Shown in pieces: positions 1-64,000 of a stretch of 64,000 nucleotides of DNA. This DNA is from Haloarchaeobius iranensis (GTDB taxonomy: Archaea > Halobacteriota > Halobacteria > Halobacteriales > Natrialbaceae): assembly GCF_900103505.1 (NCBI RefSeq), contig NZ_FNIA01000004.1, positions 62,001 to 126,000 on the forward strand, written 5' to 3'. Below the pieces are notes generated by a model. It searched no databases. It worked only from the letters and a program-made list of their open reading frames with translations, and was not told where the DNA came from. Each line of letters starts with the position of its first letter. Position 1 is the first letter of the stretch. Both the position numbers and the translations under genes were made by a program.

Positions 1-164
1 CCGTCCTCCTCGATCTCTTCGACGACGCGCTCCGCGCCGTCCGTGTCCACGTCGAGGACGGCGACCTCGGCCCCCTCCGCTGCGAGATGCCGTGCGTCCT
101 CGCTGCCGAGGCGGCCAGCGCCGCCCGTCACCAGTGCTGTCCTGTCGTCGAGTCCGAGGTCCAT
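1..164 (-). CDS. SDR-family oxidoreductase, N-terminal part (runs off the window)
   Basis: Only the first 54 or so codons are present. Reading leftwards from the ATG at 164 gives MDLGLDDRTALVTGGAGRLG followed by a helix and a second strand ending in VLDVD. This is the glycine-rich TGxxxGxG cofactor loop and the acidic end of beta-2 of a short-chain dehydrogenase/reductase; an Asp at the end of beta-2 normally favours NAD(H). An AT-rich stretch on the minus strand at about 183-195 (AACTAACAA) sits about 20-30 bases before the ATG and could be its promoter. The substrate cannot be told because the rest of the gene lies outside the window. Confidence 0.75.
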   Translation of the reverse strand, partial: MDLGLDDRTALVTGGAGRLGSEDARHLAAEGAEVAVLDVDTDGAERVVEEIEED

Positions 165-435
165 GGGCGCGGAAACGGACCCGGGATTGTTAGTTGTTCG
201 CATCGGTCGCTCGCTGTTCCGGTACTGGGCGTTCCACCGCTTTCTGCTGCTGTCGTGAGGAGCAGAACGTCGAACGGCCCGATAAGCCGTGCTGAAGTGT
301 GAGTACTTCCTGGGCTCAACAGCCAGGCCGTCACTGCTGGCTCGGCTCGCGGGCCCCGCTCCGTCCGAGGTCGTCGAGCCAGCCACGCGCCGGCCGGTTT
401 GGTAGTCAGCGCCGAGACGGCAGGAGGGCAGACCG

Positions 436-2580
436 TCAGAACGCGTCGAGCGTCGCGTCGACCATCGTCCGCTGGAGGTCCGCGGGCTCGGGTGCGGGGA
501 AGGTGACGACGGGCGGCCGCCCGGTCGCACCGGCGACTGCCTCGTCGAGTTCGTCGAACAGTTGGCCGGTCGGGACGTCGTCGCGGTCGACGCCCGTGAT
601 GGTACACCACGCCTTCGTCCGGGTGAGCGCGACGAACGCCTCGTTCCGCCGCTGGACCACGTCGGACCGTCGGCCGGCGTCGGCGACGGTGTCGAGGCCG
701 ACGACGTACACCTGCGCGGCCTGGTTCCCCTTCGCACGGTTGACCCGGGAGACGGTGACCGCGCCCTCGCGGTCGAACACGTCCGGGTCGCTCTCCCAGA
801 CGAGGTTGGGGTCGACGCTCCGGCGGCGGAGGCGATCGGCGAGCGACTCGCCCCAATCCCGCGAGCGGTGGACGGGGCCGAGGACGACGACGGCGATGCG
901 TTCCGGCGCGAGCCCGTGGCGGCTCACGTCGCGCTCGACCGCGTCGGCGACGGCGTCGAGCTCCGCGCCGCGGTCGGCGAACGTCTCCGTGACGACGAAC
1001 GGCCGCGCGGCGTCGACACCGGAGAGCGGGTGCGGGGAGTGCTCGGGTGGCCGTCGCAGGGTGACGGGGGAGCCGTACTGTCTGAAGTCACCGTCGACCT
1101 CGTACCCGATGTCCTCCCAGCCCGACTGCGTGGTTAGCGCCTGGACCGCGCCGTCGTCGCGGAGCAGGCCCATCCCGAACACGTGCGCGAGCACGAGCAC
1201 CGGGCGGGGCGTGCGGTACGCCGTCCGCATCACCTGGCTCTTCTGCACCCCGCCCTCGTAACTGCCCTGCAGGTCCACCCGTGGCGTGCCGTCGGCCTCA
1301 GTGCCGAAGACGTCCGTCGGCCGGGGTGCGGACAGCGTCTGGAGGCTCTGTGCCTCGTCGTAGGCCCAGACGAGTCGCTTCGGCGGTCGAAGTGCGGCGT
1401 GGCAGAGCCGGAAGAACGGCGGCTCGAAGTCCTGCGCCTCGTCGACCAGGATGGCGTCGTACCGTTCCGGAATCCGGTCGGCGTCGAGCACCTCCGCACA
1501 GCACTGCGCGAGCAGGTCGCCGTCGTCCCGATCGAACGTCGAGCGCGCGTCGCCGAACGTCCGCGGTTCGACGCCGGCGGCCTGTGCGACCTCGTAGTAG
1601 AGCCCGCGACGGGTGCGGCCACCCCAGCCGTGGAGCACCTCGAGACGGTCCCAGTCCGGCTCGGTGCCGGCGTAGTGCTCGTGGTACCGGCGGATGGTCT
1701 CGATGACCGTCGGGTACAGCGAGCGCGTCTGGAACGTCACGACGACCCGCCAGTCCGGGTGCCGGGCGTGCATCTGGGCCGCCTTCTGGGCGAGCAGCAC
1801 CGACTTGCCCGAGCCGGCGATGCCCCGTATCTGCTGTGGTCCGTCGGGAATCTGCAGCCCGACCTCCTCCTGCTTGCCGTCGAGCCGTTTCAGGCCGCCC
1901 GCGACGTGCTCGTACAGCTCGGCCTTCGTGCCGGCCGCCTCCGGCGAGGGGCCGTCGCCGGCCGCGGGACGCGACTCGCCGCTGATCGGCTGTCCACCGC
2001 TCACCACCGCCCGTGCCGCCTCGTACGTCGCCGCGTCGAGCGGCTCGCCGGCGGTTCCGTCGAGTGCCTCGCGCAGCGAGCCGGGCGTCAACTCGTCGGC
2101 CGTCAGTACCGGCGGGGCCGACGGCAACGAGCCGAACCGGTCGTCCCAGGCGTCGCGTTCGACGTTCGGGAGCGCGACGAAGAAGTTGGCGGGCACGGTC
2201 GGGTTCCCGCGGTCGTCGGTCAGCGCGGGCTCGTCGTCGAGGTGGTTCAGGAGCCGGAAGCCGTGGTCGCGGGCCTGCGTGTACGGCGTCGCCGTCGACT
2301 GGCGGGTCCCCTGGAGCCGCCACTGGTCGCCCTCGATTGCGGCGACGTGGCCGAGCCGGTAGCCCTTGCACTCGACGACGACCAGCCCGAACTCCTCGTG
2401 CAGCAGGACGAAGTCGGCCTCCCGGTCGAACGCGTCCCGGTCGGGGGAGACGATGGGATACCGCCAGTAGGCGACACCGCGGTCGCCGGGTCCGAACGCC
2501 CGCGTGACCGCCCGCCAGACCGTTCGCTCGGCGTCGGCGCCGGCGTGGTCACCGCCCTCGCCGGACGCGATGAACTCCAT
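436..2580 (-). CDS. NERD-domain nuclease fused to superfamily I (UvrD-like) helicase
   Basis: The product (714 residues) has an N-terminal NERD nuclease-related domain: Asp56, then VVVECKG with Glu70 and Lys72, a PD-(D/E)xK-like layout. A superfamily I helicase core follows: Walker A GIAGSGKS at 253-260, Walker B DEAQD at 380-384, an AYRTPRP motif near 455, and C-terminal ALTRTK motifs. NERD-helicases are thought to act in DNA processing, but the substrate is unknown. An in-frame upstream start at 2637 is possible. I prefer the ATG at 2580 because CTTATAG on the minus strand at 2604-2610 is 24-30 bases upstream, the right place for a leaderless TATA box, and because the first 19 residues of the longer form are low-complexity. 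It stands alone on its strand. A defence role is possible but not shown. Confidence 0.9.
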   Translation of the reverse strand: MEFIASGEGGDHAGADAERTVWRAVTRAFGPGDRGVAYWRYPIVSPDRDAFDREADFVLLHEEFGLVVVECKGYRLGHVAAIEGDQWRLQGTRQSTATPYTQARDHGFRLLNHLDDEPALTDDRGNPTVPANFFVALPNVERDAWDDRFGSLPSAPPVLTADELTPGSLREALDGTAGEPLDAATYEAARAVVSGGQPISGESRPAAGDGPSPEAAGTKAELYEHVAGGLKRLDGKQEEVGLQIPDGPQQIRGIAGSGKSVLLAQKAAQMHARHPDWRVVVTFQTRSLYPTVIETIRRYHEHYAGTEPDWDRLEVLHGWGGRTRRGLYYEVAQAAGVEPRTFGDARSTFDRDDGDLLAQCCAEVLDADRIPERYDAILVDEAQDFEPPFFRLCHAALRPPKRLVWAYDEAQSLQTLSAPRPTDVFGTEADGTPRVDLQGSYEGGVQKSQVMRTAYRTPRPVLVLAHVFGMGLLRDDGAVQALTTQSGWEDIGYEVDGDFRQYGSPVTLRRPPEHSPHPLSGVDAARPFVVTETFADRGAELDAVADAVERDVSRHGLAPERIAVVVLGPVHRSRDWGESLADRLRRRSVDPNLVWESDPDVFDREGAVTVSRVNRAKGNQAAQVYVVGLDTVADAGRRSDVVQRRNEAFVALTRTKAWCTITGVDRDDVPTGQLFDELDEAVAGATGRPPVVTFPAPEPADLQRTMVDATLDAF

Positions 2581-2853
2581 GCCGGCGACTGGTCCCGGCC
2601 CGGCTATAAGCGTGTCGGGGGGCGCGCCGTCGGGCACTCGTTCGGTCCCCCCGCGGAACTGTAACCTCGCGATGGGGAACGAGAAACGATAATTGCGTGG
2701 TAACGAGTTGTAGAAAATTTAAGTACCGGTCGTTTATACGCGTAGCTGCGACGTGGCGTGCAGAGTCGGCAGCGGTTCATCACCCAACTCCCCCATCCCC
2801 CTCTGGTGTCCCGGTGAACCGATGGCGACGCCGTCCGCGTCCATCCGTGCCTC

Positions 2854-4422
2854 CTACTCCAGCGCCGCCGAGAGCGACTCGGAGACGGCGTCCTCGAGCA
2901 GTCCCGAACTGACCAGCGCCGCGACCCGGTCCATCTCGGGCGCGAGTTCGCGGTCGTCGTCGAGCGGGTCGACCAGTTCCCGGACCGCGTCGTAGGCCGC
3001 CGCCGTCCCAGCACCGGGTGCGAGGCCGTCGTCCACGAACTCCATGGCCTGCGCGCCACAGAGGAGCTCGACGCCGGCCACGGCCGTCGCGTTGTCGACG
3101 GCGGTGCGAGCGTGGTGGGCCGCCTGCGCCGACATGCTCACGTGGTCCTCCTGGCCGCCGGAGACGGGCGTGTTGTCGGTCGCTGCGCGGCCGAGCGACC
3201 GGGACTCGTTGACGAGCGAGGCCGCTGTGTACTGGGCGATCATGTAGCCCGAGCGCAGGCCGCTCTCGGCGGTGAGGAACGGCGGGAGGTGTGACTCCTG
3301 CAGGTTGGGGTTGACGAGCCGGTCGACGCGGCGCTCGCAGATTGCCGCGAGGTCGGTCATCGCCGCGGTCAGGTAGTCGAGTCGGTGCGCCAGCGGCGCG
3401 CCGTGGAAGTTCCCACCCGAGAGCACCGCGGCGGCGTCGGTGCCGGAGGCGCGGGCGTGGGTCGCGTCGGCGTCGAAGACGAGCGGATTGTCGGTCGCGC
3501 TGTTCAGTTCGACCTCGACCGCCTCGCGCAGGTGCGAGACGGCGTCGCGGACCGCGCCGTGGACCTGCGGGAGACAGCGGATGCTGTAGGCGTCCTGCAC
3601 GCGGTCGCAGTTCCGGTGGGACTCGACGATCTCCGAGTCGTCACAGCAGCGCCGGACGTTCCGGGCGCTCGCCGCCTGGCCCTCGTGTGGCCGGACATCG
3701 TGGATGACCGGGGCGCTGCTGGCCGTGGTCCCCATCGTCACCTCGGTGGTGAGCGCGCCGGCCACGTCGGCCGCGCTGACCACGCGCTCGGCATCGACGA
3801 CCACGAGTGCGGCCTTCCCGACGGTGAGCTGGGTGCCGTTGATGAGCGCGAGCCCCTCCTTGGCCGCGAGCGAGAGCGGTTCGAGGCCCACGGCCGCGAG
3901 CGCCTCGTCGCCGGCCAGCCGTTCGCCGTCGTGCTCCGCCTCCCCCTCGCCGATGAGCACGAGCGCCATGTGTGCCAGCGGTGCGAGGTCGCCGCTCGCA
4001 CCGAGACTCCCGCGCGAGCGGACGACGGGGTGGACGCCCTCGTTCAGCATCGTCACGAGGTGGTCGACGACCCGTTCGCGGATGCCCGAGTGGCCCTTCA
4101 CGAGCGCGTTGACCCGGGTTACCAGCATCGCTCGGACCTCCTCGGTCGTGCACTCGCGGCCGGAGCCGGCCGCGTGGCTCCGAAGCAGGTTCGTCTGGAG
4201 GTCGGCGACGCGCTCGGGCGGGATGCGCTCGTTGACGAGCTCCCCGAAGCCCGTGTTGAGGCCGTACACCGCCTCGTCGGAGTCGAGCACGTCCTCGACG
4301 CGTTCGCGTGCGGTCCGCACTCGCTCGCGGGCATCGTCCGCGACCGCGACGGGCTCCCGCTCGCGGACGACCGCGACGACGTCCGCCGGCGTCAGCGTCT
4401 CGCCGTCGAGGATGACTGTCAC
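2854..4422 (-). CDS. hutH: Histidine ammonia-lyase
   Basis: Catalyses the first step of histidine degradation: L-histidine to urocanate plus ammonia. The product is 522 residues, close to the usual length of about 510. GSLGASGDLAPLAH contains Ala142-Ser143-Gly144, which cyclise to the MIO electrophile, and YGLNTGFG at 53-60 carries the conserved catalytic tyrosine. The long helical C-terminal half fits the family. The gene is 7.4 kb from the hutI/G/U operon, on the same strand and transcribed alone, so the pathway is split into two units. A 30-bp motif at 4489-4518, 67-96 bases upstream of the start, is also found before hutU and suggests co-regulation. The cytoplasmic tetramer expected of the family needs no partner. 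Confidence 0.97.
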   Translation of the reverse strand: MTVILDGETLTPADVVAVVREREPVAVADDARERVRTARERVEDVLDSDEAVYGLNTGFGELVNERIPPERVADLQTNLLRSHAAGSGRECTTEEVRAMLVTRVNALVKGHSGIRERVVDHLVTMLNEGVHPVVRSRGSLGASGDLAPLAHMALVLIGEGEAEHDGERLAGDEALAAVGLEPLSLAAKEGLALINGTQLTVGKAALVVVDAERVVSAADVAGALTTEVTMGTTASSAPVIHDVRPHEGQAASARNVRRCCDDSEIVESHRNCDRVQDAYSIRCLPQVHGAVRDAVSHLREAVEVELNSATDNPLVFDADATHARASGTDAAAVLSGGNFHGAPLAHRLDYLTAAMTDLAAICERRVDRLVNPNLQESHLPPFLTAESGLRSGYMIAQYTAASLVNESRSLGRAATDNTPVSGGQEDHVSMSAQAAHHARTAVDNATAVAGVELLCGAQAMEFVDDGLAPGAGTAAAYDAVRELVDPLDDDRELAPEMDRVAALVSSGLLEDAVSESLSAALE

Positions 4423-4488
4423 GGCCGACCACCTCTCCTCGGTTCGCGCTCTCGCTGTTCGTGCATAGGGTTCTCAACGACCGCCAGA

Positions 4489-4518
4489 CCGAAGGGACCT
4501 ACACCAGCTATAGGAGGC
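4489..4518 (-). promoter_or_regulatory. Shared hut motif, copy upstream of hutH
   Basis: On the plus strand this 30-bp stretch begins CCGAAGGGA and ends GCTATAGGAGGC. It aligns without gaps to 15865-15894 upstream of hutU with 23 of 30 identical positions, in the same orientation relative to the downstream hut gene. The centre (CCAGCTATAGG) is a partial dyad. I infer an operator for a common hut regulator, perhaps the HTH-10 protein next to hutU. It lies between the divergent hutH and uspA starts, so it could also touch uspA. Confidence 0.55.
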
Positions 4519-4640
4519 CAATTCAAGTGCCGCCGTCCGAGCCCGGTCGACGGACACCGTGCGACACTGTGGGGATTTTCATACGGAACCGAGTAAACGA
4601 GCCCGCGATTTTATGCCTGGTCGGGTTGTACGCCGGGGAA

Positions 4641-5090
4641 ATGGCACTCCAAACTGTACTGCTCGCGGTCGGTCGCGGGGACAAGGACCGGGTCGACGCA
4701 CTGGCGGAGACGGTGACCGACATCGCCGGGCCGGCGGGTGCGACCGTCGTGCTCGCGCACGTCTTCGGCGACGACGAGTACGCCGACGTGCGCGAGAAGC
4801 TCGACATCGCCCCCACCGCCGAGGTCACCGCCGACGACGTGGCGGAGCGGTACTCGACGGTGCGGGAGATACGGTCGACCCTCGACGAGGCAGGTCTCGA
4901 CGTCGTCGTCAGGGGTGGCGTCGGCGACTACGGCGAACGCGTCGTCGAACTCGCGGAGGAGGAGTCGGCCGACCTCGTCGTCGTCGGGGGACGGAGCCGT
5001 TCCCCGACGGGGAAGGCGGTGTTCGGGTCGACTGCACAGTCGGTCATGCTGTCCGCGCCGTGTCCCGTGACCCTCGTCCGCGGCGAGTGA
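4641..5090 (+). CDS. Universal stress protein (UspA) family
   Basis: A 149-residue single-domain Usp. The N-terminus MALQTVLLAVG gives the first strand of the Rossmann-like fold, and the C-terminus GGRSRSPTGKAVFGSTAQSV fits the ATP-binding G-x2-G-x9-G(S/T) pattern, so nucleotide binding is likely. Function in stress responses is family knowledge; the exact role is unknown. The reading frame stays open upstream to 4461, but the ATG at 4641 starts the conserved strand and has an AT-rich box (GATTTTATG) at about 4609-4617. It is divergent from hutH and convergent with the zinc-ribbon gene at 5102. It closely resembles the Usp at 31107 in its C-terminal motif. Confidence 0.9.
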   Translation: MALQTVLLAVGRGDKDRVDALAETVTDIAGPAGATVVLAHVFGDDEYADVREKLDIAPTAEVTADDVAERYSTVREIRSTLDEAGLDVVVRGGVGDYGERVVELAEEESADLVVVGGRSRSPTGKAVFGSTAQSVMLSAPCPVTLVRGE

Positions 5091-5101
5091 GCCGGCCGCG
5101 G

Positions 5102-5668
5102 TCAGGACCGGGCGAGTTCCGCCCGGCAGTCAGGACACTTGCGGACCGTGCTCCCGCCGTCGACATCGGGCTCCTCGACCAGCGTCGCTTCGCAGTCAGG
5201 ACACTCGTCGAGGTGCTGCCTGAGGAGCGGCAGACAGGCCAGCCGGGCGGGCGGTGCGACGTCCGACCCGGCGAGCGTGTTGACCGCCGCCACGTCGGCA
5301 ATCGCCGCAGCCCGGGACAGTTCGAGCGTCCCACCGTCCCAGCCGTCCGTGACGACGAGCGTCGGCCGACCGTCGCGGTCCTCGACCCCGACCGTCGCGT
5401 CCGGCCGGACACCCCGGATGCCGTCTGCGATCTGTTCCGGCGTCGCGTCGCGGAACGGAGCCATCGAGTCGAGCCAGCGGTCCCCGAACTCGTCGACGAG
5501 CACGTGGCCGTCGCCGACGGGTCGTAACACCTCGGCGTCGACGAGCGTCTCGGTCGGGCTGTCGTCCTCGGCCACCGTTCCCAGGATGGCCTCGGGCCCC
5601 GTCCTGACCCCGGTGCTCGCCAGGCCCAGTCGGACGGCCAGCCGTCGGACGGAGTCGCGGAGAGTCAC
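5102..5668 (-). CDS. Conserved hypothetical protein with C-terminal zinc-ribbon cysteines
   Basis: A 188-residue acidic protein without a recognised domain in its N-terminal two thirds. Near the C-terminus CPDCEATL and CPDCRAEL provide two CxxC pairs about 27 residues apart, so a zinc ribbon is likely. The frame is open to 5767, but that would overlap the divergent oxidoreductase start at 5755. I chose the GTG at 5668 because TTTACGCG on the minus strand lies about 25 bases upstream and the conserved-looking VTLRDSVRRLAVRLGL begins there. No function can be assigned. It is convergent with uspA, 11 bases apart. Confidence 0.75.
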   Translation of the reverse strand: MTLRDSVRRLAVRLGLASTGVRTGPEAILGTVAEDDSPTETLVDAEVLRPVGDGHVLVDEFGDRWLDSMAPFRDATPEQIADGIRGVRPDATVGVEDRDGRPTLVVTDGWDGGTLELSRAAAIADVAAVNTLAGSDVAPPARLACLPLLRQHLDECPDCEATLVEEPDVDGGSTVRKCPDCRAELARS

Positions 5669-5754
5669 GTTCGAAACTGGTCGGTCGGCGCGCGTAAACC
5701 TGTCGTCGTCGGGCCGGGCGAAGGCTTTACCCGGCGTCGGTCGTCGCCCCGGGT

Positions 5755-6876
5755 ATGGACGACCCACTCTCCGTCGGTTTCCTCGGCTACCGGTTCATGG
5801 GGAAGGCCCACGCCAACGCCCTCGCTCGCCTGCCGATGTTCTTCCCGGACGCGCCGTCGGTCGAACGCGACGTGCTCGTCGGGACCGACGAGGACGCCCT
5901 CGCCGAGGCGAAAGAGCGCCTGGGCTTTGCCCGCACCGCGACGGACTGGCGCGACGTGGTCGACGACGTGGACGTGTTCTACAACCTCGGCCCGAACTTC
6001 CTGCACGTCGAGCCGTCGGTCGCCGCGCTCGAAGCCGGCACCCACGTCCTCTGCGAGAAGCCCCTCGCGCCGACGACCGAGGGTGCCGAGCGAATGGTCC
6101 AGGCGGCGCGAGACAGCGACGCCACGGCCGGCTGTGCGTTCAACTACCGGTTCGTGCCGGCGCTGCAGTACGCGAAGAACCTCGTCGAGGCCGGCGAGCT
6201 GGGCGAGATACACCAGTTCCGCGGGTGGTACCTGCAGGACTGGCTCGTCGACCCCGACGCCCCCTGGAGCTGGCGGAACGACGCCGAGCTCGCCGGCTCC
6301 GGCGCGCTGGGCGACCTCGGCGCGCACACCGTCGACCTGGCGAACTTCCTCGTCGGCGAGCGGACCGGCCCCATCGAGCGCGTGAGCGGCCACCTGCGGA
6401 CGTTCGTCGACGAGCGACCGGACCCCGAGACGGGCGAACCGAAACCGGTCACCGTCGACGACGCCTACAGCGCGCAGGCCGAGTTCGCGAGCGGCGCGAT
6501 GGGCACCTTCGAGGCCTCGCGGTTCGCCACCGGCCACAGGAACGACCACCACGTCGCCGTCCACGGCTCGAAGGGGAGCCTGCGCTTCTCGCTGGAGCGG
6601 CTGAACGAACTGGAGGTGCTCCGCGAGGGCGACCGCGGCTACGAGACGGTGCTCGTCACCGACGCGGACGACCCGTACGTCGACCACTGGTGGCCGCCGG
6701 GCCACGTCGTCGGTTGGGAGCACACGTTCGTCCACGAGAACGCCGAGTTCCTGCGAAGCGTCGCCTCGGGAACACAGTACGAGCCGGACTTCGAGGACGC
6801 GATGGCCGTCCAGCGCGTGCTCGACGCCATCGCCGAGAGCGACGAGACCGGAGCCTGGGTGAGCGTCGACGGATGA
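5755..6876 (+). CDS. Gfo/Idh/MocA family NAD(P)-dependent oxidoreductase
   Basis: A 373-residue dehydrogenase or reductase of sugars or related polyols. The N-terminus VGFLGYRFMGKAHANAL is the Rossmann glycine-rich region, in which Tyr-Arg-Phe replaces the more usual small residues. CEKPLAPT near residue 105 is the hallmark EKP motif, whose Lys takes part in catalysis. The middle FNYRFVPAL and GALGDLGAHTVDLANFLVG, with its Asp and His, match the substrate-binding domain. The stop overlaps the start of the M24-like gene, so the two form an operon. Such genes in haloarchaea often oxidise sugars such as inositol, glucose-fructose or xylose derivatives; the substrate is not visible here. Confidence 0.93.
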   Translation: MDDPLSVGFLGYRFMGKAHANALARLPMFFPDAPSVERDVLVGTDEDALAEAKERLGFARTATDWRDVVDDVDVFYNLGPNFLHVEPSVAALEAGTHVLCEKPLAPTTEGAERMVQAARDSDATAGCAFNYRFVPALQYAKNLVEAGELGEIHQFRGWYLQDWLVDPDAPWSWRNDAELAGSGALGDLGAHTVDLANFLVGERTGPIERVSGHLRTFVDERPDPETGEPKPVTVDDAYSAQAEFASGAMGTFEASRFATGHRNDHHVAVHGSKGSLRFSLERLNELEVLREGDRGYETVLVTDADDPYVDHWWPPGHVVGWEHTFVHENAEFLRSVASGTQYEPDFEDAMAVQRVLDAIAESDETGAWVSVDG

Positions 6877-7955
6877 CGGTGGACGCGAAGCTGGCACGGC
6901 TCGACGACCTCCTGGCGGAGCGGGGCCTCGCCTCCGTCTGGTTCGCCCGCCCCACCAGCTTCGTCTGGCTCACCGGCGGGGACAACGCGGTCGACCGTGC
7001 CGCCGATGTCGGCGTCGCTGCGGTGGGATACGACGGGACCGGCCTCCGCGTCGTCACGAACGACATCGAGGCCGACCGGCTGGCGGACGAGGAACTCGAC
7101 GGCGTGCCCGTCGAGGCGTACCCGTGGCACGCGAGCGACCTCGCATCGGCCGTCGCCGAGCGGGCCTCGACCCCCGGAGCCGCCGACTTCGACGTGCCGG
7201 GGTTCGCGGATGTCGAGGCCACCGGCCTGCGACAGCCGGTGACCGACGACGACGTGGAGCGGTACCGCGAGCTGGGCGACGACGTGGCGGCGGCCGTCGA
7301 GACCATCTGTCGCGATTGCACTCGTTCCGACACCGAGCGAGCTGTCGCGTCCCGGCTCCGTGCCGAACTGACCGCGCGTGGTATCGACTCGCCGGTCGTC
7401 CTCGTCGGCGGCGAACGCCGCGCGGGGGCGTACCGTCACTACACGCCCACCGACGCCAGCCTCGACGGCTACGCGCTCGTCTCGGTGACGGCGACGCGGG
7501 GCGGCCTCGCGGCGAGCTGTACCCGGACCGTCGCGTTCGACGAGCCCGAGTGGCTGGCCGAGCGTCACGCGGCCGCCGCCAGGGTCGAGACGACGGCACT
7601 CGCCGCGACGCGGGCGGTCGGCCGCGACGGCGGCACCGCCGGCGACGTGTTCGACGCCATCGTCGACGCATACGACGCCGTCGGCGTCCCCGACGAGTGG
7701 CGCAACCACCACCAGGGCGGGGCCGCCGGCTTCGCCGGACGGGAGTGGATAGCGACGCCCGAGAGCGACGCGGTGGTCCACCTGCCCCAGGGCTACGCCT
7801 GGAACCCGACCGTCCGCGGCGCGAAGAGCGAGGACACCGTCCTCGTCACCGCGGACGGCTTCGAGGTGCTGACGAAGACCGGTGACTGGCCGACACGGAA
7901 CCACGACGCCGTCGGCCACGAGGTCAGCCTGTCACGGCCGGCCCCGTTACGCTGA
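6873..7955 (+). CDS. M24 (Xaa-Pro aminopeptidase/creatinase)-like protein, metal ligands apparently lost
   Basis: A 360-residue protein with the two-domain layout of creatinase and aminopeptidase P: an N-terminal domain beginning KLARLDDLLAERGLASVWF and a C-terminal pita-bread region containing WRNHHQGGAAG and GYAWNPTVRGAKSEDTVLVT. The paired aspartates normally found in the DxG...D segment are not evident: the matching stretch reads VSVTATRGGLAASCTRTVAF. It may be an inactive or non-hydrolytic member, as creatinase itself is. The ATG at 6873 overlaps the preceding stop (ATGA), so it is translationally coupled to the Gfo/Idh gene and may work on the same compound. Its last 9 bases overlap the convergent kinase gene. 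Confidence 0.8.
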   Translation: MTVDAKLARLDDLLAERGLASVWFARPTSFVWLTGGDNAVDRAADVGVAAVGYDGTGLRVVTNDIEADRLADEELDGVPVEAYPWHASDLASAVAERASTPGAADFDVPGFADVEATGLRQPVTDDDVERYRELGDDVAAAVETICRDCTRSDTERAVASRLRAELTARGIDSPVVLVGGERRAGAYRHYTPTDASLDGYALVSVTATRGGLAASCTRTVAFDEPEWLAERHAAAARVETTALAATRAVGRDGGTAGDVFDAIVDAYDAVGVPDEWRNHHQGGAAGFAGREWIATPESDAVVHLPQGYAWNPTVRGAKSEDTVLVTADGFEVLTKTGDWPTRNHDAVGHEVSLSRPAPLR

Positions 7956-8906
7956 GTCCTGCATCGCCACCACAGCCTCGTGTGACGGGAGCGCGGCCAT
8001 CGCCCCCCTGGCGGTGGTCGCCACGGCCGCCACCGCGTTCGCGTACGAGAGGACTGACTCGAGAGAGTCGTCGCCGGCGGTCGCCCGGGCGACGGCACCC
8101 GCGAAGAACGCGTCGCCGGCACCCGTCGTGTCCACCACGTCGACGTCGTACCCGCCGTGCTCGACCGTCGCCGGCCCCCAGGGCGCGTCGGCTGTCGCGT
8201 CGGCGAGCGCGCCGTCACCGCCCAGGGTGACGAGGACGGTGTGGGGTCCGCGCCCGGTCGCGGCCGTCGAGAACTCTCGTGGCGAGTCTCCCGCGAGGTC
8301 GAGCGCGCGGAGCTCCCGCTCGGTCGCTTTCAGCACGTCCACGTGGGCGAGCGCGCCGCCGACCACGTCGCCGAAATCGTCGGCGGGCCACAGCTCGGGG
8401 CGGTAGTTGGGGTCGAACCACGTCTCCTCACCGGCCGCCCGGGCGCGTTCGAGGAGGTCCCGCATCGCGGCCCGGGAGCGACCCGTCGCGAGCGGCACGC
8501 CACCGCAGACGACCCGGTCCACGGCCGCGAGGGTGTCGTCGGGGACGGTCCCGGGCTCGAACCGGGTGTCGGCGATCCCGTCACGGTAGAAGGTGAACGC
8601 CCGGTCGCCCGATTCGTCGTGGGTGACGAACGCGAGCGTCGTCTTCGCCCCGGAGTCACGCTCGACGAACCGGCCTGGGACGCCCTCGTCGGCGAGTGTG
8701 TCGGCGAGGAACGCCCCGAACTGGTCGGCACCGACGCGGGTCCAGAACAGCGGCGTGTGTCCGAGCCGGGCGAGCCCGACGGCGACGTTCGCGGGCGCGC
8801 CGCCCGGCCGGCGGTCGAACGTCTCCACCGTGGATAGCGGGCCCGGACGCGTCGGCAGGAAGTCGACGAGCGTCTCGCCCGCGACGAGAACGTGGTGGTC
8901 CGTCAT
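7947..8906 (-). CDS. PfkB-family carbohydrate kinase
   Basis: A 319-residue ribokinase-fold sugar kinase. The N-terminal signature RRPGGAPANVAVGLARLG is PfkB pattern 1, and VVDTTGAGDAFFAGAVA near residues 250-265 is pattern 2 with the catalytic Asp and the anion hole. Such enzymes phosphorylate fructose, 2-keto-3-deoxygluconate, ribose or similar sugars; the family alone does not show which. The sequence most resembles the fructokinase-like branch (AGETLVDFLP opening). It is convergent with the oxidoreductase/M24 operon, overlapping by 9 bases, so co-regulation is not implied by operon structure. Confidence 0.92.
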   Translation of the reverse strand: MTDHHVLVAGETLVDFLPTRPGPLSTVETFDRRPGGAPANVAVGLARLGHTPLFWTRVGADQFGAFLADTLADEGVPGRFVERDSGAKTTLAFVTHDESGDRAFTFYRDGIADTRFEPGTVPDDTLAAVDRVVCGGVPLATGRSRAAMRDLLERARAAGEETWFDPNYRPELWPADDFGDVVGGALAHVDVLKATERELRALDLAGDSPREFSTAATGRGPHTVLVTLGGDGALADATADAPWGPATVEHGGYDVDVVDTTGAGDAFFAGAVARATAGDDSLESVLSYANAVAAVATTARGAMAALPSHEAVVAMQDSA

Positions 8907-9034
8907 GGAGTCGGATTCTCGGGCGGCGCACCTAAACGCCCGTCTCGTGACGGCGTTCGCGTGTCCGTGGTCGCGTCCACCCCAGGCCTGCCAGGCACCG
9001 GAGCTATATCCCCCCGGCCGGCCTTCGTCACCCC

Positions 9035-10069
9035 ATGCGAGTCAGTCGCCGCCGTGTCCGCGAGATAGTCACGGCCGTCGTCCACGAGATCAGGGCCGAG
9101 AAGCTGACGTTCATGGCCGGCTCCATCGCCTACCACGCGTTCATCTCGATCCTGCCGCTGCTCCTGCTCGTCCTGACCCTCGTCCAGCAGCTGCGGAACG
9201 TCGCACTGGAGGACTCCGTGGTGTCGGTGATGCAGGCCGTCCTCACCGAGCAGTCGAGCGACATCATCCAGCAGGGCCTCGCCGACGCCGACGCGTCGGT
9301 CTCGCTGCTCGGGGTCGCGTTCCTCGTCTGGGGGACGCTCCGTATCTTCCGCGGGCTCGACACCGCCTTCTCGGACATCTACGAGACCGAACGCGAGAAC
9401 ACGTTCGCCGACCAGCTCGGCGACGGGCTGCTCCTGCTCGTCACCGTCGCGGTGGCCATCCTGCTCGCGAGCGCCGTCGGGAGCCTCGTCACGGTGCGGG
9501 GGGACGGGGGCCTCGCACTGGTACTCCGTGGCATCGCGACCGCCGCCGGGCTGTTCATCGTGCTCTACCCGATGTACTACGTCTTCCCCGACTCGGACGT
9601 CTCCCTCGTCGAGGTGGTCCCCGGGACCGCGCTCGCGTCGGTCGGTATCACCGTCGCACAGGTGGTCTTCACCGCGTTCAAGTCGGGCGGGAGCGGCGCG
9701 AACCTCGTCGCGAGCATCCTCGTCCTGCTGACCTGGCTCTACGTCGTCGGCCTGCTCATCCTGGTCGGCGCGGCGGTCAACGCCGTGCTCTCGAACCGCT
9801 CGCGCGACGTCGACATCGACCCGGTGTTCGGCGGCGTCGCCCGGGACCGGACCGACCGCGTGACCGACGCCGGCCGCGACGAGCTGCTGGCCGACCTGGA
9901 GGCGCTCGCGACCAGCCTCGAAGCCGAGGGCGCGACCCTGGTGGTGAGCGTGGACGGCGAGACCGTCTCCGTCGAGGCGCCCGAATCGGCCGTCGTCGAC
10001 GAGGAGGACGGGCTGTTGGGCGTCGGCGGCTCGGTCGGGCTGGAGCTGCGCTGGTGGCCGGAGGACTGA
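9035..10069 (+). CDS. YihY/virulence factor BrkB family membrane protein
   Basis: A 344-residue protein with about six membrane helices in its first 260 residues. The N-terminal helix with FMAGSIAYHAFISILPLLLL and the later WGTLRIFRGLDTAFSDIY are typical of the YihY/BrkB family, once misnamed ribonuclease BN. The C-terminal 85 residues form an acidic cytoplasmic tail. The molecular function of the family is unsettled; some members have been linked to transport. The ATG at 9035 directly precedes the RRRVREIV segment, and a CTATAT element at 9002-9008 is about 30 bases upstream. The gene stands alone between the PfkB kinase and a small hypothetical. Confidence 0.88.
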   Translation: MRVSRRRVREIVTAVVHEIRAEKLTFMAGSIAYHAFISILPLLLLVLTLVQQLRNVALEDSVVSVMQAVLTEQSSDIIQQGLADADASVSLLGVAFLVWGTLRIFRGLDTAFSDIYETERENTFADQLGDGLLLLVTVAVAILLASAVGSLVTVRGDGGLALVLRGIATAAGLFIVLYPMYYVFPDSDVSLVEVVPGTALASVGITVAQVVFTAFKSGGSGANLVASILVLLTWLYVVGLLILVGAAVNAVLSNRSRDVDIDPVFGGVARDRTDRVTDAGRDELLADLEALATSLEAEGATLVVSVDGETVSVEAPESAVVDEEDGLLGVGGSVGLELRWWPED

Positions 10070-10093
10070 CGCCAATCTCCGCCCGCGCTCGGT

Positions 10094-10372
10094 TCAGTCC
10101 TCGTGCTGTTCGATGGCGGTCTGGGTCAGCGTCTTCGCCCGTTCGACCAGCTCGTCGGCCTCGGCGGAGCCGGTGCCCTCGACGTTCGAGAGCAGGTGTT
10201 CGACGTGGCCCAGGCGCTCGCGGACGACCTCGCCCGGCAGGTCCGCCGCCGCGAGGTCCCCGGCGACGGCCTCGGCCTCCCCGAGCCAGCGGTTGGCCAC
10301 GCGGTCGACGGGGTACGACTCGGTCTCACGCAGCGCCGCGGCGAGTTCGGCGAGTGGGTCGTCGTCGCTCAT
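10094..10372 (-). CDS. Small acidic hypothetical protein
   Basis: A 92-residue, helix-rich, very acidic protein starting MSDDDPLAELAAALRETESY. No domain is recognised. The composition (many Glu, Asp and Ala, no stop in a GC-rich frame) and the dense heptad-like leucines (EVVRERLGHVEHLLSNVEG) support real coding. The open frame extends to 10435, but the ATG at 10372 gives the usual haloarchaeal MSDDD start and avoids the divergent MFS promoter. It is convergent with the BrkB gene. Function unknown. Confidence 0.75.
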   Translation of the reverse strand: MSDDDPLAELAAALRETESYPVDRVANRWLGEAEAVAGDLAAADLPGEVVRERLGHVEHLLSNVEGTGSAEADELVERAKTLTQTAIEQHED

Positions 10373-10503
10373 GGCCCCCCGTACGGTCCGACGGGAGTTG
10401 AACGCAGCGCCGTTGCCCGCGTCCACCGGTGACACGGTGCGCGCTCACCGGCGACCGCGGCCGCTTCCAAAACCGGCTTTCCCGACGACCCGCTACTGCC
10501 GCC

Positions 10504-11688
10504 GTGAACTGGCGGTACGCGTACACCGCACTCGTCGCCTGCACGCTGGCGTTCGCCGCGACGATGGTCGCCCGACTGGCCATCAGCCCGGTGCTCCCGC
10601 TGGTCGTCGACGACTTCGGCGTCTCCTACGGCATCCTCGGGCTCGCACTCTCCGGCATGTGGGCGGCGTACGCGCTGACGCAGTTCCCCTCGGGCGTGCT
10701 CGGCGACCGGTACGGCGAGCGCCGGGTCGTCCTCGCAGCCGTCGGCTCGACCGGCGTCACCGCCGCCCTGCTCGCACTCTCGCCGACGGTCCCCGTGTTC
10801 ATCGTCGGCGCGGTGCTCCTCGGTGCCGGTGCCGGGCTGCACTACTCGGTCGCGACGACGTTCCTCGCCAAGCAGTTCGACGACGTGGGTCGGGCCATCG
10901 GCGTCCACGTCGCCGGCGGGCCGATGGCCGGGCTGGTGGTCCCGCCCGTCGCCGCGCTCGTCGGTGCCCAGTTCGGCTGGCGCTGGGCCATCGCGCTCGG
11001 CGTCGTGACCGCCGTCCCCGTCTTCGCGCTGTTCGCCACCCAGGTCCGGCCGACCGAGCCGCTCAGGCCCGACCAGCCGATGCGCGAGCGGTTCGCACTG
11101 GAACCTCTCGTCGAGCTGCTCTCGCGGCCGCCCATCGCGTACACGACGCTGCTGGCGTTCCTCGGTGCGTTCACCTGGCAGGCGACGGCGTCGTTCCTCC
11201 CGTCGTTCCTCGACGAGGCCGGGAAGCTGTCGACGACGCAGGCGAGCCTGCTGTTCTCGCTGTACTTCCTCGTCCACGGCGCGACCCAGCCGCTGACGGG
11301 GTCGCTCTCGGACCGCGTGGGGCGCGACACGACGGCGATGCTGACGATGGGTGCCGGCATCGTCGGCTACTCGCTGCTCGTGGTCGGCGCGAGCCGGGGG
11401 GCCGGCATCGCCACGTTCGCCGTCGCGTCCGTGCTCGTCGGCCTCTCGATGTCGTGGGGCGCACCCATCCAGTCCCGGTTCATCGACCTGCTCGGGGCCG
11501 AGGAACGCGGGGTCGGCTTCGGGCTCGTCCGGACCGCGTACATGCTGCTCGGCGCGACCGGCAGCGTCGTCGTCGGCGGCGTCTCCGATGTCACGACGTG
11601 GCTGACCGCGTTCTCGCTGCTGGCGGTCGTGATGGCCCTGGGCCTGCTGACGCTGCTCGCGAACCGGACGCTCCGGCTGGGGCTGTGA
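10504..11688 (+). CDS. Major facilitator superfamily transporter
   Basis: A 394-residue polytopic protein with twelve predicted helices. LGDRYGERRVVL after helix 2 is the MFS loop 2-3 signature (G-x3-D-R-x-G-R-R), and GSLSDRVGRDTTAML repeats it in the C-terminal half. A central cytoplasmic loop (TQVRPTEPLRPDQPMRERF) separates the halves. The frame is open from 10429, but the first membrane helix follows the GTG at 10504, and an AT-rich element (CCAAAACC) lies 27-37 bases upstream. The substrate is not evident. It lies downstream of no other plus-strand gene and before the convergent hutI, so a link to histidine catabolism is possible but unproven. Confidence 0.9.
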   Translation: MNWRYAYTALVACTLAFAATMVARLAISPVLPLVVDDFGVSYGILGLALSGMWAAYALTQFPSGVLGDRYGERRVVLAAVGSTGVTAALLALSPTVPVFIVGAVLLGAGAGLHYSVATTFLAKQFDDVGRAIGVHVAGGPMAGLVVPPVAALVGAQFGWRWAIALGVVTAVPVFALFATQVRPTEPLRPDQPMRERFALEPLVELLSRPPIAYTTLLAFLGAFTWQATASFLPSFLDEAGKLSTTQASLLFSLYFLVHGATQPLTGSLSDRVGRDTTAMLTMGAGIVGYSLLVVGASRGAGIATFAVASVLVGLSMSWGAPIQSRFIDLLGAEERGVGFGLVRTAYMLLGATGSVVVGGVSDVTTWLTAFSLLAVVMALGLLTLLANRTLRLGL

Positions 11689-11746
11689 GTTCGACCACCG
11701 GGGTGCGATGGCCTCCGACCGTCGGCCCGGCGCGCGCCTGGTGAGT

Positions 11747-11778
11747 GGCTGGGGCGTGAGGTGCGGTGCTGTGCGGGG
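11747..11778 (-). repeat. Dispersed intergenic repeat, copy A
   Basis: Read on the minus strand this holds CGCACAGCACCGCACCTCAC within a 23-bp block identical to 43474-43496, followed after a 3-base length difference by CCCAGCC in both. It lies between the convergent MFS and hutI genes. The two copies are 31.7 kb apart and in opposite orientation. Such intergenic repeats are probably a chromosomal repeat family rather than coding DNA. Confidence 0.7.
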
Positions 11779-11863
11779 CGGGAGGTCGGGCCGGTTCCAG
11801 TCCTGCTCCCGGCGATGTACGCATTCGAGCCGCCACGCCACCTGCAAAACGAGAAGCCGAGCA

Positions 11864-13081
11864 CTAGCCGTGCACGCGGTCGCCGTCCTTCCAGACCGTC
11901 TCGACGACGTTGACGCCGTACTGGTACGGCACGTGGACGAACGACGGCGCGTCGAGCACGACGAGGTCGGCCGGTGCGCCCTCCCGAAGCGTCCCGTGCC
12001 GTGCCGGGAGGTCCAGCGCCTCGGCGGCGTTGTGCGTGCTCGCCAGGAGCGCCTCGGCGGGGGTCATCCCCATGCCGACGCAGGCGAGCGACTGGGCGAA
12101 CCCCATGCTGTGGCTGTGGCAGTTCGGGTTGAAGTCCGTCGCGATGGCGACCGGGGCGTCGCGGTCGAGCATCATCCCGGCGTCGGCGTACTCCGCGCCG
12201 AGGCCGAACGCGGTGCCGGGGAGCAAGACGGGCACGACGCCGGCGTCGACCAGCGCGTCGACGTCCGCCTCGGTCGAGTGCAGGAGGTGGTCCGCGCTGG
12301 TCGCGCCGACCTCCGCGGCGAGCTGGGTGCCGCCGATGTGGGCCAGCTCCTCGGCGTGGACCTTCGGCGTGAGCCCGTGGGCCATCCCGGTCTCCAGCAC
12401 CCGCCGGGACTGTGCGACGGAGAACACGTCCTCCTCGCAGAACACGTCGCAGAAGGTCGCGATGCCCTGCTCGGCGACCGCGGGGAGCTGCTCCTCGACC
12501 ACCTCGTCGACGTAGTCGTCGGTGTCCATCCCCTGCGGGACCGCGTGGGCGCCCATGAACGTCGGCACGACATCGACCGGGTGCTGGTCGTCCGCGCGGT
12601 CGATGGCCCGGAGCATCCGGAGCTCCGTCCCGGTGTCGAGCCCGTAGCCGGACTTCACCTCGACCGTCGTGGTGCCGTGCTCGAGCATCACGTCGAGCTG
12701 GGACAGGAGGTTCGCGAGCAGCGTGTCCTCGTCGGCGGTCCGGACGGCGTCGACGGTCCGGAGGATGCCGCCACCCTGCGCGAGTATCTCCTGGTAGCTC
12801 TTCCCCCGGAGCTTGGCCTCGAACTCGTCGGAGCGGTCGCCCGCGAACAGCGCGTGGGTGTGGGGGTCGACGAAGCCCGGGAGGACGGCCCGCCCGGCGG
12901 CGTCGTAGGCCGCGTCGGCCGCCGATGGCGGGTGCTCCTCGGTCACGTCGTCGGTGTCGCCGACCGAGACGACGGTGCCGTCCTCGACCGCGACCGCCGC
13001 GTTCTCGATGGTCTCCATCGGTTCGTCCGTGCCGGGGCCGACCGCCAGCTCCGCGATGTCGTAGACGACGAGGTCCGTCAC
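11864..13081 (-). CDS. hutI: Imidazolonepropionase
   Basis: Third step of histidine degradation: hydrolysis of 4-imidazolone-5-propionate to N-formimino-L-glutamate. About 405 residues of the amidohydrolase superfamily. [18 protein letters not shown] carries the HxH metal-binding motif, [16 protein letters not shown] and FMGAHAVP are characteristic HutI segments, and further His (KVHAEE) and Asp (ATDFNPN) ligands follow. Two alternative GTG starts exist. I chose 13081 because it gives a 4-base GTGA overlap with the end of hutG, the usual coupling in this operon; the other (13090) would add three residues. It is last in the hutU-hutG-hutI operon and is convergent with the MFS gene. Confidence 0.95.
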
Positions 13082-14000
13082 GCCGACCACCCCGCGAGGA
13101 CGTGGGCGACGGCGCGGGCGGCCGCGTCGACAGTTCGGCCGTCGTCGGCGTCGAGCGAGGGTGCCGTCTCGACGATCTCGAAGCCGGCGACGCGGTCGTC
13201 GCTGGCGACGAGCCGCAGCGCGCGGTACAGCTCTCGGGACGTCAGCCCGCCGGGCGTCGGCGCGCTCGCGCCCGGCGCGGCCGCCGCGTCCAGCACGTCG
13301 ATGTCCACGGAGACGTACACCCGGTCCACGTCGCCGAGGCCGTCGAGCGCGCTGTCGGCCGCCGCGACCGTGTCCTCGCCGACCTCCTCCGCGGTGACGA
13401 CCTCGCCGCCCCGCTCGCGGAGGTCGTCGTGGTACGCAGTCGAGGTCTCGAAGTGCCGGACGCCGACGGGCGCGTAGGCGTCCAGACCGGCGTCGAACAG
13501 CTGGCGGTACGGCGTCCCGCTGGTCGGCCCACCCGCTGGAACCTCACGGCAGTCGAGATGCGCGTCGAAGTTGACGACGCCGACGCTTCCCGACTCGAGC
13601 AACGGACGGACGTTCGCCACCGTCAGGGAGTTGTCCCCGCCGAGGAAGACGGGCAGGGCGTCGGTCTCGTGGACCGCAGCGGTCGTCTCCGCGACCGCGT
13701 CCTGCACGGCCGCGACGCCGCCCGCCGCCGGGAGGGCCACGTCGCCGAGGTCGCCGATGGCCGAGGCCGGGCCGGCGTCGAAGTGGTGGCTCTTGACGCT
13801 CGCCAGCGACTCGCGGATGGCGGCGGGTCCGTCGGCGGCACCCTGCCGACCGATGACCGCGCCGTCGTAGGGCTCGCCGACGAGGACGGCGTCGTAGTCG
13901 TCGGCGGACGACAGGGTGGTCGACTCGACGACGTGGCCGAACTGCTCGTCGTTCGGGTCCGACGAGGTGCCCGACCAGTCGCGCGCGGCGGTGAACGCCG

Positions 14001-14004
<4 letters not shown>
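13078..14004 (-). CDS. hutG: Formimidoylglutamase (arginase/agmatinase family)
   Basis: Last step of the pathway: N-formimino-L-glutamate plus water to L-glutamate plus formamide. The 308-residue product has the ureohydrolase fold with NFDAHLD (Asp147, His149, Asp151) and SVDIDVLDA supplying manganese ligands. The first ligand motif, usually GGDHS, reads GGDNS here (Asn125 in place of His), which is noteworthy. The context, between hutU and hutI, supports HutG rather than agmatinase or arginase. The ATG overlaps the hutU stop (ATGA) and the stop overlaps the hutI start, so the three genes are translationally coupled. Confidence 0.93.
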
Positions 14005-15842
<1,838 letters not shown>

Positions 15843-15864
15843 ACCTCCACAGACGGCGGCCAAC

Positions 15865-15894
15865 CCGAAGGGAGATTACCAAGCTATGGGAGGC
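15865..15894 (-). promoter_or_regulatory. Shared hut motif, copy in the hutU/regulator divergent promoter
   Basis: CCGAAGGGA at the left and GCTATGGGAGGC at the right match the copy before hutH (4489-4518) at 23 of 30 positions without gaps. It lies between hutU (start 15842) and the HTH-10 gene (start 15926). On the hutU side it covers the expected promoter region; on the other side it abuts the regulator's TATA box. A protein bound here could control both genes, including autoregulation. Confidence 0.55.
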
Positions 15895-15895
15895 A

Positions 15896-15905
15896 TTTTT
15901 AAATA
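15896..15905 (+). promoter_or_regulatory. TATA box of the HTH-10 regulator
   Basis: TTTTTAAATA ends 21 bases before the ATG at 15926, the spacing of a haloarchaeal TATA box for a leaderless transcript. It directly follows the shared hut motif, so a protein on that motif would sit at the TFB recognition side of this promoter. Confidence 0.6.
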
Positions 15906-15925
15906 CTCCGTGCGAAACGTCGGCT

Positions 15926-16567
15926 ATGCACGAGGTCACGGCCCGAATCGCCGACGACAGCCCCTACGCCGCCGCCACGGCCGGCACGGACGCCTCGGTC
16001 GAGCTCTGGTGCAACGACCACCGGGACCTGCTCCACGTGCGCGGCCCCGCAGAGGGCGTCCGCGAGCACGTCGAGGCCGCCGTCGGCGTCTCGGACGCCG
16101 TCGCCCACGACGACGAACTGCTGCTCGTCACCGCCGACTGTCTGCGCGAGCACGACGACACCATCGAGCCGTACGTCGCCGCCAACGACTGCCTGCTCGT
16201 CCCGCCGATCCGGTACGAGCGCGGCGCGAAGGTCGTCCGCGTGCTCGCGCTCGACCCCGCGAACCTCACCGGGTTCTACCACGACATCGCCGCGGACCAC
16301 GACGTGACCGTCGAGGCAAAGCACGACCGTGCGCGGCCGTCTCGACGGTCGCCGCTTGTGGACCTCGACGCCGTCCTCCCCGACCTGAGCCCGCGCCAGC
16401 GCGAGGCGCTCGTGACCGCGTTCGAGGCCGGCTACTACGAGATCCCCCGCGAGGCGACGACGGCCGACCTTGGCGAGGCGCTCGGCGTGGACCGCCGTAC
16501 CGCCGAGGAGCACCTTCGCCGCGCCGAGAACAAGCTGCTGGGTGCGCTCGCGCCGCGGTTGCGGTGA
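15926..16567 (+). CDS. HTH-10 (bacterio-opsin activator type) transcriptional regulator, likely hut regulator
   Basis: A 213-residue protein. The C-terminal 65 residues (LSPRQREALVTAFEAGYYEIPR, then TADLGEALGVDRRTAEEHLRRAENKLL) are the HTH-10 DNA-binding domain of haloarchaeal Bat-like regulators. The N-terminal 140 residues form an alpha/beta region that probably senses a ligand, starting MHEVTARIADDSPY. The frame is open from 15755 but the conserved N-terminus and the TATA box at 15896-15905 fix the start at 15926. It is divergent from hutU and shares its intergenic region. By location I infer that it controls the hut genes; activator or repressor cannot be told. Confidence 0.88.
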   Translation: MHEVTARIADDSPYAAATAGTDASVELWCNDHRDLLHVRGPAEGVREHVEAAVGVSDAVAHDDELLLVTADCLREHDDTIEPYVAANDCLLVPPIRYERGAKVVRVLALDPANLTGFYHDIAADHDVTVEAKHDRARPSRRSPLVDLDAVLPDLSPRQREALVTAFEAGYYEIPREATTADLGEALGVDRRTAEEHLRRAENKLLGALAPRLR

Positions 16568-16585
16568 ACTCGACGGTACCTCGTG

Positions 16586-17194
16586 TTACCCAGCGTCGGG
16601 TTCGAGCAGCTGGCGGAGGGCCCGGGCCGTACCGGGTCGAACGACGAACGGCGTCGACAGCGGTGCGTCCGCGTCGGTCGTTAGCTCGAACCGGACCACG
16701 GTCGCGACGCCGCACGACACCGTCCGGACAGACTCGACGTCCGAGACCGTCGTGCGACGACCGTTCACCTCGACGAGACCGGTATCGAGGTCAACCGACC
16801 CCGCCGAGCGGCAGGTCCCGTGGAGGAGCGCCGAGGGGACGAACACGACGAGGAACGAGCCGACGAGTGCGTCGAACGAGACGGTCGCGGCGGCCGCCAG
16901 CCCGACCACGCCGACGACTGAGGCGACGAGCAGGAGGTGGACGCTGTAGTCACGAAACGGCCAGAGGCCGTCCAGTTGCCCGTCGAGGCCGAGCCAGTAC
17001 GCCACGGCGACGACCAGCCCGACCACGACCGAGAACGGCCGTTCGGCGACTCCGGCCACGCTCCCGAGCACGACCAGACTCAGGGTGTACGTGAGCAGCA
17101 GCGAAACACCGCCGAAGGAGGCGAACAGCAGGGCTGCCAGGCCCCGGTGCAGTGTCGACGTTGTCGCGTCGAAACGCCACTCAATTCGCCGCAT
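16586..17194 (-). CDS. Hypothetical membrane protein
   Basis: A 202-residue protein with four likely membrane helices between residues 15 and 130 (for example GLAALLFASFGGVSLLLTYTL and VVVGLVVAVAYWLGL), followed by a soluble C-terminal domain of about 70 residues rich in beta strands (VDLDTGLVEVNGRRTTV). No family is recognised. A TTTACAATAA element on the minus strand at about 17221-17231 is 26-36 bases before the ATG, supporting a leaderless start. It is convergent with the HTH-10 gene. Confidence 0.8.
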   Translation of the reverse strand: MRRIEWRFDATTSTLHRGLAALLFASFGGVSLLLTYTLSLVVLGSVAGVAERPFSVVVGLVVAVAYWLGLDGQLDGLWPFRDYSVHLLLVASVVGVVGLAAAATVSFDALVGSFLVVFVPSALLHGTCRSAGSVDLDTGLVEVNGRRTTVSDVESVRTVSCGVATVVRFELTTDADAPLSTPFVVRPGTARALRQLLEPDAG

Positions 17195-17244
17195 CCTCTA
17201 CTCGTCTATCTACAGGCAGTTATTGTAAACTGCTTCGTCCCGAT

Positions 17245-18041
17245 TCACTCCTCGAAGTCGACCACCCGCGCCTCGGTGCCGCCGGGCCAGTCGAACGTGA
17301 ACCGGCACTCCCCGCCGGTCCCCCCGGACAGCGACTCCGTCCGCTCTACCGTCACCGATTCGCCGGCACCGACCGGGACGTCCAGTGTTGCCAGGGGCGC
17401 GTACCCCGGTCCGCTCTGGTTGAGCGTCGCACGGAAGGCGCCGTCCACCTCGGCCGTGTTCTCGACGGTGGCGGTGAACGTGGCCGAGCCACGGCTGTCG
17501 GACGGCTCGACGTCGAACGCCAGAAGTTCGAACGACGGCGGTGCGCGCCGGAGCGACGCGAGCACGGCCGGCGGGAGCGTCCAGGCGACCGTCTCGCCGG
17601 CGACCGACAGCTCGATTCGACCCTCCTCGGCGTCGAGCGATTCGGGCACTTCGAACAGGAGCGAGCCACCGCCGTCATCGGCGTGGTCGTCCCCACGTCA
17701 AGCACGAAGGCGTCCTTGGTGGGTGCGACACCGTCGAGTGCGACCTGACCGAACACGTACTGCTGCTCGGCGGAGACGCCCTTGGAGTCGGGCGTCGTGA
17801 AGTGGACGAACGACTCCGTCGTCGCGACCGTCTCGACCGTCACGCTCCCCCCGCCTATCGTGGCCGACTCCGCAACCGTGACCGCGGTCTCGTTGGCTCC
17901 GCTCGCCGTCGTGCGCCCCGGTGTGGTCGCCGTCCAGGTCCGGGCCGTGTCCGTCCCGCCCCCCGGCGAGTCACCGTCCCCCAGACAGCCGCTCGCCGGG
18001 ACGACAGCGCAACAGAGTGCGAGAAGCGTCCGTCGGTTCAT
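17245..18041 (-). pseudogene. Secreted lipoprotein gene with a single frameshift
   Basis: Two overlapping minus-strand frames form one protein. The first starts MNRRTLLALCCAVVPASGCLGDG, a lipoprotein signal with lipobox ASGC, and stays sensible until about LDVGTTTP. The second continues DDGGGSLLFEVPESLDAEEGR to a normal end DWPGGTEARVVDFEE at 17245. The join is at about 17678-17684, where one base is missing. After the shift the first frame becomes arginine/serine-rich nonsense and stops at 17352. The intact product would be about 265 residues, an extracytoplasmic lipoprotein with beta-rich domains (VTVETVATTESFVHF; GSATFTATVENTAEVDG) of unknown function. Either a real inactivation or a sequencing error. 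Confidence 0.8.
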
Positions 18042-18169
18042 ACCCGGGAAACCGGGACGAACCGGTAAGTGCTTTCAGCAAGCTGAAACTCCGATCGAAC
18101 CTACCGCAACCGCGAGACGGCCCGACTCCCCATCCCACCGTTTATGAACGATACCGGGACCAGTGACGG

Positions 18170-18814
18170 GTGGATGACACCGACCCCACGTCGTTCGGCT
18201 GCCAGCCCTCCGACCGCACTCTCGACGACGACGAGCCCATGGGCCACCGCGCGCTCGTAGCCTACGGCCGCGCCGACGGGACGTACTCGCTCCATCACTC
18301 GCAGTGGGGCGCGCTCGGGTTCGCGCTGTCCGACGACCTCGGCCCGGACAGCCCGTTCGGGGCCGACGCCGACTGGGAGCAGGCAGCGCACGAGGCGCTG
18401 GTCGACGGCGAGCGACCCGAGGTCCCGCCGGACCACGACGCGCCGGTCGACCCCGAACCGCGGGGCTCCATCCGCGCGCTCGACGGCCTCCCCAAACGCT
18501 TCGACTTCCTGGAGTACGAGGCCGCGTTCGTCGTCTCGCGGACCGGCGACGTCCGCGCGTTCCAGCCCTGCTGGTTCGCCCGGGCACTGGACGACGCAGA
18601 GCCCATGGGCGACGGCGCGCTGGTCTCGGTCCGGCGCGGGCGTGACCCAGTCAGGGATGCTGCCCGCATCTCGGCGTGGTTCCGGGGCGTCGCCGACACG
18701 GTGCGCGTGCTCCACGAGTGCGGGACCGTAGACGAGCCCACCGCCCGCGAGCATCTCCGGACCCGACTCCGGGAGTGGGCCGCCGAGGGCCGGACGGTGC
18801 TGCTGGCATCCTGA
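18170..18814 (+). CDS. Conserved haloarchaeal protein, DUF6735-like
   Basis: A 214-residue soluble protein. MGHRALVAYGRADGTYSLHHSQWGAL opens the conserved part and resembles what I recall as DUF6735; a weaker second copy DDAEPMGDGALVSVRRGRD near residue 145 suggests an internal duplication. No catalytic motif is visible. The GTG at 18170 is chosen because GTTTATGAA at 18140-18148 is a well-placed TATA box; the ATG at 18239 (MGHRAL) is the alternative and would leave a 70-base leader. Function unknown. The next gene, nucS, starts 55 bases downstream. Confidence 0.78.
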   Translation: MDDTDPTSFGCQPSDRTLDDDEPMGHRALVAYGRADGTYSLHHSQWGALGFALSDDLGPDSPFGADADWEQAAHEALVDGERPEVPPDHDAPVDPEPRGSIRALDGLPKRFDFLEYEAAFVVSRTGDVRAFQPCWFARALDDAEPMGDGALVSVRRGRDPVRDAARISAWFRGVADTVRVLHECGTVDEPTAREHLRTRLREWAAEGRTVLLAS

Positions 18815-18868
18815 GAACGCGCCCCCGACGCGTGCGGCTTTTGTACCGCCGCCCCCGAGATAGGGGCA

Positions 18869-19621
18869 GTGTCACGGGAGCGAACCGGAAGCGGGGTCAG
18901 GACCGTCGTCGAGCCATCCCTGGCGCGGGCGGAGGCGGCGATGGCGGACGCGCTGGCGGGCGGCGACCTGCTCACCGTCTTCGGGCGCTGCGCGGTCGAC
19001 TACGAGGGTCGGGCGTCGAGCACGCTCGGCCCGGGCGACCGCCACGTCACCGCCAAGCCCGACGGGACGGTGCTGGTCCACACCGACGAGGGGCAGCAGC
19101 CGGTGAACTGGCAACCGCCGGGGTGCTCGCAACGCGTCGAGCGGGACGCGGACGACGACGCGCTCCGGCTGGTCAGCACCCGGGCGAACCCCGACGAGGA
19201 GCTGGTCGTCGCGTTCGAGTCGGTCCGGCAGGTGTCCGCGTTCGCCGTCGACGACGGCGAGAGCCTGTCGCTGACCGGCTCGGAGGCGGACCTCCGGCAG
19301 CGCATCCTCGAATCGCCGGGGCTGGTCGAACCGGGGTTCCAGCCGCTCGTGACCGAGCGGCGGACCGCCGCCGGCGCGGTCGACATCTTCGGGGAGGACG
19401 CGGACGGCAACGTCGTCGTCGTCGAGCTCAAGCGCAAGCGCGTCGGGCCCGACGCGGTCGGGCAGCTGAGCAGGTACGTCGACGCCCTGGAGCGGGACCT
19501 CCACGCCGATGCCACGGTCCGGGGTATCCTCGTCGCGCCGTCGGTCACCGAGCGCGCGCGGCGGATGCTCGCCGAGCGCGGGCTGGAGTTCTCGGCGGTC
19601 GAACCCCCCGGCGAGGACTGA
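18869..19621 (+). CDS. nucS: Endonuclease NucS (EndoMS)
   Basis: A 250-residue nuclease that cuts mismatched or branched DNA in archaea and actinobacteria. The N-terminal DNA-binding and dimerisation region includes GRCAVDYEGRASSTLG and PVNWQPPGC. The C-terminal RecB-like nuclease domain has AGAVDIFGEDADGNVVVVELKRKRVG, giving the Asp...Glu-x-Lys active site, then AVGQLSRYVDAL with the conserved Gln. The GTG start at 18869 has a TTTTGTA element at 18839-18845, about 25-30 bases upstream. The genome also encodes MutS 3.4 kb away, so two mismatch-recognising systems coexist. No PCNA-interacting tail is obvious. Confidence 0.95.
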   Translation: MSRERTGSGVRTVVEPSLARAEAAMADALAGGDLLTVFGRCAVDYEGRASSTLGPGDRHVTAKPDGTVLVHTDEGQQPVNWQPPGCSQRVERDADDDALRLVSTRANPDEELVVAFESVRQVSAFAVDDGESLSLTGSEADLRQRILESPGLVEPGFQPLVTERRTAAGAVDIFGEDADGNVVVVELKRKRVGPDAVGQLSRYVDALERDLHADATVRGILVAPSVTERARRMLAERGLEFSAVEPPGED

Positions 19622-19696
19622 GTCGGACCGCCGACTCGTACCGAGCGCCTCGCCGCGACGGGTGGACTTTTCTGGCTGCCGGCCGCAGTCCGGCGC

Positions 19697-20170
19697 ATGG
19701 AGAAGGTCGACATCGACGACGTGGAACCGGCGTTCATGGACGGCTCGGAGCTCGACCGGCGCGGCCTCTCGGACCCGCTGGGGACCGAGGACCTCGCCAT
19801 CAACTACTACGCCATCGAGCCCGGGGAGTCGCTCTCGGGTGGGATGCACGCCCACTTCGACCAGGAGGAGGTGTTCTACGTGGTCGAGGGCGAGGTGACC
19901 TTCGAGACGCCCGATGACGAGTTCGTGGTCGGCGAACACGAGGTCGTCCGCTTCGCGCCGGGCGACTTCCAGACGAGCGTCAACGACGGCGACGAGGACG
20001 CGGTCGTCATCGCGCTCGGCGCGCCGAAGCCGAGCGAGGACATCCGCGTCCCGATGGCGTGTCGGGAGTGTGGCGACTCGGAGACGCTCCGGTTCCTCAT
20101 GGACACGGAGGGCGGCGAGCACCGTCTCCGCTGTCCGGAGTGCGGGAACGAGTTCGACGCGCCGGTCTGA
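19697..20170 (+). CDS. Cupin-domain protein with C-terminal zinc ribbon
   Basis: A 157-residue protein. Residues about 35-105 form a cupin barrel: GGMHAHFDQEEVFYVVEGEV (cupin motif 1 with His and Glu metal ligands) and EVVRFAPGDFQ (motif 2). The C-terminal 40 residues carry two zinc knuckles, CRECGDSE and CPECGNEF, making a zinc ribbon. Fusion of a cupin to a ribbon is seen in haloarchaeal proteins of unknown role; binding of a small molecule or redox sensing is possible. The ATG at 19697 follows CTTTTCTGG at about 19668. Convergent with the 625-residue gene. Confidence 0.87.
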   Translation: MEKVDIDDVEPAFMDGSELDRRGLSDPLGTEDLAINYYAIEPGESLSGGMHAHFDQEEVFYVVEGEVTFETPDDEFVVGEHEVVRFAPGDFQTSVNDGDEDAVVIALGAPKPSEDIRVPMACRECGDSETLRFLMDTEGGEHRLRCPECGNEFDAPV

Positions 20171-20186
20171 CCGGCGGCGTCGGCCG

Positions 20187-22064
20187 TCACTCGGCCCAGA
20201 ACGAGATCGGCGGCAGCCGCGACCAGTTCGCGGAGCTGCTTCCGGTGTGGAGCCGCTTCCTGGTGCGTAACTCGACGATGTAGCTGCACTCCTCGGGGAC
20301 CTCGTCGGCGATGTCGAACTCGGCGTTGTAGTGGGTGGACTGCATGGCCTTGAGCTGCGAGCCCGACAGCGTGGCGCTGTAGAACGACACCTCTGAGTCG
20401 ACGTCGCTCCCGGTCTCGGTGTCCTCGAGCTCGTTCCAGCCCGCGTTGTTCGGCTTCAGCTGTATCTCGGCGTCCCTGAGATGGGGATGGTGGATGGTGT
20501 AGGCCAGGTCGACGTCGTCCGTCGAGATGGGGTCACACGCACCGCTGGCCTGCTGGGGGAGTTCGAGCTTCCGGAACGCGCTGGTGTTGTCGACGACCGC
20601 ACGGTTCAGCGTCTGGCCGTGTGCCGGGAGGTACGAGATGCCACCGCTGGGGGTCACCTCGCGCGCCTCGAACCGGAACGAGAACGTCTCGACGCCGATC
20701 TCGTCGGCCGGGTCGATGTCGTCGCCCGCCTGGGCCGCACCGTCCGGCACGTCCGACTCGGTCGTGAGGTGCTCGGTGTCGATACCCAGCAGGACGTCCG
20801 TGTCGAGCCAGCTGAACGAGCTTCGGGCACTCGGCGGGATGCCCTCCTCGTCGAACGTCCGCTGGATGGCGTCGTTGATGTTGAACCAGCCCTGGTTGTC
20901 CATGTCGTCACGCGTCGCCGTCACCGAGTAGCGCTCGAGCCCGCTCGCGGTGAACCGGACGAGCATCCCGACCTCGACGGACTGGGCGAGCAGGTTGGGG
21001 TTGTTCTGGTCGCCGACTGCAGCGGTGAACGCTCCGGAGGACAGCGGCGGGTCCGAGTTGTCCGCGGTCGTCGTCGAGACGAGGAACCGGTACTCGACGT
21101 CGTTGCCGCCGCCGGTCGACCGGGGGGTGCTCCCGGTCATCCGCAAGGTGCCGGTCAGCCCCCACTTCATCGAGCCGGCGTAGCCGTCGTCGTCGAAGTC
21201 GGCGTCGACGTCGAACGCGGTGCCGACGCGGGTCCAGGCGGTCGGGATGGGGTCGTCGCCGTCGCCCGGGGTGAAGTCCACACAGAGGTCGACGTGAGCG
21301 CAGTGCCCGACGTCCTCGCGGCCCGGCTCGCGCCCGTCGCTGGGCTCCTCGTCGATGAGGGTGCTCCCGCCGGACGAGGCGACCCGGAAGAACAGGTCCG
21401 GCCCGCCCCTGAACTCGATGGGCATGAACGGTGCGGGGGTCTCCTCGAAGTCCTCCCGGGAGTAGTAGATGCTGTACCAGCCACCCGAGTCCGTCGTTGC
21501 CGTCCCCAGCTCGTCCCGCTGGATGATGTCGGCGTCGAAGGCGGTCACGCTGAGGTCGGGCACCGGGACCGTCGGTTCCTCCTCGTCGGCGCAGGTGGTC
21601 ACCTGCCCACAGACCATCCACGTGTCGAAGGCCTCGAGGACCGAACACCACTGGCTCTCGGTCAGACACTCGTCCCACTCCGCGACCATCCCCTCCTGGC
21701 CCTCCATCCAGTCGGGCTGGACGACGGTGACTGTCGCGTGGACGACGTCGTCGCCGCCGGCGGGGTCGGGAATCCGGGCCGCAACGACGATGGGGTCGCC
21801 GAAGTACTCGTCCGCCTTCTGGTCGAGCGTCACCGAGAACGAGCCCGAGCCGTCGGTCTCCGCGCTCGCCAGGCGGCCACGGGTCTGCTCTTCCAGCTCC
21901 CCCTCGGTCCCGACCCTGAAGGTCTGCTTGGTGCGCGCCGATGCCGCCCTCGTTATCCCCTCCTCGTCCGGGGCACGGTAGAGCACCACCGTCGTATCTG
22001 CCATCGGTTCTTCCATCCCGGGACACGGCCGTCTGCACAGGGTTCCGTTGAACGTGTATTGCAT
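20187..22064 (-). CDS. Transthyretin/carboxypeptidase-regulatory-like protein, unknown function
   Basis: A 625-residue acidic protein without a signal peptide or membrane helix. Residues 1-105 (YTFNGTLCRRPCP ... AETDGSGSFSVTLD) and about 165-225 (PDLSVTAFDADIIQ ... ATTDSGGWYSIYY) look like two transthyretin-like/carboxypeptidase-regulatory beta-sandwiches. Cysteine-rich stretches (DECLTESQWCSVLEAFDTWMVCG and GHCAHVDLCV) lie between and after them. The C-terminal 350 residues are beta-rich and unassigned. From memory, bacterial proteins share this unusual order, so transfer is possible. The ATG at 22064 has a clear Shine-Dalgarno GGAGG about 6 bases upstream, unlike its leaderless neighbours, and TTTAAATAG at about 22117-22126. 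Confidence 0.75.
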   Translation of the reverse strand: MQYTFNGTLCRRPCPGMEEPMADTTVVLYRAPDEEGITRAASARTKQTFRVGTEGELEEQTRGRLASAETDGSGSFSVTLDQKADEYFGDPIVVAARIPDPAGGDDVVHATVTVVQPDWMEGQEGMVAEWDECLTESQWCSVLEAFDTWMVCGQVTTCADEEEPTVPVPDLSVTAFDADIIQRDELGTATTDSGGWYSIYYSREDFEETPAPFMPIEFRGGPDLFFRVASSGGSTLIDEEPSDGREPGREDVGHCAHVDLCVDFTPGDGDDPIPTAWTRVGTAFDVDADFDDDGYAGSMKWGLTGTLRMTGSTPRSTGGGNDVEYRFLVSTTTADNSDPPLSSGAFTAAVGDQNNPNLLAQSVEVGMLVRFTASGLERYSVTATRDDMDNQGWFNINDAIQRTFDEEGIPPSARSSFSWLDTDVLLGIDTEHLTTESDVPDGAAQAGDDIDPADEIGVETFSFRFEAREVTPSGGISYLPAHGQTLNRAVVDNTSAFRKLELPQQASGACDPISTDDVDLAYTIHHPHLRDAEIQLKPNNAGWNELEDTETGSDVDSEVSFYSATLSGSQLKAMQSTHYNAEFDIADEVPEECSYIVELRTRKRLHTGSSSANWSRLPPISFWAE

Positions 22065-22264
22065 CGGTATCCTCCACTAGCTATCGCCGCTAGCAACCGT
22101 ACGTTCACGACTGTTCTATTTAAAGACAGGAGTAACTTTTCGTAGGTTAGAAGAAGAATCAGGGGTAGCCGACCGTTTCGAGGCCCTGAGGACCACAACA
22201 ACCAGGCCGTACTACGACGGGCATCCGGGTACCTATCTATCTCTTTGAATATTCTGGACAGCCG

Positions 22265-24961
22265 CTACTCCAGTTCGCGCTTGAGTTCGTCCAGCAGGCG
22301 GAGTGCCTCCATCGGCGTCGTATCCGCGACGGTTATCGCCCGGAGGCGGTCCGCGACGGCGGCCCTGACGTCGTCGTCGTCGTCCGGCGACCGGTCCGGC
22401 GTGGCTCCGTGCTCACCGGGTCCGCCCGGGTCCGGCACGGCACGCTCGTCCGCAGCCTCCGCACCGTACTCGTCCGTCGTCCGCGCCAGCAGCTCCCGCG
22501 ACCGGTCGAGCACCGAGGTCGGGACGCCGGCCGCACGGGCCACCTCGACGCCGTAGGACGCGGTGGCTGGGCCGCGGCCCACCTCGTGGTTGAACCGCAC
22601 TTCGTCGTCGGTCTCCGTGGCGGAGAAGTGGAGGTTGAACGCGCCGTCGAGTTCCCGGGCCGTCTCGGTCAGCTCGTGGTGGTGCGTCGCAAAGAGCGTC
22701 GTCGCCCGGAGCTCGTCGTGGACGTACTCGGTGACGGCGCGGGCGATGGCGAGCCCGTCGGCCGTCGAGGTCCCGCGGCCGACCTCGTCGAGCAGGACCA
22801 GCGAGTCCTCGCTGGCCTCCCGGAGGATGTCCGCGAGCTCGGTCATCTCGACCATGAAGGTCGACTGCCCGCCGGCGATGTCGTCGCTCGCGCCGACGCG
22901 GGTGAACACCCGGTCGAGGATGCGGAGGTCGGTCGCGGCCGCCGGGACGAAGCTGCCGGCCTGGGCCATGATACAGATGAGAGCGACCTGCCGCATGTAC
23001 GTCGACTTCCCGCTCATGTTGGGGCCGGTGACGACGGCGAGGTACTCGTCCCGGTCGAAGCTGGCGTCGTTCGGGACGAACGAGTCCTGGGTGCGCTCGA
23101 CGACGGGGTGGCGGCCGGCCTCGATGTCGATGCCGGTCTCGGAGAAGGTGGGGCGCGAGTAGTCGTACTGCGCTGCCGCCGTGGCGAAGGCGACGAACAC
23201 GTCGAGCGCGGCGACCCGGTCGGCGAGGCGCTGGACGCGCTCGGTCTCGGCGGCGACCGCCTCGCGCACCTCGCGGAACAGCTCGTACTCCAGGTCGTCG
23301 GCGCGCTGCTCCGCCCGGAATATCTCGTCCTCGCGCTCCTTCAGCTCCGGCGTGTAGAACCGCTCCGAGTTCTTGAGCGTCTGTCTGCGCTGGTAGTCCT
23401 CAGGCACGGCGTCGAGGTTCGGGTTCGTCACCTCGATGTAGTAGCCGTGGACCTGGTTGTGCCCGACCTTCAGCGAGTCGATGCCGGTGCGCTCGCGCTC
23501 CTGTGCTTCGAGCTCGTCGATCCACCGCTTGCCCGACCGCTCGGTCTCGCGGAGCTCGTCGAGCCGGTCGTCGTAGTCCTCCCGAATCACACCGCCCTCT
23601 GTCACCTCGATTGGCGGTTCGGGGCGGATAGCTCGCCCGACGAGGTCCCGAACGTCTTCGAGTTCGTCGAGCCCGTCGCGCAGGCCGACGAGGCGATCGC
23701 AGTCGGCGTCGGCGAGCGTCGCCTTCAGCTCCGGCACCACGTCGAGGGTGTCGTTCAGCGAGCGGAGGTCCCGAGCGTTGGCGCGACCGCGGGAGACGCG
23801 GGCGATGAGCCGCTCCACGTCGTACACGTCCCGCAGCAGTTCGTGGAGCTGCTCCCGCGTGGCGGGGTCCCGGCTGAGCTCGCCGACGGCGTCGTGGCGA
23901 CCGGCGATGCGCTCCTCGTCGACGAGCGGCCGGCGGAGCCAGTCCGTGAGCCGACGGCGGCCCATCGCGCAGGCCGTCTCGTCGAGCACGTCCGCCAGCG
24001 TCGCGCCTTCGACGCCTCGCACCGCGCGGCGCTCGAACAGCTCGAGGCTGGCGAGGGCGGTCGGGTCGAGCACCATGTACTCCCGCGGGTCGTACCTCGT
24101 GAGGTGGTTGAGGTAGTCGAGGTGGCCGTCCGCCGGGGCAGTTGTGTCCGCCGAGTCGTCCGTCGCCGGCTCGCCGGCCCCACCGCGTGCGTACTCGGCG
24201 TACGCGAGCAGCGCGCCGCAGGCCCGGACCTCGGCCTCGCCCGCGAGCAGGCTGTCCGGGTCGCCGAAGTACTCGCGGACCTTCTCGGCGGCGGCGTCGA
24301 CGTCGAAGGCGGTTCGGTCGAACGGCGAAACCATGCAGTCCGCCGGGAACGCGTCGCTGCCGACCTCGGGGCCGACGATGGCCTCGGCGGGGTCGAACCG
24401 TCCGACCTCGTCGGTGACGGCCGCCGGCGACGGCGGCGCGGTCGCGTAGAAGTCGCCCGTCGACACGTCGAGCACCGCGAAGCCGTACTCCTCGGTTGTG
24501 GCGGGGTCGTCGTCCGGGTCCGCGCTCCGGGTGAGACAGGCGACGAAGTTGTTGTCCGCCGAGGCGAGCAGTTCGTCTTCGGTGAGCGTGCCGGGCGTGA
24601 CGACCCTGGTGACCGCCCGGTCGACAACCCCCGTCGTCTCCGCCGGCTCCTGCACCTGGTCCGCGACCGCAACCCGGTAGCCGGCCTCCAGCAACGACTC
24701 GATGTAGCTCTCGGCGTTGTCGATGGGCACGCCCGCCATCGGGTAGCGGCCCGTCGAGTCCTCCCGCTTGGTCAGCGTCACCTCGCAGATTCGGCTCGTG
24801 ACCTCTGCGGCCTCGCAGAACGTCTCGTAGAAGTCGCCGACCTGGAACAGCACGAGCGCGTCGTCGTAGCGCCCGGTCAGCTCGAAGTACTGCCGCATCA
24901 TCGGCGTCAGCTCGTCGGCCTGCTCGGCCATCTTCTCGGGCGGTCCGAGCGCTCCGTCCAT
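22265..24961 (-). CDS. mutS: DNA mismatch repair protein MutS
   Basis: An 898-residue MutS1-type protein. The N-terminus [20 protein letters not shown] leads to GDFYETF, the Phe-x-Glu mismatch-reading motif. Connector, lever and clamp domains follow. The ATPase has Walker [14 protein letters not shown] near residue 645 and Walker [19 protein letters not shown] near 720, then [10 protein letters not shown]. The C-terminal 80 residues are an acidic linker and a terminal helix ([13 protein letters not shown]), as in other MutS. It binds mismatches and recruits MutL; no mutL is seen in the window. It is alone on its strand apart from the SRPBCC gene upstream. Confidence 0.97.
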
Positions 24962-25031
24962 GGGTGCGGCTCAGGAAGCCGACCCACAAGAGCGACCCGG
25001 TCTGTGATGCCGAATCGGTGACGGGCTCCGG

Positions 25032-25598
25032 TCAGATGGTCGACGGGCGAACGTGGAACTCGAGGTCCACCGGGCGGCGTTCGCCCTCGAGGTCGGCGAC
25101 GGCCCGCTCGAACACCTGCTGTGCCTCGCGGGCGGCGAGAGGTTTGATGCGCCGGAGCACCCAGTCGGTCGAGACCATCGGCGGGAGGCGGAGCCGGCCG
25201 AGGCGGGACCGCTGGCGGTCGAACTCGATGCGGAGTCGGATCCGGGTCGCGGGGCCGTCCTCCCCGGTCGACCGGCCACCGTCGGCTGCAGCGTCCGCCG
25301 CGTCCGGTCTCTCGTCGGCGGGCTCCAGCCCCCAGTAGCCCCTCGCGTGCACGTCCTTCGGGATGCGCCAGTCGATGCGATTCGGGCGGTCGAGCCCCGT
25401 CACGGCCGGCGTCAGCGTGTAGGAGAGCTTCCACCACTGGAGCGTGATGTCGAAACGGGTCCCGACGGAGCCGTCGCCGCGTCTGGTCACGTCCGAGACG
25501 TACTCCGAGTAGCGCTCGTGGTTCGTGAAGTCCAGCAGGAACTCGAACGCCTCCTCGCGGGGCACGTCCACGACGGTCGAGAGCTCGACTGCGTCCAC
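25032..25598 (-). CDS. SRPBCC (START-like) ligand-binding family protein
   Basis: A 188-residue protein starting MDAVELSTVVDVPREEAFEFLLDFTNHERYSEYV, the typical first strand and helix of the polyketide cyclase/START-like fold. An acidic insertion near residues 100-118 (DERPDAADAAADGG) looks like a halophilic loop, and the C-terminal long helix is REAQQVFERAVADLEG. Members bind hydrophobic ligands or act in lipid or quinone metabolism; the ligand is not apparent here. It lies 70 bases upstream of mutS on the same strand and may be co-transcribed with it, though the functions seem unrelated. Confidence 0.85.
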   Translation of the reverse strand: MDAVELSTVVDVPREEAFEFLLDFTNHERYSEYVSDVTRRGDGSVGTRFDITLQWWKLSYTLTPAVTGLDRPNRIDWRIPKDVHARGYWGLEPADERPDAADAAADGGRSTGEDGPATRIRLRIEFDRQRSRLGRLRLPPMVSTDWVLRRIKPLAAREAQQVFERAVADLEGERRPVDLEFHVRPSTI

Positions 25599-25673
25599 GC
25601 CCGCACTGAGGACCGGACCACAAAGAAGCTGTCTCCGGGCTGCATCGCCGTCGACCGGGTATGCCCGTCGCCC

Positions 25674-26708
25674 TCAGCCCTTGATGAGTCCGAACATGCC
25701 GATGGTCTCGCCGATGACCCACCCCACGAAGATGATGTAGGCGAGCAGTAAGACGTAGGATTCGACCGTCGTGAGCCGCAGGTCGGTCCGGAGCAGCGTG
25801 AACAGGAGTATCGTCGCCACCGTCAGGACACCCATCATCGGTGCCGCGACGGTGAACGAGACGGTCGAACTCCCGGCGATGAGGACCCCGATGGGGATGG
25901 CCACGAGCAGGTCGAACGTGTTCGAGCCGAGGACGTTCCCGAGACTGGTGATTCCCCGCCCGTCGCGTGCCGCCCTGACGCTGACCAGTGCGTCGGGGAG
26001 ACTCGTCGCGGCGGCGATGATGGTGACGCCGGCGATGAACTCCGGGATGCCGAACGCGGCGTTCAGCCCCTCGACCGCGCCGACGAGCGACTCCACGGCG
26101 ACCAGGATGATGAGCAGGCCGCCCGCCAGTCGGCCCCACTCGCGGACGACCGCTACCCCGCTGCCGCTGTCGTCGCTCTCGTGGTCGCCGACGTCCTGCC
26201 ACTGGATGAACAGGTACAGCCCGTAGAGGAGGAGCGGAATGGCCGCGAGCGGCCGCGTCACGCTCCCCTCGAGCTCCGTCGCGCCCTCGACGGGGAAGTA
26301 GATGACTGCGAACGCGAACGTTATCACGAGTGTGGAGACCGCCAGCATGTAGAACTGGGCCTCCTTGTAGACGATAGTGCGGTTCGAGTCGAGCGTCTCA
26401 TCGACCGCGATGCCGGAGAGCGCCGGGATGACGAGGATGTTGAAGATGGCCGACCCGACGACCGCGCCGACGCCCATCCCGAACGACCCACCGAGTGCGG
26501 TGACGACGACGCTCGCCAGTTCCGGGAAGCTCGACCCGACGGCGACGACGATAGAGCCCTGCACGACGTCCGGCAACCCGTAGTACGCCGACAGCTCTTC
26601 GGCGGAACTCTCCAGCCAGCCACTGCCGAACCAGATCATCACTGTGGTGACGACGAGGACCGCCACGTGCACTGGCGTCGTGTCGGGAAGGAGACCGCCG
26701 AGTACCAT
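25674..26708 (-). CDS. Calcium/sodium antiporter (CaCA family)
   Basis: A 344-residue protein with ten to eleven membrane helices. The two alpha repeats are present: GSSFPELASVVVTALGG in the first half and AATSLPDALVSVRAA, followed by GNVLGSNTFDLLVAIPIG, in the second, each with an acidic residue for ion binding. It should exchange Na+ for Ca2+ (or a related cation) across the cytoplasmic membrane. A cytoplasmic loop around residue 170 contains DHESDDSGSG. The frame opens at 26813, but the ATG at 26708 is just before the first helix. A UspA gene lies 133 bases upstream on the same strand. Confidence 0.92.
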   Translation of the reverse strand: MVLGGLLPDTTPVHVAVLVVTTVMIWFGSGWLESSAEELSAYYGLPDVVQGSIVVAVGSSFPELASVVVTALGGSFGMGVGAVVGSAIFNILVIPALSGIAVDETLDSNRTIVYKEAQFYMLAVSTLVITFAFAVIYFPVEGATELEGSVTRPLAAIPLLLYGLYLFIQWQDVGDHESDDSGSGVAVVREWGRLAGGLLIILVAVESLVGAVEGLNAAFGIPEFIAGVTIIAAATSLPDALVSVRAARDGRGITSLGNVLGSNTFDLLVAIPIGVLIAGSSTVSFTVAAPMMGVLTVATILLFTLLRTDLRLTTVESYVLLLAYIIFVGWVIGETIGMFGLIKG

Positions 26709-26841
26709 TATCACAACAACCGACTGCGGTGGTCTTACGAGTTGCGAACCGTCGCAGACGGCACGCCAACTCCTGTGGATTCCGACGGGGAGCGTCCCAG
26801 GCGAACCACCCACCGGTGTCGAGCCGGACCCCCCGTCGGCC

Positions 26842-27240
26842 TCACGGCAGGACCGTCACCTGATACTCCTGTGCGTCCAGTACGGTCTTGGCCGCGCTCC
26901 CGAGGACGTACTCGTCGACCCCGGAGCGGCCGTGACTCCCCATCACGATGTGGTCGACACCGCGTTCCTCGGCGAGCTCGAGTATCCGGCCGCCGACCTT
27001 CGTCGCGTAGTGGAGCCGCGACTCGTTCGTCGGTTCCGGGACGGCGTCGACCGTCGCGTCGACACCGGCCTCCCCGCACTGCTCGCGGGCATCCTCGAGC
27101 AGCTGTTCCGTCACCTCGACCTCGGGGTCCCCCACGTGGACCACGTCGAGTTCCCCGTCGAACCGGCCCGCCAGGTCGATGCCGAACGCCAGCGCACGGG
27201 TGCTCGGCTCGGACCCGTCGATCGGGACGAGTACGTGCAT
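26842..27240 (-). CDS. Universal stress protein (UspA) family
   Basis: A 132-residue single-domain Usp. It opens MHVLVPIDGSEPSTRALAFG, and the C-terminus GSHGRSGVDEYVLGSAAKTVL fits the nucleotide-binding loop. The frame is open up to 27339, but the ATG at 27240 starts the first strand and has GTTAACC on the minus strand at about 27264-27270 as TATA box. It lies upstream of the Ca/Na antiporter gene on the same strand, and linkage of Usp domains to ion transporters is common, so regulation of the antiporter is a reasonable guess. Confidence 0.9.
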   Translation of the reverse strand: MHVLVPIDGSEPSTRALAFGIDLAGRFDGELDVVHVGDPEVEVTEQLLEDAREQCGEAGVDATVDAVPEPTNESRLHYATKVGGRILELAEERGVDHIVMGSHGRSGVDEYVLGSAAKTVLDAQEYQVTVLP

Positions 27241-27351
27241 ATCCGAGGCAGTGTCTGGATTCGGGTTAACTGTTGGGTGTCCGGTCGCGCAACCTGACCG
27301 GTCAGCGGTGGGAAACCAGTATAGATAACCGTAAGACATCGTTAACCGGCG

Positions 27352-27410
27352 GTTGTGGCCAGTAACGAGCTGTTGTGGCCGGTTCGCTGAAACCGGAGCT
27401 GTATATAAAC
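27352..27410 (+). promoter_or_regulatory. Promoter with tandem operator-like repeats before the winged-helix membrane gene
   Basis: GTTGTGGCC occurs at 27352-27360 and again at 27372-27380, exactly 20 bases apart (two helical turns). An inverted repeat CCGGTT...AACCGG at 27379-27396 follows, then a strong TATA box GTATATAAAC at 27401-27410. The gene starts at 27478 behind a GGGGGAG ribosome site, so the message has a leader. The spacing suggests a dimeric activator or repressor bound upstream of the TATA box. Confidence 0.55.
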
Positions 27411-27477
27411 GTGTTGGCCATACAGGGCGTAGAGCTATAACGGTTGATACCCTGTTTCACACCGGGGGAGAAGAGAG

Positions 27478-28062
27478 GTGTCAATCAGCACGCCAGCGAT
27501 TAGTCGTACCGAACGCGCTGTCGACGCGACAGCGCTCGAAGAGGGGGAGATACATTCCGTACTGAGCAACGAGCGTCGGAGACTCGTACTCAAACAGCTC
27601 CGTCGAAACGGGGGGGCATCGACGCTCCGCGAGCTCTCCGAGTCCATCGCCGCCGAGGAGACCGGAGAGTCGCCGCCACCGCGGAACATCCGCGACAGCG
27701 TCTACGCATCCCTGCACCAGACCCACCTACCGAAGCTCGACGGGCTGGGCATCGTGAAGTACGACTCGAACACGAAGTCGGTGGCGCTCACCGACCTCGC
27801 GGACGAGCTCGTACCCTACACGGCGGTCATGAGCAACACGGGGCTGCCGTGGTACCAACACTATCTGCTGCTCGGGCTCGCGGCGATGGCGAGCGTCATC
27901 GCCGCGGACCTCGGCGTTCCGCTGCTCGCGGACGTGGGTCCCATCGGGGTCGCACTCGTGTTCTCCGTCGCGATGATCACCTCGCTCCTGGTCCAGCTGT
28001 ACACCGGGACGAGGCCACTTCAGCGGCTCGGACAACGGGTCCGCGACGGCCGCACCAACTGA
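27478..28062 (+). CDS. Winged-helix protein with two C-terminal membrane helices
   Basis: A 194-residue protein. Residues about 20-110 form a winged helix-turn-helix of the haloarchaeal DUF7344 type: IHSVLSNERRRLVLKQLRRN, TLRELSESIA, then SVYASLHQTHLPKLDGLGIVKYD and the wing. Two hydrophobic helices follow (YLLLGLAAMASVIAADLGV and IGVALVFSVAMITSLLVQLY), then a basic tail. It is probably a membrane-tethered DNA-binding regulator. The GTG at 27478 is preceded by GGGGGAG about 8 bases upstream, and the frame cannot extend further sensibly. A tandem-repeat promoter lies at 27352-27410. Its target may be the ABC exporter genes just downstream, but this is inference. Confidence 0.85.
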   Translation: MSISTPAISRTERAVDATALEEGEIHSVLSNERRRLVLKQLRRNGGASTLRELSESIAAEETGESPPPRNIRDSVYASLHQTHLPKLDGLGIVKYDSNTKSVALTDLADELVPYTAVMSNTGLPWYQHYLLLGLAAMASVIAADLGVPLLADVGPIGVALVFSVAMITSLLVQLYTGTRPLQRLGQRVRDGRTN

Positions 28063-28181
28063 CCGGCGAGTCCGAAAGGGGGCTTCCTGGTCCGTTGTTT
28101 CTGCGTGGGAACCGGCTAGCGAGCCATTAGCGCCGCGGGCAGAACGGTCTTTATGTTTCGATACGTTACATCGAACGACTG

Positions 28182-28937
28182 ATGAGTGCGATCCGAACCG
28201 AGAACCTCCGGAAGACCTACGGTGACGTCACCGCGCTCGCCGACCTCACGCTCGACATCGAGGACGGCGAGCTGTTCGGGGCGCTGGGACCGAACGGCGC
28301 GGGCAAGACGACGACCATCGGCATCCTGACCGGGCAGCTGCAGCCCGACTCCGGCACCGCGTCGGTGCTCGGCCACGACCCCGTGGCCGACCCGGTCGAG
28401 ACGCGACGCCACGTCGGCATCCTGCCCGAACAGGAGTCGCCGCCGAGTTTCATGACTCCCCGGGAGTACTTCGACTTCGTCGCGACCGTCCGCGACGTCC
28501 CGGCCGACGTGCTGGACGAGCGCGTAGAGCAGTGGGCACAGCGACTCTCGTTCACCGAGAAGCTCGACACGCTCAGCACGGACCTCTCTCGGGGACAGCA
28601 GCAGAAGGTGATGATTACCCAGGCCTTCCTCCACGAGCCCGAGGTCGTGTTCATCGACGAGCCACTCGCCAACCTCGACCCCATCGTCCAGGAGCGCGTG
28701 AAGCGCTACCTGCAGGACTACCGCGACCGGGGGAACACGCTGTTCATCTCGACGCACCACATCGAGGTCGCCGAGGAGATCTGCAGCCGCGTCGGCATCG
28801 TCTACGAGGGCCGTCTCATCGCGGACCGGCGGCCGGGCGAGATGGACGCCGAGGAGTCGCTGCTCGACACGTTCGTCGCCAACGTCGGGAGCGACGAGGA
28901 GTGGACCGAACCCGCGGCGACGCCCGGCGATGACTAG
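28182..28937 (+). CDS. ABC transporter ATP-binding protein
   Basis: A 251-residue ATPase subunit. Walker A GPNGAGKT at 36-43, Q-loop region ILPEQESPP, signature LSRGQQQKV near 143, Walker B VVFIDEPLANLDP, and switch His in FISTHHIEVAEE. It resembles the exporter class (drug, antibiotic or Nat-type). CTTTATG at about 28150-28156 is the TATA box of a leaderless start. The stop overlaps the start of the permease by 8 bases, so the two subunits are co-made. Substrate unknown. Confidence 0.94.
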   Translation: MSAIRTENLRKTYGDVTALADLTLDIEDGELFGALGPNGAGKTTTIGILTGQLQPDSGTASVLGHDPVADPVETRRHVGILPEQESPPSFMTPREYFDFVATVRDVPADVLDERVEQWAQRLSFTEKLDTLSTDLSRGQQQKVMITQAFLHEPEVVFIDEPLANLDPIVQERVKRYLQDYRDRGNTLFISTHHIEVAEEICSRVGIVYEGRLIADRRPGEMDAEESLLDTFVANVGSDEEWTEPAATPGDD

Positions 28938-30357
28938 CCTGAACCGCCGGCTGTTCGTCGAGATGCTCCGCGAGGAGTGGCGGCTCCACAGCGAACTGTT
29001 CGGGGGCAGCCGGTTCGCCGGCTTCCCCGTGTTCGTCGCGCTGCTGACCGCGGGGGCGGTGTCGCTGCTCACTACCACCGGCACGGATATCACCGCGATA
29101 CTCGCCGGCGTCCACGGGCTCGCGCTCTTCTTCGGCCTGCGCACCGGCTCGACCGGATTCGTCGGCCAGGACGCGATGCGTGACGTGCTCGGCGACGTGA
29201 CGATGCTGGTGTTCAGTGCCCGCACGCTGCCGGTCTCCCAGCGCCGGCTCCTGAGCGTGTTCCTGCTGAAGGACGCGGTGTACTACGCCGTGCTGTTCCT
29301 GTTCCCCATCGCGGTCGGCTTCACGCCGGCCGTCGTCTCGGGCGACCTGGCCGCGCTCGCGATTCCCACGGCGTGGGCGACCACGACCGCGATGTTCCTG
29401 CTCGGCGTGACCATCACCTTCGCCGCCATCGGCCTCTCGACGCGCGGGACGTCCGGCCGACTCCTCCTGCTCGGTCTCGCCGCCGGTGCGGGACTGGCCT
29501 TCGTCTCCGGCGTCGACTTCGTCCGGTTCACGCCGTACGGGCTGTTCGACGGGGCGACCCTTCCGGAGGTCGTCGTCGCCCTCGCGCCGATTCCGCTGCT
29601 CGCGGCCGCCGGCATCGCCGTCTACGACACCGGCTACGAGCGCGCCGCCCGGACCGCCGGCCGGACGTTCCCGCGCTGGCAGGCCCGGCTCCCGTTCGAC
29701 GCCGACGGCCTGACCGTCAAGACGTTGCTGGACGTGCAGCGGTCCAGCGGCGGCCTCGGCAAGGTGCTGTTCTCCGGCGGTATCCTCTTTGCGGTGAGCT
29801 GGCTGCTCATCGACCTCGCCGAGACCATCACCGGGCTCGAACCGTCGACCGGCGTCTCGTTCGGGGCCATCCTCGCGCTCTCGGCCTTCACCACCTACAA
29901 CTGGATCACGATGTACGACGACGTTGCCAGCTACCAGCTCTATCCGGTGTCGGTCGCCGACGTGGTCCGGGCGAAGTTCCGGGCGTTCCTCGTGCTCGGC
30001 ATCCCGACCTGCGTCGGCTACTTCCTCCTCGCGGTCGTCTGGCAGGGTGCACGGCTTCCGGAGGCGGTCGTCGGGCTCGTGCTGCTGGTCGGGCTCGCAC
30101 TCTACCTGTTCGGCGTGACCGTCGCGCTGGCGGGCTTCGACCCGAACGAGTTCCTGTTCGACACGGTGCTGTTCGCCGGGTTCGGGGTCGCACTCGCCGT
30201 CGTCCTCGTCCCCATCCTCATCGTGGGGCTGGTGCTCGCACCCGTCTCGACCGAACTGCTGGTCGCACTCGGCGTCGGCGGTGTCCTCGTCGGCGGTATC
30301 GGCATCGCCCTCTACCGACGCTCGGTGCCGAAGTGGGAGCGCCACTACCGGCGCTGA
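28930..30357 (+). CDS. ABC transporter permease
   Basis: A 475-residue polytopic protein with roughly ten to twelve membrane helices, for example YAVLFLFPIAVGFTPAVV, WATTTAMFLLGVTITFAAI and VALAVVLVPILIVGLVLAP. It has no recognised substrate-binding domain. The ATG at 28930 lies inside the last codons of the ATPase gene, which makes it that subunit's membrane partner. A cytoplasmic domain between residues 230 and 265 (RTAGRTFPRWQARLPFD) may contact the ATPase. Together they look like an exporter; the substrate cannot be told. Confidence 0.88.
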   Translation: MTSLNRRLFVEMLREEWRLHSELFGGSRFAGFPVFVALLTAGAVSLLTTTGTDITAILAGVHGLALFFGLRTGSTGFVGQDAMRDVLGDVTMLVFSARTLPVSQRRLLSVFLLKDAVYYAVLFLFPIAVGFTPAVVSGDLAALAIPTAWATTTAMFLLGVTITFAAIGLSTRGTSGRLLLLGLAAGAGLAFVSGVDFVRFTPYGLFDGATLPEVVVALAPIPLLAAAGIAVYDTGYERAARTAGRTFPRWQARLPFDADGLTVKTLLDVQRSSGGLGKVLFSGGILFAVSWLLIDLAETITGLEPSTGVSFGAILALSAFTTYNWITMYDDVASYQLYPVSVADVVRAKFRAFLVLGIPTCVGYFLLAVVWQGARLPEAVVGLVLLVGLALYLFGVTVALAGFDPNEFLFDTVLFAGFGVALAVVLVPILIVGLVLAPVSTELLVALGVGGVLVGGIGIALYRRSVPKWERHYRR

Positions 30358-30429
30358 CCCGGTTACAGTGGCGTCACCTGCGTCGTTTGGAGGCAGGTAT
30401 ATTCGTCTTCGTGGACTACACCGGATACC

Positions 30430-31050
30430 ATGGGAGACGACCAGATTCCGGTCACGGCCGAGGCACCGGACAGTCCGTTCCGCACCACCGGCACCGACCA
30501 CATGACCATCATCGGGAGCAACGAGGAGGACACCGTGGCGTTCTACCGCGACCTGCTCGGGATGCCACTCGTGCTCCGACAGCCGAACCTCGACGACCCG
30601 TCACAGACGCACCTGTTCTTCGACACGGGCGACGGGCGCATCCTCACGTTCTTCGTGAGCGACGACCGCCCGTCGAACGCCGGCCCGCAGCGGACCGGCG
30701 TCGGCGGCGTCCACCACCTCGCGTTCAGCGTCGCGCCCGACCGGTTCCAGGAGATGGTCGACGCCATCGAGGCGGACGGCCGCGGCTACAACATCTTCGA
30801 CCGGGGCATCTTCCACTCGCTGTACACCACCGACAACAACGGGCTCGTCATCGAACTCGCCACCGACAAGTACGAGTTCCCCGACGAGCGGCGGGCCGAG
30901 GTGCTGGCGACGACCCAGCGCATCCGCGAGGCGGACGGTGCGGAGTACGCACAGGACGAGCACATGGCGGCCGCGCTCGAGGAGCTCGGCATCGAGGTCG
31001 AGAAGCACGACCTCCCCGACGCAGACAGCGGGGTCGGGGGCGTCTCGTAA
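30430..31050 (+). CDS. VOC (glyoxalase/extradiol dioxygenase) superfamily protein
   Basis: A 206-residue protein with paired betaalphabetabetabeta modules. TTGTDHMTIIGSNEEDTVAFYRDLLGMPLV holds the first metal His, GGVHHLAFSV the second, and GLVIELA the Glu ligand at the end of the second module. About 55 C-terminal residues form an acidic helical tail. The family includes glyoxalases, dioxygenases and fosfomycin-resistance enzymes; haloarchaeal relatives are often called ring-cleaving dioxygenases without proof. The ATG at 30430 follows GTATATTCG at about 30397-30405, a likely TATA box. Confidence 0.87.
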   Translation: MGDDQIPVTAEAPDSPFRTTGTDHMTIIGSNEEDTVAFYRDLLGMPLVLRQPNLDDPSQTHLFFDTGDGRILTFFVSDDRPSNAGPQRTGVGGVHHLAFSVAPDRFQEMVDAIEADGRGYNIFDRGIFHSLYTTDNNGLVIELATDKYEFPDERRAEVLATTQRIREADGAEYAQDEHMAAALEELGIEVEKHDLPDADSGVGGVS

Positions 31051-31106
31051 CCAACCCGTGCAAATCACCCCCCAAAGATAAGCCACCCACGGGTGTAGCG
31101 GTGGGT

Positions 31107-31505
31107 ATGTACGAGGTACTGCTGGCACTCGACACGGCGGAAGAGCGCGCACGTTCCCAGGCTGAGGCGGTCGTCGACCTTCCGGACGCTCCGGACTCCG
31201 TCCGCGTCACTATCTTCCACGTCTTCCGGGACAACCCCGAGGGGGCGTCCGTGACCCAGCTCGCCACGGTCCACGCGGTCCGTGACGTGCTCGACGAAGC
31301 CGGTATCGACTACTCGCTCTCGGAGTCCAGCGGGGACCCCGCCCCGGAGATTCTCGACGAGGCGGCCGACAGGGACGTCGACTGCATCTGTGTGAGCGGC
31401 CGCCGGCGCTCGCCCGCCGGAAAGGCCCTGTTCGGCTCGACGACGCAGGGCATCATCCTCGACGCGGACCGTCCGGTTCTCGTCGCGCCGCCGCAGAACA
31501 AGTAA
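31107..31505 (+). CDS. Universal stress protein (UspA) family
   Basis: A 132-residue Usp beginning MYEVLLALDTAEERARSQAE. The C-terminal SGRRRSPAGKALFGSTTQGI fits the nucleotide-binding loop and is close to that of the Usp at 4641. The frame is open far upstream because of the GC-rich shadow of the permease gene, but the ATG at 31107 starts the conserved strand and AAAGATAAG at about 31074-31082 is a well-placed TATA box. It follows the VOC gene by 57 bases with its own promoter. Confidence 0.9.
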   Translation: MYEVLLALDTAEERARSQAEAVVDLPDAPDSVRVTIFHVFRDNPEGASVTQLATVHAVRDVLDEAGIDYSLSESSGDPAPEILDEAADRDVDCICVSGRRRSPAGKALFGSTTQGIILDADRPVLVAPPQNK

Positions 31506-31598
31506 CGAGCAGCTCCGACCCCGTTTCTCGACGGAATCTCAGCCCCATCGACATCTCTGTCCGATAGACTAAAATGAATGCAGTGTCCTGTGAAATAT

Positions 31599-33401
31599 AT
31601 GTCTGGGCAACGTTCACGTCCGTCGGGTGCTGCGACGGGTGACGGGGGCTCGCCGACCGTCGTCAGGACGGACGCGGTGCGCGTGGCAAAGCGCCTCTCC
31701 GACGACGCGGCGGCCATCCCGGTCGTCAGGTACGAGATCGAGTCGAACGCCGACACCGCCGTCGCGGTCTCCCTCCGGGACACGATGCCCCCGGGTATCG
31801 AGTCCGACGACGTGGGCTTCCACGCCGACTACGAGGCCGACCAGTGGCAGAAGACGAGCGAAGGGGTGGAGTTCCGCTGCTCGCTCGCCCCGAACGACCG
31901 GGTCGAGACGGTGGTCGGCCTCCGCACCGCGTCCGTCCCCGACCCGGCCGCGTTCGCGAGCGAGCCCGAGCTCACGGTCCTCGGCGGGGACGGAGCCAGC
32001 CGGTCCGCCTCGAACGCCGACGAGGACACCGACGCACCGTCTGGTCCCGAGGGGCCGACTCTCGACGACGAACCGGCGGACTGGGAGCGCGATATGGACC
32101 TCTCGTCCATCGAGCAGTCGTTCGCCGGTCGAGATACCGCCAGCCGGAGCGACGACGACACCGCGTCCGCCGCGCCCGCCGACGACGCGTCCGACGAGGT
32201 CGACGGCGACCCCCCGACACTCGACCTCGAAGAGCCCGCGGGCGCGGCACCCGCGAACGACGACCCGAACTCGGGCGACACGCCGACCGACAGCTCGAGC
32301 GAGGCCGACGGCGACAGCGAGCCACCCGCAGCGGACCGGCGGCTCGACGCCGAGGACGACGTGGTCGGCGCGCTCGTCGCGGCCTTTCGGAACGACCGCG
32401 TCGACGAGGCCGACCGCGAACTGCTCCGCAACGAGCTGAACCTCGAGCTCGCCGATTCGACCTCCTCCTTCGTCGACCACCTGCAGTCCCGGGCGAAGCG
32501 CAAGCGGGACCAGCTCACCGCGGAGCTGGACGGACTCGAGGAGAGCATCACCGACCTCTACGGGTTGAAGGCCGACGCGAGCACCGTCTCGACCGTCCAG
32601 GAACGCCTCGACGCGCTCCAGCGGACCGCCGCCGAAGCCGAGCGCGTCCAGGCGCTCGCGGCGTCGCTGCGCGACCTCGACGACCGCGCCGCCTCGGAGT
32701 CAGCGGTCGGCGAACTGGCCGACAGACTCGACCACCTCGCGGACGACGCCGCCCGGGCCGACGACCTAGAGCGTGTCGCCCGGGCCGCCCGCGAACTGGA
32801 GGAGCGCAAGGCCGAGGCGCGGACGGTCGCGGCGCTAGAGCGCTCGCTGGCGACCGACCTCGAAGCAGTCCGGACGGGCCTGGAGTCCGACATCGAGACG
32901 ACGGGGACCGAGCTCGACGCCCGCATCGACGATGTCGTGGAGGCCCACGCCACCGTCTCGGAGCTGAACGAGCTCGAGGGGCGGGTCGCGAAGCTGCGCG
33001 AGCGCGTCACAGCGCTCGAGGAGTCCGCCGCGGCCGCGGCGGACCTGCAGGACGCCGAAGAGCGCCTCGACACCGCCATCTCGACGCTCGCGGACGAGGT
33101 GGAGGCGCTCGACGAGCGCGCGGCGGCCGCGGACGACCTCGGCGCGGTCGAGGAGACGCTCCGGGCGGAGTACGTCACCGAAGCGGACGTCGAGGGCGTC
33201 GTGGCGGCGCGGCTGGATCAGGGCGTCGGGCGCTTCCTCGCCCTCGCACTCGGGAGCGGCGCGCTCATCTCGAGTGTCTCGGTGGGGGCGACGACCAGCC
33301 CGACCGCGGGGGGTGCCGTCGCCGCCGTCGGCGTGGCACTGCTCGGCGTCTGGTGGTACCTCGGGCGACGCCGAACCGACCCCGAGAGCGTCGGCGTCTG
33401 A
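31599..33401 (+). CDS. Coiled-coil protein with C-terminal membrane anchor
   Basis: About 600 residues. Residues 1-130 form a beta-rich head (VPVVRYEIESNADTAVAVSLRDT, then ALAPNDR-type strands); 130-250 is an acidic disordered linker; about 260-530 is a long coiled coil with heptads (RERVTALEESAAAAADLQDAEERL). Two hydrophobic segments near the end (RFLALALGSGALISSVSVG and AVAAVGVALLGVWWYLG) anchor it, with a short cytoplasmic tail. No enzyme domain is seen. The ATG at 31599 has CTAAAATG at 31568-31575, 24-31 bases upstream; an alternative ATG at 31578 would be inside the promoter spacing. Structural or tethering role possible. Confidence 0.8.
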   Translation: MSGQRSRPSGAATGDGGSPTVVRTDAVRVAKRLSDDAAAIPVVRYEIESNADTAVAVSLRDTMPPGIESDDVGFHADYEADQWQKTSEGVEFRCSLAPNDRVETVVGLRTASVPDPAAFASEPELTVLGGDGASRSASNADEDTDAPSGPEGPTLDDEPADWERDMDLSSIEQSFAGRDTASRSDDDTASAAPADDASDEVDGDPPTLDLEEPAGAAPANDDPNSGDTPTDSSSEADGDSEPPAADRRLDAEDDVVGALVAAFRNDRVDEADRELLRNELNLELADSTSSFVDHLQSRAKRKRDQLTAELDGLEESITDLYGLKADASTVSTVQERLDALQRTAAEAERVQALAASLRDLDDRAASESAVGELADRLDHLADDAARADDLERVARAARELEERKAEARTVAALERSLATDLEAVRTGLESDIETTGTELDARIDDVVEAHATVSELNELEGRVAKLRERVTALEESAAAAADLQDAEERLDTAISTLADEVEALDERAAAADDLGAVEETLRAEYVTEADVEGVVAARLDQGVGRFLALALGSGALISSVSVGATTSPTAGGAVAAVGVALLGVWWYLGRRRTDPESVGV

Positions 33402-33409
33402 GACTGGCG

Positions 33410-33452
33410 GAGGGCCGAGCGTCGGCGGGTTGAGGGCCGAGCGTCGGCGGGT
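33410..33452. repeat. Perfect 21-bp tandem duplication
   Basis: GAGGGCCGAGCGTCGGCGGG plus T occurs at 33410-33430 and again at 33432-33452, identical and one base apart. A related GAGCGTCGGCG lies in the last codons of the coiled-coil gene at about 33385-33396, so the array may have arisen from the gene's 3' end. It lies between two convergent genes. Confidence 0.8.
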
Positions 33453-33491
33453 GGTCATCCCGGGTCCGCTCCGCGGGAGTCGTCCCCGTGT

Positions 33492-34271
33492 TCAGGCACG
33501 CTGCAGGTCGATGCACGGCTCGAACCCACCGCCGACGACCGTCTCGGCGTCGACCGCACGCTGCTCGTACGCGTCCCGTTCTCGGTCGGCGAGTGACTCC
33601 CACTGGTCCGAGAGCCGGCGCGTCGCCGTCGAGAGCGGGCCGCGTTCGTCGGCGACGAGCGCCTCGTTGAGCGCGACCGCGACCGCGGCAGGTGTCGAGC
33701 GAGCGAGACAGGCGTCAGCGGCGGCGTCGGCGTTGACGCTCTCGCCCGTCGGTCCCTCCACGGCGACCCGCTCGCGAAGCTGGTCGCTGAACCAGACCTC
33801 GCGCCCGGTGAGCGGGAGTCGCTCGACGGCGACGCGGGGGTCACCGGTCCAGGCGGGGAACTGCGGTGCGCGACGGTAGGCGTCGCCGAAGCCGCCGATT
33901 CTGTCCGTGCAGTCCGTACTGAGCAGGTCGTAGCAGGGCTCGCAGACGGCGACGAGGGTGCGGAGGGCCCAACTGTCCTGGTCCTCGTCGGCGACGCTGA
34001 ACAGGTACGCGACCTCGGCGTCGCCGTCGCTCCCGGTGTCGACCCGTGCGGCACAGCGACCGCACCGGTGGCCGTAGAACGCGACGACAGCGCGGCGACG
34101 GGCGCCGAAGTCCGGGGGTGCGTCGCGGCGGCCGGTGTCGGGGTCGACGACGCCGTCGTCGTGCGCCGGGTCCACGTCGAACCGGTGGTAGCAGTAGCTG
34201 CGGTCGTCGACGAGGTACGCGAGGTTGTATGGGGCGTGCTGGGCGTCCGTCTCGAAGGTGAACTCGGTCAT
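33492..34271 (-). CDS. HNH-like zinc-binding protein, possibly degenerate
   Basis: A 259-residue protein. FYGHRCGRCAARV and LVAVCEPCYDLLSTD give two CxxC pairs about 45 residues apart, the frame of the zinc-structured HNH endonuclease core. The expected first His of HNH is not visible: the region between reads EVAYLFSVADEDQDSWALRTL. The remaining 150 residues are helical and unassigned, ending EPCIDLQRA. The frame is open to 34364 but MTEFTFETDAQHAPYN at 34271 is the natural start. Could be an inactive nuclease or simply a zinc-binding protein. Convergent with the coiled-coil gene. Confidence 0.7.
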   Translation of the reverse strand: MTEFTFETDAQHAPYNLAYLVDDRSYCYHRFDVDPAHDDGVVDPDTGRRDAPPDFGARRRAVVAFYGHRCGRCAARVDTGSDGDAEVAYLFSVADEDQDSWALRTLVAVCEPCYDLLSTDCTDRIGGFGDAYRRAPQFPAWTGDPRVAVERLPLTGREVWFSDQLRERVAVEGPTGESVNADAAADACLARSTPAAVAVALNEALVADERGPLSTATRRLSDQWESLADRERDAYEQRAVDAETVVGGGFEPCIDLQRA

Positions 34272-34401
34272 GGGTTCGTGGAGTCGGCTCTGGCGGTCGA
34301 ACGGCGGTGCCTCCACACGTGGTCGCCTGGCAGCAGCCGCGACGGCGTGCTGACAGTGGAGCAACGTGCTGCCGGGCGTCGGGGGCCGGCGTGACGGGGC
34401 C

Positions 34402-34515
34402 TCAGCGAGAAAGCGGCGTACCCGTCACCGTGGTCGACGGCTTGTCGCCGTGTGCGGCGTACCGGTGGTCGCCACCGGTACGGGACTCGTTCCGCACGAC
34501 GAGAGTACGCGTCAT
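34402..34515 (-). CDS. Small 37-residue leaderless protein
   Basis: An ATG at 34515 opens 37 codons ending TGA at 34402: MTRTLVVRNESRTGGDHRYA, then AHGDKPSTTVTGTPLSR. A strong TATA box, AATTTTAATA on the minus strand at 34541-34550, is 26-35 bases upstream, ideal for a leaderless haloarchaeal transcript, and the codons look typical. No known family is recognised. The middle of the gene coincides with a perfect hairpin at 34458-34482. A longer reading from an ATG at 34531 in another frame is less likely because the TATA spacing would be too short. Confidence 0.5.
   Translation of the reverse strand: MTRTLVVRNESRTGGDHRYAAHGDKPSTTVTGTPLSR
34458..34482. repeat. Perfect inverted repeat (11-bp arms, 3-base loop)
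   Basis: CGTACCGGTGG at 34458-34468, TCG loop, then the exact reverse complement CCACCGGTACG at 34472-34482. It lies within the 37-codon gene. As RNA it would form a very stable hairpin, and as DNA it is a dyad that a dimeric protein could bind. No T-run follows, so a terminator is unlikely. Confidence 0.85.
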
Positions 34516-34680
34516 GTACCTCGATAGTCATGCTATGGGGTATTAAAATTTTCCATCGTCGAGTTATACCGCTTATAACTGGTGCTGCTCCGATTCTGTC
34601 TCCGATTATCCAATGAACACCCAATCCGTTCCGAGTTCAGTGGCGTCGCCCCGGACCGGCGTAAGAAACAAGTAAATCGT

Positions 34681-34695
34681 GGTACAGTTTGTACC
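34681..34695. promoter_or_regulatory. Perfect palindrome at the thiolase transcription start
   Basis: GGTACA-GTT-TGTACC, a perfect 6+3+6 dyad, ends one base before the ATG at 34697. The likely TATA box (AACAAGTAAATCG) lies just upstream at about 34667-34679. With leaderless transcription the dyad covers the space between TATA box and start, so a protein bound here would block initiation. A repressor operator for fatty-acid or acyl-CoA metabolism is a plausible inference. Confidence 0.6.
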
Positions 34696-34696
34696 G

Positions 34697-35893
34697 ATGA
34701 ACGAGCCAGTCATCGTGGACGCGGTGCGGACACCGTTCGGGAAGCGCGACGGTGCGTTCCAAGACACCCACCCGCAGGACCTCGCGGCAGCACCGCTCCG
34801 TGCGCTGGAGGAACGCAACGGCTTCGACCCCGCGGTCGTCGACGACGTCGTCTACGGCTGCGTCACCCCGAAGGGCGACCAGGGGTCGAACATCGCTCGC
34901 ATCGCACCGCTCGTGGCGGGCTGGGGCGAAGAGATACCCGGAGATGCCGGCCCCGGTGCGTCCTACGAGGGCCGCCATGGCCCGCCTGGCGTACAGCTCA
35001 ACCGGATGTGCGGCTCGGGGCAGCAGGCCATCAACTTCGCGGCCGGGCAGGTCGCCGCGGGCTTCCAGGACGTGGTCGTCGCCGGCGGCGTCGAGCACAT
35101 GACCCGCGAGCCGATGGGGTCGGACGGGGGCTCGATGGCCGACACCTACGGCGAGCACTACTCCGAACCCGTCCCGCAGGGCGAGTCCGCCGAGCGCATC
35201 GCCGAGACGTGGGGCTTCGACCGCGACGACCTCGACGAGCTCGCCGTGGACTCCCAGCGACGCTGGGGCGAGGCGTGGGAGGCAGGCCGCTACGACTCCC
35301 AGGTCGTCCCGGTCGAGACGACGCTCGACGGCGAGCCCATCACGGTCGAGCGCGACGGGCACGCAAGACCAGGCACCGACATGGAGACCCTGGCCGACCT
35401 TCCGCTCGCGTTCCGCGAGGAGGGCGAGGGCGTCATCCACGCCGGCAACAGCTCCGGCATCGTCGACGGCGCGGCCGCCACGCTCGTCTGCTCGCGCGAG
35501 GTCGCCGAGGCCAACGGCTGGGAGCCGATGGCCCGCATCGTCGCCCAGGAGGTCGTCGGCGTCGACCCCGTGATGATGCTCACCGGCCCCATCCCGGCCA
35601 CCCGGCAGCTCCTCGATTCTGCGAACGTGACGGTCGACGACATCGACCTCTTCGAGGTGAACGAGGCGTTCGCGAGCGTCGTCGCCGCGTGGCTCGAGGA
35701 GACGGGCGCACCGTGGGAGCGAACGAACGTCAACGGCGGCGCCATCGCCCACGGGCACCCGCTCGGTGCGACCGGGGCGGCTCTCGTGACGAAGCTGGTC
35801 CACGAACTCGAACGGACCGGTGCGGAGACGGCCCTCTCGACGATGTGCATCGGCTTCGGGCAGGGTATCGCGACGCTCATCGAGCGCGAATAG
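34697..35893 (+). CDS. Thiolase (acetyl-CoA C-acyltransferase)
   Basis: A 398-residue thiolase. The nucleophile Cys105 lies in NRMCGSGQQA; near the C-terminus NGGAIAHGHPLGATGA supplies the catalytic His, and TMCIGFGQG the second Cys in CxG. It opens MNEPVIVDAVRTPFGKRDG. It catalyses thiolytic cleavage of 3-ketoacyl-CoA or condensation of acetyl-CoA units; in haloarchaea such genes serve beta-oxidation or PHA/isoprenoid precursor supply. An insertion around residues 82-96 (GDAGPGASYEGRHG) precedes the active site. It has its own promoter with a palindromic operator candidate and is convergent with the aIF2beta-like gene. Confidence 0.94.
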   Translation: MNEPVIVDAVRTPFGKRDGAFQDTHPQDLAAAPLRALEERNGFDPAVVDDVVYGCVTPKGDQGSNIARIAPLVAGWGEEIPGDAGPGASYEGRHGPPGVQLNRMCGSGQQAINFAAGQVAAGFQDVVVAGGVEHMTREPMGSDGGSMADTYGEHYSEPVPQGESAERIAETWGFDRDDLDELAVDSQRRWGEAWEAGRYDSQVVPVETTLDGEPITVERDGHARPGTDMETLADLPLAFREEGEGVIHAGNSSGIVDGAAATLVCSREVAEANGWEPMARIVAQEVVGVDPVMMLTGPIPATRQLLDSANVTVDDIDLFEVNEAFASVVAAWLEETGAPWERTNVNGGAIAHGHPLGATGAALVTKLVHELERTGAETALSTMCIGFGQGIATLIERE

Positions 35894-35931
35894 GGGATTC
35901 GCTCGGCGGTCGGTCAGCCGAGGGTGCTCGT

Positions 35932-35984
35932 TTTCGAGTGCGCCCTCCGCGCGAAGCGACCGCTGGCGGTTGGCGTGCTCGAAA
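35932..35984. terminator. Hairpin between convergent genes
   Basis: TTTCGAGTGCGCC at 35932-35944 pairs with GGCGTGCTCGAAA at 35972-35984 (11 of 13 positions), enclosing a GC-rich loop that can form further stems. It lies between the ends of the thiolase and aIF2beta-TRAM genes. It may act as a bidirectional terminator or mRNA end stabiliser; archaeal termination depends mostly on T-runs, so this is tentative. Confidence 0.35.
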
Positions 35985-36000
35985 GAGAAGAACCGCCGAA

Positions 36001-36615
36001 TCAGGCGAGTCGGGCGAACGCGAGCGTGCCGGAGATGTTCTTGATGTAGATCTGGACCACGTCGCCCTCCTGCGCGCCGGGCACGAAGATGGTGTACTTG
36101 CCCTTCTCGGCTACACCGTCGCCCTTGCGGCCGGTGCCGGTGATCTTGACCTCGTAGGTACGCCCCTCCTCGACCTCGTCGGGGTTGACGTCGGCGCTGC
36201 TCGGGGACTTGCTCTTCGAGACGGGCTGGAAGGCACCACAGGCCTCACAGCGCAGCATGTCGACGCCGTCCTCGGTCACGAGGCGCGTGTCGGGGAGGCC
36301 GCACTCGCCGCAGGTGACGTACTCGTCGATGTACTGCTGGATGGCCGCGTCGAAGTCCGAGACGGAGAACGAACCGTTGTAGCGGGCGCGGTTGCCGTCG
36401 AACTGACCGTTGGTACCGAGCTCCCGCTGGATGGTCCGGTGGAGGTGCTGGGAGTCCCGCGAGAGGGCGTCGGCGATGGCCTGGAGGTTGGTGAGTCGTG
36501 TGAACGCGCCGTCGGTCTCGCCCGCGGGGTCGGGAACGGAGAGGCGGCTGCCCGCGTCCTGCGGTCTGTCGGGGAGGTCGGCGTGTGCTCGGTCGAGAAG
36601 TGCCTCGTATTCCAT
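36001..36615 (-). CDS. Translation initiation factor IF-2 subunit beta, TRAM-domain fusion
   Basis: A 204-residue protein. Residues 1-100 are the aIF2beta core (MEYEALLDRAHADLPDR; LQAIADALSRDSQHLHRTIQRELGTNGQFDG), then a zinc ribbon CGECG...CEACG near 105-130, then a C-terminal TRAM domain (GRTYEVKITGTGRKGDGVAEKGKYTIFVPGA ending in AFARLA). aIF2beta is part of the initiator-tRNA-binding aIF2 complex; TRAM binds RNA. This fused form is a haloarchaeal variant, and such genomes usually carry a second, plain aIF2beta. TATA-like GGTTGAAACG is 25-35 bases upstream. Confidence 0.92.
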   Translation of the reverse strand: MEYEALLDRAHADLPDRPQDAGSRLSVPDPAGETDGAFTRLTNLQAIADALSRDSQHLHRTIQRELGTNGQFDGNRARYNGSFSVSDFDAAIQQYIDEYVTCGECGLPDTRLVTEDGVDMLRCEACGAFQPVSKSKSPSSADVNPDEVEEGRTYEVKITGTGRKGDGVAEKGKYTIFVPGAQEGDVVQIYIKNISGTLAFARLA

Positions 36616-36719
36616 ATACGCTGGAGGTGATGGGCGCGTTTCAACCTTCGGATACTGCTGTCGGCGGCCGTCGGGCGGTTCGCGGATGGCTGGCGGGTGG
36701 TGAGAGGGTTCGTGGCGAT

Positions 36720-37166
36720 CTACTCGCGGTGTTCGACGGCGACGTCCGTCGACTCGCCATCGGGGAGCCCGTGGAGCAGGTCGACACCGGTGACCCGGTC
36801 TGAGAACGTGACCCGGGTCTCGTAGGTGCAGACGGGCTGGTCGTCGCAGTGCTCGCAGCTGGTGGTGGTTCCACGCGGGCGAACCGGCATGACCTCCACG
36901 ACGGCCTTCCCGCGCTCGCGCTCGGCGTTCGAGGTGAACACGTTCACGTTCACCGCGTCGCACCGGGTGTGCAACAGGAGGTCGCCCGTGACGACGACTG
37001 CGTCCCGACCGTCGAAGCGGACCGACCCCTCGGTTTCGGCTCCGTCGATGCACCGGTGCTCGGTCACAGTCGTCTCCGCCCCCTCGACAGCGAAGTCGCT
37101 CCCGAGCAGACAGCCCGCCAGTGGGAGCGTTCCACAGGCAGCTGACAGGACCTGGCGGCGCTCCAT
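36720..37166 (-). CDS. Small predicted lipoprotein
   Basis: A 148-residue secreted protein. MERRQVLSAACGTLPLAGCLLGS is a Tat-like lipoprotein signal (RRQVL) with lipobox LAGC, so the mature protein should be anchored to the outer face of the membrane. The mature part is a beta-rich domain with four further cysteines (HRCIDG, HTRCDAV, CEHCDDQPVC), likely disulfides or metal ligands. Function unknown. The frame opens at 37187, but the signal peptide clearly begins at 37166. Confidence 0.8.
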   Translation of the reverse strand: MERRQVLSAACGTLPLAGCLLGSDFAVEGAETTVTEHRCIDGAETEGSVRFDGRDAVVVTGDLLLHTRCDAVNVNVFTSNAERERGKAVVEVMPVRPRGTTTSCEHCDDQPVCTYETRVTFSDRVTGVDLLHGLPDGESTDVAVEHRE

Positions 37167-37280
37167 AGCCGGGTATCTGTCCCACAAGTAATCAAACCCG
37201 TCACTCTCCGTCGAACTGGAACAGTGTCGGGCCGTCCCGCGCCAACAGGTGCTTTACCGACGGAGACCGATACACCGGGC

Positions 37281-38039
37281 ATGACCGACCCGGACACCGT
37301 CGCGGCCGCGATCGCCGACGCCGACGAGGTAGTCGCACTGACCGGCGCGGGCCTCTCCACCGCCTCCGGTATCCCGGACTTCCGGAGCGAGGGCGGCCTC
37401 TGGGACGAGTTCGACGAGCAGGCGTTCACCCTCCGGCGCTACCGCGCACAGCCGGACCGGTTCTGGGCGGACTGGCTCTCGCTGCACGACCACTTCTTCG
37501 ACGGCGAGGTCGCCCCGAACCCGGCCCACGACGCGCTGGCACGACTGGAGGAGACCGGTCACCTCGACGCGCTGCTGACCCAGAACGTCGACGGGCTGCA
37601 CGGCGAGGCCGGCTCCGAGACCGTCGTCCACCTCCACGGCACCGGGACCAGCGCCACCTGCCCGGACTGCGGCGCGTCCATCGCCGTCGAGGCGGCGAGA
37701 GAGCGTGTCGACGCCGGCGCGGGCGCACCGGCCTGCGACTGCGGCGGCGTCTACAAGCCCGACACGGTGCTGTTCGGCGAGCAGCTCCCCCGAACCGCCC
37801 TCCAGGCGGCGAGACGGCGGGCGGAGACGGCCGACGTGTTCCTCGCCGCCGGCTCCTCGCTCACCGTGGACCCGGCCGCCCTGCTGCCCGACAGCGCGCT
37901 CCGGAACGGCGCGACGCTCGTCGTCGTCAACCTCGACCGCACGAAGTACGCGGACCGGGCCGACCACGTCGCCCGCGAGCCCGTCGAGGAGTTCCTGCCC
38001 GCGGTCGCTGACCGGCTCCTCGACGGCGAACACGACTGA
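37281..38039 (+). CDS. Sir2-family NAD-dependent protein deacylase (sirtuin)
   Basis: A 252-residue sirtuin. GAGLSTASGIPDFRSEGG at 22-39 and TQNVDGLHGEA at about 100-110 form the NAD-binding site; catalytic His119 lies in HLHG. Zinc ligands are CPDC (127, 130) and CDC (152, 154). GSSLTVDPAA and VVNLDRTKYADRADH complete the Rossmann domain. It removes acetyl or longer acyl groups from lysines using NAD; archaeal targets include Alba-like and metabolic proteins. The ATG at 37281 follows GCTTTACC at about 37251-37258. Convergent with the rhodanese lipoprotein. Confidence 0.94.
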   Translation: MTDPDTVAAAIADADEVVALTGAGLSTASGIPDFRSEGGLWDEFDEQAFTLRRYRAQPDRFWADWLSLHDHFFDGEVAPNPAHDALARLEETGHLDALLTQNVDGLHGEAGSETVVHLHGTGTSATCPDCGASIAVEAARERVDAGAGAPACDCGGVYKPDTVLFGEQLPRTALQAARRRAETADVFLAAGSSLTVDPAALLPDSALRNGATLVVVNLDRTKYADRADHVAREPVEEFLPAVADRLLDGEHD

Positions 38040-38047
38040 CCCGTCAC

Positions 38048-38965
38048 TCAGTCCCCGGCCAGCCGCGCGGTGACGACGGTGCTCGTCAGCTCGTCGAGCG
38101 TGGCGGTGACGGTGTAGTCCGGTGTCTCGACCTGTAGCCTGGACGCCGGCGTGACGTCCGCGAACCGGACGTGGACCTCGTAGCTGCCGTCGCGCTGGAC
38201 CGGTGCGGCCTCGACCCGGTCGCTCCCGACGTGGCGCGCCAGGACCATCTCGCCGGCGTACCCCGGTCGGGTCCGGCCCTGAATCCGGTAGAGGGTGCGG
38301 TTCGACGCGTCGGACCCGACGACGGGATAGGACTGGTCGACCCACTCGAAGAAGCCCTCGTCGATGACGGAGACGTTCTCGTAGCCCGCAGCCTGGAGTT
38401 CCGCCGCTCGCATCGAGGAGAGGTGGTGCGGGCAGCCGCAGTAGCAGACGATACGCTCGTCGGTCGCCCAGTCCCCGACGTGGGTGTCGTCGATGCCGGC
38501 CCCGACCGGGCTCGCGACCGCGCCGAGGATGTGCGATTCTCGGTACTGGCTCAGCCCGCGTGCGTCGGCGACCCGGACCTCCTGACGCGCCCACCAGTAG
38601 TGGACGTCCTCGATGGGTGCCAGCTGTATCTGCTCGCCGTCGACGTCGATGGTCCGGTAGCTCGACGTGTCGACCTCGCGCTCCGCGGGTACCTCCGCGG
38701 GCTCCGGCGGGAAGCCGTCGGTCGGGTTCGGGTCGCCGGGGTTCGCGGTCACGTCGCGCGGGGAGTCGGGCGAGCCGCCCGAGGCGGTCCCGTCCCCGCC
38801 GATCTCCTCCGGCGTGTTCGCGTCGGTCGTCCCGCTGGTCGCCTCCGTCGGGGCCGCCGTGCCTGTCGTCGGGTCCGTCCCAGCGGGGTCGTCCCCTTCA
38901 CCCAGACAGCCGGCCAGACTACCGAGCGCGACCAGACCGGAGCCGAGCAGGGCGCGTCGTTTCAT
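38048..38965 (-). CDS. Lipoprotein with rhodanese-like domain
   Basis: A 305-residue secreted protein. MKRRALLGSGLVALGSLAGCLGE is a Tat-like lipoprotein signal with lipobox LAGC. An acidic Thr/Gly/Pro-rich spacer of about 75 residues follows. Residues about 120-215 are a rhodanese-like domain: VRVADARGLSQYRESHILGA and IVCYCGCPHHLSSMRAAELQAAGYENV, where the Cys-rich loop CYCGCPHH holds the active-site cysteine. A beta-rich C-terminal domain follows. Rhodaneses transfer sulfur; the extracytoplasmic location suggests a role in sulfur or cyanide handling or in redox sensing. The substrate is not visible. Confidence 0.87.
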   Translation of the reverse strand: MKRRALLGSGLVALGSLAGCLGEGDDPAGTDPTTGTAAPTEATSGTTDANTPEEIGGDGTASGGSPDSPRDVTANPGDPNPTDGFPPEPAEVPAEREVDTSSYRTIDVDGEQIQLAPIEDVHYWWARQEVRVADARGLSQYRESHILGAVASPVGAGIDDTHVGDWATDERIVCYCGCPHHLSSMRAAELQAAGYENVSVIDEGFFEWVDQSYPVVGSDASNRTLYRIQGRTRPGYAGEMVLARHVGSDRVEAAPVQRDGSYEVHVRFADVTPASRLQVETPDYTVTATLDELTSTVVTARLAGD

Positions 38966-39055
38966 ATCGGGGAAATCTGGCCGGAACAAAAAATGCGTTC
39001 CGGTCAGGGAACGGGTATCAGGACGTTCAGGGGTCACCCGATCCGTCAGGTCCCC

Positions 39056-40243
39056 TCAACTGCTCCGGATGGTGGATTCGTCGACGTCGTCGACGGCGTC
39101 GTAGCCCGCGAGCGCGACGGTCAGGTCGAGGTCCGCGAGGAAGTTCTCGCAGACCGTCGCCACGCCGTCCTCGCCGGCGAGCGCCAGCCCGTACACCCAT
39201 GGACGACCGACCGAGACCGCGTCGGCGCCGAGCGCGAGCGCGACCAGGGCGTCGGCACCGCGGCGGATACCCGAGTCGAAGACGACGGTGGCCTCCTCGT
39301 CGACAGCCTCGACGATGCCGGGGAGCTGGTCGAGCGCGGCGACTGCGTTGTCGACCTGTCGCCCACCGTGGTTCGAGACGACGACGCCCCGCGCACCGTT
39401 GTCGAGGGCCGCGCTCGCGTCGTCCGGGTGGAGGATACCCTTCACGACCACCGGCAGGTCCGTCAGCTCGGCGATCCAGGCGAGGTCGTCCCAGGTGAGC
39501 GTGGCGTCGGAGAACACCTGCACGAACTCCTGGGCTGCGGCCCGCGGGTTCTCCTCGGGCGGCTGCGCGAGACGGTCGCGGAACACCGGGTCGCTGGTGT
39601 AGTTCGCGATGCCGTCGCCGTCGAGGAACGGCAGGAAGCCGCGGTCGAGGTCGCGCTCGCGCCAGCCCAGATGTGGCGTGTCGAGGGTCACGACGATGGC
39701 GTCGTAGCCGGCGTCCTCGGCGCGCTGGACCAGGCTCCGCGTCAGCTCGCGGTCCTCGCTGGCGTAGAGCTGGAACCACTTCGGTGTCTCACCCAGCGCG
39801 TCGGCGACGTCCTCCAGTGGCTCGGAGGCCTGCGTCGAGCAGACGTACGGAACATCCCACTGGGCCGCCGCCCGGGCGCTCGCGAGGTCGCCATCCTCGT
39901 GGACGATGCCCTGGGCGCCGATAGGTGCGAGGAGGACGGGGGCCGCGAACTCCTGTCCGGGCACGGTCGTCGAGAGGTCACGCGTCCCCGTGTCGCGCAT
40001 GACCCGCGGGCCGATGCGGTAGTCGTCGAACGCCCGTCGGTTGGCCCGCATCGTGGACTCCCCGCCGGCCCCGCCGGCGACGTAGTCGTACGCCCGACCG
40101 TCCAGCTCCTCCCGGGCGCGCTCGGCGAGGCGGTCCGGGTCCGCGGGGAGATCCGGCACGGACCCCGTGAGCATCCCGGTCGTGTAGACGCTCGTCTGTC
40201 GGTGCCGTCCGTACGGAGTCGAGGCGTCCTCGTCGTCGACCAT
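39056..40243 (-). CDS. FMN-dependent alpha-hydroxy-acid oxidase/dehydrogenase (lactate oxidase family)
   Basis: A 395-residue TIM-barrel flavoenzyme. VSNHGGRQVDNA carries the catalytic His and Arg, VVVKGILHPDDA the conserved Lys, and VVFDSGIRRGADALVALALGADAVSVGRPWVYGLA the FMN phosphate-binding loops. Family members oxidise L-lactate, glycolate or other 2-hydroxy acids, or isomerise isopentenyl diphosphate. The order of motifs fits the lactate oxidase/monooxygenase branch. The N-terminal 30 residues (up to TGMLTGSVPD) are weakly conserved, so the exact start is less certain. Single gene, convergent with none. Confidence 0.92.
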   Translation of the reverse strand: MVDDEDASTPYGRHRQTSVYTTGMLTGSVPDLPADPDRLAERAREELDGRAYDYVAGGAGGESTMRANRRAFDDYRIGPRVMRDTGTRDLSTTVPGQEFAAPVLLAPIGAQGIVHEDGDLASARAAAQWDVPYVCSTQASEPLEDVADALGETPKWFQLYASEDRELTRSLVQRAEDAGYDAIVVTLDTPHLGWRERDLDRGFLPFLDGDGIANYTSDPVFRDRLAQPPEENPRAAAQEFVQVFSDATLTWDDLAWIAELTDLPVVVKGILHPDDASAALDNGARGVVVSNHGGRQVDNAVAALDQLPGIVEAVDEEATVVFDSGIRRGADALVALALGADAVSVGRPWVYGLALAGEDGVATVCENFLADLDLTVALAGYDAVDDVDESTIRSS

Positions 40244-40299
40244 ACGGAGGGGTCGCTCGGTCGTCGCATCAGTCTAGGGTCGCTCTCCCGCCCTGGAGC

Positions 40300-41394
40300 C
40301 TACACCGGGCCGGGCGAGCCGTCGTCGGCCCCGTCGGTGGGCCTGTCCCCCTCGAAGCCGTCCCCGTCGTCGAACCCGCCGGGGCCGCCTCCGTCGCCGG
40401 GGGTCGCGCCGCCCGAGCCGCCCGCGTCGGACGGCCGGCGGTCAGCGACGAGGTCGTAGCCCGGCAGGATGTCACCGAGGACGAGCAGTGCGTGGTACCG
40501 GTGGTAGGACTCGACGGGCACGAGGACCACGGCCCAGACCGCGAACAGCGCGGCGACGTAGACGGTGCCGACCACGACGAAGGTGGCGGCGACGAGCAGG
40601 CCACTGGTCGCCGAGAGCACCTCGGCGACGGCGAACACGACCAGTGCGGCCGGGAGGAGCAGGACGAGCGCGGTCACGCCGAGCACCATCGCGGCCGCGG
40701 TGCCGCTCACGAGCCTGATGACGTAGTTGATGACCGCGAACCCGATGTACTCGACCGTCTCGTCGGTGATGGACGGCCAGAGGGTCCGCCAGCCGTCGAG
40801 GACCCCGCAGTCGTCCGCGAGCATCACCGGGACGACGAAGACGCTCGTGAACCCGTTGACGATGCCGACGACGAACGCGAGGACGAACAGGAGCGGGATA
40901 GCGGCCAGCAGCAGGATGAGGCCGAGCTCGACCCCGTTTCCAGCCAGGACGGGGAAGAGGAACGCCGCGACGAGCCCGACGACGACCAGCAGCATCGGCA
41001 GGGTCACGGCGAGCCGGAAGCCGAACAGGCGGAGGCCGCGCCGCCAGTACTCGCGGAAGTGGCGTCTGATCCGTACCTCGCCCGAGACGAGCGCCTCGAC
41101 GAAGACGAACTCCATGGCCGCGCCGACGACGCCGAAGAGGAGGAAGAACCCGACGACCAGTGCGACCAGGGCGATGACGGCGGGCAGCAGCAGACCCTCC
41201 TCTACGATACCGCCGGCGTCGACGGTGCCGGACGGCTGGGCGAAGTTGAAGGCGTAGGACGGGAAGCGGGCACCGCCACTGACGAACAGCACCACGAGCG
41301 CGAGCTTGAGCCAGTGACGGAGGTCGAAGGGCAACAGGAGCCCCTTCGTCACGTCGATGGCGTCGTCTAGTTCGTCTACTGCGTGGAGGGACAT
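40300..41394 (-). CDS. Polytopic membrane protein, unknown function
   Basis: A 364-residue protein with about six to eight membrane helices (LKLALVVLFVSGGA; VIALVALVVGFFLLFGVVGAAMEFVFV; LAVTLPMLLVVVGLVAAFLFP; ALFAVWAVVLVPVES). It opens MSLHAVDELDDAIDVTKGLLLPFDLRHWLKLAL, and the architecture resembles a haloarchaeal family of DUF4013/DUF7544 type. The C-terminal 60 residues are disordered, rich in Gly, Asp and Pro. The start at 41394 is preferred to 41421 because of the conserved opening. Probably a structural or transport membrane protein; no motif tells. Confidence 0.8.
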   Translation of the reverse strand: MSLHAVDELDDAIDVTKGLLLPFDLRHWLKLALVVLFVSGGARFPSYAFNFAQPSGTVDAGGIVEEGLLLPAVIALVALVVGFFLLFGVVGAAMEFVFVEALVSGEVRIRRHFREYWRRGLRLFGFRLAVTLPMLLVVVGLVAAFLFPVLAGNGVELGLILLLAAIPLLFVLAFVVGIVNGFTSVFVVPVMLADDCGVLDGWRTLWPSITDETVEYIGFAVINYVIRLVSGTAAAMVLGVTALVLLLPAALVVFAVAEVLSATSGLLVAATFVVVGTVYVAALFAVWAVVLVPVESYHRYHALLVLGDILPGYDLVADRRPSDAGGSGGATPGDGGGPGGFDDGDGFEGDRPTDGADDGSPGPV

Positions 41395-41501
41395 GCACGA
41401 GCAATTCGCCGGGACCACCATAGATGTACCGGAGAGCCGACAGGAACGGCTGTCGAACCCGGAACACGTTTCCGCCGACCGGCCGTGGTGACTACCATTC
41501 G

Positions 41502-42500
41502 ATGGCAGACGTACGACGGATACAGGTCTCCGGCGGGTCGGACGGCAGTGCGGAGGGCGGCAACAGCGCGTACCTGCTCCCGGACGAGAAGGTCCTCGTC
41601 GACCCGGGGCCGCCGACCGAGTCGGCGTGGGACCGCCTCCGCGACGGTGTCACCGCCGCCGGACTCGCGCTCGAGGCCATCGACCACGTCCTCGTCACCC
41701 ATTGGCACGCCGACCACACCGGGAACGCGGCACGTCTCCACGAGGCCGCCGACGCGACCCTCGCGATGCACGCACACGACGCGCCGCTCGTGGCCGACTA
41801 CGCAGCCGAGCGCGCGCGCCGCCTCGACCGCGACGCAGCCACGCTCGAACGCTGGGGGGTCCCCGCGGACCAGGTCGCGACGCTGGTCGACTTCGACAGC
41901 CCCTCGCCGGTGCCGGACTCGGTTCCCGTGCGCGAACTCGCGGACGGTGAGACGGTCGCCGGAATCGAGGTCCTCCACACACCCGGCCACACGGCCGGGC
42001 ACGCCGCCTTCGTGCTCGACGACGTGGGGTTCGTCGGCGACGCCGTCCTGCGGACCTGCACGCCGAACGTCGGCGGTGGCGACACCCGGCAGGACGACCC
42101 GCTGACGGCGTACCGACGGACCCTCTCACGGCTCGAAGCGCGGGTCGAGGTCGCCCGGCCCGGCCACGGCGGGTCGTTCCCGCTCGCGCCACGCGCCGCG
42201 GAACTGCGCGCGCACCACCGCGAGCGCTCCGGCCGCGCGCTCGCTGCACTCGCGGCCGTGGAGCCGGCGACACCGTGGGCACTCGCCGAGCGCCTGTTCG
42301 GCGAGATGGCGGGCTACCACGTCAAGTTCGGTGCCGGCGAGGCGTATGCACACCTCGAACACCTCCGGAGCGCCGGGCTCGTCGCCCGGGTCGCGGACGA
42401 CCCGCTCGCGTACGAGACCGCCCACGATGCAGCAGGCGACGACCCCGAGAGGCTCGCCGACGCAGCGGCCGGGGTCTGGAACGCCGACGCACCGGACTGA
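41502..42500 (+). CDS. Metallo-beta-lactamase-fold hydrolase
   Basis: A 332-residue MBL-fold protein. THWHADHTGNAAR is the HxHxDH zinc motif, HTPGHTAGHAAF and VGDAVL give the third His and the bridging Asp, and ARPGHGG the last His. A C-terminal region of about 90 residues with a winged-helix look (WALAERLFGEMAGYHVKFGAGEAYAHLEHLRSAGLV) follows, as in LACTB2-like hydrolases, some of which act on nucleic acids. The ATG at 41502 starts after CCATTC. The FabG-like gene follows 65 bases downstream on the same strand. Confidence 0.9.
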   Translation: MADVRRIQVSGGSDGSAEGGNSAYLLPDEKVLVDPGPPTESAWDRLRDGVTAAGLALEAIDHVLVTHWHADHTGNAARLHEAADATLAMHAHDAPLVADYAAERARRLDRDAATLERWGVPADQVATLVDFDSPSPVPDSVPVRELADGETVAGIEVLHTPGHTAGHAAFVLDDVGFVGDAVLRTCTPNVGGGDTRQDDPLTAYRRTLSRLEARVEVARPGHGGSFPLAPRAAELRAHHRERSGRALAALAAVEPATPWALAERLFGEMAGYHVKFGAGEAYAHLEHLRSAGLVARVADDPLAYETAHDAAGDDPERLADAAAGVWNADAPD

Positions 42501-42565
42501 CCCGAGACGCCGGCCGAGGTCGCCGGTACCGCAACCCCGAAGCGACCGCCCCCCGTGGAGCCGGT

Positions 42566-43294
42566 ATGCCAGCAGCAGTCGTCACCGGCTCCTCACGAGG
42601 GCTCGGCCGCGCGATCGCGCTCCGCTTCGCCAGCGACGGCTACGACGTCGCGGTGAACTACCACAGCAGCGACGAGGCCGCCGCCCAGGTGGCCGACGTG
42701 GTCCGCGAGCGCGGGCAGGAGGCCGTCGTCGTCGGCGCGGACGTCTCGGACCCCGATGGTGCCTCGCGGCTCGTCGAGACCGCGGCCGACGCGTTCGGCG
42801 GCGTCGACCACGTCGTCAACAACGCCGGCATCGACCAGCACGTCTACACCGAATCGCTCTCGCCGGGCGACTTCGACCGTATCATGGACGTGAACGTCAA
42901 CTCGGCGTTCAACGTCACGAAGGCCGCGCTCCCGTATCTGGAGGCCTCCGACGACGACCCGTCGGTGACGAACGTCTCCTCCATCCTCGCACACACCGGC
43001 GCGCCCGTCGAGTGCCACTACGCGGCCTCCAAGGGCGCGCTCATCTCGTTGACCCGGAGCCACGCGGGGGACTTCGCGCCCGAAATCCGCGTCAACGCCA
43101 TCGCGCCCGGCCACATCGAGACGGACATGACCGCCGACCGGACGCCCGAGGAGAAGGCCGAGGAGCTGGCGGGAATCCCGGTCGGCCACTTCGGGCAGCC
43201 CGAGGACATCGCCGAGGCGGCGGCGTACCTGCGCGACGCGACGTTCGTGACGGGCGAGACGCTGAACGTGAACGGTGGCGAACGGATGGGCTGA
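42566..43294 (+). CDS. SDR-family 3-oxoacyl-ACP reductase-like protein (FabG-like)
   Basis: A 242-residue reductase. TGSSRGLGRA at 7-16 binds NAD(P); NNAGID, the catalytic Ser (NVSSILAH) and Tyr-x3-Lys (HYAASKGAL) near 151-155 are present; the C-terminus VTGETLNVNGGERMG is typical of FabG-like enzymes. It should reduce a 3-ketoacyl thioester or a related ketone. In haloarchaea such genes often serve polyhydroxyalkanoate or general ketone reduction because bacterial-type fatty acid synthesis is limited. It follows the MBL hydrolase gene and precedes a repeat-containing intergenic region. Confidence 0.92.
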   Translation: MPAAVVTGSSRGLGRAIALRFASDGYDVAVNYHSSDEAAAQVADVVRERGQEAVVVGADVSDPDGASRLVETAADAFGGVDHVVNNAGIDQHVYTESLSPGDFDRIMDVNVNSAFNVTKAALPYLEASDDDPSVTNVSSILAHTGAPVECHYAASKGALISLTRSHAGDFAPEIRVNAIAPGHIETDMTADRTPEEKAEELAGIPVGHFGQPEDIAEAAAYLRDATFVTGETLNVNGGERMG

Positions 43295-43669
43295 GAGTAG
43301 TAGGCGGCTCGGGTTACGACTGGACGGGAAGATTCTCCGTCGTGGGAGTTGCTTGCACCACAGACAGCCAGAAAGCCCCGAGCGTCTCGACTCCCAGGAC
43401 TCGCTGCGCTCCTCGTACCTGCGGTGCTTGCTTCGTCCGGGTTCGTCGAGACGCTCGCCCCTTTCAGTCCTGCCCCCGCACAGCACCGCACCTCACTCCT
43501 CCCCAGCCGATTCGCTCGGTCGCAGTACTCCACGGCTCGCTCCGCTCGCCGTTCCGTCTGGAGACACTCCCTCGCTCATCCCTCGCACGAGTGCAGCGAG
43601 CGGCCTCACTTCGTTCGGCACGCTCGCCAGCCGTGCGCCACACCAATCGGTTGCCAGAACCCGCGTCGC
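43295..43669. other. Intergenic region without a credible gene
   Basis: These 375 bases between FabG-like and aminotransferase genes have open frames on both strands, but none looks coding: all are Arg/Ser-rich shadows without a promoter. The region has many short direct repeats of CTCGCT/GCTCG type (for example 43535-43625), as seen in non-coding haloarchaeal DNA, and holds the dispersed repeat copy B at 43474-43508. Confidence 0.6.
43474..43508 (+). repeat. Dispersed intergenic repeat, copy B
   Basis: It contains CGCACAGCACCGCACCTCAC, part of a 23-bp block identical to copy A at 11756-11778 (opposite orientation), then CCCAGCC after a 3-base indel relative to copy A. Its flanks are non-coding. 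I infer a repeat family of the chromosome. Confidence 0.7.
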
Positions 43670-44830
43670 CTACCGGTCCCGGTACGCACGCAGCCCGGCT
43701 TCCAGCCGGTCGAAGCCCTCGTGCAGCCGTTCCTCGGAGTTGGCGAAGGAGAGCCGGAGCCGGCCCTGCCCGGTGTCGCCGAAGCCGCTGCCGGGCGCGA
43801 GGACGACGCCGTGCTCGCGCAGGAGGAACTTCGCGAGGGCGAGGTCGTCCTCGACGCCGGGGTCGAGGAAAGCGTAGAACGCACCCTCCGGCCGCGGCGC
43901 GGTGAGCCCGTCGATGCCGTCGATGCGGTCGACGACGAGGTCGCGGCGTGACTCGAAGGCGTCGTACATCGCCTCGACGGGCTCCTGGGGGCCCGTGAGC
44001 GCGGCGACGGCGGCGTGCTGGGCGACACTGGAGGCGCAGGCAGTCGTGGACTCGTGGGTCTTCACGACCTGGTCGATGAGGTGCGAGTCGCCGGCGAGCC
44101 AGCCGAGCCGCCAGCCCGTCATCGCGTACGTCTTCGAGCACGAGCCGACGGTGAGGACGTGGTCCGGGTGGCCTGTGTGCGCGGCGATGCCCGTCGGATC
44201 GCCGTCGTAGGCCAGTCCGAGGTACACCTCGTCGGCGACGACGTACGCGTCGTGGTCGGCGGCGGCCTCGACGACGGCGCGGCACTCCTCGGGGTCGAAG
44301 ACGCGCCCGGTCGGGTTCGACGGCGTGGTGAGCACGACCGCGGCTGTGTCCGCGCCAATCGCGTCGATGACGCGGTCGGCGTCGAGCGCGTAGCCGTCCT
44401 CGGCGGGCATCGGCACCTCGACGAACTCGCCGTCGGCGAGCGTCGCCTGCGTCTCGTAGTTCGGCCAGGTCGGGCCGGGAACGACGAGCTCCTCGCCGGG
44501 GCCGACGGTGGCGAGAACGGCGAGGTGGAGCGCCTCCATCCCGCCGACGGTGACACAGACCTCGTCAGGGTCGTGGTCGACGCCGTACTGTTCACGCATC
44601 GTGTCCGCGATGGCCCGACGGCACTCGGGGAGTCCGGCGTTCGCGGTGTAGTGTGTCCGCCCGGCGCGGGCGGCCTCGCTGGCTGCGTCGACGACGTGTG
44701 GCGGGGTGTCGAAGTCCGGTTCGCCGACCTCCAGCCTGACGAGGTCGCCGTCGTGTTGCTCGGCGAGGTCGAACATGACCCTGATGCTCGACCGCTCGAC
44801 CGCCTGGACGCGCTCCGTTGGCCCTACCAT
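43670..44830 (-). CDS. PLP-dependent aminotransferase, class I/II
   Basis: A 386-residue fold-type I aminotransferase. VGEPDFDTPPHVVDAA and TPSNPTGRVF are typical; the PLP-binding Lys is about residue 234 in GSCSKTYAMTGWRLGWLAG; Arg in RLRLSFANSEE binds the substrate carboxylate. It resembles the aspartate/aromatic-type subgroup I-gamma, for which amino donors are aspartate, alanine or aromatic amino acids. The specific substrate is not visible. It lies alone between non-coding DNA and the MBL gene; the ATG at 44830 begins MVGPTERVQAVERS. Confidence 0.93.
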   Translation of the reverse strand: MVGPTERVQAVERSSIRVMFDLAEQHDGDLVRLEVGEPDFDTPPHVVDAASEAARAGRTHYTANAGLPECRRAIADTMREQYGVDHDPDEVCVTVGGMEALHLAVLATVGPGEELVVPGPTWPNYETQATLADGEFVEVPMPAEDGYALDADRVIDAIGADTAAVVLTTPSNPTGRVFDPEECRAVVEAAADHDAYVVADEVYLGLAYDGDPTGIAAHTGHPDHVLTVGSCSKTYAMTGWRLGWLAGDSHLIDQVVKTHESTTACASSVAQHAAVAALTGPQEPVEAMYDAFESRRDLVVDRIDGIDGLTAPRPEGAFYAFLDPGVEDDLALAKFLLREHGVVLAPGSGFGDTGQGRLRLSFANSEERLHEGFDRLEAGLRAYRDR

Positions 44831-44890
44831 ACCTCGGCATGTGCGGGCGGCGAGAAAAGCGATTGGGAGCCGGTGGTCTGGACGGGAGCG

Positions 44891-45679
44891 TCAGAGCGAG
44901 TCGAGCCGGTCGGGTGCCTCCGGGTCGTGGCCGGTCAGCACGACCGCGTCGTGCCGACGGCGCAGGTCGGCGAGCCGGCCCAGGCTGTCGAACCAGTCCG
45001 CCTTGCTCCAGAGCAGCGAGCCGTCCATCGGCCGGCGGTCGGTGACGTTCTCGTCCACGAAACCCACGTCGCCCGCCAGAATTACCGTGTCGGCGTCGCG
45101 GTGCAGTACCGTCGCGACGAGCCCGGGTGAGTGGCCGGGGAGGTGGACGAGGGCGATATCGCGGAACGGCGTGCCGCGGTCGCCGGTGACGAGTCGCCAG
45201 TCGATGTCGTGGTCGAAATCGTCGGCGAGGTAGGCCACGTCACCCGAACCCGTCTTCGCGCTCACGTACGCGAACTCGAACTCCTCCCGGTGGACGTACA
45301 CCGGGACGTCGGTGCCGGCGAAGGCGGAGAGCCCGCCCGCGTGGTCGAGGTGCAGGTGACTCTGGACGACGGCGTCGATGTCTGTGAGTTGGTAGCCCGC
45401 TGCGTCGAGGTCCGCGGCGAGCGGGCGGAGCCCCTCGTGGGTGAACGCGTCGTACAGCCCGGCGGGCCAGTGGCCGTCGGCCGCGTCCGGGTGCGAGCCG
45501 GTGTCCCAGAGGACGGTCGCATCGGGGTGCTCTACGACGACGTTGTAGACTGGGCACTCGACGCGCTCGTGGACGGGGTCGGGTGTCGATGCCGTCCCGA
45601 GGCCCACGTCCTCGAACAGGTAGCCCTCGTCGACGACGAGCCGGCCCCGTCGGACCGGAGTGAGCGAGATGTCGGCCAT
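44891..45679 (-). CDS. MBL-fold hydrolase of the N-acyl-homoserine-lactonase type
   Basis: A 262-residue hydrolase. YNVVVEHPDATVLWDTGSHPD is the usual opening of AHL-lactonase-like proteins; QSHLHLDHAGGLSAF is the HxHxDH zinc motif; HLPGHSPG and ILAGDVGF give the third His and bridging Asp; TGHDPE the last His. The family includes quorum-quenching lactonases and other lactonases or thioesterases; no AHL signalling is known for this organism, so substrate is open. The frame extends to 45772 but the natural start is MADISLTPV at 45679. Divergent from the BtrH-like gene. Confidence 0.88.
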   Translation of the reverse strand: MADISLTPVRRGRLVVDEGYLFEDVGLGTASTPDPVHERVECPVYNVVVEHPDATVLWDTGSHPDAADGHWPAGLYDAFTHEGLRPLAADLDAAGYQLTDIDAVVQSHLHLDHAGGLSAFAGTDVPVYVHREEFEFAYVSAKTGSGDVAYLADDFDHDIDWRLVTGDRGTPFRDIALVHLPGHSPGLVATVLHRDADTVILAGDVGFVDENVTDRRPMDGSLLWSKADWFDSLGRLADLRRRHDAVVLTGHDPEAPDRLDSL

Positions 45680-45803
45680 GGCGTCGGTCGGTGTGCCAGC
45701 ATCCTCAAACCCCGGGGCGTGGGGAGACGGCCGAGAGCCGACGCTCGCCAGAGCGTCGTCGCGTTCCGGCACCGATTTTTACCCTGGCCCCGTCGGCCGA
45801 GTC

Positions 45804-46802
45804 ATGTTGGACGGATTCGAGCACGCGGCGGGGGCCCACTGCGGTTCCACGTCGCTGACCGACGTGGCGACGTACCGGCGCTGGGGGCTCTCCGAACCGA
45901 TGTGCTTCGGCATCGGTGCCGGTCTGGGGTTCAGCTTCATCGAATCCGAGGACGGCCCCACGAAGCAGTTCGTCGGCCGCACGCCGTGGCTGGAGACCGC
46001 CTTCCACGAACACCTCGGCGTCACGGTCGAACAGGGCTCCGGGCAGTCCTTCGAGGCGGCGTGGGACGACGTGACCGCTCACCTGGACGCCGGACGTCCG
46101 GTCCTCCTGTTCGTCGACATCTTCTACCTGCCCTACTACGACTCGGACGTCCACTTCAGCCCGCACGTCGTCGTCGCGGTCGACTACAACGAGGGGTCGG
46201 TGACGCTCGCCGACAGCGAACACGACGACCTCCAGCGGCTCTCGCGGCCGAACCTCCGGCAGGCGATGGGCTCCGAACACGGCTTCTTCGGTGAGCTGAC
46301 GAACGACTGGCTGGTCGCGATGGACGACCCGACCCGGTCCGTCACCGACGCCGCCCGGGACGGCCTCCGGACGACCGCACGGGCGATGCTCGAACCGGAC
46401 TCGCTGACGTGGGCGGGCGACGCGACGAACGGGCTCGACGGCCTGCGCGCGTTCGCCCGCTCGCTCCCCGACTGGCCCGACCTGCCAGACGCCGAGTGGT
46501 GCACCCGGTTCGCGTACCAGAACGTCGAGAAGCGCGGGACCGGGGGGAGCGCCTTCCGCGGCCTGTTCGCTCCGTTCGTCGCGGAGGTCGCGCCCGAACT
46601 CGAGGCGGTCGACGACGCGGTCGTCACGGAGGCCCGCGGCATCGACGACGACTGGGGTGCCGTCGCCCAGCACCTGAAGCGGGCCGGCCTCGCGGACGAC
46701 GCCGAGGAGAGCCAGCGGGCCTACGACGCCGCGAGCGAGGCCCTCCTGGCGGTCGGTGACCGAGAGGAGGAGCTGTACGAACGCCTGCTCGACCGGCTCT
46801 AG
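45804..46802 (+). CDS. BtrH N-terminal-domain protein (DUF4872-type)
   Basis: A 332-residue protein. GFEHAAGAHCGSTSLTDVATYRRWGLSEPMCFGIGAGLGF is the BtrH N-terminal segment with the likely nucleophilic Cys, and FSPHVVVAVDYNEGSVTLADSEHDD has the His and Asp/Asn expected for a papain-like peptidase fold. A C-terminal helical domain follows. BtrH is an acyltransferase in butirosin assembly, but distant members are unassigned; here the gene is not in a biosynthetic cluster. ATTTTTACC at about 45774-45783 is the leaderless TATA box. It overlaps the end of the convergent membrane gene by 4 bases. Confidence 0.85.
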   Translation: MLDGFEHAAGAHCGSTSLTDVATYRRWGLSEPMCFGIGAGLGFSFIESEDGPTKQFVGRTPWLETAFHEHLGVTVEQGSGQSFEAAWDDVTAHLDAGRPVLLFVDIFYLPYYDSDVHFSPHVVVAVDYNEGSVTLADSEHDDLQRLSRPNLRQAMGSEHGFFGELTNDWLVAMDDPTRSVTDAARDGLRTTARAMLEPDSLTWAGDATNGLDGLRAFARSLPDWPDLPDAEWCTRFAYQNVEKRGTGGSAFRGLFAPFVAEVAPELEAVDDAVVTEARGIDDDWGAVAQHLKRAGLADDAEESQRAYDAASEALLAVGDREEELYERLLDRL

Positions 46803-47227
46803 CTCGCCTCGCGCTGCCCCTCGACCGTGTCCCGGAGGTCCTGCACTCGCTCCCTGACGGCCGCGACGACGTCGCCCATCTCGGCCCCGCCCTCGTCGCG
46901 CTCCTCGTCGGGGTGGCCGAAGTAGTACGGCTTCGCCGGCGCCAGCTCCTCGACGAGCTTTTCGTTCACCACCGCGCCGACGACGACCGCCGGGAACAGC
47001 AGCCAGCTCGGCAAGAGCACGACGAGCAGTACGGTCAACGGGGCGTAGGCGAAGTACGCCAGCAGCGTGAACTCGGGCCGGTTGACGACGGTGTTCTCCG
47101 CGTAGGCCCAGACGCCGAACAGCACGAGAAGCAGCCCCAGGTCGAGGGACAGCCCGGTCCAGATGGAGGACTCGCCGGAGACGAGCACGTGGACGAACAC
47201 CGCCATCGCCCCGGTGAACGGGGTCAC
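46799..47227 (-). CDS. Membrane protein, probably truncated by an in-frame stop
   Basis: From the GTG at 47227 the product is 142 residues: helices MTPFTGAMAVFVHVLV, LDLGLLLVLFGVWAYAE and LLAYFAYAPLTVLLVVLLPSWLLFPAVVVGAVV, then an acidic cytoplasmic tail. In the same frame upstream lies a TAG at 47302-47300 and, beyond it, SATIPLVVAENRPW; between stop and GTG the frame reads LDVPLAQLLLLLGGIAIERTYVNR. This looks like one membrane protein whose reading is broken at the TAG. The remaining gene may still be translated from 47227, or is a remnant. Function unknown. It borders the AT-rich start of the type IV secretion locus. Confidence 0.55.
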   Translation of the reverse strand: MTPFTGAMAVFVHVLVSGESSIWTGLSLDLGLLLVLFGVWAYAENTVVNRPEFTLLAYFAYAPLTVLLVVLLPSWLLFPAVVVGAVVNEKLVEELAPAKPYYFGHPDEERDEGGAEMGDVVAAVRERVQDLRDTVEGQREAS

Positions 47228-47497
47228 ACGGTTGACGTACGTCCTCTCGATGGCGATGCCACCCAGCAGTAACAGGAGCTGTGCGAGGGGGACATCGAGC
47301 TACCAGGGACGGTTCTCGGCGACGACGAGCGGTATCGTAGCGCTGAGTAGCCCGGGTGTAACTCGTCCGTCCCTGGGCCGAACCCGATATCAAGATTTCT
47401 GCCGAGCAGAGACGTTTCAGGCCCTATGCAAATGTATTTTACAACTTTGGCTTTTGCTAAACCCTGCCGAGTAGTTAAAAGCAAATGCTGAAAGTTA

Positions 47498-47517
47498 ATT
47501 TTATATGTATTCGAATA
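47498..47517 (+). promoter_or_regulatory. Promoter and palindrome of the T4SS-like operon
   Basis: AATTTTATATG at about 47497-47507 is a TATA box in a markedly AT-rich stretch (47400-47530), and TATTCGAATA, a perfect 10-bp palindrome, follows at 47508-47517 just before the expected start of transcription near 47530. A dimeric repressor at this palindrome could silence the operon; the first gene encodes a ribbon-helix-helix-like protein that could be that repressor. Confidence 0.55.
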
Positions 47518-47574
47518 TCGAAACTAAGTGAGGATGTATCGGGAGCCAGACGACACCAACGACCGGCACTCAGC

Positions 47575-47832
47575 ATGAAGTCGACCACAGTCACCGTAGA
47601 GAAGATGGACGTCCTGTTCCTGAAGTGGAACTCCCACATCAACGCCTCCGGGCTGTACAGACAGGCGATCCGGGAGGTCATGCAGGACCACGGCATCGAA
47701 CCCCACGAGCTACGGCAGCTGGTCGACCAGGCCGAGGACGCCGGTCTCGAACTCGACGACCTCGTCGAGCAGACGGACCGACCGAGCGACCTCGAGTCGC
47801 TCGTAGAGAACGACATTCACTCCGAACAATGA
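47575..47832 (+). CDS. Small ribbon-helix-helix-like protein, first gene of T4SS-like operon
   Basis: An 85-residue protein, MKSTTVTVEKMDVLFLKWNS followed by HINASGLYRQAIREVMQDHG. A short strand followed by a helix with NASGLYRQAI is the pattern of a ribbon-helix-helix (CopG-like) DNA-binding fold. The second half is an acidic helical region (ELRQLVDQAEDAGLELDDLVEQ). The frame opens at 47485, but the ATG at 47575 fits better. Its stop overlaps the next ATG (ATGA), so it is coupled to the pilin-like gene. By analogy with small plasmid operon repressors it may control the operon through the palindrome at 47508, which is inference. Confidence 0.72.
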   Translation: MKSTTVTVEKMDVLFLKWNSHINASGLYRQAIREVMQDHGIEPHELRQLVDQAEDAGLELDDLVEQTDRPSDLESLVENDIHSEQ

Positions 47833-48266
47833 CAGACACCAACGACTCCGACGACAGCAGCAATGGATGGTTCACCGCACGAAGAGCGTTTCTGGCCCTG
47901 TTCACGCTCTCCGTGCTGAGCATGGTCGCAGTGCAGCCGGTGATGGCACAGTCAGACAGCGTCGTGTGTGAAGCGCCCAGTTCGAGCGGTGGGACCTGGA
48001 CTACGACCGGACTCGGCGACCTCGTCGAGCGGTTCTTCCAGATCACCACGCTGGTCGGCCTCATCGGCATGTTCGCCATCTGGCAGGGTGGCTCGCTCGC
48101 CGAGATCCTGACCTTGAGCCAGCGCCAGAAGCGCAACATAAAGGAGTACAAGAGCAGCTCGCTGAAGGCGGCCATCACGCTGGTCCTCATCGGGCCGATA
48201 TTCACCGTCGTCGGGAGCAGCTTCATCGGCAGCAAGATGAGCTGCCTCGACCTGACCTCCCTGTAG
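47829..48266 (+). CDS. VirB2/TrbC-like pilin candidate with Tat-like signal
   Basis: A 145-residue protein. The N-terminus has ARRAFLAL followed by a hydrophobic stretch ending VQPVMA-QS, a Tat-type signal peptide. The mature part has two membrane helices (VERFFQITTLVGLIGMFAIWQGG and LKAAITLVLIGPIFTVVGSSF) joined by a basic loop, LSQRQKRNIKEYKSSS, and two cysteines (VVCEAP, MSCLDL) that could form a disulfide. Signal, size and helix-basic loop-helix order match VirB2/TrbC-type pilins, including the small CedA1/TedC-type proteins of archaeal DNA-import pili. Sequence identity is too low to prove this by eye; the place between regulator and VirB6/VirB4 genes supports it. Confidence 0.65.
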   Translation: MTDTNDSDDSSNGWFTARRAFLALFTLSVLSMVAVQPVMAQSDSVVCEAPSSSGGTWTTTGLGDLVERFFQITTLVGLIGMFAIWQGGSLAEILTLSQRQKRNIKEYKSSSLKAAITLVLIGPIFTVVGSSFIGSKMSCLDLTSL

Positions 48267-48284
48267 TCGACGGGACCCAGAACG

Positions 48285-50279
48285 ATGAACCGGTCCCTCT
48301 TCGCGATGGCTGTCGCCGCACTCCTACTGGCGAGTTCGGTCCAGGGGGCCGGCCTGCTTGCCCCGTCTCCGGCCGACGCTGACGATGTGGCAGCGACCGC
48401 CGACGACGTACCGCCCGACCCCGAAGCACAGTACGGGCTCTCCCGGCAGACGGTCGCGCTGATGTGGTCCCACGACGTGGACGACCCCGCGGACCCCTCG
48501 GGGAGCGAGTCGTTCCTCCAGTTGGCGAACGCGACCGACGTTTCGTACAAGGAGCCGCCCGCGGCGGCCTCGGTCTGGTCCGAGAACGACCACCTCGACC
48601 TCACCCGGTCGTACGACCTGCAGGACCGGAACCGGTCGGTGGTTCCGCCCGACGCGGCCAGTGCTCGCGACTTCCAGAGCACCTTCAGCTTCAGCGACGG
48701 CACCCAGGGTGGACTGAACGACCACTGGGGCGACGGCGTCGCCTCGGCGGTCGTCCTGCGCGACGCCCATTCCACGATTTTCGGGGTCCACCCCTCGACC
48801 ATCGGCCACGTCTCGCCCGACGAGCGCCACCACTACGTCCGGCCGAACGGTAGCATCCGCTCGCTCGTCGACTACCGGGTGGTCGTCCCCGAAGGCCAGG
48901 ACCAGAGCCTCGCACCCGGGTACTCCGACGACACCGCCGTCGACATCGAGTGGGAGTTCGTCGAGAGCGAGATCGTCGACGTGACGCTGCTCCGCGACGG
49001 CGTCGAGGTCGACCCCTCGAACGACAACGGCGACTACGACGCCGACACGAACGAGGACGGCCACCTCACCGTCTACGAGTACCAGGAGTTCTACGGCCGC
49101 GACACGTCTCTGGTCGTCCGCGCGACGATCAACGTCACGCTGGAGCGGTCGGTCACGACCCGGCAGCGGGACTGTACGTACTACACCCCGAACAACTCGA
49201 CCAACTTCTGGGACTGCGACATCGACACGACGTCGCGGTCGGAGGCGGTGACTATCAGTCATCGGCCGGAGTCCGACCCGATGGCCGTCCGTATCTACAA
49301 CCTGAAGGCGTACCCGTACTACGCGGAGTACCCCGGTCGGGACAGCGGCGTCGTCGTCTTCCAGTCCCGTCCGTGGCAGGGGCTCAGCTTCGACGGGACG
49401 CCGGTCGAAGTGACCGGCAACTGGCGGTTCTACACCGGCAGGGACACCGACTGGGACACGGTACAGGTCCGGTCACGCACGGGAAGCGACACGCGGACGT
49501 CGGTGGCTCTGCCCTCGTACGTCCACGCGTTCCCGTCGGCGACCGGGGCGACGCTCGAGCCGAGCGGCAACCAGTCCGAGATACTCGACGTCTGGGGGTC
49601 GACGTTCGACTCCCCGGCCTCGAACGTCGCGAGCACCAACGTCAACGTGGACATCGCCCAGGACAGCTACGAACCGTCCTACGGCGTGGCCATCCGTGCG
49701 GACGACATCTCGCGCGACAGGCTCCGCGTCCACGGCATCGTCCGCGGCGAGGAGGCCTACCTGGTCAACCTCTCGAACGTGGACGCCTCCGTGCTCGGCG
49801 ACGACGTGGACATCGTCCGCGACGTGAACCGGAGCAACGTCACGGTCGAGGTCGTCCCCGGCCGCTCGAACGACTCCCACACGACACTACATATCGAACT
49901 CATGGACAACCAGACGGGTGACCCGATCGACCTCCGCGAACAGGCACCGGACCCGCTGCGTGGCCCCAGCGTGCAGAACCGCTCGGGCTACCTGGCGGTG
50001 AACGGCGAACGCGTCCGTATGGACGAACCCGGCGTCGCGAACGTGACGCTGAACCGGACCGGTCGGTTCAACGTCCGCTACGAGCCCGGGTCCTGGCTCC
50101 GTGCCGACCCGGCCTACACCGGCGACTCGGCGGTGGTGAAACACCGCTCGATCGACACGCTCGGTGAGCTGGTCGACTACGTGACCCAGGTCCTGCTGTA
50201 CGGCCTGCCGCTCCTGCTGGTGCTGTTCGTGGCGAAGAACGTGTTGCGCAAGTTCGGCCGGACACGGGGGCGCCGATGA
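48285..50279 (+). CDS. Large surface protein with EF-hand and C-terminal membrane anchor
   Basis: A 664-residue protein. MNRSLFAMAVAALLLASSVQGAG is a signal peptide; the C-terminal LVDYVTQVLLYGLPLLLVLFVAKNVLRKFGR is a membrane helix with a basic tail, so about 610 residues face outside. At least a dozen N-glycosylation sequons (NRS, NVT, NNS, NQT and others) are scattered through it. Residues 254-265, DTNEDGHLTVYE, match a canonical EF-hand calcium loop (D-x-N-x-D-G-x-L-x-x-x-E). The rest is beta-rich with no known domain. Coupled to the VirB6-like gene by an ATGA overlap, it is probably the exported, surface-exposed part of the apparatus, replacing the bacterial outer-membrane components that archaea lack. 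Confidence 0.82.
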   Translation: MNRSLFAMAVAALLLASSVQGAGLLAPSPADADDVAATADDVPPDPEAQYGLSRQTVALMWSHDVDDPADPSGSESFLQLANATDVSYKEPPAAASVWSENDHLDLTRSYDLQDRNRSVVPPDAASARDFQSTFSFSDGTQGGLNDHWGDGVASAVVLRDAHSTIFGVHPSTIGHVSPDERHHYVRPNGSIRSLVDYRVVVPEGQDQSLAPGYSDDTAVDIEWEFVESEIVDVTLLRDGVEVDPSNDNGDYDADTNEDGHLTVYEYQEFYGRDTSLVVRATINVTLERSVTTRQRDCTYYTPNNSTNFWDCDIDTTSRSEAVTISHRPESDPMAVRIYNLKAYPYYAEYPGRDSGVVVFQSRPWQGLSFDGTPVEVTGNWRFYTGRDTDWDTVQVRSRTGSDTRTSVALPSYVHAFPSATGATLEPSGNQSEILDVWGSTFDSPASNVASTNVNVDIAQDSYEPSYGVAIRADDISRDRLRVHGIVRGEEAYLVNLSNVDASVLGDDVDIVRDVNRSNVTVEVVPGRSNDSHTTLHIELMDNQTGDPIDLREQAPDPLRGPSVQNRSGYLAVNGERVRMDEPGVANVTLNRTGRFNVRYEPGSWLRADPAYTGDSAVVKHRSIDTLGELVDYVTQVLLYGLPLLLVLFVAKNVLRKFGRTRGRR

Positions 50280-51463
50280 GCCGGCTCCCGGCCGGTCCGA
50301 CATCGGTGTTCGACCGACTCCTGGTCCTCCAGGACCTCAGCGACTACGGCCTCCAGTGGTTCCGCGACATCGTCGCGTGGCTCATCAACTGGCTGCGCAT
50401 CGCGACCATCCAGGCGTTCGACGATTTCAGCGCCGTGAGCGGGAGCCTCCACCAGGGCGGTGGGAACCCGTCGCTGCTCGGCACACCAGTTCCGAGCACC
50501 GCGTACAACCCGGGCGTGATATTCCAGGACCCGGGCGGGTCGAACCAGATCTTCGGCCGGATATACGACGCGACGACCCTCGGCGGGAGTTCGCCGGAGA
50601 TGCTCGTCTTCGGTATCGTCCTGCTGGTCGTCTGTGTGCAGGGCCACACGGTGGCGAAGGTGTTCAACTACGGGAACACGAAGCTCGCCCGCCGGACGCG
50701 GAAGTCGGCGTGGGTCGGCTTCTTCGCCATCGTGACGTGGTACTGGCTCGGTGTGCTGGTGCTCTACCTCGCGCAGGGGTTCACAACGGTGCTCATCCCA
50801 GACCTCACGGTCAACGGCGGGTCGTACAACACGATACTCGACTACATGGCCGAGTACGTGAACGTGGTCATCAACTCGAACGACATCCAGCAGCCCGGTA
50901 CGGGGTCGGTCGGCGGCGCGACGGGCGTGAACGTACTCAGGAATCCCGTCTTCCTGCTGCCGCTGTACGCCGTCGGCGCGCTGGCGGCCTTCGCGGTGCG
51001 GACCATCTTCATGCTCCGCTGGCTGGTGCTGTACGTCTACCTGTACGCGATGCCCATCGGCATCGCCCTGCTGTTCGGGAACGTGCCGTACGTCTCGACC
51101 GTCGCCAAGCGGTTCGTGAAGCACTTCTTCACCTGGGTGCTCCTGCCCCTGCCCGCCGGTGCGCTGTTGATGGTGTACGACGTCCTGTTCAACGACCTCC
51201 AGCTGCTCGGACAGGTGTCCGGGTCGCCGTCGACCGTCCAGTTCCTCGTCGGCATCACCTTCCCGGTGCTCCTGTTGTGGGTCACCTGGAAGACCTTCGC
51301 GTACGCGGAGCCCATCCAGCAACGGGTCGAGGCCGGCGCGGTCGAGGTCGCCTCCCACGTCAGCGCGGAGGTGACCGGCACCGGTGCGACACAGCGGGTT
51401 ATCGAGCGCAACGTGGAGACCGAGTCGTATCGACGAACGAACGACGACGCGAGTGGTGACTGA
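50276..51463 (+). CDS. VirB6/CedA-like polytopic membrane protein
   Basis: A 395-residue protein with about six to seven membrane helices: MLVFGIVLLVVCVQGHTVAK, WVGFFAIVTWYWLGVLVLYLA, NPVFLLPLYAVGALAAFAVR, LVLYVYLYAMPIGIALLFG, FTWVLLPLPAGALLMVYDVL and VQFLVGITFPVLLLWVTWKTF. The N-terminal amphipathic WFRDIVAWLINWLRIATIQAF and a C-terminal cytoplasmic tail fit VirB6 or the CedA protein of archaeal DNA import. It should form the inner-membrane channel. Overlaps the surface-protein gene at ATGA and lies 2 bases before the next gene, which encodes a VirB4-like N-terminal domain. Identity is inferred from topology and neighbours rather than a motif. Confidence 0.75.
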   Translation: MSRLPAGPTSVFDRLLVLQDLSDYGLQWFRDIVAWLINWLRIATIQAFDDFSAVSGSLHQGGGNPSLLGTPVPSTAYNPGVIFQDPGGSNQIFGRIYDATTLGGSSPEMLVFGIVLLVVCVQGHTVAKVFNYGNTKLARRTRKSAWVGFFAIVTWYWLGVLVLYLAQGFTTVLIPDLTVNGGSYNTILDYMAEYVNVVINSNDIQQPGTGSVGGATGVNVLRNPVFLLPLYAVGALAAFAVRTIFMLRWLVLYVYLYAMPIGIALLFGNVPYVSTVAKRFVKHFFTWVLLPLPAGALLMVYDVLFNDLQLLGQVSGSPSTVQFLVGITFPVLLLWVTWKTFAYAEPIQQRVEAGAVEVASHVSAEVTGTGATQRVIERNVETESYRRTNDDASGD

Positions 51464-51465
51464 AG

Positions 51466-52584
51466 ATGTCGACCGAAGACAAATCCAACCGACGGATCAT
51501 GGATCAGTTCGGCGAGGAGAGCCGCATCCCCTACCTCAACATCTCCGAGGGCGACGTGGGCGTGGTGGTGGTCGTCCCCATCCTCGCGATGCTCGTCGTC
51601 GCGATGACGGTAGACGCGTTCATCCTGCCGACGCTGGTCCTGAGCTTCCTCCTGATGCTCGGCGTGGTGTACGTCACGCCGTCACACCTGACGGCCCCGG
51701 CGTATCTGGGCGCCGTCTACCGACATCTGAAGCGGCCGAACTGGACCTACAGCGTCCCGTACTACGAAACGATGACAGAGACATCGACGGACACGACAGC
51801 GAACGAGGGCGGTCTGTTGAACTACACCCCGTTCAAACCGGACGAACGGACGCAGGACCTGACGAACATCGAGCGAGCCTGGCCGGGTGCTGGTGCGATA
51901 CAGCGTCGGGACGGCGTCATGGAGGCGTACGTGCAGGTCGAGCCCGGCAACATGGACTTCGCGATGGCGGACGACTGGGCGGCCATCCAGGAGGCATGTT
52001 CCGAGTTCGCGAACAAGGAGCTCGACTTCCAGCTCAAGTTCCACGCGACGACGAGCACCTACCCCGTCGAGAAGCTGGTCGAACGGCTCAACCAGCGGAT
52101 GCTCGACGACGACGTCCAGAACAACCCCATCTTCGCGGAGCTGCTCGACGAGTACCGCGAGCGCCGGCCCAGCCAGATGCGGGCACGCGGGGCACAGGAA
52201 CTCCAGTTCTACATCGGGGTCCGGGTCGACGAGTTCGAGATCAAGAACCGCTACGAGCACGAGCCGACACCGCTGGAGAAGCTCTCGAACATCCCCCTGT
52301 TGGGCATCCTGTTCTCGCCGTTCGTGGGGCGCCATCAGGACCGCACGGAGGCGGAACGCCACATGGCGATGTTCGACCGGCTGGACGACCGGCTCGCGAC
52401 CATCGAGGGTGAGCTGGTCCAGAACATCAACGGCTGGGACTCCCGCCGACTGAGCACCGTCGAGCTGTTCGGTCTCTGCCTCGACTTCTGGAACGGCGAG
52501 GAGCACGACTTCGGGACGGCCTCGGAGTCACTGACGGCCAGCCCGGCCATCGGACGGACGGAACGGGGTGAGGTGGATGACTGA
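51466..52584 (+). CDS. VirB3-like plus VirB4 N-domain protein, no ATPase domain
   Basis: A 372-residue protein. Residues about 28-70 hold two adjacent membrane helices (VGVVVVVPILAMLVVAMTVDA and LVLSFLLMLGVVYVTPSH), like VirB3/TrbD/PrgI. The soluble remainder (LTNIERAWPGAGAIQRRDGVMEAYVQVEPGNMDF; TSTYPVEKLVERLNQRM; ELQFYIGVRVDEFEIKN) resembles the N-terminal docking domain of VirB4/TraC ATPases, but no P-loop follows. VirB3-VirB4 fusions are known, so here the fusion seems split from the ATPase, which is encoded by the next gene with its own N-terminal domain. Its stop overlaps the next ATG by 8 bases. Confidence 0.72.
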   Translation: MSTEDKSNRRIMDQFGEESRIPYLNISEGDVGVVVVVPILAMLVVAMTVDAFILPTLVLSFLLMLGVVYVTPSHLTAPAYLGAVYRHLKRPNWTYSVPYYETMTETSTDTTANEGGLLNYTPFKPDERTQDLTNIERAWPGAGAIQRRDGVMEAYVQVEPGNMDFAMADDWAAIQEACSEFANKELDFQLKFHATTSTYPVEKLVERLNQRMLDDDVQNNPIFAELLDEYRERRPSQMRARGAQELQFYIGVRVDEFEIKNRYEHEPTPLEKLSNIPLLGILFSPFVGRHQDRTEAERHMAMFDRLDDRLATIEGELVQNINGWDSRRLSTVELFGLCLDFWNGEEHDFGTASESLTASPAIGRTERGEVDD

Positions 52585-54955
52585 GTTCGTCGCGGCGGGC
52601 GGGGCACTGCTGCTCGCCGGGAGCACACTCGCCCTGGGGCTGTTCGGGAACTCGCAGGAGGCCGAGGAGCCGCCCGAAGCGGCGGACGAGACGGCGGCTG
52701 AGCGGTCCGGTTCTGAGACGGTCGACGACGAACTCGGGGACGAAGAGCCGCCGGCGGACGATGACCGCGAGGACGACGCCCCGGAGGCGGTCCCCGAGGA
52801 TGCGGAGTGGTCGGTCGACGGCGACGACGACGCGCTCGACGCGGACGGGCTCGACACCGAGGAGCTCGCCGGCGAGACCGAGGCGGACGGCGGGGGGCTG
52901 CTCTCGAAGCTCAACCCGCTGCACTGGTTCGGCGACGACGAACCCGAGGTCGAGATGCACGAACTGATGGACGAGGAGATGGAGGCAGCGGCCGTCGAGG
53001 GATGGGCCGCCATCGACGAGGTCCACGACATGCAGGCCGACGCGGTCGCCCCCGCGGCCATCGAGTGGGAGACGCGTGCGGCCCGCGTGGGCGAGCAGTG
53101 GACGACGACGCTGTACATCTCGGACTACCCTGACTACCCCTCCGACGGCTACCTCTCGAAGGTGTTCCAGACGACGGACGTGGAGTTCGACCTCACCGTC
53201 CACCTCCGGCCGAAGAACCAGGAGGCGGCCCGCGACGAGCTGCGGAACGTGGCCGACGAGCTACAGGTCGACGCCGACCTCGAGGAGAGCGTCCGCGGCA
53301 ACTACCTGCAGGAGCGCGCGAACGAGGCCGCATCGACGTACAAGGCGGTCGAGAGCGGCACCCGCGTCTTCGACCAGGGGATGTACCTGACGGTCCGCGC
53401 GGAGAACCGCGAGGAGCTCGAGGAGGCCACCAGGAAGATGCGGTCGCGGCTCCGCGACGACCCCGCGAACCTCACGCCGAAGACCGCCATCTGCAAGCAG
53501 GACCTCGCGCTCCAGTCAGCCGCCCCGGTCGGCTACAACGAGTTCGGCCGCGAGTCCATCGCGCTCGGCGGCGCGGTCGGTGCGATGTTCGCTTCGATGA
53601 ACGAGGCGTCGATCCTCGAGGAGGGCGGTGTCGAGTTCGGACTCCACAAGGACACCGACAGCCCGGTGGTCGTGGACCCCTTCCAGCGGGACAACGGCTA
53701 CTCGATGTTCACCGTCGGCGACGTGGGCTCCGGGAAGTCGTTCGGGGCGAAGCAGAACTTCGTCCGGTCCATCGAGCAGAGCGAGGACCGGATGGGTATC
53801 ATCCTGGAGCCGCTCGGCAACTGGTCGGGTGTCGCCGAGGCGCTGGGCGCACAGCGGATCACGGTCGGTGGCACCCTCGGGCTGAACCCGCTCGAGATCA
53901 AGCCCACGCCCGAGCACGTCCGGGAGACGATGGGGCAGGACGCGAGCCCGTTCAAGGAGAAGAAGGACGACGCGATGAGCTTCCTCGTGAACTACTTCGA
54001 GCTCCGGAACGTGGAACTCGGCGACCGACGGACCACGCTGGAAGCCGCGCTCGACCACGCCTACGAACGGAACGGCATCACCGATGACGTCTCCACGCAC
54101 GGCCGTGACAGTCCGACCATCCGCACGGTCATGGATGTCCTCGAGGACATGGTGAACGATCCCGAGGAGTACGTCGTCAGGACGCCCGAGGAGACAGAGA
54201 AGATCACGAACGACGCGAAGTGGCTCATCGACCAGCTCCGGCCGTTCGAGGAGGGTGGCCGCTACGCGAACCTGGGCAAGCCGACGGAGTTCGACTTCCG
54301 TGACCAGAAGGTCGTCTACCTCGACCTCGCCCAGCAGGAGGGGAGCGTCGGCGGCGCGACGAGCCTGCTGATGCAGCTGCTCATCTCGCTGGTGTACGAG
54401 CGCGCCAAGGAGACGGAGAAGGAGGTCGTGTTCTCCATCGACGAGGCGCGGTACATCATGCAGGACGCGGCGAACCTGGAGTACCTGGAGACCGTGTTCC
54501 GCCACCACCGCCACCACGACCTCTCTATCAGGCTCATCACCCAGACCGTCGACGAGTTCTTCCAGCACCACGAGAGCGAGGCCATCCTGGACCAGATCGC
54601 CATCAAGCAGTTCCACCGGCTCGACGGGATGGACGAGAAGTGGGCCGACGAGTTCGAGCTGAACCACGCCCAGATGCGGTTCGTCCAGAACGCCGTCCCC
54701 GGCAACGAGGAGACCGGGTTCTCGGAGGCGCTGCTGGGTGTCGACGGCGAGTGGCGTGGCATCGAGATCCACGCGATGCCGAAGGAGACGGCGGTCATCG
54801 ACTTCGAACCCGCGAACGAGGACCGCGGGTCCCTCCCCGGAGCCGGCGCGTCCGCGGCGGAGCGCGAGGCCGAGGCGGTGGAGGAGAAGCTGTCCGAGCG
54901 CGTCGATGAGCGGTCGGGGTCCGCGTTCGAGTTCGGCGGGACGGCCCCGGAGTAG
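52577..54955 (+). CDS. VirB4/TraC-like conjugation ATPase
   Basis: A 792-residue protein. It starts with a membrane helix (FVAAGGALLLAGSTLALGLFG), then an acidic linker of about 90 residues, a VirB4 N-domain (TRAARVGEQWTTTLYISDYP; LTVHLRPKNQEAARDELR; LTVRAENREELEEATRKM), and a P-loop ATPase. Walker A is GDVGSGKS at 381-388, Walker B VVFSIDEA at 617-624, and RHHRHHDLSIRLITQTVDEF at about 642-661 follows as the sensor/Gln motif region. Such ATPases power pilus assembly and DNA transfer. I chose the ATG at 52577 rather than GTG 52568; both overlap the previous gene. It is the last gene of the tight operon. Confidence 0.92.
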   Translation: MTEFVAAGGALLLAGSTLALGLFGNSQEAEEPPEAADETAAERSGSETVDDELGDEEPPADDDREDDAPEAVPEDAEWSVDGDDDALDADGLDTEELAGETEADGGGLLSKLNPLHWFGDDEPEVEMHELMDEEMEAAAVEGWAAIDEVHDMQADAVAPAAIEWETRAARVGEQWTTTLYISDYPDYPSDGYLSKVFQTTDVEFDLTVHLRPKNQEAARDELRNVADELQVDADLEESVRGNYLQERANEAASTYKAVESGTRVFDQGMYLTVRAENREELEEATRKMRSRLRDDPANLTPKTAICKQDLALQSAAPVGYNEFGRESIALGGAVGAMFASMNEASILEEGGVEFGLHKDTDSPVVVDPFQRDNGYSMFTVGDVGSGKSFGAKQNFVRSIEQSEDRMGIILEPLGNWSGVAEALGAQRITVGGTLGLNPLEIKPTPEHVRETMGQDASPFKEKKDDAMSFLVNYFELRNVELGDRRTTLEAALDHAYERNGITDDVSTHGRDSPTIRTVMDVLEDMVNDPEEYVVRTPEETEKITNDAKWLIDQLRPFEEGGRYANLGKPTEFDFRDQKVVYLDLAQQEGSVGGATSLLMQLLISLVYERAKETEKEVVFSIDEARYIMQDAANLEYLETVFRHHRHHDLSIRLITQTVDEFFQHHESEAILDQIAIKQFHRLDGMDEKWADEFELNHAQMRFVQNAVPGNEETGFSEALLGVDGEWRGIEIHAMPKETAVIDFEPANEDRGSLPGAGASAAEREAEAVEEKLSERVDERSGSAFEFGGTAPE

Positions 54956-55191
54956 AAGCCCGTTTCTGTCACGCCGAGTTGCAGTCGCTCCGTCACGAAC
55001 AGTCGTTCGACTGCCGGTCCGCCGGTCGCCGAGCGTCACTGGAGCGATGCCGCCAGCGTGACAGGTCGAACTGTCTGACCGAGACCCTCGATAACCACCG
55101 GTTTGGGCCAGTACCGACGCCATAACCGGGTTACCTGTGTGAATAGATAACAGTATACTTTATAACCCCTGAGTCGTAACGGCAGGACAAC

Positions 55192-56472
55192 ATGAAGCGA
55201 CGGCACCTGCTCGGAGCCTGCGCTGGCGTGACCTCCCTCCTGGGGGGATGTGTCAGCAGGGTCCAGGTGCCGACGGAGGACGACCCCGCCAGACGCAGGA
55301 GCAATCCGGTCAACCGTGGTGACCTGGTTCGACCCCAGGACGACTCCCTCCGGCGGGTGTCGGACCTGCCCCTCGTCTCGCTGAAGCGAGCACCGGCACC
55401 GCCGGAGGGCGAACCACAGCCGGCCGAATCACCGTCGAACGGTGGCGAACTCACCGTGACGGACGAGTACTGGCGAAACCGCACCCACGTGACCGCCTAC
55501 AGCATCGACGGGGTGGAGGTCGAGGTGTACCCCGACCAGCCCGTCGGCGATTCCGACGTCGGAAAGCTGTACGTCGCGCTGATGGAGTACCCCCGCCAAC
55601 AGGTCATCGCCGAGGGGACCAGCGAGCGGTTCCAGCGCTCCCAGCGACGGCAGTCCATCACGGTCGATTTCGACCTGTCCACGGCACCACGGAACGAGCG
55701 CCTCCAGTACGTCGTCTTCCTGCTGCCCGGTGACGCGGATATCGACTCGGTCGACCCCGGTCGGACGGAGTTCGTCATGGAGACCGACCCGTTCGTCGTC
55801 TACTCCGGCGAGGAGCGCATCCGCCGGGCACCCACCGGTGAGGAACCCGGCGAGTCGACCGGGAGCCGCTACAGCCGGACGCCCATCGAGGGCGCGTACC
55901 TGCTGCGTATCGGCGGCCGGACCGCGGGGCGGGACTGGGACCTGAACCTCCTGGTGTTCAAATCCGCACACGAGGAGTCCTGGCGCCGGTCCCGCGGCCG
56001 TGCGAGGCACGAGTACGTCACCGTCGAGCTGGTCAACGGGGCCGCGAACGAACTCGCGACGCTCCTCTACGAGGAGGCCGGGTCCAACGGCGCGAACGGG
56101 GAGAACGCGAGGGTCGAGTTCGCGGTGGACGTCGTCCAGTCGCTCCCGTATGCGCCCGACAGTGTGACCGCCGGCTTCGACGACTACACCAAGTTCATCC
56201 TGGAGACGCTGGTGGACGGCGGGAACGACTGCGAGGACACCGCTATCCTACTCGCGTCGGTCCTCGAGGCGTCGGCGTTCAACAAGGACGCCGTGCTCAT
56301 CCAACCGCCCGGGCACATGGCCGTGGGTGTCTGGGGGCCGGAGCTCGAGGGCTACAAGTACCACCACGAGGGGCGGACGTACACCTACATCGAGACGACG
56401 AACCCCGGCTGGAGCATCGGCGACGCACCCGAGGCGTACCAGGGCGAGCGTGCCGAGATTCACCAGGTGTAG
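55192..56472 (+). CDS. Lipoprotein with transglutaminase-like domain
   Basis: A 426-residue secreted lipoprotein. MKRRHLLGACAGVTSLLGGC is a Tat-like lipoprotein signal with lipobox LGGC. The C-terminal 110 residues are transglutaminase-like: NDCEDTAILLASVLEAS (Cys), GHMAVGVW (His) and YTYIETTNPGW (acidic residue) form the Cys-His-Asp/Glu arrangement of papain-like transglutaminases and cysteine peptidases. The middle region is beta-rich. It has its own promoter (ACTTTATAAC at about 55155-55164), so it is not necessarily part of the T4SS operon, yet a surface peptidase or cross-linking enzyme would suit an envelope-spanning apparatus. Confidence 0.87.
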   Translation: MKRRHLLGACAGVTSLLGGCVSRVQVPTEDDPARRRSNPVNRGDLVRPQDDSLRRVSDLPLVSLKRAPAPPEGEPQPAESPSNGGELTVTDEYWRNRTHVTAYSIDGVEVEVYPDQPVGDSDVGKLYVALMEYPRQQVIAEGTSERFQRSQRRQSITVDFDLSTAPRNERLQYVVFLLPGDADIDSVDPGRTEFVMETDPFVVYSGEERIRRAPTGEEPGESTGSRYSRTPIEGAYLLRIGGRTAGRDWDLNLLVFKSAHEESWRRSRGRARHEYVTVELVNGAANELATLLYEEAGSNGANGENARVEFAVDVVQSLPYAPDSVTAGFDDYTKFILETLVDGGNDCEDTAILLASVLEASAFNKDAVLIQPPGHMAVGVWGPELEGYKYHHEGRTYTYIETTNPGWSIGDAPEAYQGERAEIHQV

Positions 56473-56537
56473 GGAGACGGCGACGTCTCACGGAAAGATA
56501 CAGGTAGCCTGGGTGAAAGTATCCTCGCAGGACGGGT

Positions 56538-58253
56538 ATGAGCGAGACGAAAGAGATCGTACTTGGAGAGACGGTTGACGGGGCGGCCGTGGCGGTACCC
56601 GTCGTGGAACTGCTGACCGGACGCGGCTTCGTGACGGGCAAGTCGGGGTCCGGAAAGTCGAACTCGGCGAGCGTCATCGCCGAGGAACTGCTCGAGGCCG
56701 GCTTTCCCCTGCTCATCGTCGACACCGACGGGGAGTACTACGGGCTGAAGGAGGAGTACGAGCTGCTCCACGCCGGCGCCGACGAGGAGTGCGACATCCA
56801 GATCGCACCCGAGCACGCCGAGCGGATGGCGAACCTCGCCCTGGAGGAGAACGTCCCCATCATCCTCGACGTGTCCGGCTACCTCGACGAGGACGAGGCG
56901 AACGAGCTCATCCTCGAGACGGCGAAGCACCTGTTCGCGAAGGAGAAGAAGCTGAAGAAGCCGTTCCTGCTCGTCGTCGAGGAGGTCCACGAGTACATCC
57001 CGGAGGGCGGTGGGATGGACGAGACCGGGAAGATGCTCATCAAGATCGGCAAGCGCGGGCGCAAGCACGGGCTGGGCATCGTCGGCATCAGCCAGCGCCC
57101 GGCCGACGTGAAGAAGGACTTCATCACGCAGGCGAACTGGATGGTCTGGCACCGGCTCACCTGGGAGAACGACACCAATGTCGTCGGCCGCATCCTCGGC
57201 AGCGACTTCGAGGAGCGCGTGACCGACCTTGACGCGGGCCAGGCGTTCATGATGTCGGACTGGGCCGAGCAGGAGGTCCAGACGGTGCAGTTCCGGCGCA
57301 AGCGGACGTTCGACGCCGGCGCGACGCCCGGCCTGGAGGATTTCGAACGGCCCGAGCTGAAGTCGGTCAGCGACTCCCTGGTCGACGACTTAGAGGAGAT
57401 CAGCGAGGAGAAGTCCCGGCGCGAGAACCGCATCCTGGAACTCGAGGCCGAGGTGGAGAAGAAGGAACAGCGTATCGAGACCCTGGAGGAGGAGCTGGAG
57501 CGCGCGAAGGACATATCGAACGCCGCGAAACAGATGGCCGACGCCGTCGCGGGCAACAGCGGCATCGAGACGCCCGGCGAGCAGTCGACGCTCCCCACCG
57601 ACGGGGCCGACGACGACGCGACGGACGGCGTGAGCGAGGCGGGTGACGATGACCAGACGAACGCCGAGATAGAGGCCGAACGCAACGAGCTCCGTCGGCG
57701 AGTGCGAGAGCTGGAGGGCGAGGTCGACCGACTCGAATCGCGCAACGAGAGCCTGCGGGAGGAGGCCGAGTCGCTGCGGGCGGGTGATGTCGACGCCGAT
57801 GTCGTCCAGGACCAGCGCGACCGCATCGCGTTCCTCGAGACCGCCGTCGACCAGCTCCAGCGACGGCTCTCCGGCCGGGCCGACGACGGGACGACGAGTG
57901 ACGAGCTAGACGCCACCGCCGACGTGACCGCACTCGTGGAGACCGACCCCATCAGCGAGCGCATCGAGCGGGCCATCCGCGAGGCGGACTGCAACGAGCG
58001 CTACACCTGGGAGGTCGTCACGGTGCTCGGAGAGAAGGCCCCGCTGACGGTGGGCGACCTGTCGACGTTCGTCGACACGGGGAGCGACCGCATCCAGAGC
58101 GCGCTCACTGAGCTGCGTCGCGAGGGCGTCGTCGCCCGGGAGAAGTCGACCGGCGAGTATCGACTCGACGAGGCGTCTATCCGGTCGATGGTGGCGACAG
58201 CTCGCGAGCGCGAGGCGGTCGCGTCGCTGACGGGTCGGGAGGGACCGTCGTAA
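56538..58253 (+). CDS. HerA-like (DUF87) ATPase with coiled coils and C-terminal winged helix
   Basis: A 571-residue protein. The ATPase opens with GKSGSGKSNS (Walker A, 34-41), Walker B LLVVEEVHEY at about 144-153 and GKRGRKHGLGIVGISQRPADVKKDF, typical of HerA/FtsK-type motors. Residues about 275-335 and 375-450 are coiled coils, separated by an acidic linker. The C-terminal 80 residues form a winged helix (VVTVLGEKAPLTVGDLSTFV ... RREGVVAREKSTGEYRLDEA). Haloarchaea carry such proteins widely, so it may be a general DNA-handling motor. Next to a VirB4/VirB6 locus it could also be the coupling-type ATPase (VirD4 or CedB role), which is inference. Confidence 0.88.
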   Translation: MSETKEIVLGETVDGAAVAVPVVELLTGRGFVTGKSGSGKSNSASVIAEELLEAGFPLLIVDTDGEYYGLKEEYELLHAGADEECDIQIAPEHAERMANLALEENVPIILDVSGYLDEDEANELILETAKHLFAKEKKLKKPFLLVVEEVHEYIPEGGGMDETGKMLIKIGKRGRKHGLGIVGISQRPADVKKDFITQANWMVWHRLTWENDTNVVGRILGSDFEERVTDLDAGQAFMMSDWAEQEVQTVQFRRKRTFDAGATPGLEDFERPELKSVSDSLVDDLEEISEEKSRRENRILELEAEVEKKEQRIETLEEELERAKDISNAAKQMADAVAGNSGIETPGEQSTLPTDGADDDATDGVSEAGDDDQTNAEIEAERNELRRRVRELEGEVDRLESRNESLREEAESLRAGDVDADVVQDQRDRIAFLETAVDQLQRRLSGRADDGTTSDELDATADVTALVETDPISERIERAIREADCNERYTWEVVTVLGEKAPLTVGDLSTFVDTGSDRIQSALTELRREGVVAREKSTGEYRLDEASIRSMVATAREREAVASLTGREGPS

Positions 58254-58275
58254 GCGTCGTCGGGCGACGGCCGGC

Positions 58276-58929
58276 TCAGGCCGACCGCTCGGCGGCGAGT
58301 CGCAGGAAGTTCTCGTACACCCGCGTCGCGTCGACGCCGTCGAACCCGTGGTCGCCGTCTTCCCAGCCGAAGTCGGCCACGAGGCGGTCACGGTACTCGG
58401 CGGTGAACTCGGGGTGGAACTGCACCGTCCACAGCGGCGCGTCGCGGTGTCGCGTGCCGAAGACGCGGCAGTGGCCGGCGGACGCGACGACGTCGAGCCC
58501 GTCGCCCGGCTCGGTGACGGCGTCGCCGTGGACGGCGGGGACGACGGGGGCGACGCCGTCGAACAGCGGGTCGTCGCCGAACTCGACGTCGACCAGCGTC
58601 GCCGTGGTCCCGACGTGTTCGACCGTGCCCCCGAGGGCAGCGTTGACGAGCTGGTGGCCGAAGCAGACGGCGAGTGTCGGTATCTCGCGTTCGACCAGCT
58701 CCGCGACGAGCGCCATCTCGTCGTCCATCCAGGGGTGCTCGTCGGCCTCGTACACGCCCGCGGTGCTCCCGGTGAGAACGACCGCGTCGACGCCGTCGAG
58801 CGTCGGTGTGTCGCCGTCCGGGTAGCGCGCGACGACCGGCTCGTCGAACTGGGCGAGCAGCGCCTCCTCGTGGTACTCGGCGTCGGGGTCGACCTCGTTC
58901 CGGACGACGAGGACGGTCTGGTCCGCCAT
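58276..58929 (-). CDS. Class I glutamine amidotransferase-like protein
   Basis: A 217-residue protein of the GATase1 fold. PTLAVCFGHQLVNAALGG has the nucleophilic Cys in the elbow GxCxGxQ-like loop (here VCFGHQ), and VQFHPEFTAEY the catalytic His and Glu. It resembles stand-alone GMP-synthase-like amidotransferase proteins rather than CarA or TrpG. The frame starts MADQTVLVVRNEVDPDAEYHE. It lies 3 bases downstream of nikR on the same strand, so the two form an operon; a role with nickel or with gamma-glutamyl compounds is possible but unknown. Confidence 0.9.
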   Translation of the reverse strand: MADQTVLVVRNEVDPDAEYHEEALLAQFDEPVVARYPDGDTPTLDGVDAVVLTGSTAGVYEADEHPWMDDEMALVAELVEREIPTLAVCFGHQLVNAALGGTVEHVGTTATLVDVEFGDDPLFDGVAPVVPAVHGDAVTEPGDGLDVVASAGHCRVFGTRHRDAPLWTVQFHPEFTAEYRDRLVADFGWEDGDHGFDGVDATRVYENFLRLAAERSA

Positions 58930-58932
58930 CGT

Positions 58933-59352
58933 CTACGCGATACTGCCGACGTCGTCGATGGGCATCACCGAGTAGTCGACCGAGAGGATGTCCTTCGTGG
59001 CGCGGATCTTCCCGACGAACGTCGAGATGTCGGTGAGGCTCCCCTCGAGGATGAACAGCTCCATGCAGTAGTGGTCGCCGACGTGGTTGTGGACGTTCGA
59101 GGCGACGAGGTTCTCGTACTCGTGGCGGAGGTTCATCATCCGGTGTTCGACCTTCGAGGACTCGTAGTCGAACAGCACGGTGATGACACCGATGAGCTCC
59201 CTCTCCTCCAGTTTCTTGTCCTCGAACTCCCCGAGCAGGTTCCGGGAGGCCTCGCGGACGACCTCGCTCCGGCCCGTGTAGCCGTGTTCGTCCGCGAACT
59301 GGTCGATTCGTTCGAGCAACTCCTCCGGCATGGAGACGCTGACGACTGTCAT
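58933..59352 (-). CDS. nikR: NikR-type nickel-responsive regulator
   Basis: A 139-residue ribbon-helix-helix regulator. Residues 1-45 ([33 protein letters not shown]) form the DNA-binding domain. The C-terminal ACT-like domain has His77, His88, His90 and Cys96 ([18 protein letters not shown]), exactly the spacing of the four nickel ligands of E. coli NikR (His76, His87, His89, Cys95). Nickel binding should activate DNA binding and repress nickel uptake. Nickel transporter genes are not in the window. A TATA box CTTAATATATCT at 59371-59382 lies 19-30 bases before the ATG. Co-transcribed with the GATase gene. Confidence 0.94.
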
Positions 59353-59370
59353 GTATTAACGGATTCGTCC

Positions 59371-59382
59371 AGATATATTAAG
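59371..59382 (-). promoter_or_regulatory. TATA box of nikR
   Basis: CTTAATATATCT on the minus strand, 19-30 bases before the ATG of nikR at 59352, is a clear TATA element for a leaderless message covering nikR and the amidotransferase-like gene. No palindrome for NikR itself is apparent next to it. Confidence 0.6.
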
Positions 59383-59412
59383 AAGTTCGTATCAGCCGGC
59401 GCTCAGGCGGAC

Positions 59413-62400
59413 TCAGTTATTAGCCTCGAGGGCGTCCCGCCGGTCCCGGTAGGTGGCTGCCGTCTCGTCGGCCCCGGTGCGTTCGCAGACCTCGCTGAGT
59501 TCGTCGAGCGTCTCCCGCAGGTACGCGGACGCACCGATGGCCTCGTACTGGTCGACTGCCGCCTCGTACGCGTCCCGTGCCTGCTCGTACTCGCCGGCGG
59601 CCTCGAGCGCGCGGGCGTGCCAGCGGCGGGCCCTCGCCAGTCCGGGTGACCGGTCGAGCGACTCCAGCGTCTCCACGGCGTCGCCGAGTATCTCGGTCGC
59701 CTCGACGGCGTCACCACCCGCGAGTACGAGCAGGCCGCGGTGTGCCCGTGCGAGTGCGCGGTCCCGTTCGTCGCCGACCTCCGCGACGAGTTCGTCGCAG
59801 GTCTCGAGCAGCCGCGCCGACTTCTCGAACGCGCCCCGTTCACGGTGGGTCGCCGCCAGCCCGCGCAGGGCGCGGCACTCGTGATACCGGAGCTCCTCCT
59901 TGCGTGCGATATCGAGCGCCTCCGCCAGGTGTGTGGCCGACTCGTCGAGTGCGCCGCGCCAGCGGAGCGCGTTCCCGAGCGCCCTGTTGGCGTTCGACTC
60001 GTGTTTCGCGACGCCGAGGCGCTGAGCCTCCTCGACTGCACCGCGGAGCCGCCCGACGGCTTCGTCGAGTGAACCGCGGTCCCTGGCTGCGATACCGAGG
60101 TTGATGCTGGTGCTGACCGCCTTCCCCCGGGCGCCGATCTCGCGGTACTGTCGATAGCTGGCCTCGAAGAACTCGACGGCGTTGGCGAGGTCGCCCCGTT
60201 CCCACTGGACGATTCCGAGGTGGTTCAGCACCTCCGACTCGGTGCGCTTCGACTCCACCTCGTCGAAGATGGAGAGCGCGTCCCGGAGTCGGCGTTCCGC
60301 CTCGTCGATGTCGCCCTGGTACCACGCGAGGAGTCCGAGACCGTTCAGCACCGAGGCCTCGCCCTTCCGGTCGTCGACCTCGCGGACGAGCTCGAGCGAC
60401 TCCTCGGCCAGCTCGCGGGACCGGTCGAACTCGCCCTTGGACTCCGCGATGATGCTCTGGACCTCCAGGCTCCGGGCCCGTAGCACCGCCTGCTGCCGGG
60501 TCGACGCCGTCGTTTCGGCCACCGTCTCGATCCGCTCGCACTCCTGGCGGGCGGCGTCGAAATCCCCCGCGTCGACGTACATCTGCGCGCGGCCCACGAG
60601 GGCGTGTCGCCGACACCACGTCGAGCAGGATTCGGGGAGCCCCAGCTCGGTGTACTTGGGGTGGCCGTACAGCGGCGCGAGGTTGGGTGAGTCCCGGCCG
60701 AGTTCGAACACCCGGTCGACGACCACGTCCCGCCAGTGGTCGGGGCTGTCGTCGAACGCGTCGACCGTCGGCGCGTCCCCCTGCCGGTAGCGGACGACCT
60801 CGCTCCGCAGCGACGGCTCGGTCACGAGTCGGAACAACGGGTTGACCGCCGCGGCGAAGATGCGATGCGCGCTCGCGTCCTCGCGTTCGTCGACGAGGTA
60901 CGTGAGGAAACTGTGTGACCAGGCGTCGTGGACCGCCGCGACCCCGTCCTCGTGCGGGAACAGCACCTTGCCCTGGAGTGCCGTCACTGCCCGCTCGACC
61001 GCGCGGGGTTCGGGCCCGTCGTCGTCCAGGGCGAGCGCGTCGAGCAGGTCCCGTTCGACGGGGAGACCGCCTGCGTTCAGCACGTTCACGAGTGTCGCGA
61101 CCACGAGCACTGCCGGGTCGTCCGCGACGTCGTCGTACACGTCGCGGACGTTCCGCGACAGTGGACTCGCCGTCCGCCGGTCACCCTCCACGGCGATGTC
61201 GGCCGCGTTCCCGTAGCGGTGTGCCAGCGTCAGCAGCTCTCCGGCACCGTCGCTTCCCGTGGCCTGTGGCGGCCTCGCGGAGTCGCCTGCCAGGTCCTCG
61301 TCGTCAACGAACTCCTCGAGCGGAGGTATGGGGCCGTCGACGATGCTCGCGACGTGGTCGTGCAGTCGTACACGTTCCTGGTCGTCCAGGTCGGGGACCT
61401 GCACGGTCTCGACGCCGCCCTGTCGGAGCGACTCCCGACGCGGGTCGAGCGGCTCCGGGGGTGACGACCACTCCGACTGCCGTGCGTCGAACAGGAACGC
61501 GATGTCGTCGTCGGCCTGCTCCAGGGCTTCGAAGACGGCGTTGGCCGCGGGCCGGACGGCGTCCTCCACGACTACGAGTGGCGTGCCGGGTGCCTCGTCG
61601 AGCGACGCGGCGAGCCGCAGCGGGTCGTCGAGCACGGCGGCGCTGTCGCTCTCGCGATAGCAGACGGGACCGTTGCCACGTTCGCGCCAGCGACAGGCGG
61701 CCGCCTTGCAGACCGTGCTCTTCCCCGCACCGGGCGGCCCGACGACCGCCAGGTTCCCGCCCGTCGCGAGCGCGTCGACGAGGTCGACGGCGAACTCGCG
61801 CCGCTGGCCGTCGACGACGTGCTCGCGGTCGAGCGTCCGGCCCGCGGCGACCGCCCCGAGCGTCGGTGTCGTCCGCAGCATGGCACCCGGCGACCTGTCG
61901 TCGTCGTGTGCGAGCGTGCGCTCGTCGACCGGCACGAACCCCTGGCTCCGGAGGACGGCCTTGCTCGCCTCGTCCCACCTTGGCACATCGGCCGCGGCGC
62001 CGACGAGGGAGCTGACGCCGGTCTTCCGGTCGACCGACGGGGTCTCGGCGGCGTCGAAGACGGTCGTCGCCCAGCTGGTCGCCGCCTCCGTCGCCGCCAC
62101 GTCGGCGACCGCGTGGATGGACCCACCCTCCTCGTAGATCGTCACGAACACGCGGCTGGCGTCCGGTGCCTCCACGAGGAACACGCCGAGCCGTGTCGGC
62201 ACGTCGTCGCTCGTCTCGACCCGAACCTCCGCGGTGTCGTCCGGGCCGAACGTCGTCGGCGCGACCGAGCGCATCGTCTCGTGGACCCCCTCGTCGACGG
62301 CGAGTGCGACGGCGGCACCGTCGTCGACGAGCGAACGGAGCGTGCTGACGGTCCGGTCGTCGGTGACCGAGGGCCACACCCCTCGCACCGCGGTCGCGTC

Positions 62401-62799
62401 TTCGAGCGCCGAGCGCAGTCGCCCGACCAGCTCGAACGGGTCGGCCTCGGCGACCGTCTCGACGGTCGCGTCGGCGAGGACGGCCGGTTCGAGCGGGGTA
62501 TCCCCCGGCAGTGGCGCGAGCGCGTCGGCGTGTCGCTGGACGGCGTCGAGCGCCGTTACCTGATCGCGGTACTCCTGGAGGGCGAGCGAACCAGTGGTGG
62601 TCCGGACGTAGCCGTCGTCGGCACGTTCGACCCAGCCTGCGTCCTCGAGCTCGCGGAGGGCCCGGTTGACGGTCGAACGGGAGACGTCGAGCTCGTCACA
62701 GAGATCCCGCACGTGATGTCCGCCCCTCCCGAGATGCCCCAGCACCTGTCGCCGTCGGTCGAGGAGCTCGACCGCCGAAGCGACGTCGTCGGGACTCAT
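59413..62799 (-). CDS. HTH / sensor / P-loop NTPase / TPR fusion protein (STAND-like regulator)
   Basis: An 1128-residue protein. Residues 1-70 are a winged helix (ELLDRRRQVLGHLGRGGHHV; DVSRSTVNRALRELEDAGWV). Residues about 105-250 (VRGVWPSVTDDRTVSTLRSL; VFVTIYEEGGSIHAVADV) resemble the FilR1 sensor region of haloarchaeal regulators. A P-loop GPPGAGKST at 354-362 and Walker-B-like LVVVEDA at 408-414 open a STAND/NACHT-type ATPase, followed by a winged-helix-like region near 600. From about 740 to 1115 there are TPR helix pairs (VLNGLGLLAWYQGDIDEAE; VLNHLGIVQWERGDLANAVEFFE). It is probably a ligand- or partner-triggered switch controlling transcription. TTTTAATAAC at about 62829-62838 is its TATA box. 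Confidence 0.87.
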   Translation of the reverse strand: MSPDDVASAVELLDRRRQVLGHLGRGGHHVRDLCDELDVSRSTVNRALRELEDAGWVERADDGYVRTTTGSLALQEYRDQVTALDAVQRHADALAPLPGDTPLEPAVLADATVETVAEADPFELVGRLRSALEDATAVRGVWPSVTDDRTVSTLRSLVDDGAAVALAVDEGVHETMRSVAPTTFGPDDTAEVRVETSDDVPTRLGVFLVEAPDASRVFVTIYEEGGSIHAVADVAATEAATSWATTVFDAAETPSVDRKTGVSSLVGAAADVPRWDEASKAVLRSQGFVPVDERTLAHDDDRSPGAMLRTTPTLGAVAAGRTLDREHVVDGQRREFAVDLVDALATGGNLAVVGPPGAGKSTVCKAAACRWRERGNGPVCYRESDSAAVLDDPLRLAASLDEAPGTPLVVVEDAVRPAANAVFEALEQADDDIAFLFDARQSEWSSPPEPLDPRRESLRQGGVETVQVPDLDDQERVRLHDHVASIVDGPIPPLEEFVDDEDLAGDSARPPQATGSDGAGELLTLAHRYGNAADIAVEGDRRTASPLSRNVRDVYDDVADDPAVLVVATLVNVLNAGGLPVERDLLDALALDDDGPEPRAVERAVTALQGKVLFPHEDGVAAVHDAWSHSFLTYLVDEREDASAHRIFAAAVNPLFRLVTEPSLRSEVVRYRQGDAPTVDAFDDSPDHWRDVVVDRVFELGRDSPNLAPLYGHPKYTELGLPESCSTWCRRHALVGRAQMYVDAGDFDAARQECERIETVAETTASTRQQAVLRARSLEVQSIIAESKGEFDRSRELAEESLELVREVDDRKGEASVLNGLGLLAWYQGDIDEAERRLRDALSIFDEVESKRTESEVLNHLGIVQWERGDLANAVEFFEASYRQYREIGARGKAVSTSINLGIAARDRGSLDEAVGRLRGAVEEAQRLGVAKHESNANRALGNALRWRGALDESATHLAEALDIARKEELRYHECRALRGLAATHRERGAFEKSARLLETCDELVAEVGDERDRALARAHRGLLVLAGGDAVEATEILGDAVETLESLDRSPGLARARRWHARALEAAGEYEQARDAYEAAVDQYEAIGASAYLRETLDELSEVCERTGADETAATYRDRRDALEANN

Positions 62800-63252
62800 G
62801 TATCGTCAGGAATGATTTGTCAGGGGTGTTATTAAAACTCACGTCGTGAGACGCTGTGTCAGTCGGTGAGTTGACCGTGTATGCACCCGTCCACCCAAGT
62901 GGGATCAGTGGAACCATCGGTCACGTCGACGTGATGGGGGATACGGAGGGTCGAGACGCTCGGCCCGCCCACGTCGGCGCCCGGGGGGACGCCGGCGTGG
63001 CTGCACGCCGCTGGTCCTGACACGCCGCCGGGTCCTTGCCCGGGACCTCGGCGGTTTCGCCGACGGAGTGGGTTCGTGCCTGCCCGCTCCCGTCGGTCGT
63101 ACGGTTTCGGACGCCACCGGCCCCTTGCCCAGGCCGCCGGTGGTTCGCGACGGGCGGGGTTCGTGCCCACCGCCGCCCGTCAACCGAAGCTTTCTGTCCC
63201 TGCGACGACTCGGCCTCCCGACGCACGGCGTCCGTGACAGCGTTCGCCGCCG
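62800..63252. other. Intergenic region with repeated segment, no credible gene
   Basis: These 453 bases between the large regulator and the aldolase gene have open frames on both strands, all Arg/Pro/Gly-rich and without a suitable promoter. The region includes an imperfect 88-bp tandem repeat at 63031-63213. The left 130 bases carry the promoter of the large regulator (TATA at about 62829-62838). Confidence 0.6.
63031..63213. repeat. Imperfect 88-bp tandem repeat
   Basis: Two units of about 88 bases align. Shared landmarks are CCTTGCC at 63034-63040 and 63123-63129 (89 apart) and GGGTTCGTGCC at 63070-63080 and 63157-63167 (87 apart), with CCCGTC and TTTC landmarks after them. Identity is moderate. 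The repeat lies entirely outside genes. Confidence 0.6.
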
Positions 63253-63882
63253 CTACTGCCCGTAGGATTCGAACTTCTCCTCGACGACGCCGAGCTGGGC
63301 GTCGCTCAGCTCCTGTGGCTCGCCGTTCCCGCGTGCCTGCAGGTACACCTGCGAGAGGTTCTCGACGTGACCGGTGTTCTCGACGGCGGACGGCAGGTCC
63401 TCGCCGGTCACGACGAGCCCGTGGTTCTCGACGAAGCAGGCCCGGGAGTCGGCCTCGTCCATCGCGTCGACGATGTTCCGGGCGAGCTCCTCGGTCCCGT
63501 ACGGCGCGTACTCCGCGACCGGCACCTCGCGGCCGACCGCGACGATCATGTAGTGCACCGGCGGCAGCGGCTCGTGGAGCACCGACATCGTCGTCGACCA
63601 CGTCGAGTGCGTGTGGACGACCGCACCGGTGTCGAGGAACCGGTAGAGGTGGCGGTGCATCGGCACCTCGCTCGACGGTTTCATCTCGCCGGCGACCTGC
63701 TCGCCCTCCAGGTCGACGACCGGGACATCGTCCGCGTCGAACCCGTCGTACGGGACGCCGGTCGGCGTGACAGCGAAGGCGTCGCCCTCGCGGACGCTCA
63801 GGTTCCCGGTCCGACCCGGAGTGAGGTCCGCGAGTTCGGGTGCCCAGTCGACGACCGCCTGTCGTTGCTGTTCGTGGCTCAT
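63253..63882 (-). CDS. Class II aldolase (L-fuculose-phosphate aldolase family)
   Basis: A 209-residue zinc aldolase. Zinc ligands His90 and His92 lie in [12 protein letters not shown], the third His154 in VENHGLVV, and the catalytic Glu72 in KPSSEVPMH, matching FucA/RhaD/AraD-type enzymes. [26 protein letters not shown] is the phosphate-binding region. It would cleave a sugar phosphate (such as fuculose-1-P) to dihydroxyacetone phosphate and an aldehyde. The ATG overlaps the stop of a HAD-type gene (ATGA), so a phosphatase and this aldolase may act in sequence on one sugar. The name fucA would be an assumption. Confidence 0.92.
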
Positions 63883-64000
63883 GCCGCGACCACCGCCGCG
63901 ATGTCGCCGAAGTCGTCGACGTGGTGGTCCGGGTGGCGTCGGCTCTCGAGCTCCGTCTCGTCGGAGTTGAACAGTACCGTCGTCAGACCGACGGCGTTGC
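63879..64000 (-). CDS. HAD-superfamily hydrolase, C-terminal part (runs off the window)
   Basis: Only the last 40 codons are present: [20 protein letters not shown], then a segment ending [15 protein letters not shown]. The [12 protein letters not shown] turn and the C-terminal [14 protein letters not shown] helix are typical of the end of HAD phosphatases of the phosphoglycolate or beta-phosphoglucomutase type. The stop overlaps the aldolase ATG, so it is the upstream gene of that operon. The catalytic N-terminal aspartate region is outside the window. Confidence 0.7.

What the first reader, a model, noticed from the sequence alone, without database searches (positions are those of the whole stretch)
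47575..54955. A compact type IV secretion-like operon in a haloarchaeal chromosome
Six coupled genes (ATGA overlaps or gaps of at most 18 bases) run: RHH-like regulator, Tat-signal two-helix VirB2-like pilin candidate, glycosylated-looking EF-hand surface protein, VirB6/CedA-like channel, VirB3-plus-VirB4-N-domain protein, VirB4 ATPase. Only the VirB4 ATPase is certain from motifs; the others are assigned by topology and order. The set resembles bacterial conjugation cores and the Ced/Ted DNA-import pili of other archaea, but with a large surface protein where bacteria have outer-membrane parts. I do not know of a studied haloarchaeal example. No relaxase, integrase, att site or tRNA is seen, and the flanks are ordinary chromosomal genes, so a domesticated DNA-exchange or secretion machine is as likely as a conjugative island.
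Basis: partly seen in the sequence, partly recalled or inferred. Interest (0 to 1): 0.88.

Follow-up and report, generated by a model that had tools for sequence, protein, structure and literature searches.

The report
Chromosomal conjugation machine without coupling ATPase
Six neighbouring genes in a salt-loving archaeon encode the core of a DNA-transfer machine that many haloarchaeal plasmids carry, but this copy sits in the chromosome and has lost the motor that would normally feed plasmid DNA into it, a loss that has happened several times in haloarchaea.

Summary
All six genes (47575-54955, +) are collinear homologues of an essentially unstudied gene cluster on roughly 100-kb haloarchaeal plasmids: A (small, RHH-like), B (VirB2-like), C (surface protein), D (lipoprotein), E (TrbL_3/VirB6), F (VirB3/VirB4 N-domain), G (VirB4), H (giant VirD4-like ATPase). 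The window keeps A, B, C, E, F and G, and lacks D and H. VirB6 passes Pfam PF19590 (E=3e-56). The F model matches R388 VirB4 residues 11-205 (Z 11.3). VirB2 is supported only below threshold. The Tat signal is not conserved; the EF-hand is window-specific.

It is not a young island. Three close congeners share the flanks and lost the operon by three different deletions, two leaving VirB4 scars. The VirB4 tree needs at least six changes in H presence. H-less loci are over-represented on chromosome-sized contigs, and their core genes stay under purifying selection.

Best reading: a chromosomally captured, reduced T4SS. DNA exchange is its likeliest role, but substrate and direction are inferred; repeated loss in the genus also fits a dispensable relic. 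A chromosomal VirB4/D4 locus was already proposed for Haloferax volcanii, hence a new variant of a known kind.

The parts
47575..47832 (+). Gene A: 85-aa acidic protein, RHH-like by pattern; conserved first gene of many plasmid clusters
   Evidence: 51% identical to the plasmid homologue, alignment A6; no Pfam match above its cut-off
47829..48266 (+). Gene B: 145-aa VirB2/TrbC-like pilin candidate: signal peptide with AxA-type site, two hydrophobic helices around a basic loop, two invariant cysteines (C47, C139)
   Evidence: alignments A2/A9; PF04956 sub-threshold in 19 of 35 relatives, absent in 10 reversed controls
48285..50279 (+). Gene C: 664-aa surface protein, N-terminal signal, 16 N-glycosylation sequons, EF-hand loop (254-265), Ig/macroglobulin-like domain (about 512-622), C-terminal membrane anchor (about 626-657)
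   Evidence: 31-42% identity to plasmid homologues; features; model with confident C-terminal domain only
50276..51463 (+). Gene E: 395-aa polytopic VirB6/TrbL-like channel protein
   Evidence: PF19590 TrbL_3 3.2e-56, above gathering score; alignment A3
51466..52584 (+). Gene F: 372-aa protein, VirB3-like two-helix membrane segment followed by VirB4 N-terminal domain fold
   Evidence: 48-56% identity to plasmid homologues; Foldseek top five hits are TrwK/VirB4; VIA Z 11.3 to TrwK 11-205
52568..54955 (+). Gene G: 795-aa VirB4 ATPase (second part of VirB4 N-domain plus ATPase; Walker A GSGKS, Walker B VVFSIDEAR intact)
54500..54955 (+). 3' part of VirB4 still present as a scar in congener G003 (and 54833-54955 in G001): evidence that the operon was ancestral at this site

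Best explanation
This is a chromosomally captured, reduced member of the haloarchaeal plasmid type IV secretion system. Shown: the six genes are the conserved core, minus lipoprotein D and the VirD4-like coupling ATPase H; the locus is an old chromosomal resident; H-less derivatives arose several times; and their core genes stay under purifying selection. Inferred: B forms a short pilus or pore plug, C projects through the S-layer to contact another cell, E forms the membrane channel, F docks VirB4 at the membrane, and hexameric F+G VirB4 powers pilus assembly and/or translocation. Without a cis coupling ATPase or relaxase it lacks the usual means of selecting its own plasmid, so it most likely moves DNA between touching cells as Ced/Ted do. 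It may import DNA by VirB4 alone, or may borrow a VirD4-like ATPase in trans (two candidates exist elsewhere in the genome).
For: Collinear homology of all six genes with plasmid clusters. VirB6, VirB4 and VirB4-N assignments. H carries DUF87 plus weak TrwB/TraG coupling-protein matches. Flanks are syntenic in congeners, with three different deletion junctions and VirB4 scars. H lost repeatedly: 12 of 85 classifiable loci, at least six changes on supported branches. In one chromosomal locus (L107) H is cleanly absent: VirB4 is followed 6 bases later by the gene that follows H in relatives. dN/dS is mostly 0.06-0.2 in core genes within H-less clades, similar to H-bearing pairs. H-less loci are enriched on contigs over 1 Mb (6 of 12 against 2 of 73, Fisher p=5e-5). 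VirD4-like homologues of H elsewhere in the genome. Ced and Ted are established domesticated systems with VirB2, VirB4 and VirB6 homologues (PMC9905601).
Against: The operon has been lost at least three times within its own genus, so it is not essential there. No other genome in the family has a close copy (best surface-protein match 44%), so selection on the window's own full set cannot be measured; only the VirB4 tail could be (dN/dS 0.23). The link between H loss and chromosomal location is untestable after correcting for ancestry (about 2 informative pairs of 6). VirB2 and VirB3 identities rest on weak evidence. No VirB8 homologue was identified. Direction and substrate are not shown by any result here.
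Confidence: 0.55

Rival explanations
1. Decaying relic: an old integrated conjugative plasmid or ICE lost H, D, relaxosome and replication genes and is now neutral, being deleted piecemeal across the genus.
For: Three independent deletions in close congeners and scrambled VirB4 pieces in G001; lower GC than the rest of the window (0.660 against 0.696); long branch on the VirB4 tree.
Against: All six frames intact with Walker motifs and tight gene coupling kept. The VirB4 tail shared with G003 shows dN/dS 0.23 at dS 0.43, so it was constrained for most of the divergence. Other H-less clades keep all their core genes under strong constraint.
Confidence: 0.25
2. Trans-acting transfer machine: the chromosomal core serves plasmids or mobile elements that bring their own VirD4-like ATPase, so it still exports plasmid DNA.
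For: The genome holds VirD4-like homologues of H on other contigs (C58, C56; 35-37% identity to the C-terminal half of H) and a second VirB4/VirB6 set on C29. H-bearing clusters coexist with H-less loci in Haloferax denitrificans and Haloferax sulfurifontis (L112 with L170; L114 with L178).
Against: The trans ATPases are diverged and unlinked, and H and the core normally overlap as one gene run. No relaxase was found in the genome, although archaeal conjugative plasmids generally lack recognised ones (PMC12857230).
Confidence: 0.15
3. Contact-dependent protein secretion or adhesion device rather than a DNA machine.
For: T4SS lineages often switch from DNA to protein (established knowledge); there is a large sequon-rich Ig-like surface protein and no DNA-processing gene in the operon.
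Against: No effector-like gene is linked; the flanking genes are shared with congeners without the operon. Relatives sit with primase and coupling ATPase genes on plasmids.
Confidence: 0.05

Closest known systems
Haloarchaeal plasmid 'VirB4 family type IV secretion' clusters (e.g. Halorubrum hochsteinianum NZ_CP098416.1, Haloferax lucentense pSVX82-3)
   Same: Same genes A, B, C, E, F and G in the same order; VirB4 about 60-70% identical, F about 54%, surface protein about 40%, VirB6 about 35%
   Different: Plasmids also have lipoprotein D, giant coupling ATPase H and often primase genes I/J; the window is chromosomal and has none of these
Ced and Ted DNA-exchange systems of Sulfolobales and Thermoproteales (PMC9905601)
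   Same: Chromosomal set of VirB2-like pilin, VirB6-like channel and VirB4-like ATPase without relaxase; VirB4 N-domain functions split over two proteins, as proposed for CedB/CedD (PMC11868833)
   Different: No sequence match of the window's VirB4 to CedB/CedD models among the NCBIfam hits; a large surface protein is present; function untested; derived from haloarchaeal plasmid relatives rather than shown to be Ced/Ted orthologues
Haloferax volcanii chromosomal VirB4/D4 'possible DNA secretion system' (PMC2841640)
   Same: VirB4-type system in a haloarchaeal chromosome, proposed to move DNA
   Different: That 53-kb low-GC island has VirB4/D4 homologues and XerC/D recombinases; this is a compact six-gene operon with no VirD4 or recombinase. 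Whether the VirB4s are one family was not tested
Halolamina and other H-less loci found here (L129, L167, L098-L101, L107, L155, L170, L177, L178)
   Same: T4SS core without the coupling ATPase; core genes conserved
   Different: All of these keep lipoprotein D; the window lacks D too, as does its nearest tree neighbour L180, which has H

Membership tests
[quoted passage not shown]
   NF045971 9.2e-37, TraC 1.1e-17 (both under their curated cut-offs), PF03135 above cut-off, PDB 4AG5 3e-10; GSGKS and DEAR motifs invariant
[quoted passage not shown]
   PF19590 191 bits against cut-off 23
[quoted passage not shown]
   Hydrophobic stretch 24-76 (two helices) ahead of a VirB4 N-domain fold; PrgI and SCO6880 matches only sub-threshold in single relatives
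[quoted passage not shown]
   PF04956 sub-threshold in 19 of 35 relatives, none in the window protein itself; 0 of 10 reversed sequences; no meaningful PDB sequence match
[quoted passage not shown]
   Homologue H follows VirB4 in plasmids but not in the window; distant homologues on other contigs only
[quoted passage not shown]
   No Pfam match to VirB8 in any of the six; surface protein C has no Pfam match above cut-off
Integrative conjugative element | Integrase linked to the transfer genes | tested here: not met
   No PF00589 match on contig C36 at E<=0.001
Integrative conjugative element | Relaxase | tested here: not met
   No PF03432 match in the genome; other relaxase families not searched
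Integrative conjugative element | att sites / discrete element boundaries with an empty site | not tested
   Junctions in congeners are deletions of different extent, not a common empty site; G002/G004 intergenic regions not examined for att
Ced/Ted domesticated DNA-exchange system | Chromosomal VirB2 + VirB4 + VirB6 set without mobile-element genes | tested here: met
   Composition and synteny; VirB2 identity itself tentative
Ced/Ted domesticated DNA-exchange system | Orthology to CedA/CedB or TedA/TedB | tested here: inconclusive
   NCBIfam CedD model hits only the neighbour 56538-58253, not the operon's VirB4; profile comparison with CedA/TedA not run
Ced/Ted domesticated DNA-exchange system | Demonstrated cellular DNA transfer | not testable with these tools
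   Needs genetics in a living strain

The most novel reading that the evidence does not exclude
Haloarchaea have repeatedly turned plasmid conjugation exporters into chromosomal, Ced-like DNA-exchange (possibly import) machines by deleting the coupling ATPase, and this operon is the most reduced example, running on pilin, channel, surface protein and a two-gene VirB4 alone.
Probability: 0.25. Interest if true: 0.82.

Novelty: new variant of a known kind. Interest (0 to 1): 0.58.

Why it matters
How haloarchaea exchange chromosomal DNA is a long-standing open question. Beltran et al. [quoted passage not shown] A recurrent loss of the coupling ATPase from conserved chromosomal T4SS cores would give a natural series showing how an exporter is converted into a cellular DNA-exchange machine, in a group with good genetics (Haloferax). 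It also gives names and a parts list to a cluster whose products, apart from VirB4, are mostly annotated 'hypothetical protein' on dozens of haloarchaeal plasmids.

Tried and rejected
(1) Fusexin idea for surface protein C: Foldseek's top PDB rows were flavivirus E proteins (E 6e-4, TM-scores of only about 0.1). VIA-align did not list them among its best rows (complement/macroglobulin, Ig and FnIII, best Z 7.4), the viral library gave mixed Ig-like rows, the family profile hit nothing in PDB sequences, and PF10699 gave no hit above cut-off in 392 genomes. The model is poor (mean pLDDT 51), so the idea is not excluded, just unsupported. (2) Downstream lipoprotein and HerA-like gene as operon members: rejected, they stay in congeners without the operon. 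(3) Anti-phage system: PADLOC hits are only generic ATPase similarity (mad8, E 2e-8 for VirB4). (4) Young conjugative island: rejected by the shared ancestral position and scars. (5) PDB sequence searches with pilin, VirB6 and F profiles gave no meaningful hits. (6) Viral contigs: no homologue of F. (7) Chromosomal enrichment of H-less loci: significant only without correction for ancestry.

Full report
OBSERVATION. The six ORFs at 47575-54955 exist, are intact and are tightly coupled. Start 47575 for the first gene is right by alignment. No tRNA lies in the window, there is no PF00589 integrase match on the whole 254-kb contig, and no PF03432 relaxase match in the genome.

WHAT THE GENES ARE. 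tblastn against plasmid records shows the VirB4 at about 70-73% identity to haloarchaeal plasmid proteins annotated 'VirB4 family type IV secretion system protein' or 'transferase'. The VirB6-like and surface proteins have homologues annotated only 'hypothetical protein'. Annotated plasmids give a fixed order: A (82-92 aa), B (about 140), C (about 577), D (about 277, Tat-type lipoprotein by sequence), E (about 353), F (373), G (about 735, VirB4), H (about 1274-1460), then often a primase-like I and its partner J. H carries DUF87 and, in one relative, weak TrwB and TraG coupling-protein matches, so it is the likely VirD4-like coupling ATPase. The window has A, B, C, E, F and G in that order. 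It lacks D (C and E overlap by four bases), H, I and J.

ASSIGNMENTS. VirB4: NCBIfam VirB4-like models down to 9e-37, PF03135 above its cut-off, and PDB 4AG5 at 3e-10 with the family profile. VirB6: PF19590 TrbL_3, 3.2e-56. Gene F had no family match above threshold. Its AlphaFold2 model is weak (mean pLDDT 53), yet the five best Foldseek rows in the PDB are all from the R388 T4SS, TrwK/VirB4. VIA-align places residues 124-347 on TrwK 11-205 at Z 11.3, 181 residues, rmsd 5.7, with the next unrelated row at Z 7.0. With PF03135 matching the N-terminal part of gene G, F plus G look like one VirB4 split in two, preceded by a VirB3-like membrane hairpin. This resembles the CedB/CedD split described for Sulfolobales (PMC11868833). 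Gene B: PF04956 TrbC/VirB2 is the commonest family among relatives (19 of 35, best E 0.0038, below cut-off) and is absent from 10 reversed controls, although reversed sequences gave other chance hits as strong as 5e-4. I therefore call it probable, not shown. The twin-arginine motif occurs in only 5 of 88 homologues. All relatives keep two cysteines flanking the helices, which may staple the mature termini (inference). Gene C: N-terminal signal, 16 sequons, an EF-hand loop found only in the window protein, an Ig/macroglobulin-like domain at about 512-622, and a C-terminal anchor.

CHROMOSOMAL HISTORY. The locus is syntenic in congeners. G003 aligns to 47561 and resumes at 54500, keeping the upstream region and the last 151 codons of VirB4. 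G001 aligns to 47420 and from 54833, with a scrambled VirB4 fragment between. G005 joins 46993 to 55008 and has lost the N-terminal 62 residues of the upstream neighbour. These are three different deletions; the VirB4 scars in G003 and G001 show that the operon was already at this site in the common ancestor, and the truncated neighbour says the same of G005. G002 and G004, more distant, have the flanking genes without the operon. The VirB4 tail compared with G003 gives dN/dS 0.23 at dS 0.43, near the 0.09-0.20 of the neighbouring genes, so it was under constraint for most of that time. No other genome of the family holds a close copy (best surface-protein match 44%, 125 genomes).

THE WIDER PATTERN. 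VirB6 homologues occur in 128 of 392 genomes of the order. A scan of 84,980 species genomes returned 118 relatives of F, of which 80 were kept. Of 85 loci with enough sequence, 12 lack H, including the window. The VirB4 tree needs 7 changes in H presence, at least 6 on well supported branches (a quick tree, with long branches for several H-less rows including the window, so the window's own position next to L180 at support 87 is unsure). Among H-less loci, 6 lie on contigs over 1 Mb against 2 of 73 H-bearing ones (Fisher p=5e-5). After pairing for ancestry the test has too few informative pairs. In L107 the coupling gene is cleanly missing: VirB4 is followed after 6 bases by the gene that follows H in seven relatives. 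Within H-less clades (Halolamina L129/L132/L167; L098/L099) dN/dS is mostly 0.06-0.2 for C, E, F and G, as in H-bearing pairs, and up to about 0.45 for B and D. Most H-less loci keep D. The window lacks it, as does its nearest tree neighbour L180 (C-E gap of 3 bases), which has H; so D was probably lost before H in this line, if that join is right.

MECHANISM. Shown: composition, order, splitting of VirB4, chromosomal age, repeated loss of H with continued constraint on the core. Inferred: B is secreted, processed and polymerised from the membrane; E forms the channel; F and G form the VirB4 engine; C spans the S-layer and contacts the partner cell. Without H the machine lacks the usual gate that picks a plasmid, so I favour DNA exchange of the Ced/Ted kind (PMC9905601) or use of a VirD4-like ATPase in trans; two diverged candidates exist on contigs C58 and C56. 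A relic in decay is the main rival.

KNOWN VERSUS NEW. The kind is known: T4SS genes on archaeal plasmids, Ced/Ted domestication, and a proposed chromosomal VirB4/D4 DNA-secretion island in Haloferax volcanii (PMC2841640). What I did not find described in the papers searched is the full parts list of the haloarchaeal plasmid system and the recurrent H-less chromosomal form. Absence from an open-access library is not proof of novelty.

Noticed in passing
G000:C29:7434-11574 and G000:C66:154-1470 (same genome): A second, diverged T4SS set: VirB4 39% identical with a TrbL_3 protein beside it on C29, and a surface protein 38% identical on C66.
   Followed up: partly
L107 (G010:C1), VirB4 end to next gene: Precise loss of the coupling ATPase gene between VirB4 and the primase-like gene that follows it in seven relatives.
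   Followed up: yes
L098 and L099 (G342:C1, two places about 410 kb apart): One chromosome carries two H-less T4SS operons, about 83% identical in DNA.
   Followed up: partly
Gene B family, residues C47 and C139 of the window protein: Two cysteines invariant in the pilin-like family flank the two helices and would both face outside, suggesting a disulfide that closes the pilin ends.
   Followed up: no
L099 11745-12965: ORF right after VirB4 begins with an intein/Hint-like sequence (TERTQVLTTDGPIAAAGLEVGD).
   Followed up: no
window 56538-58253: HerA-like ATPase with a long coiled coil, conserved next to the Tat-type lipoprotein (55192-56472) in three close congeners (G001, G003, G005) that lost the operon.
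   Followed up: partly
surface protein C (48285-50279), Foldseek: Flavivirus envelope proteins fill the top Foldseek rows for a low-confidence model; not upheld by VIA-align, but worth one good model because fusexins lie in haloarchaeal mobile elements with VirB4 (PMC9259645).
   Followed up: partly
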